Positions 1 to 64,000 of a stretch of DNA of 64,000 nt are shown piece by piece. Numbering within the stretch: position 1 is the stretch's first letter; each line of letters starts with the position of its first letter. This DNA is from Methylonatrum kenyense. GTDB lineage: Bacteria > Pseudomonadota > Gammaproteobacteria > Nitrococcales > Aquisalimonadaceae. The translations under genes and the position numbers were made by a program. Under the pieces are notes generated by a model. It was not told where the DNA came from and searched no databases. It was given only the letters and a program-made list of their open reading frames with translations. The DNA lies in the NCBI RefSeq assembly GCF_023195885.1, contig NZ_JALPKO010000005.1:124001-188000 (forward strand), given 5' to 3'.

Positions 1-336
1 GAAGGTGCCGGTGCCAGGCTGGTGTCCTCCGGTCCCGGTGTGCCGACCCTGATTCTCAGCGATGAACGCACCGGGACGCGGGCGATTACCGGTGGCCGCC
101 GTGCGCTGGTCCGTGAAACCGAATTGCGCTACGAGATGGACTGGGAACTGCGCGACGCGGACGGCGAGCGCCTGGGCAACCGGGAGACCTTCGAGCAGGT
201 CCGCTACTACACGGCAGAGCAGGAGCGTGAACTGGCCAGCCGTGTCCGCCGGGATCAGGTGGTGCTGGAGCTGCGTCGGGATGTGGCGCAGATGCTGGCG
301 ACGCAGGCCGGGACACGCTTGTCTCGGGAGCGCTGA
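1..336 (+). CDS. lptE: LPS-assembly lipoprotein LptE, C-terminal part (5' end outside window)
   Basis: The frame is open from the first base and gives the last 111 residues of a protein whose start and lipoprotein signal lie upstream. LptE is the outer-membrane lipoprotein that plugs the LptD barrel and helps insert lipopolysaccharide. The visible part has the alternating polar beta-strand style of the family (a TRAITGG-like strand, then ELRYEMDWELRD) and a closing basic helix containing LRRDVAQMLAT. Its stop abuts the holA start, the usual lptE-holA arrangement. The call rests on this neighbourhood plus the C-terminal pattern, because family sequence conservation is low. Confidence 0.8.
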   Translation, partial: EGAGARLVSSGPGVPTLILSDERTGTRAITGGRRALVRETELRYEMDWELRDADGERLGNRETFEQVRYYTAEQERELASRVRRDQVVLELRRDVAQMLATQAGTRLSRER

Positions 337-1365
337 ATGGTCCTGCGTGCGGACCAGTGGCAGGCGCACCTCCGCCAGGGGCACTTGTCACCGGTCTACC
401 TGCTGGCCGGCGAGGAGCCCCTGCAGTTGCAGGAGGCGGCCGACGGGCTGCGGGCCGTGGCGCGCGAACAGGGCCACAGCGAGCGCACGGTGCTGACCGT
501 GGATGCCGGTTTCGACTGGGGGCAGTTGCATGCCGCCGGCGCAAATCTCTCGCTGTTCGGCGAACGACGGCTGCTGGAGCTGCGCATGCCCGGCGGCAAG
601 CCCGGCCAGACCGGTGCCAGGGTGCTGGCGGACTGGTGCAAATCACCGCCAGACGACACCGTGTTGCTGGTCCTCTGCGGTCGACTCGAGGCCGCGCAAC
701 GTCGTGCCGCCTGGTTTCGGGCCATCGACCGCGCAGGCCAGGTACTGCAGGTCTGGCCACTGCCACTGTCCCAGCTGCAGGCCTGGGTCAGGCGCCGCAT
801 GCAGACCACGGAACTCCAGCCCGCGGCGGGTGCCGTCGAACTGCTGGCGGAGCGCAGTGAAGGCAATCTGCTGGCAGCCAGCCAGGAAATCGAGAAGCTG
901 CGCCTGTTGCACGGTGCCGGGCCGATTACCGTGCAGGACGTCGGTGACGCTGTCGCCGACAGCGCCAGGCATGACGTGTTCGGTCTGGCCGAGGCGGCAT
1001 TCTCCGGGCAGCCGGCCCGTCTGCTGCGCATCGCGCGCCATCTGAGGGCCGAGGCCGCCGAGCCGGTGCTCGCCCTCTGGGCCCTGGCGGCCGGTGTTCG
1101 TGCGGCCGCCGCGATCCGTATCGGGCAGGCGCCGCGCGAGGCCCTGCAGCAGAACCGTGTGTTCGGTGATCTGGGTCGTGCCGTCGAGCGGGGTGCACGA
1201 CGCCATTCCGGGGCGCGTTGGGAGCAGTTGCTGTCGCGGGCCGCGACCGTGGATCGGGTGATCAAGGGCGCGTCTTCAGGGCGTGGCTGGGGTGAACCCT
1301 GGAATGAACTGATAAACTTTGGATTGGCAATAAGCGGAAGTTCCGTGGTGCAGGAAGAGGCATGA
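337..1365 (+). CDS. holA: DNA polymerase III delta subunit
   Basis: 342 residues, essentially the length of E. coli HolA (343). Delta is the wrench of the clamp loader: it opens the beta sliding clamp so that it can be placed on primed DNA. The N-terminus has the family's [14 protein letters not shown] stretch near residues 20-35, at the start of the AAA+-like fold, which lacks a working P-loop in this subunit. The C-terminal third is the helical collar. The ATG directly follows the lptE stop, and the gene overlaps proA by 4 nt (ATGA), so translation of lptE, holA and proA is probably coupled. Confidence 0.95.
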
Positions 1366-2642
1366 ACGCGACAGTTACAGCGACTACCGACATTCCGGAT
1401 TACGTGCGCCGGGTGGGACAGCAGGCTCGGCAGGCGGCGCGTGCCATGGCGCGGGCGGACAGCGGGTGCAAGAATGCGGCATTGCGCGGTATCGCGGATG
1501 CACTGCAGGCGCAGGCCGAAACCATCGCCGCCGCCAATGCCCGCGATATGGAGGCAGGGCGCAGCAACGGCCTGGATGCGGCACTGCTGGACCGGTTGGA
1601 ATTGACGCCGCCGCGGATCAGCGCCATGGCGGAGGGCTTGCGCCAGATCGCCAGCCTGGCGGATCCGGTGGGCGCGATCAGCGATCTGGATTACCGCCCC
1701 AGCGGCATCCAGGTGGGTCGCATGCGGGTGCCCCTGGGCGTGATCGGCATCATCTACGAATCACGGCCGAATGTGACTGCCGATGCGGCCGGCCTGTGCC
1801 TCAAGTCGGGCAATGCCGCGATATTGCGCGGCGGCTCCGAGGCCATTCACAGCAACCGCGCGATTGCCGGGTGCATTCGCACGGGTCTGAAGCAGGCCGG
1901 GCTCCCCGGGGAGGCGGTGCAATTGATCGAGACCACCGACCGGGCGGCGGTCGGCGCGCTGATCCGTGCCGATGATTGTGTCGACGTCATCGTGCCGCGC
2001 GGCGGCAAGGGCCTGATCGAACGTATCAGCAGCGAAGCCACGGTGCCGGTGATCAAGCACCTGGACGGTGTCTGCCATGTCTACATCGATGATCAGGCGG
2101 ATCCGGACAAGGCCGTGCGGGTGGCGGTCAATGCCAAGACCCAGCGCTACGGTACCTGCAACACCATGGAAACGCTGCTGATCGCCGAGCCGGTGGCCGC
2201 AGCGCTGCTGCCGCGGCTTGCTGCCAGCTATCGCGAGCATGGCGTCGAACTTCGGGGCTGCGAACGCAGCCGGCAATTGGTCGACGGATTGCTGCCGGCG
2301 GAAGAGGCGGATTGGGCCGCAGAGTACCTGGCGCCGGTACTCGCCGTGCGCGTGGTTGCGGACCTGGAGGCGGCGATGGAGCACATCGCGCGCTGGAGTT
2401 CAGGGCATACCGAATCCATCGTGACCGAGAATTTCAGCCGCGCGCGGCGCTTTCTGCGCGAGGTGGATTCCAGCTCGGTCATGGTCAATGCCTCGACCCG
2501 GTTCGCGGACGGTTTCGAATACGGGCTGGGCGCCGAGATCGGGATCAGCACCGACAAGCTGCATGCCCGTGGGCCGGTGGGGCTGGAGGGGTTGACCACG
2601 TTGAAATGGATCGTGCTCGGCGATGGCCATATCCGTGAGTAA
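1362..2642 (+). CDS. proA: Gamma-glutamyl phosphate reductase (glutamate-5-semialdehyde dehydrogenase)
   Basis: 426 residues. ProA reduces gamma-glutamyl phosphate with NADPH to glutamate-5-semialdehyde, the second step of proline synthesis. The catalytic cysteine is Cys266 in the motif [12 protein letters not shown], and the cofactor-side motif [15 protein letters not shown] is at 131-145. The start overlaps the end of holA by 4 nt. proB is not adjacent, so the kinase partner must be encoded elsewhere. The proA-nadD-rsfS-rlmH order is common in gammaproteobacteria. Confidence 0.97.
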
Positions 2643-2675
2643 CGGGCTGGTCGCCGCGGCTGGCAGGGGGTGCAT

Positions 2676-3320
2676 ATGAGCCGCCTGCTGGGACTGCTGG
2701 GGGGCACTTTCGATCCGGTGCACAACGGTCATCTGCGCGCAGCCCTGGATGTCTGCGAGGCTGGTCAGCTGGACCAGCTCCGGCTGCTTCCCTGTCATAT
2801 CCCGCCGCACCGACAGACGCCCCGGGTTGACGCGGCGACGCGGCTGCAACTGCTGCAGGCTGCAATCCATGGCGAGGAACCCCGGCTTGTTGTGGACGAC
2901 CGCGAACTGCGCCGGGACGCGGTGTCCTATACCGTCGATACCCTGCATTCGCTGCATCTCGATTTCCCGGCGGCGCGCCTCTGCCTGCTGCTGGGAACGG
3001 ACACCTTCAACGGGCTGCCATCCTGGCATCGCTGGCGCGAGCTCGGTGAACTGGCTCACCTGGTGGTGATGCAGCGGCCCGATTTCAGTGCGACGGATGA
3101 CCCGGTGCTGGCGCGCTGGATGCGCGAGCGTCGCACCGAGGACTGGACGGACCTACGGGCCGAGCCGTTTGGGCGGGTCCTGTTCCAGCCGGTCGCGCAA
3201 CTCGGTATTTCCGCCAGTCTGGTGCGGCAACGGCTGGCGGCCGGCCGTTCCGCCCGCTACCTGGTGCCCGAGCCCGTCTGGCAGCAGATTCAGCAACAGC
3301 AACTCTACGCAGCCCCCTGA
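2676..3320 (+). CDS. nadD: Nicotinate-mononucleotide adenylyltransferase
   Basis: 214 residues from the chosen ATG, which lies two codons inside a possible GTG start at 2670 and is preceded by a purine-rich CAGGGGG. NadD adenylylates nicotinate mononucleotide to deamido-NAD in NAD biosynthesis. The nucleotidyltransferase signature GGTFDPVHNGH is at residues 9-19, and the second signature ISASLVRQRL is near the C-terminus, as expected for this superfamily. It sits 33 nt after proA and 27 nt before rsfS. Confidence 0.95.
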   Translation: MSRLLGLLGGTFDPVHNGHLRAALDVCEAGQLDQLRLLPCHIPPHRQTPRVDAATRLQLLQAAIHGEEPRLVVDDRELRRDAVSYTVDTLHSLHLDFPAARLCLLLGTDTFNGLPSWHRWRELGELAHLVVMQRPDFSATDDPVLARWMRERRTEDWTDLRAEPFGRVLFQPVAQLGISASLVRQRLAAGRSARYLVPEPVWQQIQQQQLYAAP

Positions 3321-3347
3321 GCTATCCACCCGGAGGAAGACAGAACC

Positions 3348-3728
3348 GTGCAGCAGAACGAGCAGCAAACAGCCCTGTCGGACGAGGCACTGCGTGATCT
3401 TGTCCTGGTCGCGCTCGAGGACAGCAAGGCGGTGGATCCCGTGGTGCTTGATGTCCGTGGCAAGACTGGGATTACCGACTTCATGATCATCGTCGCCGGC
3501 AATTCCAACCGGCACCTGCGCTCGATCGCCGACACCGTGGTCGAGCAGGCCCGCGAGCGGGGCGTGCGGCCGCTCGGCGTGGAGGGTGTGGAGTCTGCCG
3601 AATGGATCCTGGTGGATCTGGCCGATGTGGTGGTCCACGTCATGTTGCCGCGGGTGCGCGATCTGTACCGGCTGGAACGCATCTGGGGGATCGACGAGGA
3701 CGAGGCCGAGCAACAGGACGGCGGCTGA
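3348..3728 (+). CDS. rsfS: Ribosomal silencing factor RsfS
   Basis: 126 residues with a GTG start behind a strong CGGAGGAAG ribosome-binding site. RsfS binds ribosomal protein uL14 and blocks joining of the 30S and 50S subunits in starved cells. The DUF143 core is clear: ALEDSKAVDPVVLDVRGKTGITDFMII near residues 22-48, and VEGVESAEWILVDLADVVVHVM in the second half. It lies between nadD and rlmH, its usual position. The acidic tail (DEDEAEQQD) is poorly conserved in the family. Confidence 0.95.
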   Translation: MQQNEQQTALSDEALRDLVLVALEDSKAVDPVVLDVRGKTGITDFMIIVAGNSNRHLRSIADTVVEQARERGVRPLGVEGVESAEWILVDLADVVVHVMLPRVRDLYRLERIWGIDEDEAEQQDGG

Positions 3729-3731
3729 GTC

Positions 3732-4199
3732 ATGCGATTGCACCTCCTTGCCATCGGCCGCAAGATGCCGGACTGGGTGGCGCAGGGGTTTCGGACCTAC
3801 GCGGAACGGATGCCGAAGGAAATGCCGCTGCTGCTGCGGGAATTGTCCAGCGGGGATCGTGGCAAGGGTGCCAACCCCGCCCGCGCCCGCGACGTGGAAG
3901 CCGAGCGACTGCTGCAGGCCCTGCCGCAGCCGGGGCGGGTGGTCTGCCTGGATCAGCGCGGCCGCCAGCAGACCACCGAGGCGCTGGCCGAGCGGCTATC
4001 GGACTGGCGCCAGGATGGGCGCGATGTCGCCTTTATCGTCGGTGGTCCGGACGGCCTGGCCCGGCCCTGTCTCGACCGGGCCGACGAATCCTGGTCGTTG
4101 TCGCGGTTGACCCTGCCGCACATGCTGGTGCGCGTGTTGCTTGCCGAGCAGTTGTACCGTGGCTCGACCATCCTTGCCGGACACCCCTATCATCGTTGA
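3732..4199 (+). CDS. rlmH: 23S rRNA pseudouridine-1915 N3-methyltransferase
   Basis: 155 residues, the same length as E. coli RlmH. It is a small SPOUT methyltransferase that modifies pseudouridine 1915 in helix 69 of 23S rRNA in assembled ribosomes. The SAM-binding knot is represented by FIVGGPDGL, followed by the conserved LTLPHMLVRVLLAEQLYR and the C-terminal HPYHR tail that forms part of the active site. It starts 3 nt after rsfS, indicating co-transcription with that ribosome-directed factor. Confidence 0.97.
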   Translation: MRLHLLAIGRKMPDWVAQGFRTYAERMPKEMPLLLRELSSGDRGKGANPARARDVEAERLLQALPQPGRVVCLDQRGRQQTTEALAERLSDWRQDGRDVAFIVGGPDGLARPCLDRADESWSLSRLTLPHMLVRVLLAEQLYRGSTILAGHPYHR

Positions 4200-4242
4200 A
4201 TCGCCGGGGGTTGCATCATCCCGGGAAACAAGCGGAGTTACC

Positions 4243-4842
4243 ATGACCGAACAGGCACAGATCTATCTCGCATCGCGCTCGCCACGACGGCATGCCCTGC
4301 TGCAGCAGATCGGGCTGCCATTCCTGCCGCTGACGGTGGATGTGGACGAGGCCGCGGGTGAGGAAGAGAGCGCCGAGGTCTACGTCATCCGGCTGGCGCT
4401 GGAAAAGGCGCGCGCGGGCTGGGCACAGTTGGCCGGGGATGCGCCGCGCCTGCCGGTGCTTGGTGCCGACACCGCTGTCGTGCTCGATGACGGGCGTATT
4501 CTGGGCAAGCCGGTGAACCGCAGCGACGGACTGGCGATGCTGGAGCAACTGTCCGGGCGCGTCCACCGGGTGCTGACCGGGCTTGCCCTGGTCGACGACC
4601 GCGAGGCCACCCGGCTGAGCGTCAGCAGCGTCGGTTTTCGCGAGCTGGACCGGGCCGATATGGAGGCCTACTGGGTCACCGGTGAACCTGCGGACAAGGC
4701 CGGCGCCTACGCGATCCAGGGACGTGGCGCGGTGTTCGTCAATCATCTGGAGGGCAGCTATTCCGGCGTCATGGGCCTGCCTTTGTACGAGGTGACGGAC
4801 CTGCTCGCCGAGTTCAGCCTCGACTTCCGGCAGTCCTGGTAG
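4243..4842 (+). CDS. maf: Maf-family nucleoside triphosphate pyrophosphatase (YhdE type)
   Basis: 199 residues from an ATG preceded by AGCGGAGTTACC; a longer in-frame reading would overlap rlmH and is not needed. Maf proteins hydrolyse non-canonical or excess nucleoside triphosphates to monophosphates. The N-terminal LASRSPRRHALLQQIGLP is the family signature. The later segment QGRGAVFVNHLEGSYSGVMGLPL resembles the dTTP/UTP-specific YhdE subgroup rather than YceF. It directly precedes rng, a pairing seen in E. coli and Pseudomonas. Confidence 0.92.
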   Translation: MTEQAQIYLASRSPRRHALLQQIGLPFLPLTVDVDEAAGEEESAEVYVIRLALEKARAGWAQLAGDAPRLPVLGADTAVVLDDGRILGKPVNRSDGLAMLEQLSGRVHRVLTGLALVDDREATRLSVSSVGFRELDRADMEAYWVTGEPADKAGAYAIQGRGAVFVNHLEGSYSGVMGLPLYEVTDLLAEFSLDFRQSW

Positions 4843-4857
4843 GGCGCCGGCGTTTCG

Positions 4858-6330
4858 ATGTCGGAAGAGATTCTGATCAACTGCACGCCGCAGGAAACCC
4901 GGGTCGCATTGGTCGAGAACGGGGTCCTGCAGGAAGTGGCGGTGGAGCGAACCCGTCGCCGCGGGCTGGTCGGCAATATCTACAAGGGGCGGGTACAGCG
5001 CGTGCTGCCCGGCATGCAGGCCGCGTTCATCGAAATGGGCCTGGAGCGCACCGCATTCCTGCATGCCTCGGACATCGTCCGGCCCCCGCTGGCCGAGGGC
5101 GAGAACGGCGAACGGCCGCCGACACCGGATATCCAGCAGTTGCTGCACGAGGGGCAGGAGATCGTCGTGCAGGTGGTGAAGGATCCGATCGGTACCAAGG
5201 GTGCCCGCCTGACCACTCAGATCACGATGGCCTCCCGCAACCTTGTTCTGTTGCCCGACAACCCGACGGTCGGCATCTCCATGCGGATCGAGGACGAGAC
5301 AGAGCGGGCCCGTCTGCGGCAACTTGCACAGCAGTTCTCGGCCGAGGACGGCTGCGGCGGGTACATCATCCGTACGGCCGCCGAGCAGATGACCGAGGAT
5401 GCGCTGCAAAGTGACCGGGAGTTTCTGAAGAAGCTCTGGGAAACGGTGTCGGAGAACGCTGCATCGGCCAGGGCGGGCACCTGCATCCATGAGGATCTGC
5501 CGCTGGCCATGCGGACCCTGCGCGATATGGTAACGGTCGAGGTGGAGCGGATCCGCGTCGATTCCCGGGAGAACCATCAGAAAGTACTTGCCTTCTGCAA
5601 GGATTTCTTTCCGGCCATGGCGACGCGGGTTGAATACTACCCGGGCGAGAGACCGCTGTTCGACCTGTACGGGGTCGAGGAGGAAATGCAACGGGCGCTG
5701 TCGCGCAAGGTCGATCTCAAGTCCGGCGGTTATCTGATCATCGACCAGACCGAGGCCATGACCACGGTTGACGTCAACACCGGCGGTTACGTCGGCCGCC
5801 GCAACCTGGAAGAAACCATCTTCAAGACCAACCTGGAGGCGGCGCAAACGATCGCCCGCCAGGTGCGGCTGCGTAACCTCGGCGGCATCATCATCATCGA
5901 TTTCATCGATATGCATGACGAGGAGCACAAACGCCAGGTTCTGCGGGCGTTGGAGAAAAGCCTGGACCGGGATCACGCCAAGACCCAGATCAGTGGCGTG
6001 TCCGCCCTGGGTCTGGTGGAAATGACCCGCAAGCGGACACGAGAGAGCCTGGAGCACGTGCTCTGCGAACCCTGTCCAACCTGTGGTGGCCGTGGCACGC
6101 TGAAGACCGCCGAGACGGTCTGCTACGAGATCTTTCGCGAGATCATGCGCGAGGCCCGGCAGTTCGATGCCGACCGGCTGCTGGTGCTGGCGGCGCCGGC
6201 GGTCATCGATCTGATGCTGGACGAGGAGAACCTCGGTATCGCCGAACTGGAATCCTTTATCCAGCGCCCGGTCACCTTGCAGGCCGAAGCGCTGTATGCC
6301 CAGGATCAGTTCGACGTCGTTCTGATGTGA
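4858..6330 (+). CDS. rng: Ribonuclease G
   Basis: 490 residues, matching the RNase G length and lacking the long RNase E degradosome tail. The enzyme matures the 5' end of 16S rRNA and turns over some mRNAs. Visible parts are the S1 RNA-binding domain near 38-120 (NIYKGRVQRVLPGMQAAFIEMGL), the 5'-sensor region, the DNase I-like catalytic segment with DVNTGGYVG and IIIIDFIDMHDEEHK supplying the metal-binding aspartates, and the zinc-link CPTCGGRGT near residue 405. It starts 15 nt after maf. Confidence 0.96.
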   Translation: MSEEILINCTPQETRVALVENGVLQEVAVERTRRRGLVGNIYKGRVQRVLPGMQAAFIEMGLERTAFLHASDIVRPPLAEGENGERPPTPDIQQLLHEGQEIVVQVVKDPIGTKGARLTTQITMASRNLVLLPDNPTVGISMRIEDETERARLRQLAQQFSAEDGCGGYIIRTAAEQMTEDALQSDREFLKKLWETVSENAASARAGTCIHEDLPLAMRTLRDMVTVEVERIRVDSRENHQKVLAFCKDFFPAMATRVEYYPGERPLFDLYGVEEEMQRALSRKVDLKSGGYLIIDQTEAMTTVDVNTGGYVGRRNLEETIFKTNLEAAQTIARQVRLRNLGGIIIIDFIDMHDEEHKRQVLRALEKSLDRDHAKTQISGVSALGLVEMTRKRTRESLEHVLCEPCPTCGGRGTLKTAETVCYEIFREIMREARQFDADRLLVLAAPAVIDLMLDEENLGIAELESFIQRPVTLQAEALYAQDQFDVVLM

Positions 6331-6469
6331 ACCGCGCTGCCGCCGCCGTAGTCGAAGTTTCGATGAATCGCGTTGCTGATCAAGTCGTGTTTCCGGCCAG
6401 ATCACGGCGCGGGCAATCCGGCGCCGCGCCGGAAGGCGCGGTTCGATACCCGACCATTTCCGGGCTGAC

Positions 6470-9400
6470 ATGGTTGCGCTTGTCTACGCGCTAATGCGCT
6501 GGCTGACTTACGGCACGGTCGCTGTGCTGGTGCTGCTGGCGGTTGCAGTGAGTCTGCTGCGTGCCGCGCCGGCGCTGGCGCCATTTTATCAGGATGCCTT
6601 GGAAGACACCCTGGCCGAGCTTTCCGGACGGCCGGTTGCGCTGGGCGGCCTCGAGCTGGACTGGCACGGCCTGAGGCCAGGCTTCTCGGTTGCGGAACTG
6701 CATCTCGGCGGGGATGACGAGGATGCCGGCATCCGCTTGCAGGGGCTGTGGCTGCAACTGGATGCCGCAGCGTCGGTGCGCGAACGGCGTCCGGTATTGG
6801 CTGCGGTGGAGTTGTCCTCACTGGACCTGACGCTCCAGCGAACCCTGGACGGTCGCTGGCACCTGCTCGGCGCGGGTGTGGCCCAGCAGCCGGAATTCCA
6901 GCTTGACTGGCTGAATCGGCTTGCAGGACAGGTCGAGCGCATCCGCCTGCATGACGGCCGGGTGCAGATACAGGATCTGCGCCGGGCGGAAACCGTGGTT
7001 GTGGAGGAACTGCGGCTGGATCTGCAGTTGGGGGGTGGCGTGCCGCCACGTCTGGCGGCACGGGGCCGGCTGCCGGAGGCCTGGGGCGGCGGCCTGGACC
7101 TGCGGGCGCAGTGGGATGCGGGCACCGGCGAGCTGGAGCACCGACGGCTGCGGGCTTACCTGCAGATGCCCGGGCTACGTCCTGGCCTGCTCGAGGCTGC
7201 GCTCTCGGTTCCGGTTGGGGAGATGCCCTCTGCCAATCTGCGTGGTGATCTGGAGCTCTGGCTGGAGTTGGAGGGTGGACTCGCATCGCTGGTACCAGGC
7301 GATGCCGTCACGGATCGCGAGGTCGCGTTCACGCTCGGTCTGAACGATGGCGCGCTGGTCTTTCCGGGACTGTTCCGCGGTGAGTTGCCCTTCAGTTCGT
7401 TGCAGGCAGGAGCTGCACTGCATTTTCGCCGGGGCGACGACTGGGTGCTGGATCTGCACTCCGTTGACGCCCGGACCGCTGACGGTCGACTGCGGGGGCA
7501 CGCCCTGTTCGGGCGTCGGCACGGCAGCCCGCTGTATCTGGATATCCACGGTCGCCTGCAGGGGGAGGAAGGCAATGTTGCCAGCACGCCGCGCTACCTG
7601 CCGGCGGGAATCATGCCGCCGGCGCTTGTCGACTGGCTGGACCGCAGCCTGATTGACGGTACCGCCCGCGAGGCCGAGGTCAACGTGCAGGGTTTCGCGC
7701 CGGATTTCCCGTTTGCCCACGGCGAGGGACGGTTCGAGGTATTGGCGGAGCTGCGGGATGCAACGCTGAACTACTGGCCGGAATGGCCTGCCCTGGAGGA
7801 GGCCGACGGCCGTCTGCACTTCTTCGGCCAGTCGATGGACATTCGCGCCACCGAAGGCCGCATTGGCGACGCCGGGGTCCGGGGCGTTGCCGCCCGTATT
7901 GCCGTGCTGGGGCAGACTGCCCTGACCATCGATGGCGAGGTCGAGGCGGACGGCGAGGCCTACCTGGACTTCCTGCGTGCGATGCCACTGGCTGGCGACG
8001 GCCTGCGCACCGCGCTTTCCGCCATGCGTCTGGACGGACGTCATCCGCTTGCTCTGGGACTGGAGGTTCCGTTTCAGGGGCAGCCGATCGCCGTCAACGG
8101 CCGGGTTGATCTGCGAGATGCGGCGTTTGCGGTGCCCGACTGGGACTTGCGGGCTGACCGGCTGAGCGGGTCGGTCCGCTTCACCGAGTCGGGAATTCTT
8201 GCCGATCAGGTGCAGGGGCGTTTTCATGGTGCGCCGGTGAGGCTCCGTTCCCATCTTGATGATCCGGGACGGATCACCTTGCTGGCCGAACTGGACGGCG
8301 TGCCGGTGTCCGCTCTGCAGGCGCATGTACCGGCCGTGGATTTCCTGAGTGGTGGCACCGACGTGCAGCTGCGTGCACGGTTGCCCGATTTTTCCGGGCT
8401 GGCGGCCGATGAGCCGCTTGCGCGACTGGATTTCCGTTCCAGTATGCGCGGCGTCGGCAGCAACTTGCCGTCACCACTGGACAAGGCCGAGGACGAATCC
8501 ACGCGGCTTGAGGTTGCGTTTGACGTGGACCCCCAGCTTGGCCCGGTGCGCATCGCCTATGGTGATCGGACGCGGGTGCTGGTGCTGCCGGGAGACCGGG
8601 GTGTCGACGGCATCGGTGTACGTTTCGGCGGCGAGCAGCCGCGGATTCCGGTCGCCGGCGGTCTGGAAGTGAGCGGCCGTCTCGATACGCTGGATCTTGC
8701 GGGCTGGACGGATTATCGGCCCCGCGAGCAGGGCACAGCGGCGGATGGCGAGGGGCTGCCGCTGCGCTGGCTGGACCTGGATGTCACCTCCCTGCGATTC
8801 AACGCGCTTGAACTGCGCGAGGTGGAGTTGTTCGGCGTGCGGGAGAACGACACCCTGCAGCTGACCTTCTCCGGCACCGATGCGCTGGGTAGTCTGGCAA
8901 TCCCCCTGGCGGCGGATGCGGAGGAACCGTTTCGTGCGGATCTTGACTACCTGAACCTGCGCGGCGTCGGTGAACTGACGGCCCTGAATGGGGATGGCGG
9001 AGGACCGTGGCTGGCAGATGGCCTGCAGCCGGCGGATCTGCCTGGGCTGGTCTTCAATATTGCCGATCTGCGGCTCGAGGAGCGTCCCCTGGGGCGTCTC
9101 GCGCTGCGCGCCGGACCGGATGCAGACGGCGATTATGTCTTGGAGAACCTGGGGCTGAGCGGCGCGGATCACGAACTGGAGGCCAGAGGTGGCTGGCAGT
9201 CCGCCGACGGGGTCAGGCTGCGTGGCGTGCTGCGCAGTGAAGATGTCGGCGCACTGCTGGCGGGTTTCGGGTACGGTGAAATGAAGCGCGGCGGGCGGGG
9301 ACGGCTGCGCGCCAACCTGCAATGGCCCGATGGGCCGCAGGCGCTGCGCATGGACGCCATGCAGGGCGAAATGTCCCTGCGGCTGCGCGATGGACAGCTG

Positions 9401-9922
9401 GTCCAGGTCGAGCCGGGTGCCGGCCGGGTTTTCGGTCTGCTCAGTGTGGCGCTGATTCCGCGACGGCTTAACCTGGACTTTGGCGATGTGTTCGAGGAAG
9501 GGTTCGCCTACGATTCACTGGACGCGGAGCTGAGCTTTGCAAACGGGATTGCGACTCCGGAAACGCTGGTCATGGAAGGCCCTTCGGCGCGGATCGCGGT
9601 CAGCGGGCCGGTTGACCTGTCCCGCCGGGAATATGATCAGCACGTGATCGTTCGGCCGAAGGCCTCCGCCACGCTTCCGCTGGTTGGCGGTCTGGTTGGC
9701 GGCCTGCCCGGTGTTGCCGCGATGATGCTCGCCGAGCAGCTGTTCCGCGGTGGCGTCGATGGCGCCGCGCGGGCCGATTACCGGATTACCGGGCCCTGGC
9801 ATGCGCCGGAAATCGAGCGGCTCGGTCGTTTCGGGACCGGTGTCCCATCGCCCGACGCGGACGGCACGGGTGACGACGCGCCACAGTCACGGCCGGGCCG
9901 GTTCGGGTCGTCCCGGCCCTGA
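6470..9922 (+). CDS. yhdP: AsmA-like envelope lipid-transport protein YhdP
   Basis: 1150 residues (E. coli YhdP is 1266). One N-terminal membrane segment near residues 8-30 (TYGTVAVLVLLAVAV) anchors a very long periplasmic part made of repeated short beta strands, as in AsmA/TamB bridge proteins. In E. coli, YhdP with TamB and YdbH is required for glycerophospholipid movement to the outer membrane. Many segments pair a GRVDLRD-like strand with short helices, and the C-terminal region contains GPVDLSRREYDQHVIVRP, typical of the family. It follows rng, as in Pseudomonas. A 139-bp gap separates them. Confidence 0.88.
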   Translation: MVALVYALMRWLTYGTVAVLVLLAVAVSLLRAAPALAPFYQDALEDTLAELSGRPVALGGLELDWHGLRPGFSVAELHLGGDDEDAGIRLQGLWLQLDAAASVRERRPVLAAVELSSLDLTLQRTLDGRWHLLGAGVAQQPEFQLDWLNRLAGQVERIRLHDGRVQIQDLRRAETVVVEELRLDLQLGGGVPPRLAARGRLPEAWGGGLDLRAQWDAGTGELEHRRLRAYLQMPGLRPGLLEAALSVPVGEMPSANLRGDLELWLELEGGLASLVPGDAVTDREVAFTLGLNDGALVFPGLFRGELPFSSLQAGAALHFRRGDDWVLDLHSVDARTADGRLRGHALFGRRHGSPLYLDIHGRLQGEEGNVASTPRYLPAGIMPPALVDWLDRSLIDGTAREAEVNVQGFAPDFPFAHGEGRFEVLAELRDATLNYWPEWPALEEADGRLHFFGQSMDIRATEGRIGDAGVRGVAARIAVLGQTALTIDGEVEADGEAYLDFLRAMPLAGDGLRTALSAMRLDGRHPLALGLEVPFQGQPIAVNGRVDLRDAAFAVPDWDLRADRLSGSVRFTESGILADQVQGRFHGAPVRLRSHLDDPGRITLLAELDGVPVSALQAHVPAVDFLSGGTDVQLRARLPDFSGLAADEPLARLDFRSSMRGVGSNLPSPLDKAEDESTRLEVAFDVDPQLGPVRIAYGDRTRVLVLPGDRGVDGIGVRFGGEQPRIPVAGGLEVSGRLDTLDLAGWTDYRPREQGTAADGEGLPLRWLDLDVTSLRFNALELREVELFGVRENDTLQLTFSGTDALGSLAIPLAADAEEPFRADLDYLNLRGVGELTALNGDGGGPWLADGLQPADLPGLVFNIADLRLEERPLGRLALRAGPDADGDYVLENLGLSGADHELEARGGWQSADGVRLRGVLRSEDVGALLAGFGYGEMKRGGRGRLRANLQWPDGPQALRMDAMQGEMSLRLRDGQLVQVEPGAGRVFGLLSVALIPRRLNLDFGDVFEEGFAYDSLDAELSFANGIATPETLVMEGPSARIAVSGPVDLSRREYDQHVIVRPKASATLPLVGGLVGGLPGVAAMMLAEQLFRGGVDGAARADYRITGPWHAPEIERLGRFGTGVPSPDADGTGDDAPQSRPGRFGSSRP

Positions 9923-9948
9923 TCATCAAGCAGACGAGGCACAGCCTG

Positions 9949-10845
9949 ATGCATAGCAATCCTTCTCGACCGGGGCGTCTGGCGGCCATCCAGATGGCCT
10001 CCGGTGGCCGGGTGGCAGCCAATGTCGCCGAGATCCGCAAGCTGGTCGCGCGCGCCGCGGCCGGCGGCGCGGACCTTGTCCTGTTGCCCGAAAACGCGTT
10101 CCTGATGGGGCGCAGTGAGGCCGACAAGCTTGCCATCCGCGAGCCCGACAGCGGTGGCCCGATACAGGCCTGCCTCGCCGAACTTGCGGCCAGCCACGGC
10201 CTCTGGCTGGTTGCCGGGTCAATCCCGATGGTTGGTGACGATCCGGGCCGCGCGCGCCAGAGCTGCCTGGTGTTCGATGACCGCGGTCAGCGGGTTGCGC
10301 GCTATGACAAGGTTCACCTGTTCGATGTGCAGGTCTCGGTCGATGAAGCTTACCGCGAGTCCGCCACGCTGGAGCCCGGTGATCGTGCGGTTGTGGTCGA
10401 GACGCCGTTCGGACGCCTGGGCCTTTCCATCTGTTATGACCTGCGTTTCCCCGAGTTCTACCGGGCCATGGTCGAGCGGGGTGCGGAACTTCTCGTGGTT
10501 CCCTCTGCCTTCACAGCACGGACCGGAGAGGCGCACTGGCGGCCGCTGTTGCGGGCGCGAGCGATCGAGAACCTGTGTTACGTGATTGCGGCCAACCAGG
10601 GCGGCTTCCACCTCAACGGCCGCAGAACCCATGGCGAGAGCATGATCGTCGACCCGTGGGGCCGAATCCTCGACGTGCTGGAGCATGGCAGCGGGGTTGT
10701 TTTCGGCGATTTCGACCCCGATTCATTACGGGACATCCGGCGGCGATTTCCGGCCCTGGCCCATCGCCGCTCGGTGCCGGTCGACGAGGTTATGACTGCT
10801 CCGGCGTCGGTCGCGGTGCCGCTCTCGACAGACAATCAGTCCTGA
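9949..10845 (+). CDS. Carbon-nitrogen hydrolase, Nit-type (probable deaminated glutathione amidase)
   Basis: 298 residues of the nitrilase superfamily. The catalytic triad is visible: Glu48 in LLPENAF, Lys121 in RYDKVHLFDV and Cys162 in SICYDLRFPE. The later motif AFTARTGEAHWRPLLRARAIEN and the HLFDV context match Nit1-type enzymes that hydrolyse deaminated glutathione, a metabolite-repair reaction. General omega-amidase activity cannot be excluded from sequence alone. It lies between yhdP and tldD, the order found in Pseudomonas, with only 26 nt to yhdP. Confidence 0.85.
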   Translation: MHSNPSRPGRLAAIQMASGGRVAANVAEIRKLVARAAAGGADLVLLPENAFLMGRSEADKLAIREPDSGGPIQACLAELAASHGLWLVAGSIPMVGDDPGRARQSCLVFDDRGQRVARYDKVHLFDVQVSVDEAYRESATLEPGDRAVVVETPFGRLGLSICYDLRFPEFYRAMVERGAELLVVPSAFTARTGEAHWRPLLRARAIENLCYVIAANQGGFHLNGRRTHGESMIVDPWGRILDVLEHGSGVVFGDFDPDSLRDIRRRFPALAHRRSVPVDEVMTAPASVAVPLSTDNQS

Positions 10846-10887
10846 GCCGGGTCCGGCTCACACTCAGGCTTGTGTACGGAGACATCC

Positions 10888-12330
10888 ATGACGGAATCCC
10901 TGGATATCGCACGGCAGACCCTTCTGGCCCCCGCGGGCCTGGATGATGCAGCGCTTGAGCAGGCCTTCGATCGGCTGCTGGCGCCGTCGGTGGATGCTGC
11001 GGATCTGTATTTCCAGTGCACCCGCAGTGAAAGCTGGGCACTGGAGGATGGCATGATCAAGCAGGGCACCCACAGCATTGATCAGGGTGTCGGCGTGCGC
11101 GCCATCAGCGGGGAAAAAACCGGCTTTGCCTACTCCGACGATATCGTTCTGCCGGCCCTGCTCGAGGCCTCGGGTGCCGCCCGGGCCATCGCACGCAGCG
11201 GCCAGTCCCGTGGCCTACAGGTCTGGCAGCGTGGTCACGGACTGGATCTCTATCCGCCGCTTGATCCGGTGGAGTCCATGCCTGATCAGGACAAGGTTGA
11301 TCTGCTGCGTCGGGTGGACGCCGAGGCCCGACGCATCGACCCCCGGGTCGAGCAGGTGTTCGTCAATCTATCCGGCAGCCATGACGTGGTGCTGGTGGCC
11401 GATGGCGACGGCCGCCTGAACGCCGACGTGCGGCCGCTTGTGCGCTTGAATGTCCGCGTCCAGGTGGAACACAACGGGCGCCGTGAAAGCGGCAATGCCG
11501 GCGCCGGCGGGCGCTATGCCTATACCCGGTTTCTGGAGGACGATCTGGCACTGGGACTGGCGCGAGAGGCGGTCCGCCAGGCGCTGGTGAATCTGGAGGC
11601 GGACGAGGCGCCTGCGGGAACCATGCCGGTGGTGCTGGGTGCGGGCTGGCCGGGTATTTTGCTGCACGAGGCCATCGGTCACGGCCTGGAAGGCGATTTC
11701 AACCGCAAGGGGACTTCGGCCTTCGCCGGGCGGCTCGGTGACCGGGTGGCCTCGGAGTACTGCACGGTGGTCGACGACGGCACGCTGACAGACCGGCGCG
11801 GTTCCCTGAATGTGGATGACGAGGGTGAGCCCAGCCAATGCACCACGCTGATTGAAAACGGCATTCTCAAAGGCTATATGCAGGACCGCATGAATGCCCG
11901 CCTGATGGGGGTTTCCCCCACCGGCAACGGCCGGCGCCAGTCCTATGCCCATCTGCCGATGCCGCGCATGACCAACACCTACATGCTGGCCGGGCCGCAT
12001 GATCCGGAAGACATCGTCCGCTCCGTGGACCGCGGTCTGTACGCGGTGAACTTCGGCGGCGGGCAGGTGGATATCACCTCCGGCAAGTTCGTGTTTTCGG
12101 CAAGCGAGGCCTACCTGATCGAGAACGGCAAGGTGACGCGGCCGGTCAAGGGTGCAACCCTGATCGGCAACGGGCCTGACGTGTTGACCCGGGTCAGCAT
12201 GGTCGGCTCCGACATGGAACTCGACAGCGGTATCGGCACCTGCGGCAAGGACGGTCAGCTGGTGCCGGTCGGGGTGGGACAGCCAACCCTGAAGGTGGAC
12301 GCATTGACGGTCGGTGGCACGCGCGGCTGA
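10888..12330 (+). CDS. tldD: Metalloprotease TldD
   Basis: 480 residues from the ATG behind TACGGAGACATCC. TldD is the zinc-bearing subunit of the TldD/TldE heterodimer, which degrades unfolded peptides, matures some microcins and processes antitoxin CcdA. The metal motif [11 protein letters not shown] begins at residue 260 (HExxxH, His260 and His265). The C-terminal [17 protein letters not shown] block carries the conserved cysteine that also ligates zinc. The partner gene tldE follows after 35 nt. Confidence 0.95.
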
Positions 12331-12365
12331 GCAGCCAACGCGATCAGGGATCAACAGGAGCGGAG

Positions 12366-13724
12366 ATGAACGAGATCGTCGAATCGGTCAATGGCGCCCA
12401 GCTGGCTGACGAGCAGCGTCTGATAGCCATTGGCCAGCAGGTTCTGGAAGAGGCCCGCGGTCAGGGCGCGAGCGCCGCGGAAGCCTCGATCAGTGTCGGC
12501 ACCGGCCTGTCGGTCAGCGTGCGCCGTGGTGAGGTCGACACATTGGAACACGAGCGGGATCGTAGTCTGGCCGTGGTGGTGTACATGGGTCAGCGCAGCG
12601 GTGCGGCGAGCACGGCCGATTTTTCCCCGCGCTCGCTGCAGGCGACGGTGGCTGCTGCCTGTAGCATCGCCCGCTATACCTCCGAGGATCCGGCCAGGGG
12701 GCTGGCGGATCCGGCCCTGCTGGCAACCGATTTTCCGGACCTGGACCTCCACCATCCCTGGCCGTTGAGCGCGGACCAGGCCATCGAGCGGGCGCTTGCC
12801 GCCGAGGCTTCGGCGCGGGATGCGGATAGCCGAATCAGTGATTGCGACTCGGCGACGGTTACCACCGGGGAGGGAATCCGCGTCTATCTGAACAGCAACG
12901 GTTTCGTTGGCAGTCGGCGGGGCACCCGGCATGGGGTCAGCTGTATAGCGATCGCCCGGGACGACGCCGGCATGCAGCGCGACTACTGGTTCAGTGTGGC
13001 GCGCAGCGCGGATGAACTGGAATCACCGGCCGACGTCGGCCGGCGGGCAGGGGAGCGGGCTGCGAGTCGGCTCGGCAGCAGGAGATTGCAGACGGGTCGG
13101 GTGCCGGTACTGTACACACCGATGATGGCGCGGGGCGTCATCGGCCAGTTTCTGGGGGCGATCAGCGGCGGCAATCTGTATCGCAAGTCCTCGTTCCTGC
13201 TGGATCGCCTGGGCGAGCAGGTGTTTCCGGCGCATGTGCAGATGCAGGAGCACCCCCACCGGCCCCGGGGGCTTGCCAGTGCCGCTTTCGACGACGAAGG
13301 CGTGGCGACCCGGGACTGCACCGTGGTCGAGGATGGCCGCTTGCAGACATACCTGCTGGACAGTTATGCCGGACGGCGCCTCGGCCGCCAGTCCACCGGC
13401 CATGCCGGCGGGGTGCATAACCTGGAGGTGCGCTCCGGTGACAAGGATTTCACGCAGCTCCTGCGCACCATGGACAGCGGCCTGGTGGTGACCGAGTTGA
13501 TGGGGCAGGGCGGCAATCTGGTCACCGGTGATTATTCGCGGGGTGCAGCCGGTTTCTGGGTCGAAAATGGCGAGATTGCCTATCCGGTTGAGGAGATCAC
13601 CGTTGCCGGGAATCTCCGAGACATGTTTGCGGGTCTGCAGGCCGTGGGTGCGGACCGGGACGAGCGGGGCAGCATCATCACGGGCTCGTTGTTGTTCGAG
13701 CAGATGACCGTCGCCGGCAAATAG
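12366..13724 (+). CDS. pmbA: Metalloprotease subunit TldE (PmbA)
   Basis: 452 residues. TldE has the same fold as TldD but no HExxxH motif; it forms the substrate tunnel of the heterodimer. Family stretches include VSVRRGEVDTLEHERDRSL near 55-75 and the C-terminal ELMGQGGNLVTGDYSRGAAGFWVENGEI block. It starts 35 nt after tldD behind AGGAGCGGAG and ends the first + strand block, facing the HPr gene across a 27-bp gap that holds a hairpin. Confidence 0.95.
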   Translation: MNEIVESVNGAQLADEQRLIAIGQQVLEEARGQGASAAEASISVGTGLSVSVRRGEVDTLEHERDRSLAVVVYMGQRSGAASTADFSPRSLQATVAAACSIARYTSEDPARGLADPALLATDFPDLDLHHPWPLSADQAIERALAAEASARDADSRISDCDSATVTTGEGIRVYLNSNGFVGSRRGTRHGVSCIAIARDDAGMQRDYWFSVARSADELESPADVGRRAGERAASRLGSRRLQTGRVPVLYTPMMARGVIGQFLGAISGGNLYRKSSFLLDRLGEQVFPAHVQMQEHPHRPRGLASAAFDDEGVATRDCTVVEDGRLQTYLLDSYAGRRLGRQSTGHAGGVHNLEVRSGDKDFTQLLRTMDSGLVVTELMGQGGNLVTGDYSRGAAGFWVENGEIAYPVEEITVAGNLRDMFAGLQAVGADRDERGSIITGSLLFEQMTVAGK

Positions 13725-13726
13725 CG

Positions 13727-13758
13727 GAGGCCGGTTGTCGGCCGGCCTCGCTTATTTC
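13727..13758. terminator. Hairpin between convergent pmbA and HPr genes
   Basis: GAGGCCGG (13727-13734) pairs with CCGGCCTC (13742-13749) around a 7-nt loop, filling the 27-bp gap between two convergent genes. On the + strand it is followed by CTTATTTCT, a modest T-rich tail. It probably ends pmbA transcripts and may serve both strands. Confidence 0.6.
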
Positions 13759-14066
13759 TGCTCGTCGAAACCCGCCTCGACCAGCTGGCAAAGGGCGTCA
13801 AGCGCCTGCCGTGCGTCTTTCCCCTCGGCCTCCAGGCGCAGTCGGGTGCCCTTGCAGGCGGCCAGCATCATCACGCCCATGATGCTCTTGCCGTTGACCT
13901 GCCGTTGCTCGCGAATGACCTGGATGCTGGCCTCGAACCGTGATGCGACCGCCACGAAACGTGCCGCCGCGCGGGCATGGAGCCCGAGCCTGTTGCAGAT
14001 GACAACCTCTTCGGAGAGCTGGCCATCGGTCTCGGGGCTGTCGTGGTGGTGATGATCCCGGCTCAT
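13752..14066 (-). CDS. Phosphocarrier protein HPr with His-rich N-terminal extension
   Basis: 104 residues, about 15-18 longer than a standard HPr. The phosphorylated histidine is His30 in CNRLGLHARAA, and the regulatory serine that HprK would modify is Ser61 in VNGKSIMGVMML. The first 19 residues (MSRDHHHHDSPETDGQLSE) precede the normal HPr start and include four consecutive histidines; I see no alternative methionine start that would remove them. HPr passes phosphate from enzyme I to EIIA proteins. The gene overlaps the EIIA gene by 4 nt and is the last of the rpoN-side operon. Confidence 0.92.
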   Translation of the reverse strand: MSRDHHHHDSPETDGQLSEEVVICNRLGLHARAAARFVAVASRFEASIQVIREQRQVNGKSIMGVMMLAACKGTRLRLEAEGKDARQALDALCQLVEAGFDEQK

Positions 14067-14467
14067 GGTTTTGCCTGCTCCGATTCCACCAGCATGACGC
14101 CATCCCTTCCTCCGCTAAGGGCCTTTTCGGTCAAGGCATCCAGATCCAGGTTCGGGTAATTGAACACGCGCAACAGCATCGGCAGATTCAGGCCGGAGAC
14201 GATTCGCACCGCTTCGGCGACCTGCAACCGCAAGGCCAGATTGCACGGTGTGGCACCATAGATATCCGTCAGGATCAGAACGCCGCTGCTGCGCGGGAGG
14301 CCGGCCAGCAATTCGCGGGCCCGTTCTGCCTGGGCATCCGGATCCGAATCCTGGGCAATGGTCAGGCACTCCGTATACAGCGGACAGAAGCCCAGTGTGT
14401 CGACCACCGTGTCCAGCAGCAGCCGGCCAAAGTTATTGTGCGTAACCAGCAGAATGCTTACCCGCAT
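14063..14467 (-). CDS. PTS EIIA component, mannose/fructose family
   Basis: 134 residues, a stand-alone EIIA domain of the mannose type. The phospho-accepting His10 lies in LLVTHNNFG at the N-terminus, and LILTDIYGATPCNLA near residue 70 matches the family core. There is no EIIB, EIIC or EIID nearby, so it is probably regulatory rather than part of a transporter. It overlaps the rapZ end by 10 nt and the HPr start by 4 nt, indicating coupled expression with both. Confidence 0.92.
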   Translation of the reverse strand: MRVSILLVTHNNFGRLLLDTVVDTLGFCPLYTECLTIAQDSDPDAQAERARELLAGLPRSSGVLILTDIYGATPCNLALRLQVAEAVRIVSGLNLPMLLRVFNYPNLDLDALTEKALSGGRDGVMLVESEQAKP

Positions 14468-15333
14468 GGCAACTCCCGGTGTATCAGCTTGACCTGTTCG
14501 CCCCGCAGCGAGCGGAAGTGGGCGGCCAGCTGCTCCGCCAGGTAAACGGATCGATGCTGGCCGCCGGTGCAGCCGATGGCCACGGTCAGGTAGCTACGAT
14601 TCTCCCGCTCGAATGCAGGGATCCACTGCTCAAGGAAGGTTCGGATCTGGCGCTCCATCAATCGCACATCCTCGGACTGCTGCAGGTAGGCGATGACTTC
14701 CGCATCCTTGCCGGTCTGTCGCCGCAGCCCCGGTTCCCAATGGGGGTTGGGTAGACAGCGAATGTCGAACACGAAATCGGCGTCCACCGGAATCCCGTGC
14801 TTGTAACCAAAGGACTGCACCAGGATCGACACCCCGGGTGGTGATTCGGTCAGGCGCTTGCGCACCAGATCCCTCAGTTGATGCACATTGGTGGTGCTGG
14901 TGTCGATCACCAGGTCCGCCTCGCCCTGTATGACGCTCAGCCGCCCCCACTCCTGGCGGATCGCTTCTGCCAGCGAGATGCCATTCTGGCTCAGCGGATG
15001 TCGGCGGCGGGTCTCGCTGAAGCGGCGAATCAGGGTTGTTTCCTGGGCGGTGAAAAAGACAATGCTGGGATCGAGCTCCTGGACCCGCAGGCTATCCAGT
15101 GTGCTGCCGAAATGCTGCAGATCCTCGGGCTGGCTGCGCGCGTCGACGCCGACCGCGAACTGACGTCGGGTACCGGCTGGCAAACGCTGCAGATAATTGC
15201 CCAGGTGCCCGAGCATGCTGATCGGCAGATTGTCGATGCAGTAGAAGCCCGCGTCCTCCAGCGTGTGCAGGGCGACGGTCTTGCCCGAACCGGACAGGCC
15301 GCTGATGATGTAGAGCTGTGTCGGTTTATGCAT
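14458..15333 (-). CDS. rapZ: RNase adapter protein RapZ (P-loop ATPase, YvcJ family)
   Basis: 291 residues from the ATG inside the hprK stop region; longer readings run into hprK. The Walker A motif is GLSGSGKT (12-19), and the C-terminal motif CTGGQHRSVYLAEQL is diagnostic. In E. coli RapZ binds the small RNA GlmZ and directs RNase E cleavage, controlling glucosamine-6-phosphate synthase and so the precursors for peptidoglycan and LPS. Whether a GlmZ-like RNA exists here cannot be told from the window. It overlaps hprK by 8 nt. Confidence 0.95.
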   Translation of the reverse strand: MHKPTQLYIISGLSGSGKTVALHTLEDAGFYCIDNLPISMLGHLGNYLQRLPAGTRRQFAVGVDARSQPEDLQHFGSTLDSLRVQELDPSIVFFTAQETTLIRRFSETRRRHPLSQNGISLAEAIRQEWGRLSVIQGEADLVIDTSTTNVHQLRDLVRKRLTESPPGVSILVQSFGYKHGIPVDADFVFDIRCLPNPHWEPGLRRQTGKDAEVIAYLQQSEDVRLMERQIRTFLEQWIPAFERENRSYLTVAIGCTGGQHRSVYLAEQLAAHFRSLRGEQVKLIHRELPCG

Positions 15334-15847
15334 CGTCGATTCCGCCCGCCGCTCCCGCCATGTCATGTCGCCAGCCGGTTTCAACCACCAACGGCGGAAC
15401 CCCGTGAGTGCCTGCCGGCAGGGTCAGTCGCGGCAAGCGAATGCCATGCACAATCGTGTGGTCCCGGCTCCCGTCCGGGCGCGGCCAGCTGCGCCAGACC
15501 TGCGGCGATTGGATGTGTTGCAGGTGCACGATCCGGCTGATGGGAACGCTCGAGCGCCAGGCCCGTCCGCCGAACAGCTGGCGAACATCCACCAGGCCGA
15601 CCCCACGGACCTCCAGCCGACCCTCTAGCGTGGTGGGGCAATGCCCCGTCAGCGTATCCCCGTCGACCTCCAGTTCCACCAGGTCGTCGCTGATCAGGGC
15701 ATGTCCCCGATCCAGCAGTCCCAGGGCAAGCAGGCTCTTGCCAACGCCGCTGTCGCCGGTAATCAGCAGTCCCTGATCGTCGAGGGCAAGCAAGGTCCCC
15801 GGGATCCCCGGGCGGGTCCGGACCGGTTTTTTGCCGGTATCAGTCAC
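15326..15847 (-). CDS. hprK: HPr kinase/phosphorylase, catalytic domain only
   Basis: 173 residues from a GTG that overlaps the ptsN stop by 8 nt. The kinase domain is present: P-loop GDSGVGKS at 31-38, HALISDDLVEL at 49-59, and the HprK signature EVRGVGLVDVRQLFG at 79-93. Full-length HprK is about 310 residues with an N-terminal domain of roughly 130; here there is no room for it, because intact ptsN occupies that DNA. Short HprK forms are known from alphaproteobacteria. It should phosphorylate and dephosphorylate the HPr seryl site. The C-terminus is less conserved than the core. Confidence 0.88.
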   Translation of the reverse strand: MTDTGKKPVRTRPGIPGTLLALDDQGLLITGDSGVGKSLLALGLLDRGHALISDDLVELEVDGDTLTGHCPTTLEGRLEVRGVGLVDVRQLFGGRAWRSSVPISRIVHLQHIQSPQVWRSWPRPDGSRDHTIVHGIRLPRLTLPAGTHGVPPLVVETGWRHDMAGAAGGIDDA

Positions 15848-16313
15848 CCCGCGTGCCGGAATCCCACTGCACGAGCAGGCCGTGCAGGGCCGTGTCGTCA
15901 GTGCAATCGCGCAGCTGCCGGCAGAACGCTACATCGCTGAACATCTCGGCCAGGCGCGCCAGGATCTGCAAGTGTTCATCGGTGAAGTGTTCCGGGACCA
16001 CGAGGCTGAACAGCATATCCACGGGCTGCTGGTCGAAGGCATCGAAATCGATTCCCTCGCGCAGCTTGATAAAGGCGGCGCAGGCACTGGGCATTCCCTC
16101 GATCCGGGCATGCGGAATGGCCACACCGTGTCCCAGCCCCGTGCTGCCGAGCCGCTCCCGGCTGATCAGCTTGTTGAAGATGGCGGTGGACTGCAGCTCA
16201 GAGTCGCGCTCGGCAACCAGTTCGCTGAGCAGTTCCAGTCCCCGTTTCTTGCTGCTGACGTCGGCATCGCAGACAACACGTTCCGGGGTTATCAGGTCGG
16301 CGATCTTGATCAT
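15840..16313 (-). CDS. ptsN: PTS EIIA-Ntr (nitrogen regulatory IIA)
   Basis: 157 residues. The phosphorylation site is His68 in GHGVAIPHARI. EIIA-Ntr is the terminal acceptor of the PtsP-NPr-PtsN branch and in other bacteria adjusts potassium uptake, nitrogen and envelope-stress responses through its phosphorylation state. It follows hpf in the rpoN locus as in E. coli, but here hprK is inserted before rapZ. A 135-bp gap with a strong hairpin separates it from hpf, so it may be transcribed at a different level. Confidence 0.95.
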   Translation of the reverse strand: MIKIADLITPERVVCDADVSSKKRGLELLSELVAERDSELQSTAIFNKLISRERLGSTGLGHGVAIPHARIEGMPSACAAFIKLREGIDFDAFDQQPVDMLFSLVVPEHFTDEHLQILARLAEMFSDVAFCRQLRDCTDDTALHGLLVQWDSGTRGD

Positions 16314-16369
16314 GCTGAGTCAGGTATCCCGGGCCGTGGCGGGCAGGCTGAGGCTACCCCCAAGTAGAA

Positions 16370-16402
16370 GGCCGGCCCGTCGCCTGGGCATTCGGGCCGG
16401 CC
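16370..16402 (-). terminator. GC hairpin between hpf and ptsN
   Basis: A perfect 10-bp stem, GGCCGGCCCG (16370-16379) and CGGGCCGGCC (16393-16402), with a 13-nt loop, lies in the hpf-ptsN gap. Read on the - strand it is followed by CTTCTACTT, a weak T-rich tract. It may attenuate or terminate the rpoN-hpf transcript before ptsN, or stabilise the 3' end of a processed message. Confidence 0.5.
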
Positions 16403-16448
16403 GCGTATGAGTTCCATCAGCACATCGTGCAACAGGCGGAGGTGCAGT

Positions 16449-16778
16449 TTACTCCTCGCCGAGCGCCTTCGCCTGGGCGCCTTCGCTACGATGATGGTCC
16501 GTCAGCTTTTCCTTGTGTTTCTTGACCTGCCGGTCGAGCTTGTCCACGAGGCCGTCGATGGCAGCGTACATGTCATCCGCGACAGAGTCGGCAAACAGCC
16601 GTGCGCCGCTGATCTGGACCGTGGCTTCGGCCTTCTGCTGGATCTTTTCCACGGTCAGGATCACGTGGACATCCACGACATTATCGAAGTGACGTTCCAG
16701 TCGATCGAACTTCTGCGAGACGTAATCGTTCAGGGAATCGGTGAGGTCCACATGGTGTCCGGTCACGTCGATCTGCAT
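16449..16778 (-). CDS. hpf: Ribosome hibernation promoting factor, short form
   Basis: 109 residues from the ATG preceded by AAGGAGAGCAG; a longer reading would add 20 unconserved residues. HPF binds the decoding centre of the 30S subunit and promotes 100S dimers in stationary phase. The protein starts MQIDVTGHHVDLTDSLNDYV and has the basic C-terminal helix KLDRQVKKHKEKL. It lacks the dimerisation domain of long HPF. It lies 75 nt downstream of rpoN, as in most gammaproteobacteria. Confidence 0.95.
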   Translation of the reverse strand: MQIDVTGHHVDLTDSLNDYVSQKFDRLERHFDNVVDVHVILTVEKIQQKAEATVQISGARLFADSVADDMYAAIDGLVDKLDRQVKKHKEKLTDHHRSEGAQAKALGEE

Positions 16779-16853
16779 TCTGCTCTCCTTGGTACGCACC
16801 GAAACCGCGTTGCGGCTCCTGGCTTGTTGCTCCGGCAAGCGGGTTCCGCCGGG

Positions 16854-18368
16854 TCAAGCGATCCGTTTGCGTTCGTTGGACGAGGCAATCGACATCGCTT
16901 CCCGATACTTTGCCACAGTCCGCCGCGCGACATTAATGCCCTCCTGCTTGAGGATGTCGGCAAGTCGACTGTCGCTCAACGGTTTTGCCGGGTTCTCTTC
17001 ACCGATAAGCCGCCGAATGCGGGCGCGGATCGAGGTGGCGGAGCATTCATCACCGTCGACGGTATGCACATGGCTGGAAAAGAAATACTTGAATTCGAAG
17101 GTGCCGCGGGGGGTGTGCATGTATTTCGAAGTGGTGATCCGGGAGATCGTGGACTCGTGCATTTCCACTTCCTCGGCCACTTCACGCAACACCAGCGGTT
17201 TCATTGCCTCTTCGCCGTGCTCGAAGAACTCACGCTGGTGGCGCACGATACAGGTCGCCACCTTCAGCAGGGTGTCATTGCGGCTGCGCAGGCTCTTGAT
17301 GAACCATCGGGCCTCCTGCAGATGCTGCCGCATGGTGCTGTTGTCCTGGCTGTTGTCGGCGCGCCGCACCAGGCTGGCGTAGTAGCTGTTGACCCGCACC
17401 CGCGGGGCTGCCTCCGGGTTCAATTCGACGCGCCAGTCATCCTTGTCCCGCCGTACATAGACATCGGGGATGACATACTCGGCGGTGCTGTCACTGATCT
17501 GGGAACCGGGCCGCGGGTCCAGCGTGCGGACCAGTGCCAGGACCTCGGAAAGGTCTTCCTGGCGCAGTTTCAGACGGCGCAGCAGCTGTGCCGTCTGTCG
17601 GCTGGCAAGCAGGTCGAGGTGCTGGTCGACCAGTTGCCGCGCCTCGCTGAGCCAGGGTGTATCAGGATCCAGCCTGTCCAGCTGCAGCAACAGCGCCTCG
17701 CGCGGATCCAGCGAGGCCACGCCCAGCGGATCGAAGCGTTGAATCAGGTGGCGGACGGCCTCGATTTCGTCGGTTTCCACCAGCCAGTCCTCGGGCAGGG
17801 CACTGCGGATGTCATCGAGACCGTTGCACAGATAGCCGTCGTCGCGCACGGAATCGATGATGGCCTCGGCAATCGCCATGTCCCGTTCCGACAATCGGGC
17901 CAGACTTGCCTGTTCGCGCAGGTGATCCTGCAGGTTGCGGCCTGTCGTGGTCTGGTTTTCCCAGGCGTCGCGTCCGTCCTCGTCAGGCGCAGGCGCACTG
18001 TACGATGTGGTGCCGTCGTAGATGTCACCCCAGTCGGAATCCAGTGGCAGATCCTTGGGGATATCGTCACTGCTGGCGGAACTGCTGCGTTCATCGACCT
18101 CGCGTTCGGCCGCATCCCGGACACTGTCCGCCTGCGCGGTCTCCGCTTTAGCACTCTCGCTCTTATCCTCGCCGTTGGCTTCCGCCTCGCGTTCCTCGAC
18201 GCCGTCATCGCTGTCGTCGGCAGGCTCCAGCATCAGGTTCGAATCCAGTGCCTGCTGCACTTCCATGTGCAACTCCAGCGTTGACAGTTGCAGCAAGCGT
18301 ATCGCCTGCTGCAACTGTGGGGTCATCGTCAGCGTCTGACCGAGGCGGAGCTGCAACGATTGCTTCAT
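16854..18368 (-). CDS. rpoN: RNA polymerase sigma-54 factor
   Basis: 504 residues from the ATG that begins the conserved MKQSLQLRLGQ; 14 further upstream codons are unlikely. Region I (Gln-rich activator-interacting part) is at 1-45, an acidic region II at about 55-115, then the core-binding part, and the RpoN box ARRTVAKYRE at 481-490, which reads the -24 promoter element. Sigma-54 needs an AAA+ activator to open promoters. It is separated from upstream lptB by 319 bp, so it may have its own promoter. Confidence 0.97.
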   Translation of the reverse strand: MKQSLQLRLGQTLTMTPQLQQAIRLLQLSTLELHMEVQQALDSNLMLEPADDSDDGVEEREAEANGEDKSESAKAETAQADSVRDAAEREVDERSSSASSDDIPKDLPLDSDWGDIYDGTTSYSAPAPDEDGRDAWENQTTTGRNLQDHLREQASLARLSERDMAIAEAIIDSVRDDGYLCNGLDDIRSALPEDWLVETDEIEAVRHLIQRFDPLGVASLDPREALLLQLDRLDPDTPWLSEARQLVDQHLDLLASRQTAQLLRRLKLRQEDLSEVLALVRTLDPRPGSQISDSTAEYVIPDVYVRRDKDDWRVELNPEAAPRVRVNSYYASLVRRADNSQDNSTMRQHLQEARWFIKSLRSRNDTLLKVATCIVRHQREFFEHGEEAMKPLVLREVAEEVEMHESTISRITTSKYMHTPRGTFEFKYFFSSHVHTVDGDECSATSIRARIRRLIGEENPAKPLSDSRLADILKQEGINVARRTVAKYREAMSIASSNERKRIA

Positions 18369-18472
18369 GCGACAGCGACTCCCGATGACGGCATGCATGG
18401 CCATGCGCACAGCAGCGGAACGGCAGGCCGCTGCAGCAAGGGATATCGATGACAGGCCGGCGAGTGAATTCG

Positions 18473-18486
18473 CATAGCTTGCTATG
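18473..18486. promoter_or_regulatory. Palindrome upstream of rpoN
   Basis: CATAGC and GCTATG form a perfect 6-bp inverted repeat with a 2-bp centre in an AT-rich pocket about 105 bp upstream of the rpoN ATG. It could be an operator or part of a - strand promoter. I see no convincing -35/-10 pair with it. Confidence 0.3.
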
Positions 18487-18534
18487 TTAGCTGAATAGCG
18501 GCTGCTGTTGAATAGTTGGCCCGACTCTTGCCTG

Positions 18535-18564
18535 CTAGGGAAACACTGATCTATTCCCGCGTCT
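18535..18564 (+). repeat. 30-bp dispersed repeat, copy 1
   Basis: This 30-bp stretch, beginning CTAGGGAAACACTGATC, is identical to the reverse complement of 34802-34831. Inside it GGGAA and TTCCC form a short inverted repeat around 11 nt. Flanking bases are unrelated in the two copies. It does not encode a gene. It looks like the end of a miniature element or a conserved regulatory repeat. Confidence 0.8.
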
Positions 18565-18687
18565 GCGTCCGAGACCGGTTTTGGTCATCTGGCAAGGCGC
18601 GGTGCCTGTCCGGCGGCATTTGGCACGCCCCTGGCGGTGAGGGGGAGCCGCATCCCGACGCAGGCCTTCGCAGCGATTCGTGGTCCG

Positions 18688-19413
18688 TCAAAGGCGAAAG
18701 GTTTCACCAAGGTAGACGTCCCGCACTTTCTGGTTGGCCAGTATCGTGGGCGCGTCGCCTTCGGCGATGATGCGTCCTTCGCCGAGGATGTAAGCGCGGC
18801 CGCAAATGCCCAGGGTCTCCCGGACATTGTGGTCGGTGATCAGGACGCCGATGCCCCGCTCCGCGAGGTGGCGAATGATGTCCTGGATGTCGCCAATCGA
18901 GATCGGGTCGACACCGGCGAAGGGTTCATCCAGCAGGATGAAACGCGGGTCGGCCGCCAGCGCTCGGGCGATCTCCACGCGCCGCCGTTCACCGCCGGAG
19001 AGGCTGATCCCGACCTGGTCCTGCAGGTGGGCGACGTTGAATTCCTCCAGCAGTTCCAGTGCCCGGTCCCGACGTCGTCTTGCATCGAGTTCCGGTCGTG
19101 TCTCGAGGATTGCCAGCAGATTGTCCATCACGCTGAGTTTGCGGAATATCGAGGCTTCCTGCGGCAGGTAACCGACTCCACGGCGCGCCCGGGTGTGGAT
19201 CGCCAGCCCGGTGATGTCCTGGTCATCCAGCAGGATCTCACCGCCATCCACGGGCACCAGGCCGACAATCATGTAGAAGCAGGTGGTCTTGCCTGCACCG
19301 TTCGGACCCAGCAGGCCGACGACTTCACCGCTGCTGACGTGCAAAGAGGCATTTTCCACCACGCGGCGTCGGCGGTAGGCCTTGCTGATGTCGACGACGC
19401 GGAGGGTACTCAT
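18688..19413 (-). CDS. lptB: LPS export ABC transporter ATPase
   Basis: 241 residues. LptB powers extraction of lipopolysaccharide from the inner membrane with LptF and LptG. Walker A GPNGAGKT is at 36-43, the ABC signature LSGGERRR at 138-145 and Walker B ILLDEP near 159-164; the C-terminus ends [10 protein letters not shown] as in other LptB proteins. It overlaps lptA by 4 nt and completes the kdsD-kdsC-lptC-lptA-lptB operon. lptF and lptG are not in the window. Confidence 0.97.
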
Positions 19414-19955
19414 TCGTCGCCGTTGTCGTCCTCGGGGAAGAAGGTGATCCGGGTCCGCTCCCGACTGTCCTTGCCGCGCGCCTTGGCGATCTCGGTCTCC
19501 AGATCGTATTCCACGGTTTCGCCGGTCACCGTGTTGCGTCCCTGGGTGACGGTGCCGCCCTCGAACAGCATGACCCGCTCTGGTCCCTGCGCATGGTATT
19601 CCATGCGCGGCGCCTCGCCTTTCAGCAACTCGCCTTCCTCTGCGGGGCGTTCGATCCAGACTGCGGGCCGCCCCTCAACCACGATCCGCCGGACCTGGCG
19701 GTTCTCGGTGGTGTAGACGGTCATCTTGTCCCCGGTCACCCGCCTGACGCCCTGGGTCATGACAACATCGCCGGTGTAGACACTGGTGCCGGTCGTGTTG
19801 TCCAGCTCGGCGGTGTCCGAATCGAGATAGATGGGCTGCCTGCTCTGGTCGGCCGTGGCAACCGAACCCAGCGTCAGCATTGCCAGCAGCAGGGCGGCGC
19901 CGACGGCGGGTCGCCGAAATGGCGATCGGTTCTGGTTACTCGGATTCCGGCGCAT
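19410..19955 (-). CDS. lptA: LPS transport periplasmic protein LptA
   Basis: 181 residues with an N-terminal signal peptide ([24 protein letters not shown]). LptA forms the beta-jellyroll bridge that carries LPS across the periplasm between LptC and LptD. The OstA-type strand pattern begins [26 protein letters not shown] near residue 45. The start lies inside the end of lptC (20-nt overlap), and the end overlaps lptB by 4 nt. The tail EDDNGDE is acidic. Confidence 0.92.
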
Positions 19956-20541
19956 AGCGGGATCTCACTTCGGATAGCAGGTTGATACGGTTGACCGCCA
20001 GCGCGCCTCGTGCACCCACCCCATCGACGACCGCGCCGCGGGTCCGGTACGTTGCCGGCTTCTGGGTCTGTACCAGGCGCTCCTGCGGATAGAGCCAGGC
20101 TTCCGTGGTTTCAAGCTCCGCCCAGTCATTGTCTTCACCGGCTTCGCGGCTGGCCAGCACATCGCCTTCCAGCACGGCTTCGGTGAGCGCCGACCAGGCG
20201 CGGCCCGAATCCGACCTCAGCCGCCATGGCTCACCGCGCTCCACATGGTAGAGCATGTCCGGAGAGTCGATGGTCCAGAGGTCCTCATCAATAAAATGTA
20301 CCATGCGCGGGCCGCGCAATTCCCAGGCGGGTTCGCCGGTCTCGTCCAGTGAAATGCTGTGGAAGTCCTCGATGAAATAGTCAGGCTGGCGCTCCGTTTC
20401 CTCCTCGCGGGTCACGTCGGTTGGCGCGGTTGGCCGCATCTGCTCATCCAGCACCAGCCAGCCGACCACCACCAGCAACACGCCCACCACCCATGGAAAC
20501 AGGCGGCGCTGCGGTGATCGCAGGGTCGGCTTTTCAGGCAT
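19936..20541 (-). CDS. lptC: LPS export protein LptC
   Basis: 201 residues. LptC is a bitopic inner-membrane protein that receives LPS from LptBFG and passes it to LptA. One membrane helix lies at about residues 14-32 (FPWVVGVLLVVVGWLVLDE), followed by a periplasmic jellyroll domain containing DYFIEDFHSISLDETGEPAWELRG. It overlaps kdsC by 8 nt upstream and lptA by 20 nt downstream, consistent with translational coupling. Confidence 0.92.
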   Translation of the reverse strand: MPEKPTLRSPQRRLFPWVVGVLLVVVGWLVLDEQMRPTAPTDVTREEETERQPDYFIEDFHSISLDETGEPAWELRGPRMVHFIDEDLWTIDSPDMLYHVERGEPWRLRSDSGRAWSALTEAVLEGDVLASREAGEDNDWAELETTEAWLYPQERLVQTQKPATYRTRGAVVDGVGARGALAVNRINLLSEVRSRYAPESE

Positions 20542-21097
20542 CCGCGTAACTCCGGACTACAGCATCCAGTCGACCGCGGCCGGCCAGCAGCAGTTCACAG
20601 ATTTCGCGCACGGCACCCTGGCCCCCGCGGCGTTCGGTACACCAGTGACAATATTGGCGCAGGGCAGGGTGCCCGTTCGGGACCGTGATCGCCAGTCCTG
20701 CCCGGCGTAGCACCGGCAGGTCGATCAGGTCGTCACCCGCATAGGCCGCCTGCTCGGCCGTGATATCGAGTTTTCGGAGCAGTCCCTGCCAGGCTTCGGC
20801 CTTGTCATGACGCCCCAGCAGCAGATGGGTGACGCCAAGCTCGCCGGCCCGTTGTCGTAGCGGCGCCGAGTCGCGGGCACTGAGGAAAGCGACGGCTATC
20901 TGCTCGCGTTTCAGCAGCGTCATACCCAGCCCGTCCAGGCTGTTGAACGCCTTGACCGCCTCCCCGGTCTCGCCATACCAGAGGGTGCCGTCGGTCAGTA
21001 CGCCGTCCACGTCCAGGACCAGCAGCTGGATACGTCCGGCCCGCCGCAGCAGGGTCTCGTCGGGTAGCGGCACCAGGCTCGATTGCGGATCAGCCAT
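20534..21097 (-). CDS. kdsC: 3-deoxy-D-manno-octulosonate 8-phosphate phosphatase
   Basis: 187 residues of the HAD superfamily type C0. KdsC removes phosphate from Kdo-8-phosphate to give Kdo for the LPS inner core. The nucleophile motif LLVLDVDGVLTDG begins near residue 25 (Asp29 and Asp31), and the metal-binding YAGDDLIDLPVLRRAG is in the C-terminal half. Its ATG overlaps the kdsD stop by 1 nt (TAATG), so the two consecutive Kdo genes are coupled. Confidence 0.95.
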   Translation of the reverse strand: MADPQSSLVPLPDETLLRRAGRIQLLVLDVDGVLTDGTLWYGETGEAVKAFNSLDGLGMTLLKREQIAVAFLSARDSAPLRQRAGELGVTHLLLGRHDKAEAWQGLLRKLDITAEQAAYAGDDLIDLPVLRRAGLAITVPNGHPALRQYCHWCTERRGGQGAVREICELLLAGRGRLDAVVRSYADA

Positions 21098-22107
21098 TAC
21101 ACCACCCCGGCGCGCAGCAGGTCGTGCATGTTCAGCGCGCCGACCACGCGGTCCTTGTCGTCGGTGACCACCAGGGCGTTGATCTTGTGAGTTTCCATGA
21201 GCCGCAGTGCCTCGGCGGCCAAGGCGCCTCGGCGTATGGTGCGCGGGCCGGTGGTCATCAGTTCACTGACCCGTGCCTCGTGCACGTCAATACCCTGGTC
21301 CAGGCTGCGGCGCAGGTCACCGTCAGTAAAGATGCCGGCGAGACGGTCGTCGTCATCCACGACCGCGGTCATGCCCAGGCCCTTCCGGCTCATTTCCACC
21401 AGCGCATCCCGCAGCGGGGCTCCGGAGGCGACACGAGGAATTCGCTCGCCGGTATGCATCAGATCGTCAATCAGCAACAGCAGGCGCCGGCCAAGCCGTC
21501 CGCCCGGATGCGAGCGGGCGAAGTCCTCGGCGGTGAAGCCCCGGGCCTCGAGCAATGCAATGGCGATCGCGTCGCCCATGGCCAGGGCGGCGGTAGTGCT
21601 GGCCGTTGGCGCCAGATTCAGCGGGCAGGCTTCCTGCGGTACGCTGACATCGATATTGAAAGTGGCCGCCCCGGCCAGCGTCGAACGCGGATTGCCGGTC
21701 AAGGTGATCAGCGGAATCCCGAGACGCTTGATCAACGGCAGTATCGTGACCAGTTCACCGGTTTCTCCGGAGTTGCTCAATACCAGTGCCGCGTCATCGC
21801 GGGTGAGCATGCCGAGGTCGCCGTGGCTGGCCTCGCCGGGATGCACGAAAAAGGCTGGTGAGCCGGTGCTGGCAAGGGTGGCGGCGATCTTGCCGCCGAT
21901 ATGCCCGGATTTACCCATGCCGAGTACCACGATGCGACCGCGACAGGTCAGCAGGTGGTGGCAGGCGCGGGCAAAGTCGTGATCCAGGCGCGCGATGAGT
22001 CCGCGCACCGCGTCGGCTTCCAGTTCGAGCACACTGCGCGCCAGTTCCAGCATGCAGCTGTCGTCGATCGGGGGTGGTCCGCGGTCGGTTCGGTTTACAT
22101 CGCTCAA
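21097..22107 (-). CDS. kdsD: D-arabinose 5-phosphate isomerase
   Basis: 336 residues. KdsD converts ribulose-5-phosphate to arabinose-5-phosphate, the first step toward Kdo. A SIS isomerase domain spans about residues 40-180 (GMGKSGHIGGKIAATLASTG and the LSNSGETGEL sugar-phosphate motif), followed by two CBS domains (about 210-265 and 275-336). It is first in the minus-strand LPS operon. The 191-bp gap to divergent mlaF carries candidate promoters for both. Confidence 0.95.
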   Translation of the reverse strand: MSDVNRTDRGPPPIDDSCMLELARSVLELEADAVRGLIARLDHDFARACHHLLTCRGRIVVLGMGKSGHIGGKIAATLASTGSPAFFVHPGEASHGDLGMLTRDDAALVLSNSGETGELVTILPLIKRLGIPLITLTGNPRSTLAGAATFNIDVSVPQEACPLNLAPTASTTAALAMGDAIAIALLEARGFTAEDFARSHPGGRLGRRLLLLIDDLMHTGERIPRVASGAPLRDALVEMSRKGLGMTAVVDDDDRLAGIFTDGDLRRSLDQGIDVHEARVSELMTTGPRTIRRGALAAEALRLMETHKINALVVTDDKDRVVGALNMHDLLRAGVV

Positions 22108-22135
22108 GATCTGCTCCGGAATTCCTGCGGTCTGC

Positions 22136-22149
22136 GCGGATCATAGCAG
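22136..22149 (-). promoter_or_regulatory. Putative extended -10 promoter of kdsD operon
   Basis: Read on the - strand, this stretch is CTGCTATGATCCGC, giving an extended -10 element (TGC before TATGAT) 33 bp upstream of the kdsD ATG. No good -35 is visible at 16-18 bp, as is common with extended -10 promoters. The same 14 bases occur at the rnpB promoter. Confidence 0.5.
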
Positions 22150-22228
22150 GCGAACAGATCCGCGTTTCCCACCGAAATTGCGCTGCGCGACTCCCGGCGT
22201 TGTCGAAAAATCTCCGCCAGCCCTTGAT

Positions 22229-22257
22229 TTGACTCGTTTCTGCCCTTCACAGATACT
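22229..22257 (+). promoter_or_regulatory. Putative sigma-70 promoter of the mla operon
   Basis: TTGACT (22229-22234) and GATACT (22252-22257) are separated by exactly 17 bp, about 42 bp before the mlaF ATG. This is a good vegetative promoter match in an otherwise GC-rich region. It would drive mlaF through ibaG. Confidence 0.6.
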
Positions 22258-22298
22258 CGACCGCCATTCTCCGACTGCGCGCTCGATCACGGAAACCC

Positions 22299-23120
22299 AT
22301 GGCCGCCTCAGACTCTGCCGACGATTGCATCGTCGATATCCGCAATCTGCATTTCTCGCGCGGCCGCAACGTGATTTTCGACGGAGTCGACATCCGCATT
22401 CCCCGCGGTTCGGTTACCGCGATCATGGGTCCGAGTGGTACCGGCAAGACAACCTTGCTGCGTTTGATCGGCGGCCAGTTGCGTCCGGATGCGGGAGAGG
22501 TCCGCGTTGGCGATGAAACGGTGCATCAGTTGCGGCACCGGCAGCTTTACCGGCTGCGCAGGCGGATGGGGCTGCTTTTCCAGAGCGGTGCCCTGTTCAC
22601 GCACCTCAATGTGTTCGAGAACGTGGCTTTCCCGCTGCGTGAGCACACCGATCTGCCTGAGCCACTGATCCGTGATCTGGTGTTGATGAAACTGCAGGCC
22701 GTTGGCCTGCGGGGCGCCCGTGATTTGATGCCGGCGGAGCTGTCCGGCGGTATGGCGCGGCGTGTGGCACTTGCCCGTGCGATTGCCCTGGATCCGGCCA
22801 TCATCATGTATGACGAACCGTTCGCGGGGCAGGATCCGATCTCCATGGGCGCGCTGGTGACGCTGATCCGGACCCTGAATGACGCCCTCGGGCTGACCAG
22901 CGTCATCGTCTCCCATGACGTTGCCGAGACTGCCCGAATCGCCGACTTGATCTACGTGATCTCCCAGGGACGGGTGGTGGAGTCGGGCAGCCCCGAGCAG
23001 CTGATGGCGTCGGAGTCCGAATGGGTCCGCCAGTTCATGCACGGGCTGCCGGATGGGCCGGTACCGTTCCATTATCCGGCAGACTCGCTGGCCGACGATT
23101 TGCTGGACACCCGGCGATGA
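22299..23120 (+). CDS. mlaF: Phospholipid transport ABC ATPase MlaF
   Basis: 273 residues. MlaF is the ATPase of the MlaFEDB complex, which moves glycerophospholipids between inner membrane and periplasmic carriers to keep the outer leaflet free of phospholipid. Walker A GPSGTGKT is at 44-51, signature LSGGMARR at 148-155 and Walker [14 protein letters not shown] near 168-180. It is first in the operon, behind a good promoter, and overlaps mlaE by 4 nt (ATGA). It diverges from kdsD. Confidence 0.96.
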
Positions 23121-23893
23121 CGGATTTCTTCTCGCGCATCGGCCGCTCGACGCTGGGCGTGCTCGCCCGTATCGGTCGCGGCTGCCTGTTCCTCTGGCAT
23201 GCCCTGGTTGGGCTTCCCGGGCTGATTCTGCGCCCGGGGCTGGTGGTCGCGCAGATCTATTCGATCGGGGTGCTGTCGCTGATCATTATCGTCGTCTCGG
23301 GCACCTTTGTTGGCGCGGTGCTTGCGTTGCAGGGCTACAACACCCTGGTCAACTTTGGTGCCCAGGACTCGCTTGGTGTGCTGGTGGCGTTGTCGCTGCT
23401 GCGCGAACTCGGACCAGTGGTCACGGCGCTGCTTTTTGCAGGACGCGCCGGTTCGGCGCTGACCGCCGAGATCGGCCTGATGAAAACCACCGAGCAGTTG
23501 TCCAGCATGGAGATGATGGCGGTGGATCCGATGCGGCGTGTGATTGCGCCACGCCTGCTGGCGGGGTTCATCTCCATGCCCCTGCTGGCAGCGATCTTCA
23601 GTTTTCTCGGCATCATGGGGGCCTATGTGGTCGGTGTTGGCGCCCTGGGGCTGGATGAAGGGCCGTTCTGGGGGCAGATGCAATCCGCCGTGGATTTCCG
23701 CGACGACGTGATGAACGGCGTGATCAAGAGCCTGGTGTTCGGCTTTGTCGCGAGCTGGATTGCGGTTTACGAAGGCTATGATGCGGAACCCACGGCGGAA
23801 GGCGTGAGCCGCGCCACGACACGCACCGTGGTACACACTTCACTGGCAGTGCTGGGACTGGACTTTGTCCTCACCGCGCTGATGTTCGGCTGA
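23117..23893 (+). CDS. mlaE: Phospholipid transport permease MlaE
   Basis: 258 residues from the ATG overlapping the mlaF stop; longer readings lie inside mlaF. MlaE is the integral permease of the Mla complex. Several membrane helices are visible, including [20 protein letters not shown] and the [26 protein letters not shown] region conserved in MlaE/TGD1 proteins, with helices near 155-180 and 240-258. A 13-nt gap precedes mlaD. Confidence 0.95.
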
Positions 23894-23906
23894 GTCGGGG
23901 TAGCAC

Positions 23907-24380
23907 ATGAACATGGCACGTAGCGTCGAAATCTGGGTCGGGCTGTTTGTCGCGGCCGGTTTTGCGGCCCTGCTGGGACTGGCCATGCAGGTCAGCAATA
24001 TCCCGCTGTTTCAGACCGTGGACGGTTACGATGTGCACCTGCGCTTCAATAACATCGGTGGCTTGCGCGAACGTGCGCCGGTGACGATGTCCGGGGTCCA
24101 GGTCGGCCGGGTCAAGTCCATCGAGCTGGATCCGCGTAGCTTCGACGCGGTGGTCACGGTGACCATCCGACGCGATTTCAACGAGATTCCGGAAGACACG
24201 GGCGCCTCGATCTATACCTCGGGGTTGCTGGGTGAACAGTACATTGCGTTGGACCCGGGCGGGCTTGATTTCTACCTTGAGGACGGCGACGAAATCACGC
24301 TGACCCAGTCGGCGCTGGTGCTGGAACGACTGATCGGACGTTTCCTGACCAGCATGGGTGATGGCGGCGATGACGACTGA
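23907..24380 (+). CDS. mlaD: MCE-domain phospholipid-binding protein MlaD
   Basis: 157 residues. MlaD anchors in the inner membrane through one N-terminal helix (about 9-30) and forms a hexameric ring with an MCE domain at about 40-118, seen in VDGYDVHLRFNNIGGLRERAPVTMSGVQVG. The C-terminal helix region ends VLERLIGRFLTSMG. In Pseudomonas and E. coli the next gene is mlaC. Here the mlaD stop lies inside the next gene, mlaB, leaving no place for it. Confidence 0.93.
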   Translation: MNMARSVEIWVGLFVAAGFAALLGLAMQVSNIPLFQTVDGYDVHLRFNNIGGLRERAPVTMSGVQVGRVKSIELDPRSFDAVVTVTIRRDFNEIPEDTGASIYTSGLLGEQYIALDPGGLDFYLEDGDEITLTQSALVLERLIGRFLTSMGDGGDDD

Positions 24381-24713
24381 GGGCACGGGAGAGCTGGTCC
24401 GGGTGGACGGCCAGGGCTACGCGCTGCGCGGTGAGCTGGGGTTTCAGTCGGTAACAGCCCTCTGGCGACAGGCCGAACGGGACGTGGATTTTTCGGCTGC
24501 CACCGCGCTTGACCTGCAGGCGGTGCAGCGGTCGGATAGTGCCGGCGTTGCCTTTCTGCTGGCCTGGGTTCGGCGTGCCCGGCAGCAGGGCGGAGCAGTG
24601 ACGTTCACGCGCGTGCCGGAGCAGATCCGGGCCATCGCGGGGACCTGCGGTGTGCGAGAGATCCTGGCACTTGATGTGCCGGCAGCCGATTCGGAACAAC
24701 AGGAGTTGCAAGC

Positions 24714-24717
<4 letters not shown>
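24361..24717 (+). CDS. mlaB: STAS-domain protein MlaB
   Basis: 118 residues from the chosen ATG; GTG 24358 and ATG 24370 are other possible starts, since no clear Shine-Dalgarno decides. The STAS fold is shown by DLQAVQRSDSAGVAFLLAWVRRARQQG near residues 50-76, with the conserved serine before AG. MlaB binds MlaF and is needed for ATPase assembly. It overlaps mlaD by about 20 nt and ibaG by 4 nt. Confidence 0.9.
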
Positions 24718-26328
<1,611 letters not shown>

Positions 26329-26347
26329 GAGGCGGGAATGCAAACCG

Positions 26348-26983
26348 ATGACTGAACACCTGATCATCGCCCTGTCCAAGGGGCGGATTCTGGAGGATAC
26401 GCTGCCGCTGCTGGCCGCCGCCGGCATCGAGCCGGTGGACGATCCGGCGCGCAGCCGCAAGCTGGTGCTCGACACCACGGACCCCGGGGTCAAGCTGGTG
26501 GTGCTGCGGGCCACGGATGTGCCGACCTACGTGCAGTACGGTGCCGCGGACCTGGGAGTCTCCGGCAAGGACGTGCTGATGGAACACGGCGGTGACGACC
26601 TGTATGAACCGCTGGACCTGGGCATCGCCCGTTGCCGGCTGATGGTGGCCGGCTTCCCGGACGCCCATCGGCGGCCGGGCACGCTGCGGGTAGCGACCAA
26701 GTTCGTCAACATTACCCGGCGTTATTTTGCCGAGCAGGGGCGCCAGGTGGAAACCATCAAGCTGTACGGCTCGATGGAACTGGCGCCGATCGCCGGTTTG
26801 GCGGATTTGATCGTGGACCTGGTCGACACCGGACGTACGCTGGAGGCGAATGGACTGGTGCCGCTGGAACATATTGCGGACATCAGCTCGCGTATGGTGG
26901 TCAACCGGGCGTCGATGAAGCTTAAACACAAGCCGATCAAGGCGTTCCTGGAAAAACTGGAACAACGCCTTGGTGCGGCCTGA
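26348..26983 (+). CDS. hisG: ATP phosphoribosyltransferase, short form
   Basis: 211 residues from the ATG 19 nt after murA; earlier in-frame starts lie inside murA. HisG condenses ATP with PRPP in the first step of histidine synthesis. This is the short form: it has the catalytic two-domain part (starting [15 protein letters not shown]) but no C-terminal histidine-sensing domain. In the family this form works only with the HisZ regulatory subunit, which is not in the window. Confidence 0.95.
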
Positions 26984-27001
26984 GTCAGCGAGGGACACAG
27001 C

Positions 27002-28318
27002 ATGGTGGATATCACCCGACTGAGCACAACGCAGCCCGATTTCTGGGATGCCCTGCGTCGCCTCACGGATTGGGATGACGCCCATGAACACCGGGTTGAG
27101 GGCGTGGTGCGCGATATTCTCAAGGCGGTGCGGCGGGAGGGTGATGCCGCAGTGCTTCGTTATACGGAAAAGTTCGATCGCTTGAAGGCGGGCAGCGTCG
27201 CGGAACTGGAGTTGCCGGTGGAACACCTGCGTGCGGCGTTCGAGGAATTGCCGGCGGAGCAACGGGAGGCACTGGAATTCGCTGCCCGGCGCATCACCGC
27301 TTATGCCGAACGGCAGAAAATCGAGGATTTCCGCTACGACGACGGCCACGGCACCGTGCTGGGCCAGAAGGTCACGCCGCTGGATCGGGTTGGCCTGTAT
27401 GTGCCCGGGGGCAAGGCGGCCTATCCGTCGTCGGTGCTGATGAACGCGCTGCCGGCCAAGGTGGCCGGCGTCGAGGACATTGTCATGGTGGTGCCGGCTC
27501 CCGACGGCAAGCTGGAGCCGATGGTGCTGGCCGCCGCCTGGCTGGCCGGCGTCAACCGGGTGTTCATGATCGGTGGCGCACAGGCCGTGGCGGCGCTGGC
27601 CTATGGCACCGAGACGGTGCCGGCGGTGGACAAGATCGTCGGCCCCGGCAATGCCTTTGTTGCCGAAGCAAAGCGGCGGGTGTTCGGCACCGTCGGCATC
27701 GACATGATCGCCGGGCCTTCGGAAATCCTCGTGGTCTGTGACGGTCAGACCGACCCCGAATGGATCGCGATGGACCTGTTCTCCCAGGCCGAGCACGACG
27801 AGGATGCCCAGGCCATCCTGGTCTGCCCCGAGTCCCGCTATCTGGACGAGGTGCAGCAGGCGATCGAACGCATGCTGCCGGGCATGGAGCGATCCGACAT
27901 CATCCGGGCCTCCCTCGCCGGCCGCGGTGCGCTGATCTGCGTGCGTGACCTGGTGGAGGCCGAACAGGTGGTCAACTTCGTGGCCCCGGAGCATCTGGAG
28001 CTGTCTGTGGCGCAGCCGGAACGGATGGCAGAACGCATTCGCCATGCCGGCGCGATTTTCCTGGGGCGGCATACGGCCGAGGTCCTGGGCGACTACTGTG
28101 CCGGTCCGGATCATGTGTTGCCGACCTCGCGCACGGCGCGGTTTGCCTCGCCGCTCGGGGTCTACGACTTCCAGAAGCGTAGCAGCCTGATTCATTGCAC
28201 CTCCGCGGGCGCCGCCTACCTCGGTGGGCCTGCCGCCGTACTAGCCCGGGCCGAGGGGCTGGATGCCCATGCGGGCTCCGCCGACTACCGCGTGGAGGCG
28301 GCGGATGCCGAGCACTGA
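27002..28318 (+). CDS. hisD: Histidinol dehydrogenase
   Basis: 438 residues. HisD oxidises histidinol to histidine in two NAD-dependent steps at a zinc site. The catalytic Glu-His pair is in [12 protein letters not shown], and the signature [18 protein letters not shown] and GPSEILV motifs are present in the central region. It starts 18 nt after hisG, and its last 14 nt overlap hisC. Confidence 0.97.
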
Positions 28319-29405
28319 GGCGGATGCGCTGATCCGTGCACTGGTCCGTCCGGCGGTGCAGGAGATGCGTGCCTACCATGTGCCCCCGGCACGTGGCCTG
28401 ATCAAGCTCGACGCGATGGAGAACCCGTACAGCTGGCCACAGGCAGTGCGGGAACAGTGGCTTGGTGCCCTGCGCGATGCCGAGATCAATCGCTATCCGG
28501 ATCCGCAGGCCGCGGATCTGAAGGCCGCGCTGCGGCGCAGTCAGGCCATCCCCGATGCGGCAGATCTGCTGCTGGGCAACGGTTCCGATGAGCTGATTCA
28601 GTTGCTGGGCATGGCCCTTGGCGGCGAGTCCCGTACCGTGCTCAGCCCGGGGCCGGGCTTCGCCATGTACCGGCTGATCGCCGGCTTCACCGGCATGGAG
28701 TTTGTCGAGGTTCCGCTACGGGGCGAGGATTTCGCGCTGGACATGCCGGCAATGCGAAGGGCAATTGCCGAGTGTCGGCCGGCAATCATCTATCTGGCCT
28801 ATCCGAACAATCCGACCGGCAATGCCTTCGATGCGGAGCAGGTCAGGGAAATCCTCGATCTGGCTCCCGGCGTCGTGGTACTGGATGAGGCCTACCATGC
28901 ATTCTGCGGCGAGAGCTTTATCGACCTGGTGCCCGACCGGCCGCAACTGCTGGTGATGCGGACCTTGTCGAAGATGGGGCTGGCCGGCCTGAGGCTCGGC
29001 TTCCTGGTGGCGCAGCCGGCCTGGATCCGGGAACTGGAAAAGTGCCGCTTGCCCTACAACATCAATACGCTGACACAGCGCAGCACCTTGTTCGCGCTGG
29101 AGCACGAGACCTTGCTGGAGGAGCAGACGGCGCGTATCCGTGCCGACCGGGAGTTGCTGCTGGAGCAACTGCAACGGCTGCCGGCGGTCGTCAAGGCCTG
29201 GCCCAGCCGTGCCAATTTCATCACCTTCCGCAGCCGCAGTGGATCGGCCGCGACGATTCATGCCCGGCTGCGTGAGTCCGGCATCCTGATCAAGTGCCTG
29301 GATGGCAGTCATCCCCTGCTGCACGACTGCCTGCGCGTGACCGTGGGCAGCACCGGGGAAAACCGGGCCTTCGTCGACGCGCTGGCCGCGGTAGGCGAAG
29401 GCTGA
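28305..29405 (+). CDS. hisC: Histidinol-phosphate aminotransferase
   Basis: 366 residues from the ATG within the last codons of hisD. HisC transaminates imidazole acetol phosphate with glutamate. The PLP-binding lysine is Lys223 in [15 protein letters not shown], with the cofactor aspartate and tyrosine in [10 protein letters not shown] and the YPNNPTGN loop near 166-173. The murA-hisG-hisD-hisC order matches Pseudomonas. It is convergent with the next protease gene across 26 bp. Confidence 0.96.
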
Positions 29406-29431
29406 GGCAAACGCCGGCTTGCGCTGGCCTG

Positions 29432-30619
29432 CTATCGCAGGTCCTCGATCCGCGGTCGCTCCCGCACCCGAAGCTCCCAGTCTGCCCGCTCGCCGTCGCT
29501 GAGGCCCCTGAACTGAATTGTCTGCCCCGGGGCCTGCTCGGTCACCAGCCGCAGCAGATCCTGCGCGTTGTCGATTTCCTCGCCCTCGATGGCCAGAATC
29601 AGGTCACCCGGCCGCAGGCCCGCACGGTCGGCCGGTCCGCCGCGCATGATGCCGGCCACCAGCACCCCGCGAGGACGATCCAGCTGGAAGGATTCGGCGA
29701 GTTGTCGGGTCAGGTTCTGGACTTCGACGCCGGCCCAGCCACGCACCACGCGTCCGGTTTCGATAATGCTCTCCATCACGCCCTGGGCCAGCTCCGCGGG
29801 GATCGCGAAACCAATGCCGTGGGAGCCGCCGGAGCCGGAGAATATCGCGGTGTTCAGGCCGACCATGTCACCGCGGGCATTGATCAGCGCGCCGCCGGAA
29901 TTACCCGGGTTAATCGCCGCGTCGGTCTGTATGAAGTTTTCGAAGGTGGACAGGCCCAACTGGCTGCGGCCCGTCGCGCTGACGATGCCCTGGGTCACGG
30001 TCTGGCCGACCCCGAACGGGTTGCCGATGGCCAGCACCACATCGCCGACGCGGGCTTCCTCGGAGCGGCCCAGTGTGATCACCGGCAGGTCCTGCATCCG
30101 GATGCGCAACACCGCGAGGTCGGTTTCCGGATCCGTACCCACGACCTCGGCATCCGTGGAACGGCCATCGGCCAGTGCTACCTGGATTTCATCCGCGCCG
30201 TCGATGACATGGTTGTTGGTCAGGATGAAGCCACCGTCACTGACGATCACCCCCGAACCCAGGTTGGTCTCGGTCGGCTCGGGGCGCCGCCGCTCACCCT
30301 CATCGTCCTCGCCGAAGAAATGGCGGAACATCGGGTCGTCGTAAAGCGGATGATCCTGGCGGCTGATGCGCTTGCTGGTGAAGATGTTCACCACGGCCGG
30401 CGCTGCCAGGTCCACGGCGTCGGCATAGGACACCGGCCCGGCTTGCGGCCTTCCGACGGCGTCCGCCAGCCGTTCGCTGGGCGCTTCCTGGACTTCGACA
30501 ACGCGGGACGGAAAGCCGGTACCCTGCCAATCCGGGAACAGCCAGAGAATGATGGCAGCCACGACGGCACCGAGTAGAATGTAACTCAGCAGGAAGCGTG
30601 CGAGGCGACGGGCTTGCAT
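29432..30619 (-). CDS. DegS/AlgW-type periplasmic serine protease
   Basis: 395 residues. An N-terminal membrane anchor spans about 9-28 (FLLSYILLGAVVAAIILWLF), followed by a trypsin-like domain with His137 (TNNHVIDGAD), Asp167 (ETDLAVLRI) and Ser241 (INPGNSGGAL), and a single C-terminal PDZ domain at about 280-380. This architecture is that of DegS/AlgW, which cut the anti-sigma factor for sigma-E when misfolded porins bind the PDZ. An acidic insert FFGEDDEGERRRPEP lies before the protease core. Position next to hisC matches algW in Pseudomonas. No rse or muc genes are nearby. Confidence 0.92.
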   Translation of the reverse strand: MQARRLARFLLSYILLGAVVAAIILWLFPDWQGTGFPSRVVEVQEAPSERLADAVGRPQAGPVSYADAVDLAAPAVVNIFTSKRISRQDHPLYDDPMFRHFFGEDDEGERRRPEPTETNLGSGVIVSDGGFILTNNHVIDGADEIQVALADGRSTDAEVVGTDPETDLAVLRIRMQDLPVITLGRSEEARVGDVVLAIGNPFGVGQTVTQGIVSATGRSQLGLSTFENFIQTDAAINPGNSGGALINARGDMVGLNTAIFSGSGGSHGIGFAIPAELAQGVMESIIETGRVVRGWAGVEVQNLTRQLAESFQLDRPRGVLVAGIMRGGPADRAGLRPGDLILAIEGEEIDNAQDLLRLVTEQAPGQTIQFRGLSDGERADWELRVRERPRIEDLR

Positions 30620-30781
30620 GGTCGACAGTCCTGGGTTCCGAGGTTTCCACGCGGCTTGCAGAAATCATGCGTGGGCGATGCGCCCGCGCTGGACGAGAGG
30701 CCCGGCCGGCTTGAACGGCCCGAGGCCGCGGCGGCCCGAAGCATGACCGACGTGGCCTGCGGTCTGGGCTTGACGTGCCGT

Positions 30782-30801
30782 CTACCGGTCTCGACCGGTA
30801 G
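30782..30801. repeat. Perfect 8-bp inverted repeat upstream of petA
   Basis: CTACCGGT and ACCGGTAG flank CTCG. There is no T tract on either side, so a terminator is unlikely. A regulator-binding site or an RNA hairpin in a long leader are both possible. Confidence 0.5.
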
Positions 30802-30888
30802 GCCGAAACCTTAGCATGAAGCGCGTCGCCAGGCCCCATTTCCGTCGTTGGCCTTGACCGGAAACGGCGGATGTTGGATCCTTACGCG

Positions 30889-30909
30889 CCGTGTCCGCGA
30901 GGGACACGG
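30889..30909 (+). repeat. Strong hairpin in the petA leader region
   Basis: An 8-bp perfect stem CCGTGTCC/GGACACGG encloses GCGAG, about 95 bp before the petA start. No U-run follows, so it is more likely a leader structure or operator than an intrinsic terminator. Confidence 0.45.
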
Positions 30910-31004
30910 GTTGGCGCGTGTCCGCTTTACCCGGCCTTCCTTCCGAACCCGGGCCGTTCTTCGGCATCAGGCCGAAATCGCTTATATCCAAGCAGGAGTC
31001 CCAG

Positions 31005-31598
31005 ATGAATCAGGATGGCGCAGACAAGAGCAGACGCCGCTTCCTGACCGCAGCAACAGGTGTGGTCGGTGGTGTAGGTGCAGCCTTCTTGGCGGTCCCG
31101 TTTCTTTCGTACTGGAATCCGAGTGCCCGCGCCCAGGCCGCCGGCGCACCGGTGGAAGTCGATATTTCGCAGTTGGAACCGGGCCAGTTGATCAACGTCA
31201 AGTGGCGGGGTAATCCGGTGTGGGTGTTCAAGCGCACCGACGAGAACGTGAGCGATCTGGAAAAGCTTGATGGCCTGTTGCGCGATCCGGATTCGGATCA
31301 GCCACAGCAGCCGGAGTACGCGCAGAACAAGCACCGCTCGATCAAGCCGGAGATCATGGTCATGGTGGGCCTGTGTACCCACCTGGGCTGTTCGCCGCTG
31401 TTCCGGCCCGATGAGCGGCCGGCCGGCATCGAGCGGGAATGGCTCGGTGGCTTCTTCTGCCCCTGCCATGGTTCCTACTTCGACCTGGCCGGCCGGGTGT
31501 ACTCGGGGGTGCCGGCACCGCTGAACCTGGAAGTGCCGCCGTATCATTTCATTGATGACAACACGGTGCTCATCGGCGAAGACGAGGGAGATGTCTAA
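31005..31598 (+). CDS. petA: Ubiquinol-cytochrome c reductase iron-sulfur (Rieske) subunit
   Basis: 197 residues from the ATG preceded by AGCAGGAGTCCCAG; longer readings lack support. The N-terminus has a twin-arginine-like SRRRFLTA followed by a membrane helix at 17-36. The 2Fe-2S cluster ligands are Cys124 and His126 in CTHLGC, and Cys152 and His155 in CPCHGS, with the disulfide cysteines Cys129 and Cys154. It passes electrons from ubiquinol to cytochrome c1. It starts the petABC operon with zero spacing to petB. Confidence 0.97.
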   Translation: MNQDGADKSRRRFLTAATGVVGGVGAAFLAVPFLSYWNPSARAQAAGAPVEVDISQLEPGQLINVKWRGNPVWVFKRTDENVSDLEKLDGLLRDPDSDQPQQPEYAQNKHRSIKPEIMVMVGLCTHLGCSPLFRPDERPAGIEREWLGGFFCPCHGSYFDLAGRVYSGVPAPLNLEVPPYHFIDDNTVLIGEDEGDV

Positions 31599-32840
31599 AT
31601 GAGCGAGACCAGAGGCAGCAGCGGTGGCCTGATGGGCTGGGTGGACGAGCGCTTCCCGGCGACCAAGATGTGGAATGAGCACGTCGGTCAGTACTACGCA
31701 CCGAAAAACTTCAATTTCTGGTACTACTTCGGTTCCCTGGCGCTGGTGGTCCTTGTGATCCAGATCCTCTCCGGCATCTGGCTGACCATGAACTACCAGC
31801 CCTCCGCCGACCGCGCCTTCGAGTCGGTGGAGTACATCATGCGGGACGTGGACTGGGGCTGGTTGATCCGCTACATCCACACCACTGGTGCCTCGGCGTT
31901 CTTCGTCGTGGTCTATCTGCACATGGCGCGGGCGCTGCTGTACGGCTCCTACCAGAAGCCGCGGGAACTGCTCTGGGTGTTCGGCGTTTTGATCTATGTC
32001 TCGCTGATGGCCGAGGCATTCTTCGGCTACATGCTGCCCTGGGGGCAGATGTCCTTCTGGGGCGCCCAGGTCATTATCTCCCTGTTTGGTGCGATCCCGG
32101 TCATCGGTGACCAGCTGGCGCTTTGGATACGCGGTGACTACGTGATCTCGGAGATCACGCTCAACCGCTTCTTTGCGCTGCATGTGATCGGCCTGCCGCT
32201 GGTCATCATCGGCCTGGTTGTGGCGCACATCCTGGCGCTGCACGAAGTCGGGTCGAACAACCCGGACGGGATCGAGATCAAGAAGAACAAGGATGCCAAT
32301 GGCAACCCGAAGGACGGCATTCCGTTCCATCCGTACTATACGGTGAAGGATACCTTCGGCCTGATCGTGTTCCTGATTTTCTTCTCGATCGTGGTGTTTT
32401 ACGTGCCGGAATTCTTCGGCCTGTTCATCGAGGCGCCGAACTTCGAGCCTGCGAATCCGCAGGTCACGCCGGACCATATCGCACCGGTCTGGTACTTCAC
32501 GCCGCATTACGCGATGTTGCGGGCGATTCCGGACAGCTTTGGCGGGGTCGTGGTCATGGGTGCCGCAGTGGCGATCCTGTTCTTCCTGCCCTGGCTTGAC
32601 CGGGGCCGGGTGCGCTCGATCCGCTATCGTGGCCTGGGCTTCAAGGTTGCCGTGATACTGTTCTTCATCAGCTTCGTCGTGCTGGGTTATCTCGGCCTGC
32701 AGCCGGCGACCGGCCTGTATACGATACTGGCGCGAATCTTTACTGCCATCTATTTCGGCTTCTTCGTGTTCCTCTGGGTTTACACCTATTTCGGGCTCGA
32801 GAAGACCAAGCCGGTACCGGAAAGGGTGACAATGCCATGA
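31599..32840 (+). CDS. petB: Cytochrome b of the bc1 complex
   Basis: 413 residues with about eight membrane helices. Likely haem ligands are His94 and His108 in one helix and His195 and His210 in another. The Qo-site motif is PVWY (296-299) instead of the common PEWY, a variant described in beta- and gammaproteobacteria. A hydrophilic loop NNPDGIEIKKNKDANGNPKDG at 220-240 separates helices. Start follows the petA stop directly and the end overlaps petC by 4 nt. Confidence 0.97.
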   Translation: MSETRGSSGGLMGWVDERFPATKMWNEHVGQYYAPKNFNFWYYFGSLALVVLVIQILSGIWLTMNYQPSADRAFESVEYIMRDVDWGWLIRYIHTTGASAFFVVVYLHMARALLYGSYQKPRELLWVFGVLIYVSLMAEAFFGYMLPWGQMSFWGAQVIISLFGAIPVIGDQLALWIRGDYVISEITLNRFFALHVIGLPLVIIGLVVAHILALHEVGSNNPDGIEIKKNKDANGNPKDGIPFHPYYTVKDTFGLIVFLIFFSIVVFYVPEFFGLFIEAPNFEPANPQVTPDHIAPVWYFTPHYAMLRAIPDSFGGVVVMGAAVAILFFLPWLDRGRVRSIRYRGLGFKVAVILFFISFVVLGYLGLQPATGLYTILARIFTAIYFGFFVFLWVYTYFGLEKTKPVPERVTMP

Positions 32841-33565
32841 AGAAATACCTGATGATCCTGACGCTTGTCCTGGTGCCGGCATTCGCCGTCGGCGCGGCAC
32901 CGGTGAATGGCAAGCTGAGTGCGGACGTGGACCCCCATGACAAGGAGTCCCTGCAGCGTGGTGCGCAGGCCTTTGCCAACTATTGCATGGCCTGCCACCA
33001 GGCCGAGTTGATGCGGTACAACCGCGTCGCCCGCGACCTGGGGTTCAGCGATGAGGATGTCGAGGAGTTCCTGATCTTCACGCCGGGAACCCTGGCGGTC
33101 GATGTCATGCGCAACGCCATGCGCCAGGAGGACTCCCAAGACTGGTTCGGTGCCCCGGCGCCGGACTTGACCATGACCGCACGTCGGCATGGTCCGGACT
33201 GGGTGTACACTTTCCTCAACAGCTTTTACAAGGACGAGAATCAGCCGTTCGGGGTCAACAATCTGGTGATCTCCGGCGTGTCCATGCCGCACGTGTTGCA
33301 GGAGCTGCAGGGCTTGCCAGAGCCGGTTTACGAGGACGTGGATGGCCAGGAGCGGCTCGTCGGCCTGGAACTCAACCAGGCGGGGATGATGAGTCCCGCC
33401 GAGTACCGCCGCTTCACCCGTGACCTGACCAATTTCATGGATTACATCGCCGAACCGGTAAAGGCGGAGCGGCAGCGCCTCGGGGTATACGTGATCGGCT
33501 TTCTGCTGATCCTGCTGGTGCTGACGTATCTGCTGAAAAAGGAATTCTGGAGAGATGTTCACTGA
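32837..33565 (+). CDS. petC: Cytochrome c1 of the bc1 complex
   Basis: 242 residues with a signal peptide (MKKYLMILTLVLVPAFAVGAAP) and a CXXCH haem site CMACH at 50-54. A C-terminal membrane anchor is at about 213-234 (GVYVIGFLLILLVLTYLLK). The protein transfers electrons from the Rieske centre to soluble cytochromes. The ATG overlaps the petB stop. A strong hairpin follows the gene. Confidence 0.96.
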   Translation: MKKYLMILTLVLVPAFAVGAAPVNGKLSADVDPHDKESLQRGAQAFANYCMACHQAELMRYNRVARDLGFSDEDVEEFLIFTPGTLAVDVMRNAMRQEDSQDWFGAPAPDLTMTARRHGPDWVYTFLNSFYKDENQPFGVNNLVISGVSMPHVLQELQGLPEPVYEDVDGQERLVGLELNQAGMMSPAEYRRFTRDLTNFMDYIAEPVKAERQRLGVYVIGFLLILLVLTYLLKKEFWRDVH

Positions 33566-33586
33566 GCCTTGAACGCTCGGAACGGC

Positions 33587-33627
33587 GGCCGGGTCCGGCA
33601 TCGTCCGGGCCCGGCCGTCCGTCTTTC
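33587..33627 (+). terminator. Probable intrinsic terminator after petC
   Basis: GGCCGGGTCCGG (33587-33598) pairs with CCGGGCCCGGCC (33605-33616), 12 bp with one G-T wobble and a 6-nt loop, then GTCCGTCTTTCCT. The T tract is weak but the stem is very stable. It separates petABC from sspAB. Confidence 0.65.
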
Positions 33628-33746
33628 CTGCCTATGAACGCATTGCCTGAACCCACAAGCGGCGCGCCGCGCCGGGACTGGTTCCCGTCGGCGCCCGCGA
33701 CGCCCTCAGCGTCGACCCACTCTCCGACCCGACTAGGGAGCGCCTG

Positions 33747-34370
33747 ATGGCTGCTGTGAATAAACGTTCCATCATGACCCTGTTTTCCGGTGCGAGCTGT
33801 CCGTACAGCCACCGTGTCCGGTTCGTCCTTGCCGAGAAGGGCATCACCGTCGAGATCCATTCGGTGGATATGGACGCGATGCCGGAGGATCTGATTGACC
33901 TGAATCCCTATGGCGGGGTGCCGACACTCGTCGACCGTGACCTGTCCTTGTACGATACGCGGACCATCGTCGAATACCTGGACGAGCGCTTCCCGCACCC
34001 GCCGTTGATGCCCATCGACCCGGTTTCCCGGGCCAAGGCGCGGCTGGCCCTGCACCGGATCGAAAACGACTGGTACTCGGTGCTGCACGCGCTGGACAAC
34101 ACCTCTGGTGCCGGCCTGACCAAACACCGCAAGGTGCTTCGTGAAAGCCTGATCGCCAGCGATGAACTGTTTGCACAGGCGGAATTCTTCCTCAATGAGG
34201 AGCTGTCGGTAATGGACTGCGCGCTGGCTCCCCTGCTTTGGCGGCTGCCCCGTTACGGCATCGATCTGGGTGACAAGGCGCCGGCCCTGACCGCCTACGC
34301 GGAACGACTGTTCGCCCGGCCATCGTTTCAGGAGAGCCTGAGCGATGTCGAGCGGACCATGCGGGTCTAG
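33747..34370 (+). CDS. sspA: Stringent starvation protein A
   Basis: 207 residues of the glutathione S-transferase fold. SspA associates with RNA polymerase and affects stationary-phase and acid-tolerance genes; it lacks GST activity. The N-terminal thioredoxin-like part contains LFSGASCPYSHRVRFVLAEKGI at about 11-32, and the SspA-typical NPYGGVPTLVDRDL is near residue 52. It follows petC (as in Pseudomonas and Neisseria) after a 181-bp gap and is directly coupled to sspB. Confidence 0.95.
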   Translation: MAAVNKRSIMTLFSGASCPYSHRVRFVLAEKGITVEIHSVDMDAMPEDLIDLNPYGGVPTLVDRDLSLYDTRTIVEYLDERFPHPPLMPIDPVSRAKARLALHRIENDWYSVLHALDNTSGAGLTKHRKVLRESLIASDELFAQAEFFLNEELSVMDCALAPLLWRLPRYGIDLGDKAPALTAYAERLFARPSFQESLSDVERTMRV

Positions 34371-34372
34371 TC

Positions 34373-34789
34373 ATGTCTGTCAGTCAGGGCATGACATCGA
34401 GCCGGCCGTACCTGATTCGGGCGCTGTATGACTGGATCGTGGATAACGGCCTGACCCCGTACCTGCTGGTCGATGCCGAGCACGCCGAGTTGCAGGCACC
34501 GTTGGAGTACGTGGAGAACGGCCGGCTGGTACTCAACATCTCGCCGCGTGCCGTACGCGATCTCGATCTGGGCATGGAGGCGGTTTTCTTCAACGGGCGT
34601 TTTGGCGGTGAGCCGCGGGACGTCTGGGTGCCGACACCTGCCGTGTCGGCCATCTACGCGCGGGAAAACGGGCAGGGCATGCTGTTCAGCGATTCCGACG
34701 ACGCCCCTCCGCCTCCAGGCGGCGGCCCCTCCGATGGCGAGGGCAAGGGTGACAATGACAGCCGTCCGCACCTGCGGGTCGTGAAATAG
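34373..34789 (+). CDS. sspB: ClpXP protease specificity-enhancing factor SspB
   Basis: 138 residues. SspB tethers ssrA-tagged proteins to ClpXP. The N-terminal substrate-binding domain has SSRPYLIRALYDWIVDNGLTPYL near 9-31. A disordered proline- and glycine-rich linker leads to the C-terminal ClpX-binding motif, here ending RPHLRVVK (131-138), which matches the E. coli XB motif. It begins 2 nt after the sspA stop. Its stop is followed by a 30-bp dispersed repeat. Confidence 0.96.
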   Translation: MSVSQGMTSSRPYLIRALYDWIVDNGLTPYLLVDAEHAELQAPLEYVENGRLVLNISPRAVRDLDLGMEAVFFNGRFGGEPRDVWVPTPAVSAIYARENGQGMLFSDSDDAPPPPGGGPSDGEGKGDNDSRPHLRVVK

Positions 34790-34801
34790 CGGCGAAGCTG
34801 G

Positions 34802-34831
34802 AGACGCGGGAATAGATCAGTGTTTCCCTAG
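34802..34831 (-). repeat. 30-bp dispersed repeat, copy 2
   Basis: Identical over 30 bp to the reverse complement of 18535-18564. It fills most of the 38-bp gap between convergent sspB and dolP and includes the dolP stop codon (34828-34830). The inner GGGAA/TTCCC arms could form a weak hairpin. Flanks differ from copy 1. Confidence 0.8.
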
Positions 34832-35418
34832 TCCCGGTAGTCGAACAGCCGGACCACCTCGCGGACGCCGGAAATGCGCCTCACCGATTCGGTGATCGCA
34901 TCGGCCTCCTCCCGCGTTACCGAACCCAGCAGATACAGGCGGCGCCGCTCCGCGCGCACGACCACGCGGCGATGGTCGAACCCCTCGGGTTCGCGCAACA
35001 TGCGGATCCGGGTCCTGGCGCTGCTCTGCATGACATTGTCGCGACTGCGGGCCATGACCGAACTCAGGTCGGCGACCACCAGTTCGTTGTGCACCCGCTG
35101 AACGCCGTCCTGCGACTCCGCGAAGCGGGCCAGCCCACGTCCCGGTTCCCGCGAGCGAACCTCGCCGGTGAGCAGCACCACACCATTGAACACCGTGACG
35201 TTGATGTGGGAGCGGTCCTGCAGTTCCCGGTCGTTCAGGATATGGCCGATGATGCGGCCCCGCAGCCGTTGGTCATCAATGCTGTCGGCAAAGTTGCGGC
35301 TGCCATCGGCGGTTTCACGGTCATCACGGACCTCGTCCACCCGGGACGGTGCGCAGCCGGCGGCAAGGGCCAGCGCGACGAACAGCAGCAGGGCCTGCGC
35401 CGGCAGCAGCGTCCGCAC
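34828..35418 (-). CDS. dolP: BON-domain outer-membrane lipoprotein DolP
   Basis: 196 residues with a lipoprotein signal and lipobox LAAGC (Cys22). Two BON domains follow, about 48-115 and 125-192; HINVTVFNGVVLLTGEV and RLYLLGSVTREEADAITESVRRISGV are typical strands and helices. DolP (YraP) supports outer-membrane integrity and BAM function. It is last in lpoA-yraN-diaA-dolP, as in E. coli, starting 3 nt after diaA. The stop codon lies inside the 30-bp repeat. Confidence 0.93.
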   Translation of the reverse strand: MRTLLPAQALLLFVALALAAGCAPSRVDEVRDDRETADGSRNFADSIDDQRLRGRIIGHILNDRELQDRSHINVTVFNGVVLLTGEVRSREPGRGLARFAESQDGVQRVHNELVVADLSSVMARSRDNVMQSSARTRIRMLREPEGFDHRRVVVRAERRRLYLLGSVTREEADAITESVRRISGVREVVRLFDYRD

Positions 35419-35421
35419 TGT

Positions 35422-36138
<717 letters not shown>

Positions 36139-36498
36139 TCACGCGCCGAACGCGTTCCTGATCCAGTCCGGTTCGGCGGTGCGTCCCAGGCTGATGACAT
36201 CGAAACGACAGGGCCGATCCGGATTGCCGTGCCGCTGCAACCAGAGCTGGGCCGCGCGAATCACCCGTGCCTGCTTGCGGCTGTCGATGGAGGCGGCGCC
36301 ATCGGCCCAGGCGCCGGCGCCACGATACCGGACCTCGACAAAGACCAGGGTCTCGCCATCCTGCATGACCAGATCAAGCTCGCCGCAACGTGCTTGCCAG
36401 TTTTCGTCGAGCAGCCGCATGCCAGCCTTTTCCAGGAAGCGGCGCGCCGTTCGTTCGGCACTTCGACCCCGCCGCCGCTTGCTCTGTCCATCACTCAT
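36139..36498 (-). CDS. yraN: UPF0102 protein YraN (endonuclease-like)
   Basis: 119 residues. The fold resembles Holliday-junction resolvases: GRSAERTARRFLEKAGMRLLDENWQARCGELDLVMQDGETLVFVEVRYR contains the conserved Glu, Asp and the VEVRxR motif of a PD-(D/E)XK-type site. Its biological role is not settled. Its start overlaps the lpoA stop by 4 nt; a 126-bp gap without a recognisable gene separates it from diaA. Confidence 0.92.
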   Translation of the reverse strand: MSDGQSKRRRGRSAERTARRFLEKAGMRLLDENWQARCGELDLVMQDGETLVFVEVRYRGAGAWADGAASIDSRKQARVIRAAQLWLQRHGNPDRPCRFDVISLGRTAEPDWIRNAFGA

Positions 36499-38333
36499 TC
36501 CGAGGCGCCGTTATCGCTCCCGAGGCGACGGACACCGCGATCCGTGAATTGTGCCGGAACCAGGCCGCGCACAATCTCGCCATCGTCACTCACGCGGAGC
36601 AGCCCGGTTGCTCCCTCCAGTTCCTGCATTGCGCCATCGGCCGCCTGGCGGAGGCGCGGAATCAGGCGGTAGGTGTCCAGGCCCATGCCGACCAAGCGCG
36701 CCTGCTCACGCAGTTGATCGTCCCAGTGGCGGGCGAGCTCAGTGCGTCTCGGACTCGGACCGGTGTCCCCAACCATCCATGGCGCATCCATGAACACCAG
36801 GCCCTTGATGTCATCGTCGCGGCGATCGCGGTTGCCGGTGTAGACATGCGAGGTGGCAATGACCGGCAGATTCTCGCCGTGGTGGAAGCGAATCTGCGGC
36901 ATGATCAGGCGCGCATTGTCGGGGAAGGCGCCAAGGAACAGCAGGTCCGCATCCTTGCGCATTTCGGCGCGATCACTGCCGCGACTGCCGGTTACACCGA
37001 GCAAGCGCCGCAGCGTATTGGCGTGGTCACGTTCGCCGCTGGTGTATGTTTCGCGCGCCACGACCCGTCCACCCCCCTGTTCGAAGGCTTCGGTGAAGGC
37101 GGCGTTGACTCGCCGTCCCCAGTCGTCCATCGGCACGAACACCAGTGCCTCACGGAAGCCACGCTCGGCAGCGAAGCGGCCGGCGGCTGCCGCGTCATGT
37201 TCCGGCATCAGGCCGAAGCGGAACAGGTTGCGTGGTACCTCGGTGCCCCGCGGCACGCCGTTCAGGGCCAGCAGCGGCACCGGCAGATCGCCGCCGAGGA
37301 CCACGGTTTCAACGTCGTCCCGGGTCAATGGCCCGATCACCAGTTCGGCGCCGTCGGAAACCGCCCGCTCGTAGGCGTCACGGGGCTTCACCCCGTGCTC
37401 GCCGACGTCGACGAAACGCAGTTGCGGGCGCTCGGTACCATTGCCGGTATCACTGAAATGCGCGGCAAGCATGCCGTCGCGAACGGCGCGGCCGGCATCC
37501 GCCAGACTGCCACTCAGTGGCAGCAGTACCGCCACCCGTCCGGCTGCCACCCGGGTGCGATCGATATCGTCCCGCACCTCCGCCAGGATCTGTTCGCCGG
37601 CCGGATGCCCCTCATAGCGCTCGGCCCATTGTTCCAGCTGTTGCCGTAGCCGTTCCCGGTCGAAACGGTGGCTGCGGGCGAAGAAGGCCAATTCGACCCA
37701 TCCGCCGAACACATCCGGTGGCGGCGGCATGATCTCCTGCAGTTCGTTCATGGGTACCTGCATCAGATCCTGCCAGAGTGCCTCGCGATTGCGTTCGCGA
37801 TCGGCGGCGATGCGCAATTCCTCCTCCAGCTCGCTACGCACTTCGGCGCTTTCCAGGTGGCGGCCAAGCGCCGCCAGGGCCTCGGCCTGAACCTGCATCA
37901 ACTGGCGCCGGGCACCCGGCTCGCCGGGAAGCCGCGGTTCGACCCGTTCCAGGGCAGCTTCCGGTTCCTCGTCCAGTAACGCCATACGCCCACGCAGCGC
38001 CGCATCGAGGTCGTCCACCAACTCGTCCGGATCATCCAGCCGCGCCGACTCCAGGCGCTCCGCAGCCTCGTCCCGCTGGTCCTGCAACAGCAGCACCTCG
38101 GCGGCCCGCAGATTCAGCAGGGCGCGGGACCGTTCGTCTTCGGTGTCCGCCAGCGCTTCATCGTAGAGCGCCAGGGCCTGATCCAGATCGCCGCGGGCGC
38201 GGGCATCGGCGGCCAGCTCGGCCACCTCCGGCTCCGGATCGGGCGGCGGTGTGGTCTCGCAGGCAGCGAGGGCCAGGATGCAAGCGGCGAGCGCCAGCAG
38301 GCGGATTACGGTGACAGTGCTTGTGGCTTGCAT
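36495..38333 (-). CDS. lpoA: Penicillin-binding protein activator LpoA
   Basis: 612 residues with a lipoprotein signal ending at Cys25 (ALAACETTPP). LpoA is an outer-membrane lipoprotein that reaches through the peptidoglycan to stimulate PBP1a. The N-terminal part is TPR-like (alanine- and leucine-rich helices with AL.LYDEAL repeats), and the C-terminal part, from about residue 265 (RVAVLLPLSGSLADAGRAVRDGM), has a periplasmic-binding-protein fold. It is divergent from rsmI, as in E. coli. Confidence 0.93.
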   Translation of the reverse strand: MQATSTVTVIRLLALAACILALAACETTPPPDPEPEVAELAADARARGDLDQALALYDEALADTEDERSRALLNLRAAEVLLLQDQRDEAAERLESARLDDPDELVDDLDAALRGRMALLDEEPEAALERVEPRLPGEPGARRQLMQVQAEALAALGRHLESAEVRSELEEELRIAADRERNREALWQDLMQVPMNELQEIMPPPPDVFGGWVELAFFARSHRFDRERLRQQLEQWAERYEGHPAGEQILAEVRDDIDRTRVAAGRVAVLLPLSGSLADAGRAVRDGMLAAHFSDTGNGTERPQLRFVDVGEHGVKPRDAYERAVSDGAELVIGPLTRDDVETVVLGGDLPVPLLALNGVPRGTEVPRNLFRFGLMPEHDAAAAGRFAAERGFREALVFVPMDDWGRRVNAAFTEAFEQGGGRVVARETYTSGERDHANTLRRLLGVTGSRGSDRAEMRKDADLLFLGAFPDNARLIMPQIRFHHGENLPVIATSHVYTGNRDRRDDDIKGLVFMDAPWMVGDTGPSPRRTELARHWDDQLREQARLVGMGLDTYRLIPRLRQAADGAMQELEGATGLLRVSDDGEIVRGLVPAQFTDRGVRRLGSDNGASE

Positions 38334-38453
38334 GGCAGGCAGGAATCCCTGATGTTGAGCGGCGGCGCGCGCGGGCGCGCAGTCTGGTTTCTGAAGTGTA
38401 TCAACCCGCCAACGGGGATCAATTCACCGTCTGCAGGGGCGGGAGGAGAAGCC

Positions 38454-39305
38454 GTGGCCGACCCTGGAACGCTGTATGTTGTTGCAACGCCGATCGGCAA
38501 TCTGGGCGATATCAGTGCCCGGGCGCTGGACGTCCTGCAGCAGGTTACCCTGGTTGCCGCCGAGGACACGCGCCATACCAAGCGGTTGCTTGCGCATTTC
38601 GGGGTCAGCGCCACGTTGCTCAGTCTGCACGAACACAACGAGCAGGCCCGCGTGGGCGGATTGGTGGAACGGCTACAGGACGGCGCCTCCATCGCCCTGG
38701 TCAGCGATGCCGGCACACCGCTTGTCAGTGATCCAGGGTACCGCCTGGTCAGCGCAGCCCATGCCGCCGGCCTGCCGGTGCGGACCGTGCCGGGGCCGAG
38801 CAGCATCATTGCCGCGCTATCCGTTGCCGGCCAGGCTTGTGACCGTTTCTGCTTCGAGGGCTTCCCGCCCTCGCGCACGGCCGCCCGTCGGCGCTGGCTC
38901 GAGGCCCTGGCCGCGGAGCCCCGCACCCTGGTTCTGCTGGAATCCAGCCATCGGATCATGGATTGCGTCGCGGACCTGGCGGATTTATTCGGTGCTGAAC
39001 GCAGCGCCACGCTGACCCGCGAGCTGAGCAAGACCTTCGAGACGGTGCGGCGCGGCACCTTGGGCGAGCTGCTGGACTGGCTGTCGGCTGATCCGCAGCA
39101 ACGCAAGGGGGAGTTCGTCCTGGTTGTCGCTGGTGCGCCAGGACCGGCGGAAAGCAGCGGGCTTGCCGTGCAGTGCGATGACCTGCTGCAAGCCCTGCTT
39201 GCCGAGTTGCCGGCAAGCAGGGCCGCCGCGCTGGCGGCCCGATTGACGGGGGAACCCAAGCGAACGCTGTATGCGCGGGCGGTGGAACTTGCCAAGGGCG
39301 GTTAG
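38454..39305 (+). CDS. rsmI: 16S rRNA 2'-O-ribose C1402 methyltransferase
   Basis: 283 residues from a GTG behind GGGAGGAGAAGCC. Longer in-frame starts (38352 and 38328) would add 34-42 unconserved residues. RsmI methylates the ribose of C1402 in 16S rRNA. The tetrapyrrole-methylase fold shows TLYVVATPIGNLGDISARALDVL at the N-terminus, EDTRHTKRLL, ALVSDAGTPLVSDPGYRLV and PGPSSIIAALSVAG. It lies upstream of rnpB and the division cluster. Confidence 0.95.
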   Translation: MADPGTLYVVATPIGNLGDISARALDVLQQVTLVAAEDTRHTKRLLAHFGVSATLLSLHEHNEQARVGGLVERLQDGASIALVSDAGTPLVSDPGYRLVSAAHAAGLPVRTVPGPSSIIAALSVAGQACDRFCFEGFPPSRTAARRRWLEALAAEPRTLVLLESSHRIMDCVADLADLFGAERSATLTRELSKTFETVRRGTLGELLDWLSADPQQRKGEFVLVVAGAPGPAESSGLAVQCDDLLQALLAELPASRAAALAARLTGEPKRTLYARAVELAKGG

Positions 39306-39317
39306 CTCGCCCCGGCT

Positions 39318-39331
39318 CTGCTATGATCCGC
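39318..39331 (+). promoter_or_regulatory. Promoter (extended -10) of rnpB
   Basis: CTGCTATGATCCGC contains TGC followed by TATGAT (39322-39327), eight bases before the first base of the RNase P RNA. The spacing to the mapped 5' helix is right for a transcription start. No strong -35 is visible. The same 14 bases occur at the kdsD promoter. Confidence 0.65.
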
Positions 39332-39334
39332 CCC

Positions 39335-39683
39335 GGAGTTGGCCGGACAGTCGCTGCCAGCAGGTCTGGTGGAGGAAAGTCCGGGCTCCGCAGGGCAGGG
39401 TGCCAGGTAACGCCTGGGGGGCGCGAGCCTACGGAAAGTGCCACAGAAAACATACCGCCTAAGCGCTTCGGCGCCGGCAAGGGTGAAAAGGTGCGGTAAG
39501 AGCGCACCGCGCGGGTGGTAACACGCCGCGGCACGGTAAACCCCACCCGGAGCAAGACCAAATAGGGGAGCATTGGTGTGGCCCGCACTGCTCCCGGGTA
39601 GGTCGCTAGAGGTGCGTGGTGACACGCACCCCAGATGAATGACTGTCCCCGACAGAACCCGGCTTACAGGCCGACTCCACCTT
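39335..39683 (+). ncRNA. rnpB: RNase P RNA component, bacterial class A
   Basis: About 349 nt. The 5' end GGAGTTGGCC (39335-39344) pairs with GGCCGACTCC (39669-39678), the P1 helix. Conserved blocks are visible: GAGGAAAGTCCGGGCTCC, GGGCAGGGTGCCAGGTAACG, the GGTGCGGTAAGAGCGCACC helix, the GGTGGTAACA tRNA-CCA-binding loop, GGCACGGTAAACCCCACC, CCAAATAGGGG and the closing GATGAATGACTGTCC...ACAGAACCCGGCTTA. It is the catalytic RNA for tRNA 5' maturation. It is about 28 nt shorter than the E. coli RNA (377 nt). Placement right after rsmI fits related genomes. Confidence 0.97.
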
Positions 39684-39873
39684 TCAACAGCCGCCCCGCC
39701 AGTCCGGTTCTTGGCCGGGCAGGCGGTCGTCGTCCGTTACCCGGGACCAGGATCAGGTCCCCCGGCATTCTGTGCCAGCTGGCATGGCGGTGATCTTCCG
39801 GAAGTTGCTGGGCTTCACGGCCGCGGTCCCGGCGAAGCAATACCACTCGCTGTCGGGTAGGGGCAGTGGAAGT

Positions 39874-39921
39874 TTTTTTCTTGGTCCTGTTGGACCAACC
39901 GTACGTCAGGCCAAGAAAAAA
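39874..39921. repeat. Inverted repeat with T-rich and A-rich arms
   Basis: The left arm, TTTTTTCTTGGTCCTG, pairs with the right arm, CAGGCCAAGAAAAAA, with one extra base on the left. Inside, TTGGTCC and GGACCAA (39881-39898) can form a competing perfect 7-bp stem around TGTT. The T run precedes the stem on both strands, so it is not an intrinsic terminator. Confidence 0.55.
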
Positions 39922-39961
39922 GCTTGCACTGGCCCGAGCGCCCTCAGAATGGTGACCCGGG

Positions 39962-39994
39962 CCAATACGGAAATGTTTACGGCATTTTCATTGG
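39962..39994 (+). repeat. Two-part stem-loop upstream of mraZ
   Basis: CCAAT (39962-39966) pairs with ATTGG (39990-39994), and AAATG (39971-39975) with CATTT (39983-39987), separated by a small internal loop. It lies in the A/T-richer part of the rnpB-mraZ interval and could be part of a structured RNA. Confidence 0.4.
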
Positions 39995-40210
39995 TTCGAG
40001 AGCCATCCGGTGGGCATCACCCCAAGACGACGCCTCCAGACCCTGTCTCGTTCTCCTCGCGTTTTCCCATCGATTCCAGCCGATCCGAGGAATATCCGCC
40101 AAAAGACTGATTTCCAGTAATAAAAGAAAGCCCCGCAGAAGTCGTCAGACGGCGACTTGTTGATGTTTCGTAAGTGCCTGTTGTGACAGGAAGAATTCGC
40201 CCCGAATTGC

Positions 40211-40240
40211 TTGACACCTCGGTTGCCCGGTACCTATAGT
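40211..40240 (+). promoter_or_regulatory. Sigma-70 promoter of mraZ and the division cluster
   Basis: TTGACA (40211-40216) and TATAGT (40235-40240) with an 18-bp spacer form one of the best promoter matches in the window. It lies 58 bp upstream of the mraZ ATG. It most likely starts transcription of mraZ-rsmH-ftsL and onward. Confidence 0.8.
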
Positions 40241-40249
40241 GTCCGGAAG

Positions 40250-40284
40250 TGGGAAAAAGTGGCGCGAAAGGGCGTAATCGGGGG
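40250..40284 (+). promoter_or_regulatory. Probable MraZ operator boxes
   Basis: TGGGA (40250), TGGCG (40260), GGGCG (40270) and GGGGG (40280) recur with exactly 10-bp spacing just after the promoter. MraZ is known to bind direct TGGGN repeats at this spacing and to repress its own operon. The third and fourth boxes are imperfect, so two to four sites may be functional. Confidence 0.65.
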
Positions 40285-40297
40285 AGTCAGGGGCAAC

Positions 40298-40750
40298 ATG
40301 TTCCGCGGGGTGGCACACCTTAATCTGGACGCCAAGGGGCGTATGAGCTTTCCGAGCCGGTATCGGGAAAAGCTCGTGACCCTGTGTGCCGGTGAGGTCG
40401 TGGTCACTGTCGACCCTGATCGTTGTCTGCTGATCTATCCGCTGCCCGAATGGGAACTTATCGAGCGCAAGCTCATTGCCCTGCCCAGCCTGAAGCCCCA
40501 GACCCGTCGCCTGCAGCGCCTGCTCATGGGGCATGCCACCGAGGCGCAGCTGGACGGTAGCGGCCGGATTCTATTGCCGCCGCCGCTGCGCGAGTTCGCG
40601 GCGCTGGAGAAGAAAACGGTGCTGATCGGCCAGGGCAACAAGTTTGAGCTCTGGGACGAGACGGTCTGGAGCGAGCGGTGCGATCAGTGGCTGGAAGAAG
40701 CAGCCCAGGACTTCGAGCTTTCCGAGGAGCTGGAGTCGCTGTCGTTGTGA
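40298..40750 (+). CDS. mraZ: Transcriptional regulator MraZ
   Basis: 150 residues from the ATG that starts [15 protein letters not shown]; upstream in-frame codons run through the promoter. Two AbrB-like repeats are seen, [14 protein letters not shown] and [14 protein letters not shown], which form the ring-shaped DNA-binding oligomer. MraZ represses the dcw operon by binding direct repeats at its promoter. Its stop overlaps the GTG of rsmH by 4 nt. Confidence 0.96.
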
Positions 40751-41688
40751 CGACAGGTGAGGCGAGCGGACATGAGTCCGTCTTTCTGAAAGAGGCAGTC
40801 GAGGGGCTGGCCGTGCGAGCAGATGGCTTCTACATCGACGGCACATACGGGCGCGGCGGGCACGCCGCCGCCATCCTCCGACGCCTCGGAAGCAGTGGGC
40901 GGCTCTGGCTGATCGATCGGGATCCTGAAGCGATTGCCCATGCCCGGGTCCACTTCGGTGATGATCCGCGCTGCCGGATTGTCGATGCTTCGTTCCGCGC
41001 GCTGGATGACGTGTTGGCCGAGGCGGGCGCCGAGGGCCGGCTTGACGGCTTGTTGCTGGACCTGGGCGTGTCCTCGCCGCAGCTCGATGAGCCGCGTCGC
41101 GGCTTCAGCTTCATGCGCGACGGGCCGCTTGATATGCGCATGGATACCACTCACGGACCCACCGCACGCGAATGGCTGCAGCAGGTGGACGAGCAGGAGT
41201 TGGTGCGGGTGCTGCGGGTCTACGGCGAGGAGCGATTCGCGCGCCGCATCGCGACGGCGATCCGGATCGCCCGCGATGAGGACGCCTTGCCGAGTACGAC
41301 CCTGGGATTGGCCGAGCTGGTGTCGGCGGCAATTCCGCGCCGGGATCGGCACAAGCATCCCGCGACCCGGACGTTCCAGGCCGTTCGAATTGCCGTCAAC
41401 GGCGAGCTCGATGCCCTGGAAGTCGTTCTGCAGCAGGCTCCGAACTGGCTGCGTGTCGGTGGTCGTCTTGTCGTGATCAGTTTTCATTCGCTGGAAGACC
41501 GGATGGTGAAGCGGGCAATGCGTGGCGCACGGGCCGCTACCGATCTGCCGCCGGGGATTCCGGTGGCGCAGCCACCAACCGGGCCGTCGCTTCGTGCGGT
41601 GGGCAAGCCGTTATTCGGTGATCGGCATGACATTGAAAACCCGCGCGCACGCAGCGCCGTGCTGCGGGTTGCGGAGCGAGCCGCGTGA
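40747..41688 (+). CDS. rsmH: 16S rRNA N4-cytosine-1402 methyltransferase
   Basis: 313 residues from a GTG in the overlap GTGA with mraZ. RsmH methylates N4 of C1402, the same nucleotide that RsmI modifies at the ribose, and the two genes lie within 2 kb here. The SAM-binding motif [14 protein letters not shown] is near residues 32-45, [18 protein letters not shown] near 99-116, and [12 protein letters not shown] in the C-terminal part. It overlaps ftsL by 4 nt. Confidence 0.96.
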
Positions 41689-41972
41689 GCCGGCTTGCGG
41701 AACTCGTGCTGCTTCTGGTGCTGGTGGCCGCAGTGACCCTGAGTGCCCTGGGTGTGGTCTACAGCAAACACGCCAGTCGGGATCTGTTTTCCGCCGTGGA
41801 GGAGCAGAACCGCCTGCGCGATGACCTGAATGCGGAATGGGGGCAGTTGCAGCTTGAGCAGGGCGCCTGGGCCACCCACGGCCGGATTGAACGACTGGCC
41901 AGGGAGCGATTGGACATGCGGCTTCCCGCATCCGGGGATGTGGTGATTCTGGAGCGGCGGCGTGGTGAATAG
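41685..41972 (+). CDS. ftsL: Cell division protein FtsL
   Basis: 95 residues from a GTG overlapping the rsmH stop. A single membrane helix at about 6-25 ([20 protein letters not shown]) is followed by a periplasmic coiled coil ([24 protein letters not shown]), as expected for FtsL, which joins FtsQ and FtsB to activate FtsWI. Family sequence is weakly conserved; position and topology settle the call. Confidence 0.92.
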
Positions 41973-42014
41973 TGCAAGCGGTCTCGGTGCAGCGGCGCGA
42001 GGGTCGGAGGACTG

Positions 42015-43739
42015 ATGGGCGAATCCCGGACAACAGCGCAGGACCTGGTGACGTGGCGCTACGCGCTGCTGTTGCTGGTGCTGGCGTTGCTGTGCCTGGT
42101 GTTGCTGGCGCGTGCCGTGGACCTGCAGATCCTGCACAAGGACTTCCTGCAGTTGCAGGGCGACGCGCGGCATTTGCGGACCATGGCGATTCCGACCCAC
42201 CGGGGCATGATCAAGGATCGCACCGGTCAGCCGCTGGCGATCAGCTCCCCGGTCGAGTCGTTGTGGGCGCACCCGGCGAACCTGCTGGATTCCGGCGCCG
42301 ACCTTGGAGAATTGGCCGACCTGTTGGGTGTCGATCGCGAAGCCCTGATGCAGCGGCTCGACGACCGTCGGGACCGGGAATTCATGTATCTCCGGCGCCA
42401 GGCCTCGCCGGCGGTCGCCGAACAGGCGATGGCCCTGGGCCTGCCCGGGGTTGCGGTGCAGCGGGAATACCGGCGTTTCTACCCCTCGGGCGAAATCGTC
42501 GGTCATCTGCTCGGCTTCACCGATATCGATGACCGCGGTCTGGAAGGCATGGAGTACGCCTATGAAAGCTGGTTGCGCGGCACGCCGGGCAGCAAGCGGG
42601 TGCTGCGGGATCGCCTGGGGCGTACGATTGCGGACGTGGAACAGTTGCGCGAGCCGCGGCCGGGCCGTGATCTGCAACTGAGCATCGACCGGCGCCTGCA
42701 GTTCCTCGCCTACCGCGAGCTGAAGAGTGCGGTGCAGAACAACAGCGCCCGTGGCGGCTCACTGGTGCTGCTGGACACGCGGTCCGGCGAGGTGCTGGCG
42801 ATGGTCAATCAGCCGGCCTTCAATCCGAACAATCGGCGTCAGCTGAGTGGCAATGCGCACCGCAATCGTGCCGTGGTCGACGCCTGGGAGCCAGGCTCCA
42901 CGATCAAGCCGTTTACCGTGGCGGCCGCGCTCGAGGCCGGCATTGCCGACGCCGACACGATCCTCAATACCCACCCGGGCAGCATGCGCGTCGGCCGGCA
43001 TACCATCACCGATGTCCGCGATTTCGGCAAGATCGATCTGACCACGCTGATCAGCAAGTCCAGCAATATTGGCGCCGCCAAGCTGGCGCTTGAACTGCCG
43101 GACGAGACCCTGTGGAACCTGCTGGCAGGTCTCGGTTTCGGCCGCACCACCGGCAGCGGCTATCCAGGCGAGTCGGCGGGCGCGCTGGCCGCGCAGGCGC
43201 CGCGGTCCAGTGTCGAGCGTGCCACGCTGAGCTTCGGCTACGGCCTGTCGGCAACCCCGCTGCAACTGGCCCAGGCCTACGCCGCGATTGCCAGCGGTGG
43301 CGAGCTGAAGCCGGTTTCCTTTGTCAGCGTTGACGAACCGGTGAAAGGCACGCGCGTGATGCGGCGTGAAACCGCCGATGCCCTGATGGCAATGATGGAG
43401 GCGGCCGTCGAGCCGGGTGGCACCGCCACCCGCGCCGCGGTGGACGGTTATCGTCTGGCCGGCAAGACCGGCACGGTGCGGAAGTCCATGGCTGGTGGCT
43501 ATTCCAGTGACCATTACGTGGCCTGGTTCGCCGGTGTCGGGCCGGTGAGTGACCCGCGGCTGGCCATGGTGATCATGCTCGACGAGCCGGGCGGGCAGGC
43601 CTACTACGGCGGCCAGATTGCTGCGCCGGTGTTCGGGCAGGTCATGGCCGGCGCCATGCGGTTGATGAACATTCCGCCGGACGCACGCCCCGATGAGCCC
43701 CCTCCGTCGCTGACCGCCATGCGCGGGGAGGAGCCATGA
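42015..43739 (+). CDS. ftsI: Peptidoglycan D,D-transpeptidase FtsI (PBP3)
   Basis: 574 residues. FtsI crosslinks septal peptidoglycan. A membrane anchor lies at about 16-37; the PBP dimerisation domain follows; the transpeptidase has the catalytic STIK (Ser295-Lys298), SSN (349-351) and KTGT (484-487) motifs. It starts 42 nt after ftsL with a GGAGG-type site nearby (GTCGGAGGACTG) and overlaps murE by 4 nt. Confidence 0.97.
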   Translation: MGESRTTAQDLVTWRYALLLLVLALLCLVLLARAVDLQILHKDFLQLQGDARHLRTMAIPTHRGMIKDRTGQPLAISSPVESLWAHPANLLDSGADLGELADLLGVDREALMQRLDDRRDREFMYLRRQASPAVAEQAMALGLPGVAVQREYRRFYPSGEIVGHLLGFTDIDDRGLEGMEYAYESWLRGTPGSKRVLRDRLGRTIADVEQLREPRPGRDLQLSIDRRLQFLAYRELKSAVQNNSARGGSLVLLDTRSGEVLAMVNQPAFNPNNRRQLSGNAHRNRAVVDAWEPGSTIKPFTVAAALEAGIADADTILNTHPGSMRVGRHTITDVRDFGKIDLTTLISKSSNIGAAKLALELPDETLWNLLAGLGFGRTTGSGYPGESAGALAAQAPRSSVERATLSFGYGLSATPLQLAQAYAAIASGGELKPVSFVSVDEPVKGTRVMRRETADALMAMMEAAVEPGGTATRAAVDGYRLAGKTGTVRKSMAGGYSSDHYVAWFAGVGPVSDPRLAMVIMLDEPGGQAYYGGQIAAPVFGQVMAGAMRLMNIPPDARPDEPPPSLTAMRGEEP

Positions 43740-45232
43740 TGCCCGCGCAGTGCCTGGGTGAGCATCTCCATCTTGCCGACCTGGTCCCCGGTGCGGAACT
43801 GGCTGCCGGCGGCAACCCGCGGATTGCCGGGATCAGCGTTGACAGTCGGCGGATAGCCCCCGGTGACCTGTTCGCCGCCTGTTCCGGTGCGAGTACCCAT
43901 GGCCTTGCCCATGCGCGGGAGGCGATAGACCGGGGTGCGGTGGCCATCGTCTGGGAACCGGCGGCGGGCATTACGCCGGAGCCCGCGCTGGGCGTACCAA
44001 CGGTCGCCGTGCCGGGGCTGGGTCGGGAGCTTGGCCAGTTGGCGGCGATGATCTACGGCCAGCCATCGGCGGATCTTTGCCTGTTCGCCGTGACCGGTAC
44101 CGACGGCAAGACCTCGGTCAGTCAGTTCCTGGCCCAGGCCCTGGCCGCGGCGAGTGACCGTTGTGGCCTGATCGGCACCCTGGGTTACGGCCTGTATCCC
44201 GGCCTCGATCCGGCGAGCCATACCACGCCTGATGCGGCCAGGTTGCAGCAGCTGCTGGCGGAGTTTCGCGATGCCGGCGCCCGCCATGCGGTGATGGAGG
44301 CATCCTCGCATGCGCTGGATCAGGGCCGGCTGAATGCCGCTCGCGTGGCGATCGCTGTGCTGACCAACCTCGGTCGCGACCATCTTGACTACCACGGCAC
44401 CGAGCAGTCCTATGCCGAGGCCAAACGTCTGCTCTTCAGACAACCGGGTTTGCAGAGCGCCGTGGTCAACCTGGATGACAGCTTCGGTTGCTCGGTGCGG
44501 CGTTCGCTGGCCCCGGGTATTCGCCGTATCGGCTACTCGATGCAGGCCGACAGTGATGCCCACGTGGTCGCCACATCCCTGAAGATGCATGCCACGGGCT
44601 TCCGTCTGGAGGCGATCACCCCGGTCGGGCTGGTCGCGGCCGATCTGCCGTTGCTGGGTCGGTTCAACGCCCAGAATGTCCTTGCCGTGATCGGCGCACT
44701 GGTGGCGCTGGGCTGGTCTGCGACGGAAATCCAGCGGTCGGTGGCCGCCCTCAGCGCGGTGCCCGGGCGGATGCAGCGCTTCAGTGTTGCCGGCAAGCCA
44801 CTGGTCGTCGTGGATTACGCGCATACCCCGGGGGCCTTGCGCGCCGCATTGCATGGCCTGCGGCGGCATGTCGATGGCCGCCTGGTTTGTGTGTTCGGCT
44901 GCGGCGGCGATCGGGATCGCGGCAAGCGGCCGTTGATGGCTGCCGCCGCCGAGCGGCTTGCCAACCGGGTCGTGTTGACCGACGACAATCCCCGTGGTGA
45001 GCCGCCGGCCCGAATCGTTGCCGACATTCAGCAGGGCTTTCGCCGTGGTTCGGCGCAGGTGGTGCATGATCGCGAGGCGGCCATAGCGGAAGCCATCCAC
45101 ATGGCCGGGCCCTCCGGCGTGGTGCTGGTTGCCGGCAAGGGGCACGAGCAGGTGCAGATCGGTGCCGACGGCGCGCGACCGTTCAGCGATGCGGAAACCG
45201 TGCAGCGGCTGCTGGGAGGGGCGGGGTCATGA
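43736..45232 (+). CDS. murE: UDP-MurNAc-tripeptide synthetase, meso-diaminopimelate adding
   Basis: 498 residues. MurE adds the third residue of the stem peptide. The ATP loop is GTDGKTS (121-127), with Asp in place of the usual Asn. The substrate motif DNPR in TDDNPRGEPP indicates meso-diaminopimelate rather than lysine, as expected for a Gram-negative. It starts at an ATGATG overlapping ftsI by 4 nt and overlaps murF by 4 nt. Confidence 0.97.
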   Translation: MMPAQCLGEHLHLADLVPGAELAAGGNPRIAGISVDSRRIAPGDLFAACSGASTHGLAHAREAIDRGAVAIVWEPAAGITPEPALGVPTVAVPGLGRELGQLAAMIYGQPSADLCLFAVTGTDGKTSVSQFLAQALAAASDRCGLIGTLGYGLYPGLDPASHTTPDAARLQQLLAEFRDAGARHAVMEASSHALDQGRLNAARVAIAVLTNLGRDHLDYHGTEQSYAEAKRLLFRQPGLQSAVVNLDDSFGCSVRRSLAPGIRRIGYSMQADSDAHVVATSLKMHATGFRLEAITPVGLVAADLPLLGRFNAQNVLAVIGALVALGWSATEIQRSVAALSAVPGRMQRFSVAGKPLVVVDYAHTPGALRAALHGLRRHVDGRLVCVFGCGGDRDRGKRPLMAAAAERLANRVVLTDDNPRGEPPARIVADIQQGFRRGSAQVVHDREAAIAEAIHMAGPSGVVLVAGKGHEQVQIGADGARPFSDAETVQRLLGGAGS

Positions 45233-46584
45233 TGCGCCTCCGGCTGCAGGATATCGCCAGCGCCATGCAGGGTGCCAGGTTGCATGCCGACACCGCCTTT
45301 ACCGGGCTGAGTACCGACACCCGGCAGCTCGGCGAGGATTGTCTTTTCGTCGCCTTGCGGGGGCCGAATTTCGACGGTCACGACTACCTGCAGCAGGCCC
45401 GCGCCGGCGGCGCGGCGGCGTTGCTCTGCGAATACGGCCGTTTGCCGGATGCGCCGGGTATCGAAGTCCCGGACAGCCGCCGTGCACTGGGCGAGCTTGC
45501 ACGCCACTGGCGCCGCCGGATGCCGGCGCGTCTGGTGGCCATTACCGGCAGCAATGGCAAGACCACGAGCAAGCAGATGCTGGCGGCGATCCTGTCACAG
45601 GTGGGGCCGACGCTGGCAACGCGCGGCAATCTGAATAACGAGATCGGGGTACCGCTGACCCTCGCCGAGCTGACACCGGAGCATGCCTTCGGCGTGATCG
45701 AAATGGGTGCCAGTGCCGCGGGCGAGATTGCCTGGCTGGTATCGCTGGCCGAGCCCGAGGTGGGCGTGGTGCTGAACGCCGGTCCGGCACACCTGGAAGG
45801 CTTTGGCTCCCTGCAGGGCGTGGCCGAGGCCAAGGGCGAAATGTTCTCCGGTCTGCCGGCCGATGGCATCGCGGTAATCAATGCGGATGATTCCTTCGCC
45901 ACGCTGTGGCACGACATGGCCGGCGTGCGGCGTCGCGTGACCGTGTCGCTCGCCGGCGAGGCGGACTTGCGTGGCGAAACACTGGCCGGCGGCGGCCTGC
46001 GGCTGCATTGGCAGGGCGAGCGGGTCGACCTCCATCTGCCGGTGCCCGGCACGCATAACCAACGCAATGCGCTGTCGGCCGCTGCAGCGGCGCTGGCGCT
46101 GGAGGTGCCGCTGGCCACGGTCGCGACCGGGCTGGAAGCATTCGAGCCGGAGGCCGGCCGCCTGCAATTGCTGTCCGGTCCCAATGGCAGTTGCCTGATT
46201 GACGACAGCTACAACGCCAACCCGTCTTCGCTTCGCGCGGGGATAGACGTACTTCTGCAGCAGGGTCTCGAGCCCTGGCTGGTGTTGGGCGACATGGCAG
46301 AGCTGGGTCCGGAGTCATCCGCCCTGCATGCCGCCGCGGGGCACACCGCCAGGGAAGCCGGGGTGACACGGTTGTATGCCGTGGGGCCCCTCAGCGTTGC
46401 GGCCGTCGACGCCTTCGGCGCCGGCGGCCGCCATTTTAAGGACAAGACCGGCTTGCAGGCGACATTGCAGCAGGAATTGCACGGCGGCGTCGCCGTGTTG
46501 ATCAAGGGTTCACGCAGTGCCGGCATGGATCAGCTGGTCCGCGCACTCGGCGCGCCGCAGCGCGGTGCGGAGGAGGCGGGCTGA
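45229..46584 (+). CDS. murF: UDP-MurNAc-tripeptide--D-alanyl-D-alanine ligase
   Basis: 451 residues. MurF adds the D-Ala-D-Ala dipeptide, made by Ddl further downstream in this cluster. The ATP-binding motif [13 protein letters not shown] is near residue 105, with the family [18 protein letters not shown] in the C-terminal domain. It overlaps murE by 4 nt and its stop shares a base with the mraY start. Confidence 0.97.
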
Positions 46585-47666
46585 TGCTGGTGCATGTCGC
46601 AGAATGGCTCGAGGCCTATCACAGCGGCTTCCGTGTGTTTCAGTACCTGACGCTGCGCGCAATTCTCGGCGTGCTGACCGCGCTGATTTTCTCGTTCATT
46701 GTCGGCCCGTTCCTGATTCGCCGCTTGAGCCAGTATCAGATCGGTCAGCAGGTGCGTGACGACGGCCCCAGCAGTCATCTGGTCAAGGCCGGCACGCCTA
46801 CCATGGGCGGTGCCCTGATCCTGGTCGCCATCGCGATGTCGACCCTGCTCTGGTCCGACCTGACCAATCGTTACGTATGGATCGTGCTGTTGACGACCCT
46901 GGCCTTCGGCGTGATCGGCGGCGTCGATGATTACCTGAAATTGCGCTTTGGCAATTCCCAGGGCCTGCGTGCGCGGAGCAAGTACTTCTGGCAATCGGTG
47001 GCGGCGTTGCTGGCGGCCGTGATCCTGTTCGTTACCGCGCAGGAAGCGGTGGAAACCACGCTGATCATGCCGTTCCTGAAGGATGTCAGCTGGCAGTTGG
47101 GTCTGCTGTTCATTCCGCTCACCTATTTCGTGATCGTCGGTTCCAGCAATGCCGTCAATCTGACCGACGGACTCGATGGTCTGGCGATCAACCCCACGGT
47201 GCTGGTTGGCGGCGCCCTGGGAGTGTTTGCCTACGCCTCCGGCAATTTCTATTTCGCCACCTACCTGGGGATTCCGTTCGTCCCCGGGGTCGGTGAGGTG
47301 GTGGTGTTCTGTGGTGCCCTGGTCGGTGCGGGCCTCGGGTTCCTGTGGTTCAACGCCTACCCGGCCCAGGTCTTCATGGGTGATGTCGGTGCCCTGGCGC
47401 TGGGCGCGGCGCTGGGCGTGCTGGCCGTGGTGACGCGGCAGGAACTGGTGCTGTTCATCATGGCCGGTGTGTTCGTTATGGAGACCGTATCGGTGATCCT
47501 GCAGGTGGCCTCGTACAAACTCACCGGCCGACGCATTTTCCGCATGGCACCGCTGCACCATCACTTTGAACTCAAGGGGTGGCCGGAACCGCGGGTGATT
47601 GTCCGTTTCTGGATCATCACCGTGATTCTGGTCCTGATCGGCCTTGCTTCGTTGAAGATCCGCTGA
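46584..47666 (+). CDS. mraY: Phospho-N-acetylmuramoyl-pentapeptide transferase
   Basis: 360 residues with ten predicted membrane helices. MraY moves phospho-MurNAc-pentapeptide to undecaprenyl phosphate, giving lipid I. Diagnostic pieces are [13 protein letters not shown], the aspartate-rich GGVDDYLKL loop, [14 protein letters not shown] and [14 protein letters not shown], and the C-terminal [11 protein letters not shown]. Overlaps murF and murD by 1 nt each (TGATG). Confidence 0.98.
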
Positions 47667-49012
47667 TGATGACGCAGACACAGAACAGCATGCGCAGCAC
47701 GGTCGTGGTGGGCCTTGGTGCCACGGGCCTGTCCTGCCTGCGTTTCCTGCGCCGTCGCGGCGAGGTGCTGTGGGCCACGGACAGTCGCGCCGAGCCGCCA
47801 GGACGGCGTGAGGCGGCGGACCTGGTCGACCGTCCGCTGGCACTGGGTGGTCTCGACGCGGCGCTGATCCTCGACGCCGATCGGGTCATCGTCAGCCCGG
47901 GCGTTGCCGCCGATCTGCCGGTGCTGCAGCAGGCCCGCACCGCCGGCCGCGAAGTGTTCGGCGATATTGAACTGTTTGCGCGGCACGCCAACGCACCGGT
48001 GGTGGCGATCACCGGTTCGAATGGCAAGAGCACGGTCACCAGCATGCTTGCCGCAATGGCGGAGCAGGCCGGGTTCGACGCCGCGGTGGGCGGCAACCTG
48101 GGTACGCCGGCGCTGGAGCTGATCCGCGAGTCTGCCCCGGACGCCTATTTCCTGGAACTGTCGAGTTTCCAGCTCGAAACCACCGACAGCCTGCGGCCGG
48201 TCGCCGCCGTGGTGCTGAACGTCAGTGCCGATCACATGGACCGGCACCAGAGTGTCGAGCGGTATGCGGCGATCAAGTCGCGCATCTACAACGGTGACGG
48301 CGTCATGCTGGTCAACGCGGATGATCCGCGGGTCCTGGCCATGGCCCGCGATGGCCGCCATGTCATCCGCTTCTCGACCCTCGCGCCCGCCAATGACGAG
48401 GACTACGGCCTGCTGGAGCGGGGTGGCGAGGTCTGGTTGATGCGTGGCGGCGAGCAGCTGATGCCTGCATCGGCGCTGCTGGTACGCGGCCGCCACAATC
48501 TGGCCAATGCGCTGGCTGCGCTCGCCCTGGCGCGGGTGCTGGATCTGCCGCTGGCCGCCTGTCGCCGCGCATTGCAGGCCTTTCCCGGCCTGCCCCATCG
48601 CGGACAGTGGCTGGCGCGGAAAGGCGGTGTTGACTGGTTCAACGATTCCAAGGCCACCAATGTCGGTGCCGCTGCGGCGGCCATTGCCGGGATGCCGGGA
48701 CCGCTGGTGCTGCTGCTCGGCGGTGACGGCAAGGGCGCGGATTTCACCCCGCTGGCTGATTGCATGGACCAGCGGATCCGCGCCGTGGTCTTGCTCGGGC
48801 AGGATGCGCCGCAGATCGCGGCAGTCCTGTCCGGGCGGGTCGACCTGCACCAGGCGGCGGATCTGCAGCACGCGGTCCGGCTGGCCGCGGAGCTGGCGCA
48901 GGCCGGTGACAGCGTGCTGTTCAGCCCGGCCTGTGCCAGTTTCGACATGTTCGAGAATTACCAGGCCCGCGGTGACGCTTTCGCCGAGGCGGTCGGGAGG
49001 TTGCCGGCATGA
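47666..49012 (+). CDS. murD: UDP-N-acetylmuramoyl-L-alanine--D-glutamate ligase
   Basis: 448 residues from the first of two adjacent ATGs overlapping the mraY stop. MurD adds D-glutamate to UDP-MurNAc-L-alanine. ATP motif [15 protein letters not shown] is near residue 113, the substrate motif DRHQSVERYAAIK lies mid-protein, and WFNDSKATNVGAAAAAI is the C-terminal conserved region. It overlaps ftsW by 4 nt. Confidence 0.97.
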   Translation: MMTQTQNSMRSTVVVGLGATGLSCLRFLRRRGEVLWATDSRAEPPGRREAADLVDRPLALGGLDAALILDADRVIVSPGVAADLPVLQQARTAGREVFGDIELFARHANAPVVAITGSNGKSTVTSMLAAMAEQAGFDAAVGGNLGTPALELIRESAPDAYFLELSSFQLETTDSLRPVAAVVLNVSADHMDRHQSVERYAAIKSRIYNGDGVMLVNADDPRVLAMARDGRHVIRFSTLAPANDEDYGLLERGGEVWLMRGGEQLMPASALLVRGRHNLANALAALALARVLDLPLAACRRALQAFPGLPHRGQWLARKGGVDWFNDSKATNVGAAAAAIAGMPGPLVLLLGGDGKGADFTPLADCMDQRIRAVVLLGQDAPQIAAVLSGRVDLHQAADLQHAVRLAAELAQAGDSVLFSPACASFDMFENYQARGDAFAEAVGRLPA

Positions 49013-50208
49013 CCGCGCGCACCCTTCCCGCCATGATCCCGGAGCGGCCCGAGGTCCACAGCCTGCTGGCCGGGCTGGACTGGCGCCTGCTCGGTGCGAT
49101 CCTGGCCGTGTCGCTGCTGGGCCTGGTCATGGTCGGTTCCGCCTCGATCTCGCTGGCGGATCGCAATCTGGGTTCACCGTTCCATTACCTGCAGCGCCAG
49201 GCGCTGTTCTTCCTGCTGGCCTTTGCCCTGGGCGGACTGACGCTTTGCCTGAAGCTGGAGGTCTGGCGCGTGCTCAGCGGCGTCGGCATGCTGGTTTCGC
49301 TGTTCCTGCTGGTGCTGGTACTGATGCCGGGTGTCGGCCGCGAGGTCAACGGCAGCATACGCTGGATTCCGATGGGTCCGTTCAATCTGCAGGTGGCGGA
49401 GATCGCCAAGCTGGGCGTCATTGTCTACCTTGCCGCCTGGCTCAGCCGGCATGGGGATCGCGTCCGGAAAACCACCGCCGGCTTCATGCTGCCGATCGCC
49501 GTGTTCTGCCTGATCGGCTTCCTGTTGTTGCTGCAGCCCGATTTCGGTGCCGCCGCGGTGATCATGGCGATCGGGCTGGGGGTGCTGTTCCTGGCCGGCG
49601 TTCCGCTCTGGCGCTTCGGTCTCCTGCTTGCCCTTGCCGTGGCCGCGGGTGCTGCGCTGATCGTCACCTCGCCCTACCGCTGGGAACGCCTGACCGCATT
49701 CCTCAATCCCTGGGCGGATCCGTTCAACAGCGGCTTTCAGTTGACCCAGTCGCTGATCGCTATCGGCCGCGGAGAATGGTTCGGCGTAGGCCTCGGTGCC
49801 AGCGTGCAAAAGCTGTTCTATCTGCCGGAAGCCCATACCGACTTCGTTTTCGCCGTGCTGGCCGAGGAATTCGGCCTTTTCGGCGTGGTCGTGGTTGTCG
49901 CCCTGCTGGCCTACATCGGCTGGCGCATCCTGGGCATCGGTGCCGCCTGCCTGCGTCACGGCAAGACGTTCCCGGGCTATGTCTGCATGGGGGTCGGACT
50001 GTGGTTCAGCATGCAATGCCTGATCAACATCGGCGTCAACATGGGACTGCTGCCGACCAAGGGGCTGACCCTGCCACTGATGAGTTACGGCGGTAGCAGC
50101 CTGTTGATGGCGGTGGTTGCGCTGGCCCTGGTTTTGCGGGCGGATTACGAGCTGCGGGCCGTGGGTGCGCGGCCCCGTCGCGACCGGAACGCGGGAGGTG
50201 CCACATGA
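49009..50208 (+). CDS. ftsW: Peptidoglycan glycosyltransferase FtsW
   Basis: 399 residues with about ten membrane helices. FtsW is the SEDS-family polymerase of septal glycan and works with FtsI. The conserved catalytic region is represented by AEEFGLFGVVVVV and the helix GLLPTKGLTLPLMSYGGSSLL near the end. Overlaps murD and murG by 4 nt each. Confidence 0.97.
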   Translation: MTARTLPAMIPERPEVHSLLAGLDWRLLGAILAVSLLGLVMVGSASISLADRNLGSPFHYLQRQALFFLLAFALGGLTLCLKLEVWRVLSGVGMLVSLFLLVLVLMPGVGREVNGSIRWIPMGPFNLQVAEIAKLGVIVYLAAWLSRHGDRVRKTTAGFMLPIAVFCLIGFLLLLQPDFGAAAVIMAIGLGVLFLAGVPLWRFGLLLALAVAAGAALIVTSPYRWERLTAFLNPWADPFNSGFQLTQSLIAIGRGEWFGVGLGASVQKLFYLPEAHTDFVFAVLAEEFGLFGVVVVVALLAYIGWRILGIGAACLRHGKTFPGYVCMGVGLWFSMQCLINIGVNMGLLPTKGLTLPLMSYGGSSLLMAVVALALVLRADYELRAVGARPRRDRNAGGAT

Positions 50209-51278
50209 GCCAGGCACCGGTGGTGATCATGGCGGCGGGGACCGGCGGACACGTCTTTCCCGGCCTGGCCGTGGCCCGCGAACTGCTGGATCGGGGTGTG
50301 CCGGTGATCTGGCTGGGCACCGAGGCGGGACTCGAGGCGCGCCTGGTGCCGGCGGCCTCGCTGCCGCTGGAGACCCTGCAGGTTCGGGGCCTGCGCCGCA
50401 ACGGCCTCAAGGGCTGGCTGCAGGCGCCGGTCACCGTGATTGCCGCCGTCTGGCGTGCGGCCGGAATCCTGCGGCGGCATCGGCCCCGTTCCGTACTGGG
50501 GCTCGGCGGCTATGTGACCGGACCGGGCGGTGTGGCTGCCTGGCTGTTGCGACGCCCCCTGGTCATCCACGAACAGAATGCGAGGCCGGGACTCAGCAAT
50601 CGTCTGCTCGCGCGAATCGCCCGCCGCCGCCTGTCCGGATTTTCCATGCGTTTCCCGGGCCGCGGTCAGCTGGAGGTGGTGGGCAATCCGGTGCGCCGGG
50701 ATTTCGCGGCGCTGGCCGAGCCGGCGGTCCGCTATGCCGATCGCAGCGGTCCGCTGCGCCTGTTGGTGGTGGGCGGCAGCCTGGGTGCCCAGGTGCTGAA
50801 TGAAACGGTTCCCCGGGCGCTGGCGGAGTTGCCGTCGTCAGCCCGGCCGCAGGTCCGGCATCAGAGCGGCGAGCGCACCGCCGAACTGGCCCGTCAGGCC
50901 TACGCCGAGGCCGGGGTCAGCGTGCAATTGGAAACCTTCATCGAGGATATGGCCGCTGCCTATGCATGGGCGGATCTGGTGATCTGCCGGGCCGGGGCGC
51001 TGACCGTGAGTGAGCTGGCCGCGGCCGGGGTCGCATCCTGGCTGGTGCCATTGCCGCACGCCGTGGATGACCATCAGACCGCCAACGCCCGTGTCCTCGC
51101 CGACGCGGGCGCTGCGGTGCTGATCCCCCAGTCCGACTTGAGTGCCGGCTCATTGGCCGCCGCGCTCCGCAACGCGAACCGGGATCAGCTCCGGGGCATG
51201 GCCGAACGGGCCCGGGCGCAGGCGGCACCCAGGGCCACCGAGCGGGTAGCGGATATCTGCCTGGAGGTGGCGGCATGA
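50205..51278 (+). CDS. murG: UDP-GlcNAc:lipid I N-acetylglucosaminyltransferase
   Basis: 357 residues. MurG makes lipid II on the inner face of the membrane. The N-terminal glycine motif [16 protein letters not shown] is at 9-24; [18 protein letters not shown] and the UDP-GlcNAc-binding [16 protein letters not shown] are typical. Overlaps ftsW and murC by 4 nt. Confidence 0.97.
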
Positions 51279-52720
51279 CGGCACGCCGGCAACAGGCATG
51301 GGTTCACGCGGCACCGGGCGCGAGCATGGGCCGGGTCCGGCACCTGCACCTGATCGGAATCGGCGGCGCCGGTATGAGCGGCATCGCCGAGGTGCTAGCC
51401 AATCTCGGCTACACCGTCTCGGGCAGCGATCTGCGTGAATCACCGGTGACCCGGCGCTTGCAGGGCCTGGGTGTCGAGGTGTTCATCGGCCATGCCGCGG
51501 AGCACCTGCGAGATGTCGATGCGGTGGTGATTTCCAGTGCGGTGTCCGGCGATAACCCGGAACTGCGTGCGGCGCGCGCAGCACGGGTGCCGGTGGTGCC
51601 TCGGGCAGAGATGCTGGCCGAACTGATGCGTTTCCGCTACGGCGTGGCGGTGGCCGGTACCCATGGCAAGACCACGACCACGAGCCTGATTGCCAGTGTC
51701 CTTGCCGAGGGTGGACTGGATCCAACCTTCGTCATCGGCGGCCGGCTGAACAGCGCCGGCGCCAATGCGCGCCTGGGCGAGGGGCGATTCCTGGTTGCCG
51801 AGGCGGATGAGAGCGATGCCTCGTTCCTGTATCTGCAGCCGATGATTGCCGCGGTCACCAATATCGATGCTGATCACCTGGAAGCCTACGGCGGCAAGTT
51901 CCATAACCTGCGCGGTGCCTTCCTGGAGTTCCTCCACCATCTGCCGTTCTACGGCCTCGCGGTGCTGTGCCTGGATGACCCGGTGGTCCGCGAGCTGATT
52001 CCGGATGTCACCCGCCCGGTTCGGACCTATGGTGTTGACGAGTCTGCCGATGTGCGCGCCACCGGAATCCGGCAGCAGGGCAGTCGCACCGCTTTCGAAG
52101 TCTGCGTCGATGGCACGCATCCCGTGCCGGTCGAGCTGAATCTGCCGGGCCGTCACAATGTGCTGAACGCGCTGGCCGCAATCACCGTCGCCAGCGAACT
52201 GGGTGTGTCACCGGAGGCAACGGTCCGTGCCCTGCACAATTTCGCCGGCATCGGCCGTCGTTTCCAGAGCTACGGGGAGCTGACCTTCCCGGCGGGGCAG
52301 GCGTTGGTGGTGGATGACTATGGCCACCACCCGAGCGAGATAGCGGCCACCATGCAGGCGGTGCGTGACGGCTGGCCGGAGCGGCGGCTGCTACTTGCCT
52401 TCCAGCCCCATCGGTTTACCCGCACGCGGGACCTGTTCGAGGATTTCGCGCGCGTGCTGTCCGACTGCGACGCCCTGGTCATGACCGACGTCTACGCCGC
52501 CGGCGAGGAGCCGATTGCCGGAGCCGACGGCCGCGCACTGGCGGCGGCCATCCGTGCGCGCGGCAAGGTGAACCCGGTGTTCGTCAGTGATATCGACGAG
52601 TTGCTGGACAGTCTGCCGGCGATGGTCCGGGACGGCGATATCGTGTTGACCCTCGGCGCCGGCAGCATCGGCACCGTCGGCGGCCGCTTGCGGGAGCTGA
52701 CCACGGAGGCGGACGCATGA
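51275..52720 (+). CDS. murC: UDP-N-acetylmuramate--L-alanine ligase
   Basis: 481 residues. MurC attaches the first L-alanine of the stem peptide. It opens with a Rossmann stretch [28 protein letters not shown] and has the ATP motif [13 protein letters not shown] near residue 126, and [16 protein letters not shown] in the C-terminal half. Its position before murB and ddl is standard. Overlaps murG and murB by 4 nt. Confidence 0.97.
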
Positions 52721-53619
52721 ACGTGGCGGCACTCGATCAGCGGTTGCGGGGCGAACTGCACCTGGACGAACCGATGTCCCGGCACACGACCTGGCGGGTC
52801 GGCGGTCCGGCCGACCGTTTCTACCGGCCGGCGGATCGCGATGACCTGGCGCAGTTCCTGCGCCAGCTGCCGGCCGACGAGCCCCTGTACTGGTGCGGTC
52901 TGGGCAGCAACCTGCTGGTGCGCGACGGCGGGCTGCGCGGCAGCGTCATTTTCCTGCATCCCGGCATTGCCGAGATCGTCCTGACCGATGACGGCGGGCT
53001 CTGGGCCGACGCCGGCGCAGCCTGCGCGAAGGTGGCGCGCTTTGCCGCACGCAACGATCTGGCTGGCGCCGAGTTCCTGGCCGGTATCCCCGGAACCATG
53101 GGCGGCGCGCTGGCAATGAACGCGGGCGCCTTCGGCGGTGAGACATGGGGTTGCGTCGCTGCGGTCGAAACTGTTGATCGGCAGGGTGTGCTGCGGCAGC
53201 GGACGCCCGACGACTTTGCAGTTGGCTATCGCAGCGTGGAAGGCGCCGCCGGCGAATGGTTTACCGCCTGTCTGCTGCGGCTCGAGGCGGGTGACGGTGA
53301 GATGGGGTTGCGCCGCATTCGCCAGTTGCTGGCGCAGCGTGCGGAAACGCAGCCCATCGGCAAGCCGAGTTGTGGCTCGGTATTTCGTAATCCGCCGGCG
53401 GATCATGCCGCCCGCCTGATCGAGGCCGCTGGACTGAAGGGCCGGGTGATCGGCGGTGCACAGGTTTCCGACAAGCACGCGAATTTCATTCTCAACCGGG
53501 GAAATGCCACGGCCGCGGACATCGAGGCCCTGGCGACCGAGGTCGCCGAGCGCGTGGAGCAGCGTTTCGGCGTCCGACTACAGCGGGAATTCCGCATTAT
53601 CGGCGAGGACAAGTCATGA
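52717..53619 (+). CDS. murB: UDP-N-acetylenolpyruvoylglucosamine reductase
   Basis: 300 residues. MurB uses NADPH and FAD to reduce the enolpyruvyl product of MurA to MurNAc. The FAD-binding parts are [18 protein letters not shown] and [22 protein letters not shown]; the C-terminal [11 protein letters not shown] carries the catalytic serine. Length and motif pattern fit the type II enzyme. Overlaps murC and ddl by 4 nt. Confidence 0.97.
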
Positions 53620-54557
53620 GCAGTGCGGCGCCAACCGTGGCGGAACTGGGCAAGGTGGCGGTGCTGATGGGCGGCTGGGCGGCCGAGCGGGACGTGTCGC
53701 TGAAGAGCGGGGCCGCGGTGCTGGCGGCACTGCAACGGCGAGGCGTTGCCGTCGAGGCGGTCGACGTGGGGCGCGACATCCTCGATCGCCTGCGCGAGGG
53801 CGGTTTTGACCGGGCCTTCATTGCCCTGCATGGACGGGGTGGCGAGGACGGGGTGATCCAGGGCGCCCTGGATTTGCTGCAACTGCCCTATACCGGATCA
53901 GGTGTGCTCGGTTCGGCGATCGGCATGGACAAGGTGCGGACCAAGCAGATCTGGCAGGCCATGGGCATTCCAACGCCTGGTCACGCGGTAATCCGGCGGG
54001 GGCCGCTGGATCTGGCCGATCTCGCCGCCCATGTCGGTCTGCCAATGGCGATCAAGCCCGCCCGCGAGGGTTCCACCATCGGCATCAGCCGGGTCGACCG
54101 GCAAGAAGAAGTGGCCGAGGCCTGCGCCGCGGGTTTCCGCCATGACGATGTGCTGCTGGCGGAACGCTGGATTCAGGGCGAGGAATACACGGTGGCGGTG
54201 CTTAACGGGCGCGTGCTGCCGATGATCCGCATCGAGCCGGCCGCCGATTTCTACGATTACGCCGCCAAGTACCACTCCAACGAGACGCAGTACCACTGCC
54301 CTTGCGGTCTGGCCCCCGAACGGGAGCAGGCGCTGGGCGAACTGGCGTTGCAGGCCTTCGAGGCGGTGGGTGCCACTGGCTGGGGCCGGGTTGACCTGAT
54401 GATCGATGCCGATGGCGAGGCCTGGTTGCTGGAGGTGAACACCATCCCCGGGATGACCGACCACTCGCTGGTGCCGATGGCGGCAGCCGCCGCCGGCATC
54501 GATTTCGACGAACTGGTCTGGCAGATCCTGCTGGGCAGCCTGGAGGGGGCGCGATGA
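53616..54557 (+). CDS. ddl: D-alanine--D-alanine ligase
   Basis: 313 residues of the ATP-grasp superfamily, DdlB type by position. It makes the D-Ala-D-Ala dipeptide used by MurF. The N-terminal VAVLMGGWAAERDVSLKSG, central ALHGRGGEDGVIQGALDLL and C-terminal WLLEVNTIPGMTDHSLVP motifs are all present. Overlaps murB and ftsQ by 4 nt. Confidence 0.97.
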   Translation: MSSAAPTVAELGKVAVLMGGWAAERDVSLKSGAAVLAALQRRGVAVEAVDVGRDILDRLREGGFDRAFIALHGRGGEDGVIQGALDLLQLPYTGSGVLGSAIGMDKVRTKQIWQAMGIPTPGHAVIRRGPLDLADLAAHVGLPMAIKPAREGSTIGISRVDRQEEVAEACAAGFRHDDVLLAERWIQGEEYTVAVLNGRVLPMIRIEPAADFYDYAAKYHSNETQYHCPCGLAPEREQALGELALQAFEAVGATGWGRVDLMIDADGEAWLLEVNTIPGMTDHSLVPMAAAAAGIDFDELVWQILLGSLEGAR

Positions 54558-55351
54558 GACGCATGCAGCGAAGCGGTGCCGTGGCCCGGCGGCCGCAGCA
54601 GCCAAGCGCGTCCAGCCAGCGCCATCGGCGGATGTGCCTGCGGCGTTTCGGTCGCCGCGGTGGCGTGCTGGTGCTGGTGCTGGTTCTGGCCGGCGGTGGT
54701 GCCTACGCCGTGCAGGAACTGACCGCGCCGGATCAGTTCCCGCTGCAGGCAGTGCAGTTCGACAGCGAGCTGCAGCGGGTGCGGGAGCAGGATCTGCGAG
54801 CGGCACTTGATCCCCTGCTTGACGGCGGTTTTCTGGCCCTGGACGTGAGCGCGATCCGGCGGGCGCTGGAGGACATCGCCTGGGTCAGGTCGGCTTCGGT
54901 GCGGCGCCAGTGGCCGGGCACGCTGCGCGTGACCATCGTCGAGCAGGAGGCGGTGGCGGTCTGGAACGAGGACGCCCTGCTCAGCAGTGAGGGCGAGGTG
55001 TTCGCGCCTGATCCGGCCACCTGGCCGTCCGGCTTGCCGCAAATGGCCGGGCCGGATCAACGGCCGGAGAAGGTCAGCGTGCGCTTCGCCAGTCTGCAGT
55101 CCCTGCTGGATGACGCCGGGCTGGAGTTGCAGGGCATTGCAGTCGACGCGCGGGCGTCCTGGTCGGCCACGGTCAACGAGGGCGCGCAGTTGCTGCTGGG
55201 CCGCGAGGAAGTGGAGTCACGGGCGGCGCGCTTCGCCGCCGTGTATCCGGAGTTGGCGGAGACGCAGGACGGAGCGCTGGAGCGTGCCGACCTGCGTTAC
55301 CCGAACGGTTTTGCCATTCGCTGGACCGAGGCATCCGGCGCAGAGCAGTAG
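54554..55351 (+). CDS. ftsQ: Cell division protein FtsQ
   Basis: 265 residues. A basic cytoplasmic N-terminus is followed by one membrane helix at about 37-53 (GVLVLVLVLAGGGAYAV), a POTRA domain (near 65-125, with LQAVQFDSELQRVREQDLRAAL and VSAIRRALEDIAWVRSASVRRQWPGTLRVTI) and the beta domain. FtsQ recruits FtsL and FtsB. Overlaps ddl by 4 nt; 15 nt to ftsA. Confidence 0.95.
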   Translation: MRRMQRSGAVARRPQQPSASSQRHRRMCLRRFGRRGGVLVLVLVLAGGGAYAVQELTAPDQFPLQAVQFDSELQRVREQDLRAALDPLLDGGFLALDVSAIRRALEDIAWVRSASVRRQWPGTLRVTIVEQEAVAVWNEDALLSSEGEVFAPDPATWPSGLPQMAGPDQRPEKVSVRFASLQSLLDDAGLELQGIAVDARASWSATVNEGAQLLLGREEVESRAARFAAVYPELAETQDGALERADLRYPNGFAIRWTEASGAEQ

Positions 55352-55366
55352 GCAAGAGGAAGCAGA

Positions 55367-56602
55367 ATGTCAAAGAAGACGGAGCGCAGCATGCTGGTTG
55401 GCTTGGATATCGGCACCTCCAAGGTGGTGGCGATCGTCGGTGCTATCGGCGATGACGGCGTGATCGAGATCGTGGGGATCGGATCTCACCCTTCCCGCGG
55501 CCTGAAGAAAGGGGTCGTGGTCAACATCGAATCCACGGTGCATTCCATCCAGCGGGCGGTGGAAGAGGCCGAGCTGATGGCCGGTTGCCAGATCCATTCG
55601 GTCTACGTGGGCATTGCCGGCAGTCACGTGCGCAGCCTCAATTCCCACGGCATCGTCGCGATCCGTGACAAGGAGGTCGGTGCGGCGGACCTGGAGCGGG
55701 TCATCGATGCCGCCCGCGCGGTCGCGATACCGGCCGACCAGAAGATCCTGCATATCCTGCCGCAGGAATTCATCATCGATTCCCAGGAAGGCATCCGCGA
55801 GCCGATCGGCATGTCCGGCGTGCGGCTGGAAGCGAAGGTGCACATGGTTACCGGCGCAGTCAGCGCGGCGCAGAACATCGTCAAGTGCATTCGCCGCTGC
55901 GGGCTCGAGGTGGACGACATCATTCTCGAACAGCTGGCCTCCGGCTATTCGGTCCTGACCGAGGACGAGAAGGAGCTGGGCGTCTGCCTGGTGGATGTCG
56001 GCGGCGGCACCACCGATATCGCCATCTTCACCGAGGGCGCGATTCGCCATACGGCGGTGATCCCGATTGCCGGCGACCAGGTGACCAACGACATTGCCGT
56101 GGCGCTGCGCACGCCGACCCAGCACGCCGAGGAAATCAAGGTCAAGTATGCCTGCGCCCTGTCGCAGCTGGCCGGTGCAGAGGAGACCATCGAGGTGCCT
56201 TCGGTGGGCGAGCGGGCCGCCCGGCGCCTGTCACGCCAGACCCTGGCCGAGGTGGTCGAGCCCCGCTACGAGGAGCTGATGACCCTGGTCCACCAGGAGC
56301 TGCGCCGCAGTGGTTTCGAGGAACTGATTGCCGCGGGCGTGGTGCTGACCGGCGGCAGTTCGAAGATGGAGGGAGCCGTCGAGCTGGCCGAGGAGGTGTT
56401 CCACGTGCCGGTCCGGCTGGGCATGCCGCAGCAGGTCACCGGACTGGCGGACGTGGTCCGCAATCCCATCTACGCAACCGGCGTGGGCCTGCTTTATTTC
56501 GGTGCCAACAATCGCGCCAATCCGGTGGTGGAGTACGAGGCGGAAAAGGGGTTCCGCGCAGTTTTTGATCGCATGAAAAGCTGGTTTCAGGGGAATTTCT
56601 GA
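55367..56602 (+). CDS. ftsA: Cell division protein FtsA
   Basis: 411 residues of the actin fold. FtsA anchors FtsZ to the membrane. The phosphate-1 loop is VGLDIGTSKVVAIVG, phosphate-2 is CLVDVGGGTTDIAIF, and the adenosine loop VVLTGGSSKMEGAVELA. The C-terminal amphipathic membrane helix is RAVFDRMKSWFQGNF. A good AAGAGGAAGCAG site precedes the ATG. Confidence 0.97.
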   Translation: MSKKTERSMLVGLDIGTSKVVAIVGAIGDDGVIEIVGIGSHPSRGLKKGVVVNIESTVHSIQRAVEEAELMAGCQIHSVYVGIAGSHVRSLNSHGIVAIRDKEVGAADLERVIDAARAVAIPADQKILHILPQEFIIDSQEGIREPIGMSGVRLEAKVHMVTGAVSAAQNIVKCIRRCGLEVDDIILEQLASGYSVLTEDEKELGVCLVDVGGGTTDIAIFTEGAIRHTAVIPIAGDQVTNDIAVALRTPTQHAEEIKVKYACALSQLAGAEETIEVPSVGERAARRLSRQTLAEVVEPRYEELMTLVHQELRRSGFEELIAAGVVLTGGSSKMEGAVELAEEVFHVPVRLGMPQQVTGLADVVRNPIYATGVGLLYFGANNRANPVVEYEAEKGFRAVFDRMKSWFQGNF

Positions 56603-56656
56603 GCATGCCCGGGTCGAGGGCTGGTTCAGGCCAACGCGCAACGAGGAGAGACGCTC

Positions 56657-57820
56657 ATGTTTGAAATCATGGATTCCGTAAGTGAAAACGCGGTGATCAA
56701 GGTCATCGGTGTCGGCGGCGGCGGCGGCAATGCCGTGCAGCATATGGTCAAGGCCGACATCGACGGTGTGGATTTCATCTGCGCCAACACCGATGCCCAG
56801 GCATTGTCCAGCACCACGGCGCAGACCGTGCTGCAGCTGGGTGGCCAGATCACCAAGGGGCTCGGCGCCGGCGCCAATCCGGAGGTCGGCCGCAACGCCG
56901 CGCTGGAGGACCGGGATCGCATCGCCGAAGTGCTGGACGGCGCCGACATGGTGTTCATCACCGCCGGCATGGGTGGCGGTACCGGCACCGGTGCCGCACC
57001 GGTGGTGGCCGATGTGGCGCGAGAGATGGGTATCCTCACGGTGGCGGTTGTGACCAAGCCGTTCCCGTTCGAGGGCAGCAAGCGGATGCGGGTTGCCGGT
57101 CAGGGTATCGAACAGCTGGCCCGCTCGGTGGACTCGCTGATCACGATCCCGAACGAGAAGCTGCTGAGCGTTCTGGGCAAGAACCTGACCTTGCTCGACG
57201 CCTTCAAGTCGGCCAATGACGTGCTGCTGGGGGCGGTTCGTGGCATCGCCGAACTGATCACCCGCCCGGGTCTGATCAACGTCGACTTTGCCGACGTGCG
57301 CACCGTGATGTCGGAAATGGGCATGGCGGTCATGGGCACCGGCTCGGCATCCGGAGAGGGCCGTGCCCGGGAAGCCGCGGAGCGTGCCATTGCCTGCCCG
57401 CTGCTGGAAGACGTGAGCCTGGCCGGTGCCAACGGTATCCTGGTCAATGTCACTGCCGGCATGGACATGTCCATTGGCGAGTTCGATGAAGTTGGCCAAG
57501 CCGTGCGCGAGTTTGCCTCCGATGAGGCGACCGTGGTGGTCGGCACCGTGATCGACCCGGAGCTTGAGAACGAATTGCGGGTTACCGTGGTCGCGACGGG
57601 CCTGGATCGGCCGGTGTCGGCACTGCGTCCCGAGGAGCAGAAACCGCAACTGCATGCGGTGGCGCGCAAGCCCAGTGGCGAGGTGGATTACGGCCAGCTG
57701 GAAACGCCGACCGCGATCCGCAAACAGGCGGCAAATGATCGGTACCCGCAGGCGGCAGGCGCCGAGGGTGACATGGACTATCTGGACATCCCGGCCTTCC
57801 TCCGTCGCCAGGCCGACTAG
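56657..57820 (+). CDS. ftsZ: Cell division GTPase FtsZ
   Basis: 387 residues. FtsZ polymerises into the division ring. The tubulin signature GGGTGTG is at 106-112 with the N-terminal glycine loop [12 protein letters not shown], and the catalytic T7 loop [15 protein letters not shown]. The variable linker (about 320-370) is short and the C-terminal peptide [14 protein letters not shown], which binds FtsA and ZipA, is intact. Ribosome-binding site ACGAGGAGAGACGCTC precedes it, 54 nt after ftsA. Confidence 0.98.
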
Positions 57821-58016
57821 GCCGGCGGCGGGATAGGCCGCTGTTGATGACCCCGGGGCGCCACTACGGCTGTTTTGTTGCACTGCAGTATGCAGCGACT
57901 TTGTGTTGCAGTAGAATAACGGGGTTTCCACGCAAGGGGATGCGTCCAGCCTTGCCATGATGCTTGCCTGGCAGCGCCTGACCGCGCCGGGGTCGCAGGG
58001 AGAATTGTGACTACGA

Positions 58017-58943
58017 ATGATTCGACAGCGCACACTGAAGAATGTGATCCGGGCGACCGGGGTGGGCCTGCATACGGGTGAGAAGGTTTTTCTGACCCTG
58101 CTGCCGGCGCCGGCTGACACGGGAATCGTTTTCCGACGGGTCGATCTGGATGGCGGGGTCGAAATCCCTGCGCATCCGGAAAAGGTGGGTGACACCCTGT
58201 TGTCCACCAATCTCGTTCAGGACGGCGTTCGTGTCTGCACGATCGAGCACCTGATGTCGGCCATGGCCGGTCTCGGGATCGATAATGCGGTGGTTGAACT
58301 GAGCGCCGCCGAGGTGCCGATCATGGACGGCAGTGCCGGGCCGTTCGTGTTCCTGATCCAGTCGGCAGGCATTCAGGAACAGGATGCCCCCAAGCGGTTC
58401 ATTCGTATCAAGAAGCCGATCCGGGTCGAGGATGGCGACAAGGCGGTGCAGTTCGAGCCGTTCAACGGCTTCAAGGTCAATTTCGCCATTGATTTCGACC
58501 ACCCGGTGTTCGAGAAAGGCTGCCAGACGGCGGAAGTTGATTTCTCAAGCACCAGTTTCGTCAAGGAAGTCAGCCGGGCGCGGACCTTCGGTTTCATGCG
58601 TGATATCGAAGCGCTGCAGGCAAACCGGCTTGCCCTCGGCGGCAGCCTCGACAATGCCATCGTGGTGGATGACTACCGGGTGTTGAACGAGGACGGTCTG
58701 CGCTACCGGGACGAGTTCGTCAAGCACAAGATCCTTGACGCAATCGGCGATCTGTACCTGCTTGGCCGCAGCCTCATCGGCTCGTTCACCGGTACCCGTT
58801 CCGGTCATGCGTTGAACAACCAGCTGCTCCGCGCGCTGCTCAAACAGCCCGACGCCTGGGAAGAGGTAACCTTTGACGACGCGTCAAAGTCACCGATTTC
58901 GTTCGATCAGTCTCTGCCCGCGCCGGTGCTGGCGAGCGCCTGA
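58017..58943 (+). CDS. lpxC: UDP-3-O-acyl-N-acetylglucosamine deacetylase
   Basis: 308 residues. LpxC catalyses the committed step of lipid A synthesis. Zinc ligands are His78 (TIEHLMSAM), His237 and Asp241 ([11 protein letters not shown]), with catalytic His264 in [11 protein letters not shown]. The N-terminus [18 protein letters not shown] is classic. In E. coli, LpxC is degraded by FtsH via its C-terminus; the tail here ([10 protein letters not shown]) also ends in small residues. A 196-bp gap from ftsZ suggests its own promoter. Confidence 0.97.
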
Positions 58944-58957
58944 GCCACGCTGACCGG

Positions 58958-59428
58958 TTAGTCCTGTCCGGACGGGCCGGCGCGGGACGCCAGTCGGAGC
59001 AGGGCCTGACGCATCCGCTCGTCCGGATGGTGGCGGGCGATTGCCTCCAGGTGTGTTGCCGCGGCCGGGCTCAGATGGCGCGGTCGTGCAAGCTGCACCG
59101 GTTGCGTTCGGCGGGGCTCGATGCGTATTCGCACGCGTGCCGGCGCCCGCCCCCGGCGGCCTCTCACACTGTCGCAAAGCGCTGCCCCCAGAAACCGCAA
59201 CTGGCTCGCTGCCGCCGGTGTGTCGGTTATCAGCAGCAGCTCCCCCTCATCCTCGACCTTCGCGACCTGACAGCGCGCTTGCAACGCACTGGGCAGCGCC
59301 TCATGCAGGGCAGCCTGTTGCACGCGCAGGTGGTCCGCCTCCTGCTGTAGCTGCGCCAGCATAGAGCGCGGATCCGTCAGTACCCGTTTGACCGGTCGCG
59401 GCCGTTTGCTGCCCATTCGCCACCCCAT
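58958..59428 (-). CDS. DUF721 family protein
   Basis: 156 residues (152 if the second in-frame ATG, 59416, is used). DUF721 proteins are small, basic and related to a DnaA-N/KH-like domain with suspected nucleic-acid binding; no function is proven for this family. The visible core DEGELLLITDTPAAASQLRFLGAALCDSVR lies in the middle; the C-terminal half is rich in Arg and Ala. It sits opposite in direction between lpxC and secA, exactly where Pseudomonas has its DUF721 gene. Confidence 0.82.
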   Translation of the reverse strand: MGWRMGSKRPRPVKRVLTDPRSMLAQLQQEADHLRVQQAALHEALPSALQARCQVAKVEDEGELLLITDTPAAASQLRFLGAALCDSVRGRRGRAPARVRIRIEPRRTQPVQLARPRHLSPAAATHLEAIARHHPDERMRQALLRLASRAGPSGQD

Positions 59429-59472
59429 CGCTGACGGTACCGTGCCGTCCTGAACTTTACGTTGCGATCAGT

Positions 59473-59478
59473 TATGAT
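59473..59478 (+). promoter_or_regulatory. Candidate -10 element of secA
   Basis: TATGAT lies 160 bp upstream of the secA ATG in an A/T-richer pocket. A weak TGAACT at 59451 (16-bp spacing) may act as -35. If used, the transcript would have a leader of about 150 nt containing several GC-rich hairpins. Confidence 0.4.
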
Positions 59479-59632
59479 ACGCGCCTCCGATCGCGGTCGA
59501 TATTCCATGTGGTGGACCGGGGGCCAATGCCTGGCCCGCAGGGGTCTGGCGCCGACCGCATCAGGCCAGACGGCATTGCCGTTGTCCAGCGGACGGGTGA
59601 TGTGAATCTTCGGAACATAATCGAGTGACTCC

Positions 59633-62338
<2,706 letters not shown>

Positions 62339-62344
62339 CAATCC

Positions 62345-63562
62345 ATGGCGGTCGGACTGAACCCTCCCGCTGAACTGCTTGCCATCGACGGTTTGCGCCT
62401 GGGTACCGCTCGGGCCGGCATTCGCAAACCGGACCGCCGGGATCTGGTCGTGCTGGAGCTTGCAGAAGGCGCCGAGACCGCCGCGGTGTTCACGCGCAAC
62501 CGGTTCTGCGCGGCGCCGGTGCACCTGGCACGGGAGCACCTGGCAGGGTCGGCGCCGCGCTACCTGCTGATCAACACCGGGAACGCCAATGCCGGAACCG
62601 GTCAGCGCGGGGCGCGGGATGCCCTGCGTTGCTGCCAGGCGCTGGCGGATCAGACCGGCGTCGCCGTCAATCGTGTGCTGCCGTTTTCCACCGGTGTCAT
62701 CGGCGAACCCTTGCCGGTGGAGCGACTCACGGCCGGGCTGCCGGCGGCGCTTGCCGCGCTGCAGGCCGATGGCTGGCAGGAGGCCGCCGAAGGCATCCTC
62801 ACCACCGACACCCTGGCCAAGGGCTGCAGCCGCCAGATCGAACTCGATGGCCATACCATCACGCTGACCGGCATCGCCAAGGGTGCCGGCATGATCCGGC
62901 CGGACATGGCGACCATGCTCGCCTTCATTGCCACCGACTGTTCCATCGGTCGGCCGCTGCTGCGGCGGCTGTTGCGGGATGCCGCGGATCAGTCCTTCAA
63001 CCGCATCACCGTCGACGGTGATACATCCACCAACGATGCCTGTGTGCTGGTGGCGACCGGTGCCTCGCATTGCCGGCTCGATGCGCTGCATCCGGAGGAT
63101 GTGGCGGCGTTTGCCGAGGCGCTTGCGGACCTGTGCCGGGAGCTCGCCCAGGCCATCGTGCGGGATGGCGAAGGGGCGACCCGCTTCATTACCATTTCCG
63201 TGGATGAGGCGTCCTCCGCGGCCGAAGCCCTCGACGTGGCCTATTGCATCGCGCACTCGCCGCTGGTGAAGACAGCGTTTTTCGCCGGCGATCCCAATTG
63301 GGGCCGGATTCTCGCCGCGGTCGGGCGTGCCGGCGTCGAGGAACTCGACGTCGAAGGTGTGCGAATCTCGCTGGACGATCTGTGTCTGGCAGAGAACGGC
63401 GGACGGGCCGAGGGTTATACCGAGGAGGCTGCCGCCGAACGCATGCGCCGTCAGGACATCGGAATCCGCGTTGCACTGGGTCGCGGCGGGGCCAGCGAGA
63501 CGGTCTGGACCTGCGACTTCTCCTACGAATACGTCCGCATCAATGCCGAGTACCGGACCTGA
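62345..63562 (+). CDS. argJ: Bifunctional glutamate N-acetyltransferase/amino-acid acetyltransferase
   Basis: 405 residues. ArgJ moves the acetyl group from N-acetylornithine to glutamate in the arginine cycle. The self-cleavage site lies at Ala189-Thr190 in PDMATMLAFIATD, where the new N-terminal Thr becomes the nucleophile. The conserved FNRITVDGDTSTNDACVL and NWGRILAAVGRAGV segments are in the second subunit. The secA-argJ-mutT order matches Pseudomonas. Whether it also uses acetyl-CoA cannot be told from this. Confidence 0.97.
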   Translation: MAVGLNPPAELLAIDGLRLGTARAGIRKPDRRDLVVLELAEGAETAAVFTRNRFCAAPVHLAREHLAGSAPRYLLINTGNANAGTGQRGARDALRCCQALADQTGVAVNRVLPFSTGVIGEPLPVERLTAGLPAALAALQADGWQEAAEGILTTDTLAKGCSRQIELDGHTITLTGIAKGAGMIRPDMATMLAFIATDCSIGRPLLRRLLRDAADQSFNRITVDGDTSTNDACVLVATGASHCRLDALHPEDVAAFAEALADLCRELAQAIVRDGEGATRFITISVDEASSAAEALDVAYCIAHSPLVKTAFFAGDPNWGRILAAVGRAGVEELDVEGVRISLDDLCLAENGGRAEGYTEEAAAERMRRQDIGIRVALGRGGASETVWTCDFSYEYVRINAEYRT

Positions 63563-63569
63563 GGCTGCA

Positions 63570-64000
63570 ATGGCGCCGGTGGTGGTGGCCGCCGGGGTGA
63601 TTCAGGGGCCGGACAGCCGTTTCCTGGTCAGCCAGCGACCGCGGCATCTGCACCAGGGTGGCTTGTGGGAATTTCCGGGAGGCAAGCTCGAGGCCGGCGA
63701 GAGCGCGTTTCAGGCGCTGCAGCGGGAGCTGTCCGAGGAGCTGGGCATTCGGGTCCGGCAGGCGGAGCCCCTGATTCGTGTGCCCTGGCGTTATCCGGAC
63801 AAGACCGTCGTGCTGCACGTCTGGCGCGTCACCGGCTTCGACGGTGAGCCGGAGCCCCGCGAGGGGCAGGCCATGCGCTGGGTGGATGGGGTGCAGCTCG
63901 CCGCATTGCGTTTCCCGGCCGCCAATCAGCCGATAGTCACTGCGGCACGTCTGCCGGACCGATACCTGATTACCCCTGAACCTGCCGGTCCCGTCGATGG
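63570..64000 (+). CDS. mutT: Nudix hydrolase MutT, probably fused to a ThiE-like domain (3' end outside window)
   Basis: 143 residues are visible and the frame is still open at the window end. The Nudix box is complete (residues 38-60, GGKLEAGESAFQALQRELSEELGI), so the enzyme should remove oxidised dGTP. After the Nudix domain the sequence continues LPDRYLITPEP, which resembles the N-terminus of thiamine-phosphate synthase-like domains fused to MutT in several gammaproteobacteria. It lies 7 nt after argJ. The fusion is an inference until the rest is seen. Confidence 0.88.
   Translation, partial: MAPVVVAAGVIQGPDSRFLVSQRPRHLHQGGLWEFPGGKLEAGESAFQALQRELSEELGIRVRQAEPLIRVPWRYPDKTVVLHVWRVTGFDGEPEPREGQAMRWVDGVQLAALRFPAANQPIVTAARLPDRYLITPEPAGPVD

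Follow-up and report, generated by a model that had tools for sequence, protein, structure and literature searches.

A 30-base inverted repeat is the end of a high-copy MITE family, very probably of IS5 type, that often lies on stop codons

A shared 30-mer and its two copies

Why should two separate intergenic regions share 30 identical bases in opposite orientation? We addressed this question for a window of 64 kb (the whole stretch of DNA analyzed here, C25 124001-188000 of G000, a 2.95-Mb genome assembled into 29 contigs). Direct comparison confirmed the identity reported in the initial annotation: CTAGGGAAACACTGATCTATTCCCGCGTCT stands at window positions 18535-18564 and, in reverse complement, at 34802-34831, and the flanks are unrelated beyond these 30 bases. 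No third copy lies within the 64-kb window at up to 8 substitutions. The description of both copies as non-coding stands in that both lie outside called genes, but the CTAG at 34828-34831 includes the stop codon of a BON-domain gene.

Copy 1 lies between lptB (18688-19413, minus strand) and rpoN (minus strand, start near 18356-18410). Its outer edge is formed by a CTAG tetramer of the YTAR type (18535-18538, plus strand), which we assign as the insertion target, and the terminal repeat starts at 18539. Resemblance to the left end of the repeat family described below extends to 18623 by profile (18539-18623, plus strand; match at C25 142539-142623, profile positions 1-85) and to about 18613 by local alignment (extent 75), so that what remains in copy 1 is a single end and 75-85 bp from the left half of the element. 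We call it one-ended because a search for a decayed right end in 18620-18690 gave nothing above shuffled sequences (p 0.076 and 0.116).

Copy 2 is a solo terminal repeat of about 26 bp (34802-34827, minus strand) from which the remainder of the element is absent. It lies between two convergent genes, sspB (34373-34789, plus strand) and the BON-domain gene (34828-35418, minus strand; PF04972), with its own CTAG target tetramer at 34828-34831 (minus strand) including that gene's stop codon, 34828-34830. The best NCBIfam model for the BON-domain protein is PRK11023, at 80.1 bits and under its cut-off of 184. A possible third, decayed end at 22152-22169 (minus strand; 2 mismatches in 18 bases) is uncertain, its tetramer, GGTG, being non-YTAR. 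Both window copies are thus one-ended remnants, a state that, like the stop-codon position of copy 2, was outside the view of the initial annotation.

Just before copy 1, at 18517-18531 on the plus strand and thus opposite to rpoN, stands TGGCCCGACTCTTGC, which we take to be a sigma-54-like -24/-12 site. TTGGCCCGACTCTTGCCTG is conserved in the relatives G013 and G015 and has one change in G014; a start about 12 bases past TGGCCCGACTCTTGC would land in the terminal repeat of copy 1. The lptB-rpoN intergenic region of G013 (L176) also carries an end of the family, which lies on the lptB stop codon by our own reading of the frame. In reverse complement it reads CTATAG followed by GGAGGCACTGATCAG, and it aligns with a score of 22, whereas the best of 2000 shuffles reached 21.

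A high-copy family of miniature elements

The repeat extends far beyond the window. At up to 3 mismatches, the 25-base core CTAGGGAAACACTGATCTATTCCCG has 87 matches in G000 and the 20-base core GGAAACRCTGATYTATTCSC marks 284 ends; the same cores read backwards have 0 matches each, in keeping with the earlier exclusion of chance identity. At up to 1 mismatch, 15 of the 54 genomes from the order carry ends: 183 in G000, 166 in G014, 114 in G013, 86 in G012, 50 in G010, 26 in G011 and at most 8 in each of the remaining nine. The pattern GGGAAACRCTGATYTATTCCCGCGTCTGCG was found in 15 stretches of a public genome collection, 14 from one metagenome-assembled genome and 1 from another, both titled Ectothiorhodospiraceae bacterium, and the family probably belongs to that lineage. 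Three contig ends of G000 fall inside copies (C25 219138-219215, C23 2-99, C28 150672-150774); the copies are therefore probably undercounted and may account for some assembly breaks. In G012, at least 14 ends among the matches listed are no more than 60 bases from the start of a contig.

We searched for inverted pairs of ends in two samples of G000. In sample 1 (1,169,994 bases: C25, C28, C23 1-400000 and C12 1-400000), 31 pairs were found at up to 4 mismatches, with sizes of 47-50 bp (3), 80-185 bp (10), 268-272 bp (10), 312-385 bp (7) and 966 bp (1). The 312-bp and 966-bp pairs are probably chance pairings. As this tolerance yields chance end matches (5 in one shuffled C25), later counts were made at up to 2 mismatches. 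With the second sample added (794,130 bases: C1 1-400000, C24 and C2 1-120000; 1.96 Mb altogether), the 123 loci comprise 40 inverted pairs and 83 one-ended loci, 45 of the latter retaining at most 45 bp of family sequence. A relaxed partner within 1300 bp was found for 29 of the 83 solo ends, compared with 117 of 600 random places, so few solo ends gain a real partner.

Complete elements are commonly ~270 bp long, as is the consensus, and strongly palindromic. Their two ends are alike over the first ~18 bases and then diverge (GGAAACRCTGATTTATTCCCGCGTCTGCGCCC... and GGAAACACTGATTTATTCGCACGCCTGCGTTGG...), and a complete copy is predicted to fold at -192.1 kcal/mol (z -13.75) into one terminal stem and two arms. 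The 270-bp core holds no transposase, and G000 has no match to DDE_Tnp_1 or DUF772 (PF01609, PF05598). An Rfam scan of one full element (L004) gave a single match of 24.7 bits, under the gathering score of 47. Several longer copies (for example C25 112219-112556 and C23 227143-227506) carry an insert with GTAG-like palindromes; this GTAG-like pattern has 46 matches in the 1.96 Mb at up to 4 mismatches, those inside and outside copies pooled, and none in the window.

The bases adjoining the ends point to a specific target. CTAG, TTAA, CTAA or TTAG adjoins the scored end at 86 of 123 loci, CTAG or TTAA predominating and CTAA and TTAG being rarer, and other tetramers are found at 37. In the two samples together, an exact 4-bp duplication flanks 15 of the 40 pairs and is lacking from 25; the permuted mean is 5.0, and none of 20000 permutations reached as high a count. 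Twelve of the 15 duplications are the palindromic CTAG or TTAA, and three are clearly direct (CTAA, TTGA and CTGG). YTAR is given as the duplication motif of IS5 (PMC10359306). The suggestion that the repeat might terminate a miniature transposable element is thereby borne out, with hundreds of ends in the genome and some inverted pairs between matching 4-bp duplications: the 30-mer consists of a target tetramer and the terminal inverted repeat of a family of miniature inverted-repeat elements (MITEs) present in many copies.

A putative IS5-type driver

The initial annotation had proposed a search for an insertion sequence that shares these ends, and one was found in relatives. We searched 11 genomes with the DDE_Tnp_1 and DUF772 profiles, and in G009, of the same family as G000, four copies of one transposase stand beside the genome's only four end matches at up to 1 mismatch. 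The insertion sequence is 1202 bp long and is bounded by GGAAACGCTGATTTATTCGCC and GGAAGCGCTGATCTAATGCC; the tetramers on its two sides are equal in three of four copies (CTAA, CTAA, TTAG), and the fourth has CTAA and CTAG. Its protein of 327 amino acids contains both DUF772 and DDE_Tnp_1, and its score against NCBIfam transpos_IS5_4 is 339.5 bits (cut-off 140). Among the matches listed, at least four MITE ends of G000 are identical to the first 20 bases of the insertion sequence. The family here shares with IS5 elements the 4-bp YTAR duplications and a putative driver transposase above the transpos_IS5_4 cut-off; in contrast to them, the MITE is geneless, and its match to the insertion sequence is limited to the ~20-bp ends.

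Queried over the order, the G009 protein has matches in 14 of 54 genomes and none in G013, G014 or G015. G011 carries a relative at 95% identity, at a contig end, with ends on both sides and the tetramers TTAG and CTAG. G053 has another at 77% identity with an open frame of 328 amino acids, although one TGA is counted within the match. The single protein match in G000 covers residues 28-74 at 55% identity with one stop (E 6e-10) and lies behind an end at C24:202085 whose tetramer is TTAG; it was detected by the protein query and missed by the Pfam DDE_Tnp_1 and DUF772 profiles. Pieces of the insertion sequence follow this TTAG end in order (positions 1-119, 181-291 and 902-943; E 0.007, 3e-7 and 0.13), which suggests that an autonomous element was probably once present there.

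By sequence resemblance, then, the driver of the MITE is likely a 1202-bp element of the IS5 family. A tight link between the two is opposed by the distribution: G009 has its four insertion sequences and no further end at up to 1 mismatch, whereas the protein query found no intact driver in the MITE-rich genomes of the genus (G000, G014 and G013). The intact insertion sequence resides in other genera and has only ~20 bp of end in common with the MITE; an intact driver may also lie in the gaps between G000 contigs. Two other candidates were rejected, L164 of G013, the stronger of two other DDE_Tnp_1 matches in that genome, having only two 5-mismatch end matches, and L163, a DUF772 match in G012, having no end present.

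Stop codons and the history of insertions

The ends avoid genes and often coincide with their stops. In sample 1, with genes called by a simple dicodon script rather than standard annotation, none of 94 ends (up to 2 mismatches) lies inside a gene, compared with 85% of random positions, and for 23 of the 44 ends that face a gene's stop, the stop codon lies exactly in the tetramer. The corresponding numbers in the second sample are 1 of 69 and 10 of 34. Measured against non-coding YTAR sites as the null, loci on stops are in excess in both samples: 22 of 51 scorable loci with 9.7 expected (simulated p 5e-5), and 10 of 35 with 4.6 expected (p 0.011). This scoring leaves out loci with other tetramers (20 of 71 and 17 of 52), one of which is on a stop. 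On 389,711 bases of G013 and G014, from contigs chosen because earlier searches had revealed ends on them, none of the 47 ends falls inside a gene, and the distance to the stop is 0 for 11 of the 25 ends that face one; 9 of 20 scorable loci are on stops, compared with about 6.1 expected by hand, which is weak and unconvincing alone.

Target sequence and selection account for a large part of this excess, and may or may not cover the whole of its roughly twofold size. YTAR includes TAR, insertions in coding or promoter DNA would tend to be lost, and a duplicated stop should be harmless. We think it rather unlikely that stop codons are a preferred niche beyond what YTAR frequency and coding avoidance provide, with elements steered there or kept as useful at 3′ ends (for instance in forming the 3′ end of the mRNA), and with solo ends retained for that reason. 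Repeats that provide stop codons are already known. The BOX repeat of Streptococcus pneumoniae is described as encoding a gene's stop codon in 36 cases, truncation being not strongly evidenced (PMC3049150); from that description, BOX is a modular repeat that the MITE here resembles in stop-codon provision. The termini of GTAG-tagged REPs are likewise reported to supply a TAG stop to flanking open reading frames often (PMC3733652).

Comparison with relatives shows both decay and persistence. At the site orthologous to G000 C12 59271, G014 has a two-ended element of 177 bp between TTAA duplications; G000 retains one end at the shared TTAA, and the other end is missing together with flanking DNA. 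A full element at C24:261217 is common to G000 (405 bp) and G013 (270 bp), and some insertions therefore predate those species. We compared 118 G000 loci with the 389,711 bases of G013 and G014 in search of empty sites; both flanks matched for 23, few of them cleanly, and the comparison was not clean at C12:48368 and others. The best empty sites are those of copy 2 and C12:282383. No element is present at the copy-2 site in G013, G015, G012 or G010, and G014 has TTAAGAAAACGCGCACTTGTTCC there, which agrees at 22 of 30 positions by hand count and may be a degraded end. In all five relatives a stop (TGA or TAA) aligns with the G000 TAG. At C12:282383, G014 has a TAG aligned with the G000 stop and no recognizable end, so that the gene end at that site, like that at copy 2, seems to have existed before the insertion and not to have been created by it.

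Weighing the explanations

We consider that the 30-mer is the outer end, a 4-bp YTAR tetramer plus a terminal inverted repeat of about 26 bp, of a non-autonomous IS5-type MITE family moved in trans and decayed to remnants, with a probability of roughly 0.93. Transposition might instead be only the origin of a sequence now under selection as a protein-binding site or a stand-alone hairpin signal (REP-like or terminator). Consistent with this are the many solo ends (83 of 123 loci), 45 of them with so little family sequence, the GGGAA...TTCCC within the end, which can pair, and the right end at C24:261217, which is nearly identical in G013 although the 400-bp flanks are 77-79% identical. Yet copy 1 folds no better than shuffled sequences (z -0.73), our selection of ends for intactness favors conserved ones, and the copy-2 site is empty in four relatives and holds at best a degraded end in G014; we regard a selected signal as very unlikely.

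A RAYT-mobilized family of GTAG-type REPs or BIMEs would also comprise short palindromic intergenic repeats, GTAG-like repeats do occur within some longer copies, and GTAG-tagged REPs are reported from Thioalkalivibrio (PMC3733652). As described there, those REPs are palindromes of 20-40 bp with a GTAG tag; here some longer copies enclose a GTAG-like repeat, the ends carry no GTAG tag but adjoin CTAG or TTAA (CTAG/TTAA + GGAAAC), and copy 1 has no structural excess. The ends instead lie inverted on ~270-bp elements with duplications and match those of an IS5 element, which makes a REP or BIME origin still less credible than a selected signal. That the identity stops at exactly 30 bases between unrelated flanks would fit a local duplication or recombination product of the two window sites only. 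The initial annotation had pointed to this alternative should the genome hold two copies only and relatives none; the 87 core matches in G000 and the many in relatives refute it.

Under the MITE interpretation, an IS5-family transposase acting in trans would recognize the ~20-bp ends and mobilize the element, which would be joined to YTAR sites with duplication of 4 bp, in agreement with the duplications and the end match observed. Insertion at a stop codon would leave the gene intact, since the duplicated site itself supplies a stop, TAG in CTAG or TAA in TTAA, and such copies would presumably survive. Copies would then decay by deletion into one-ended remnants, as seen at the one orthologous site, C12 59271, and presumably elsewhere. 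As described, MITEAba12 with ISAba12 and RUP with IS630-Spn1 are likewise short, non-coding and flanked by target duplications, with inverted ends shared with an insertion sequence; they differ from the family here in size and insertion sequence, and in duplications of 9 bp (MITEAba12) or insertion at TA (RUP) (PMC6382973, PMC2229807). A literature search of open-access titles and the starts of abstracts found no description of this MITE family, which is new, ordinary in kind and mildly interesting for its stop-codon habit.

An odd 30-base repeat thus becomes the remnant of a genome-wide element family for which a probable driver can be named. The family offers a clean case in which the target sequence of a transposon includes a stop codon, which allows elements to insert at gene ends and leave the genes intact.
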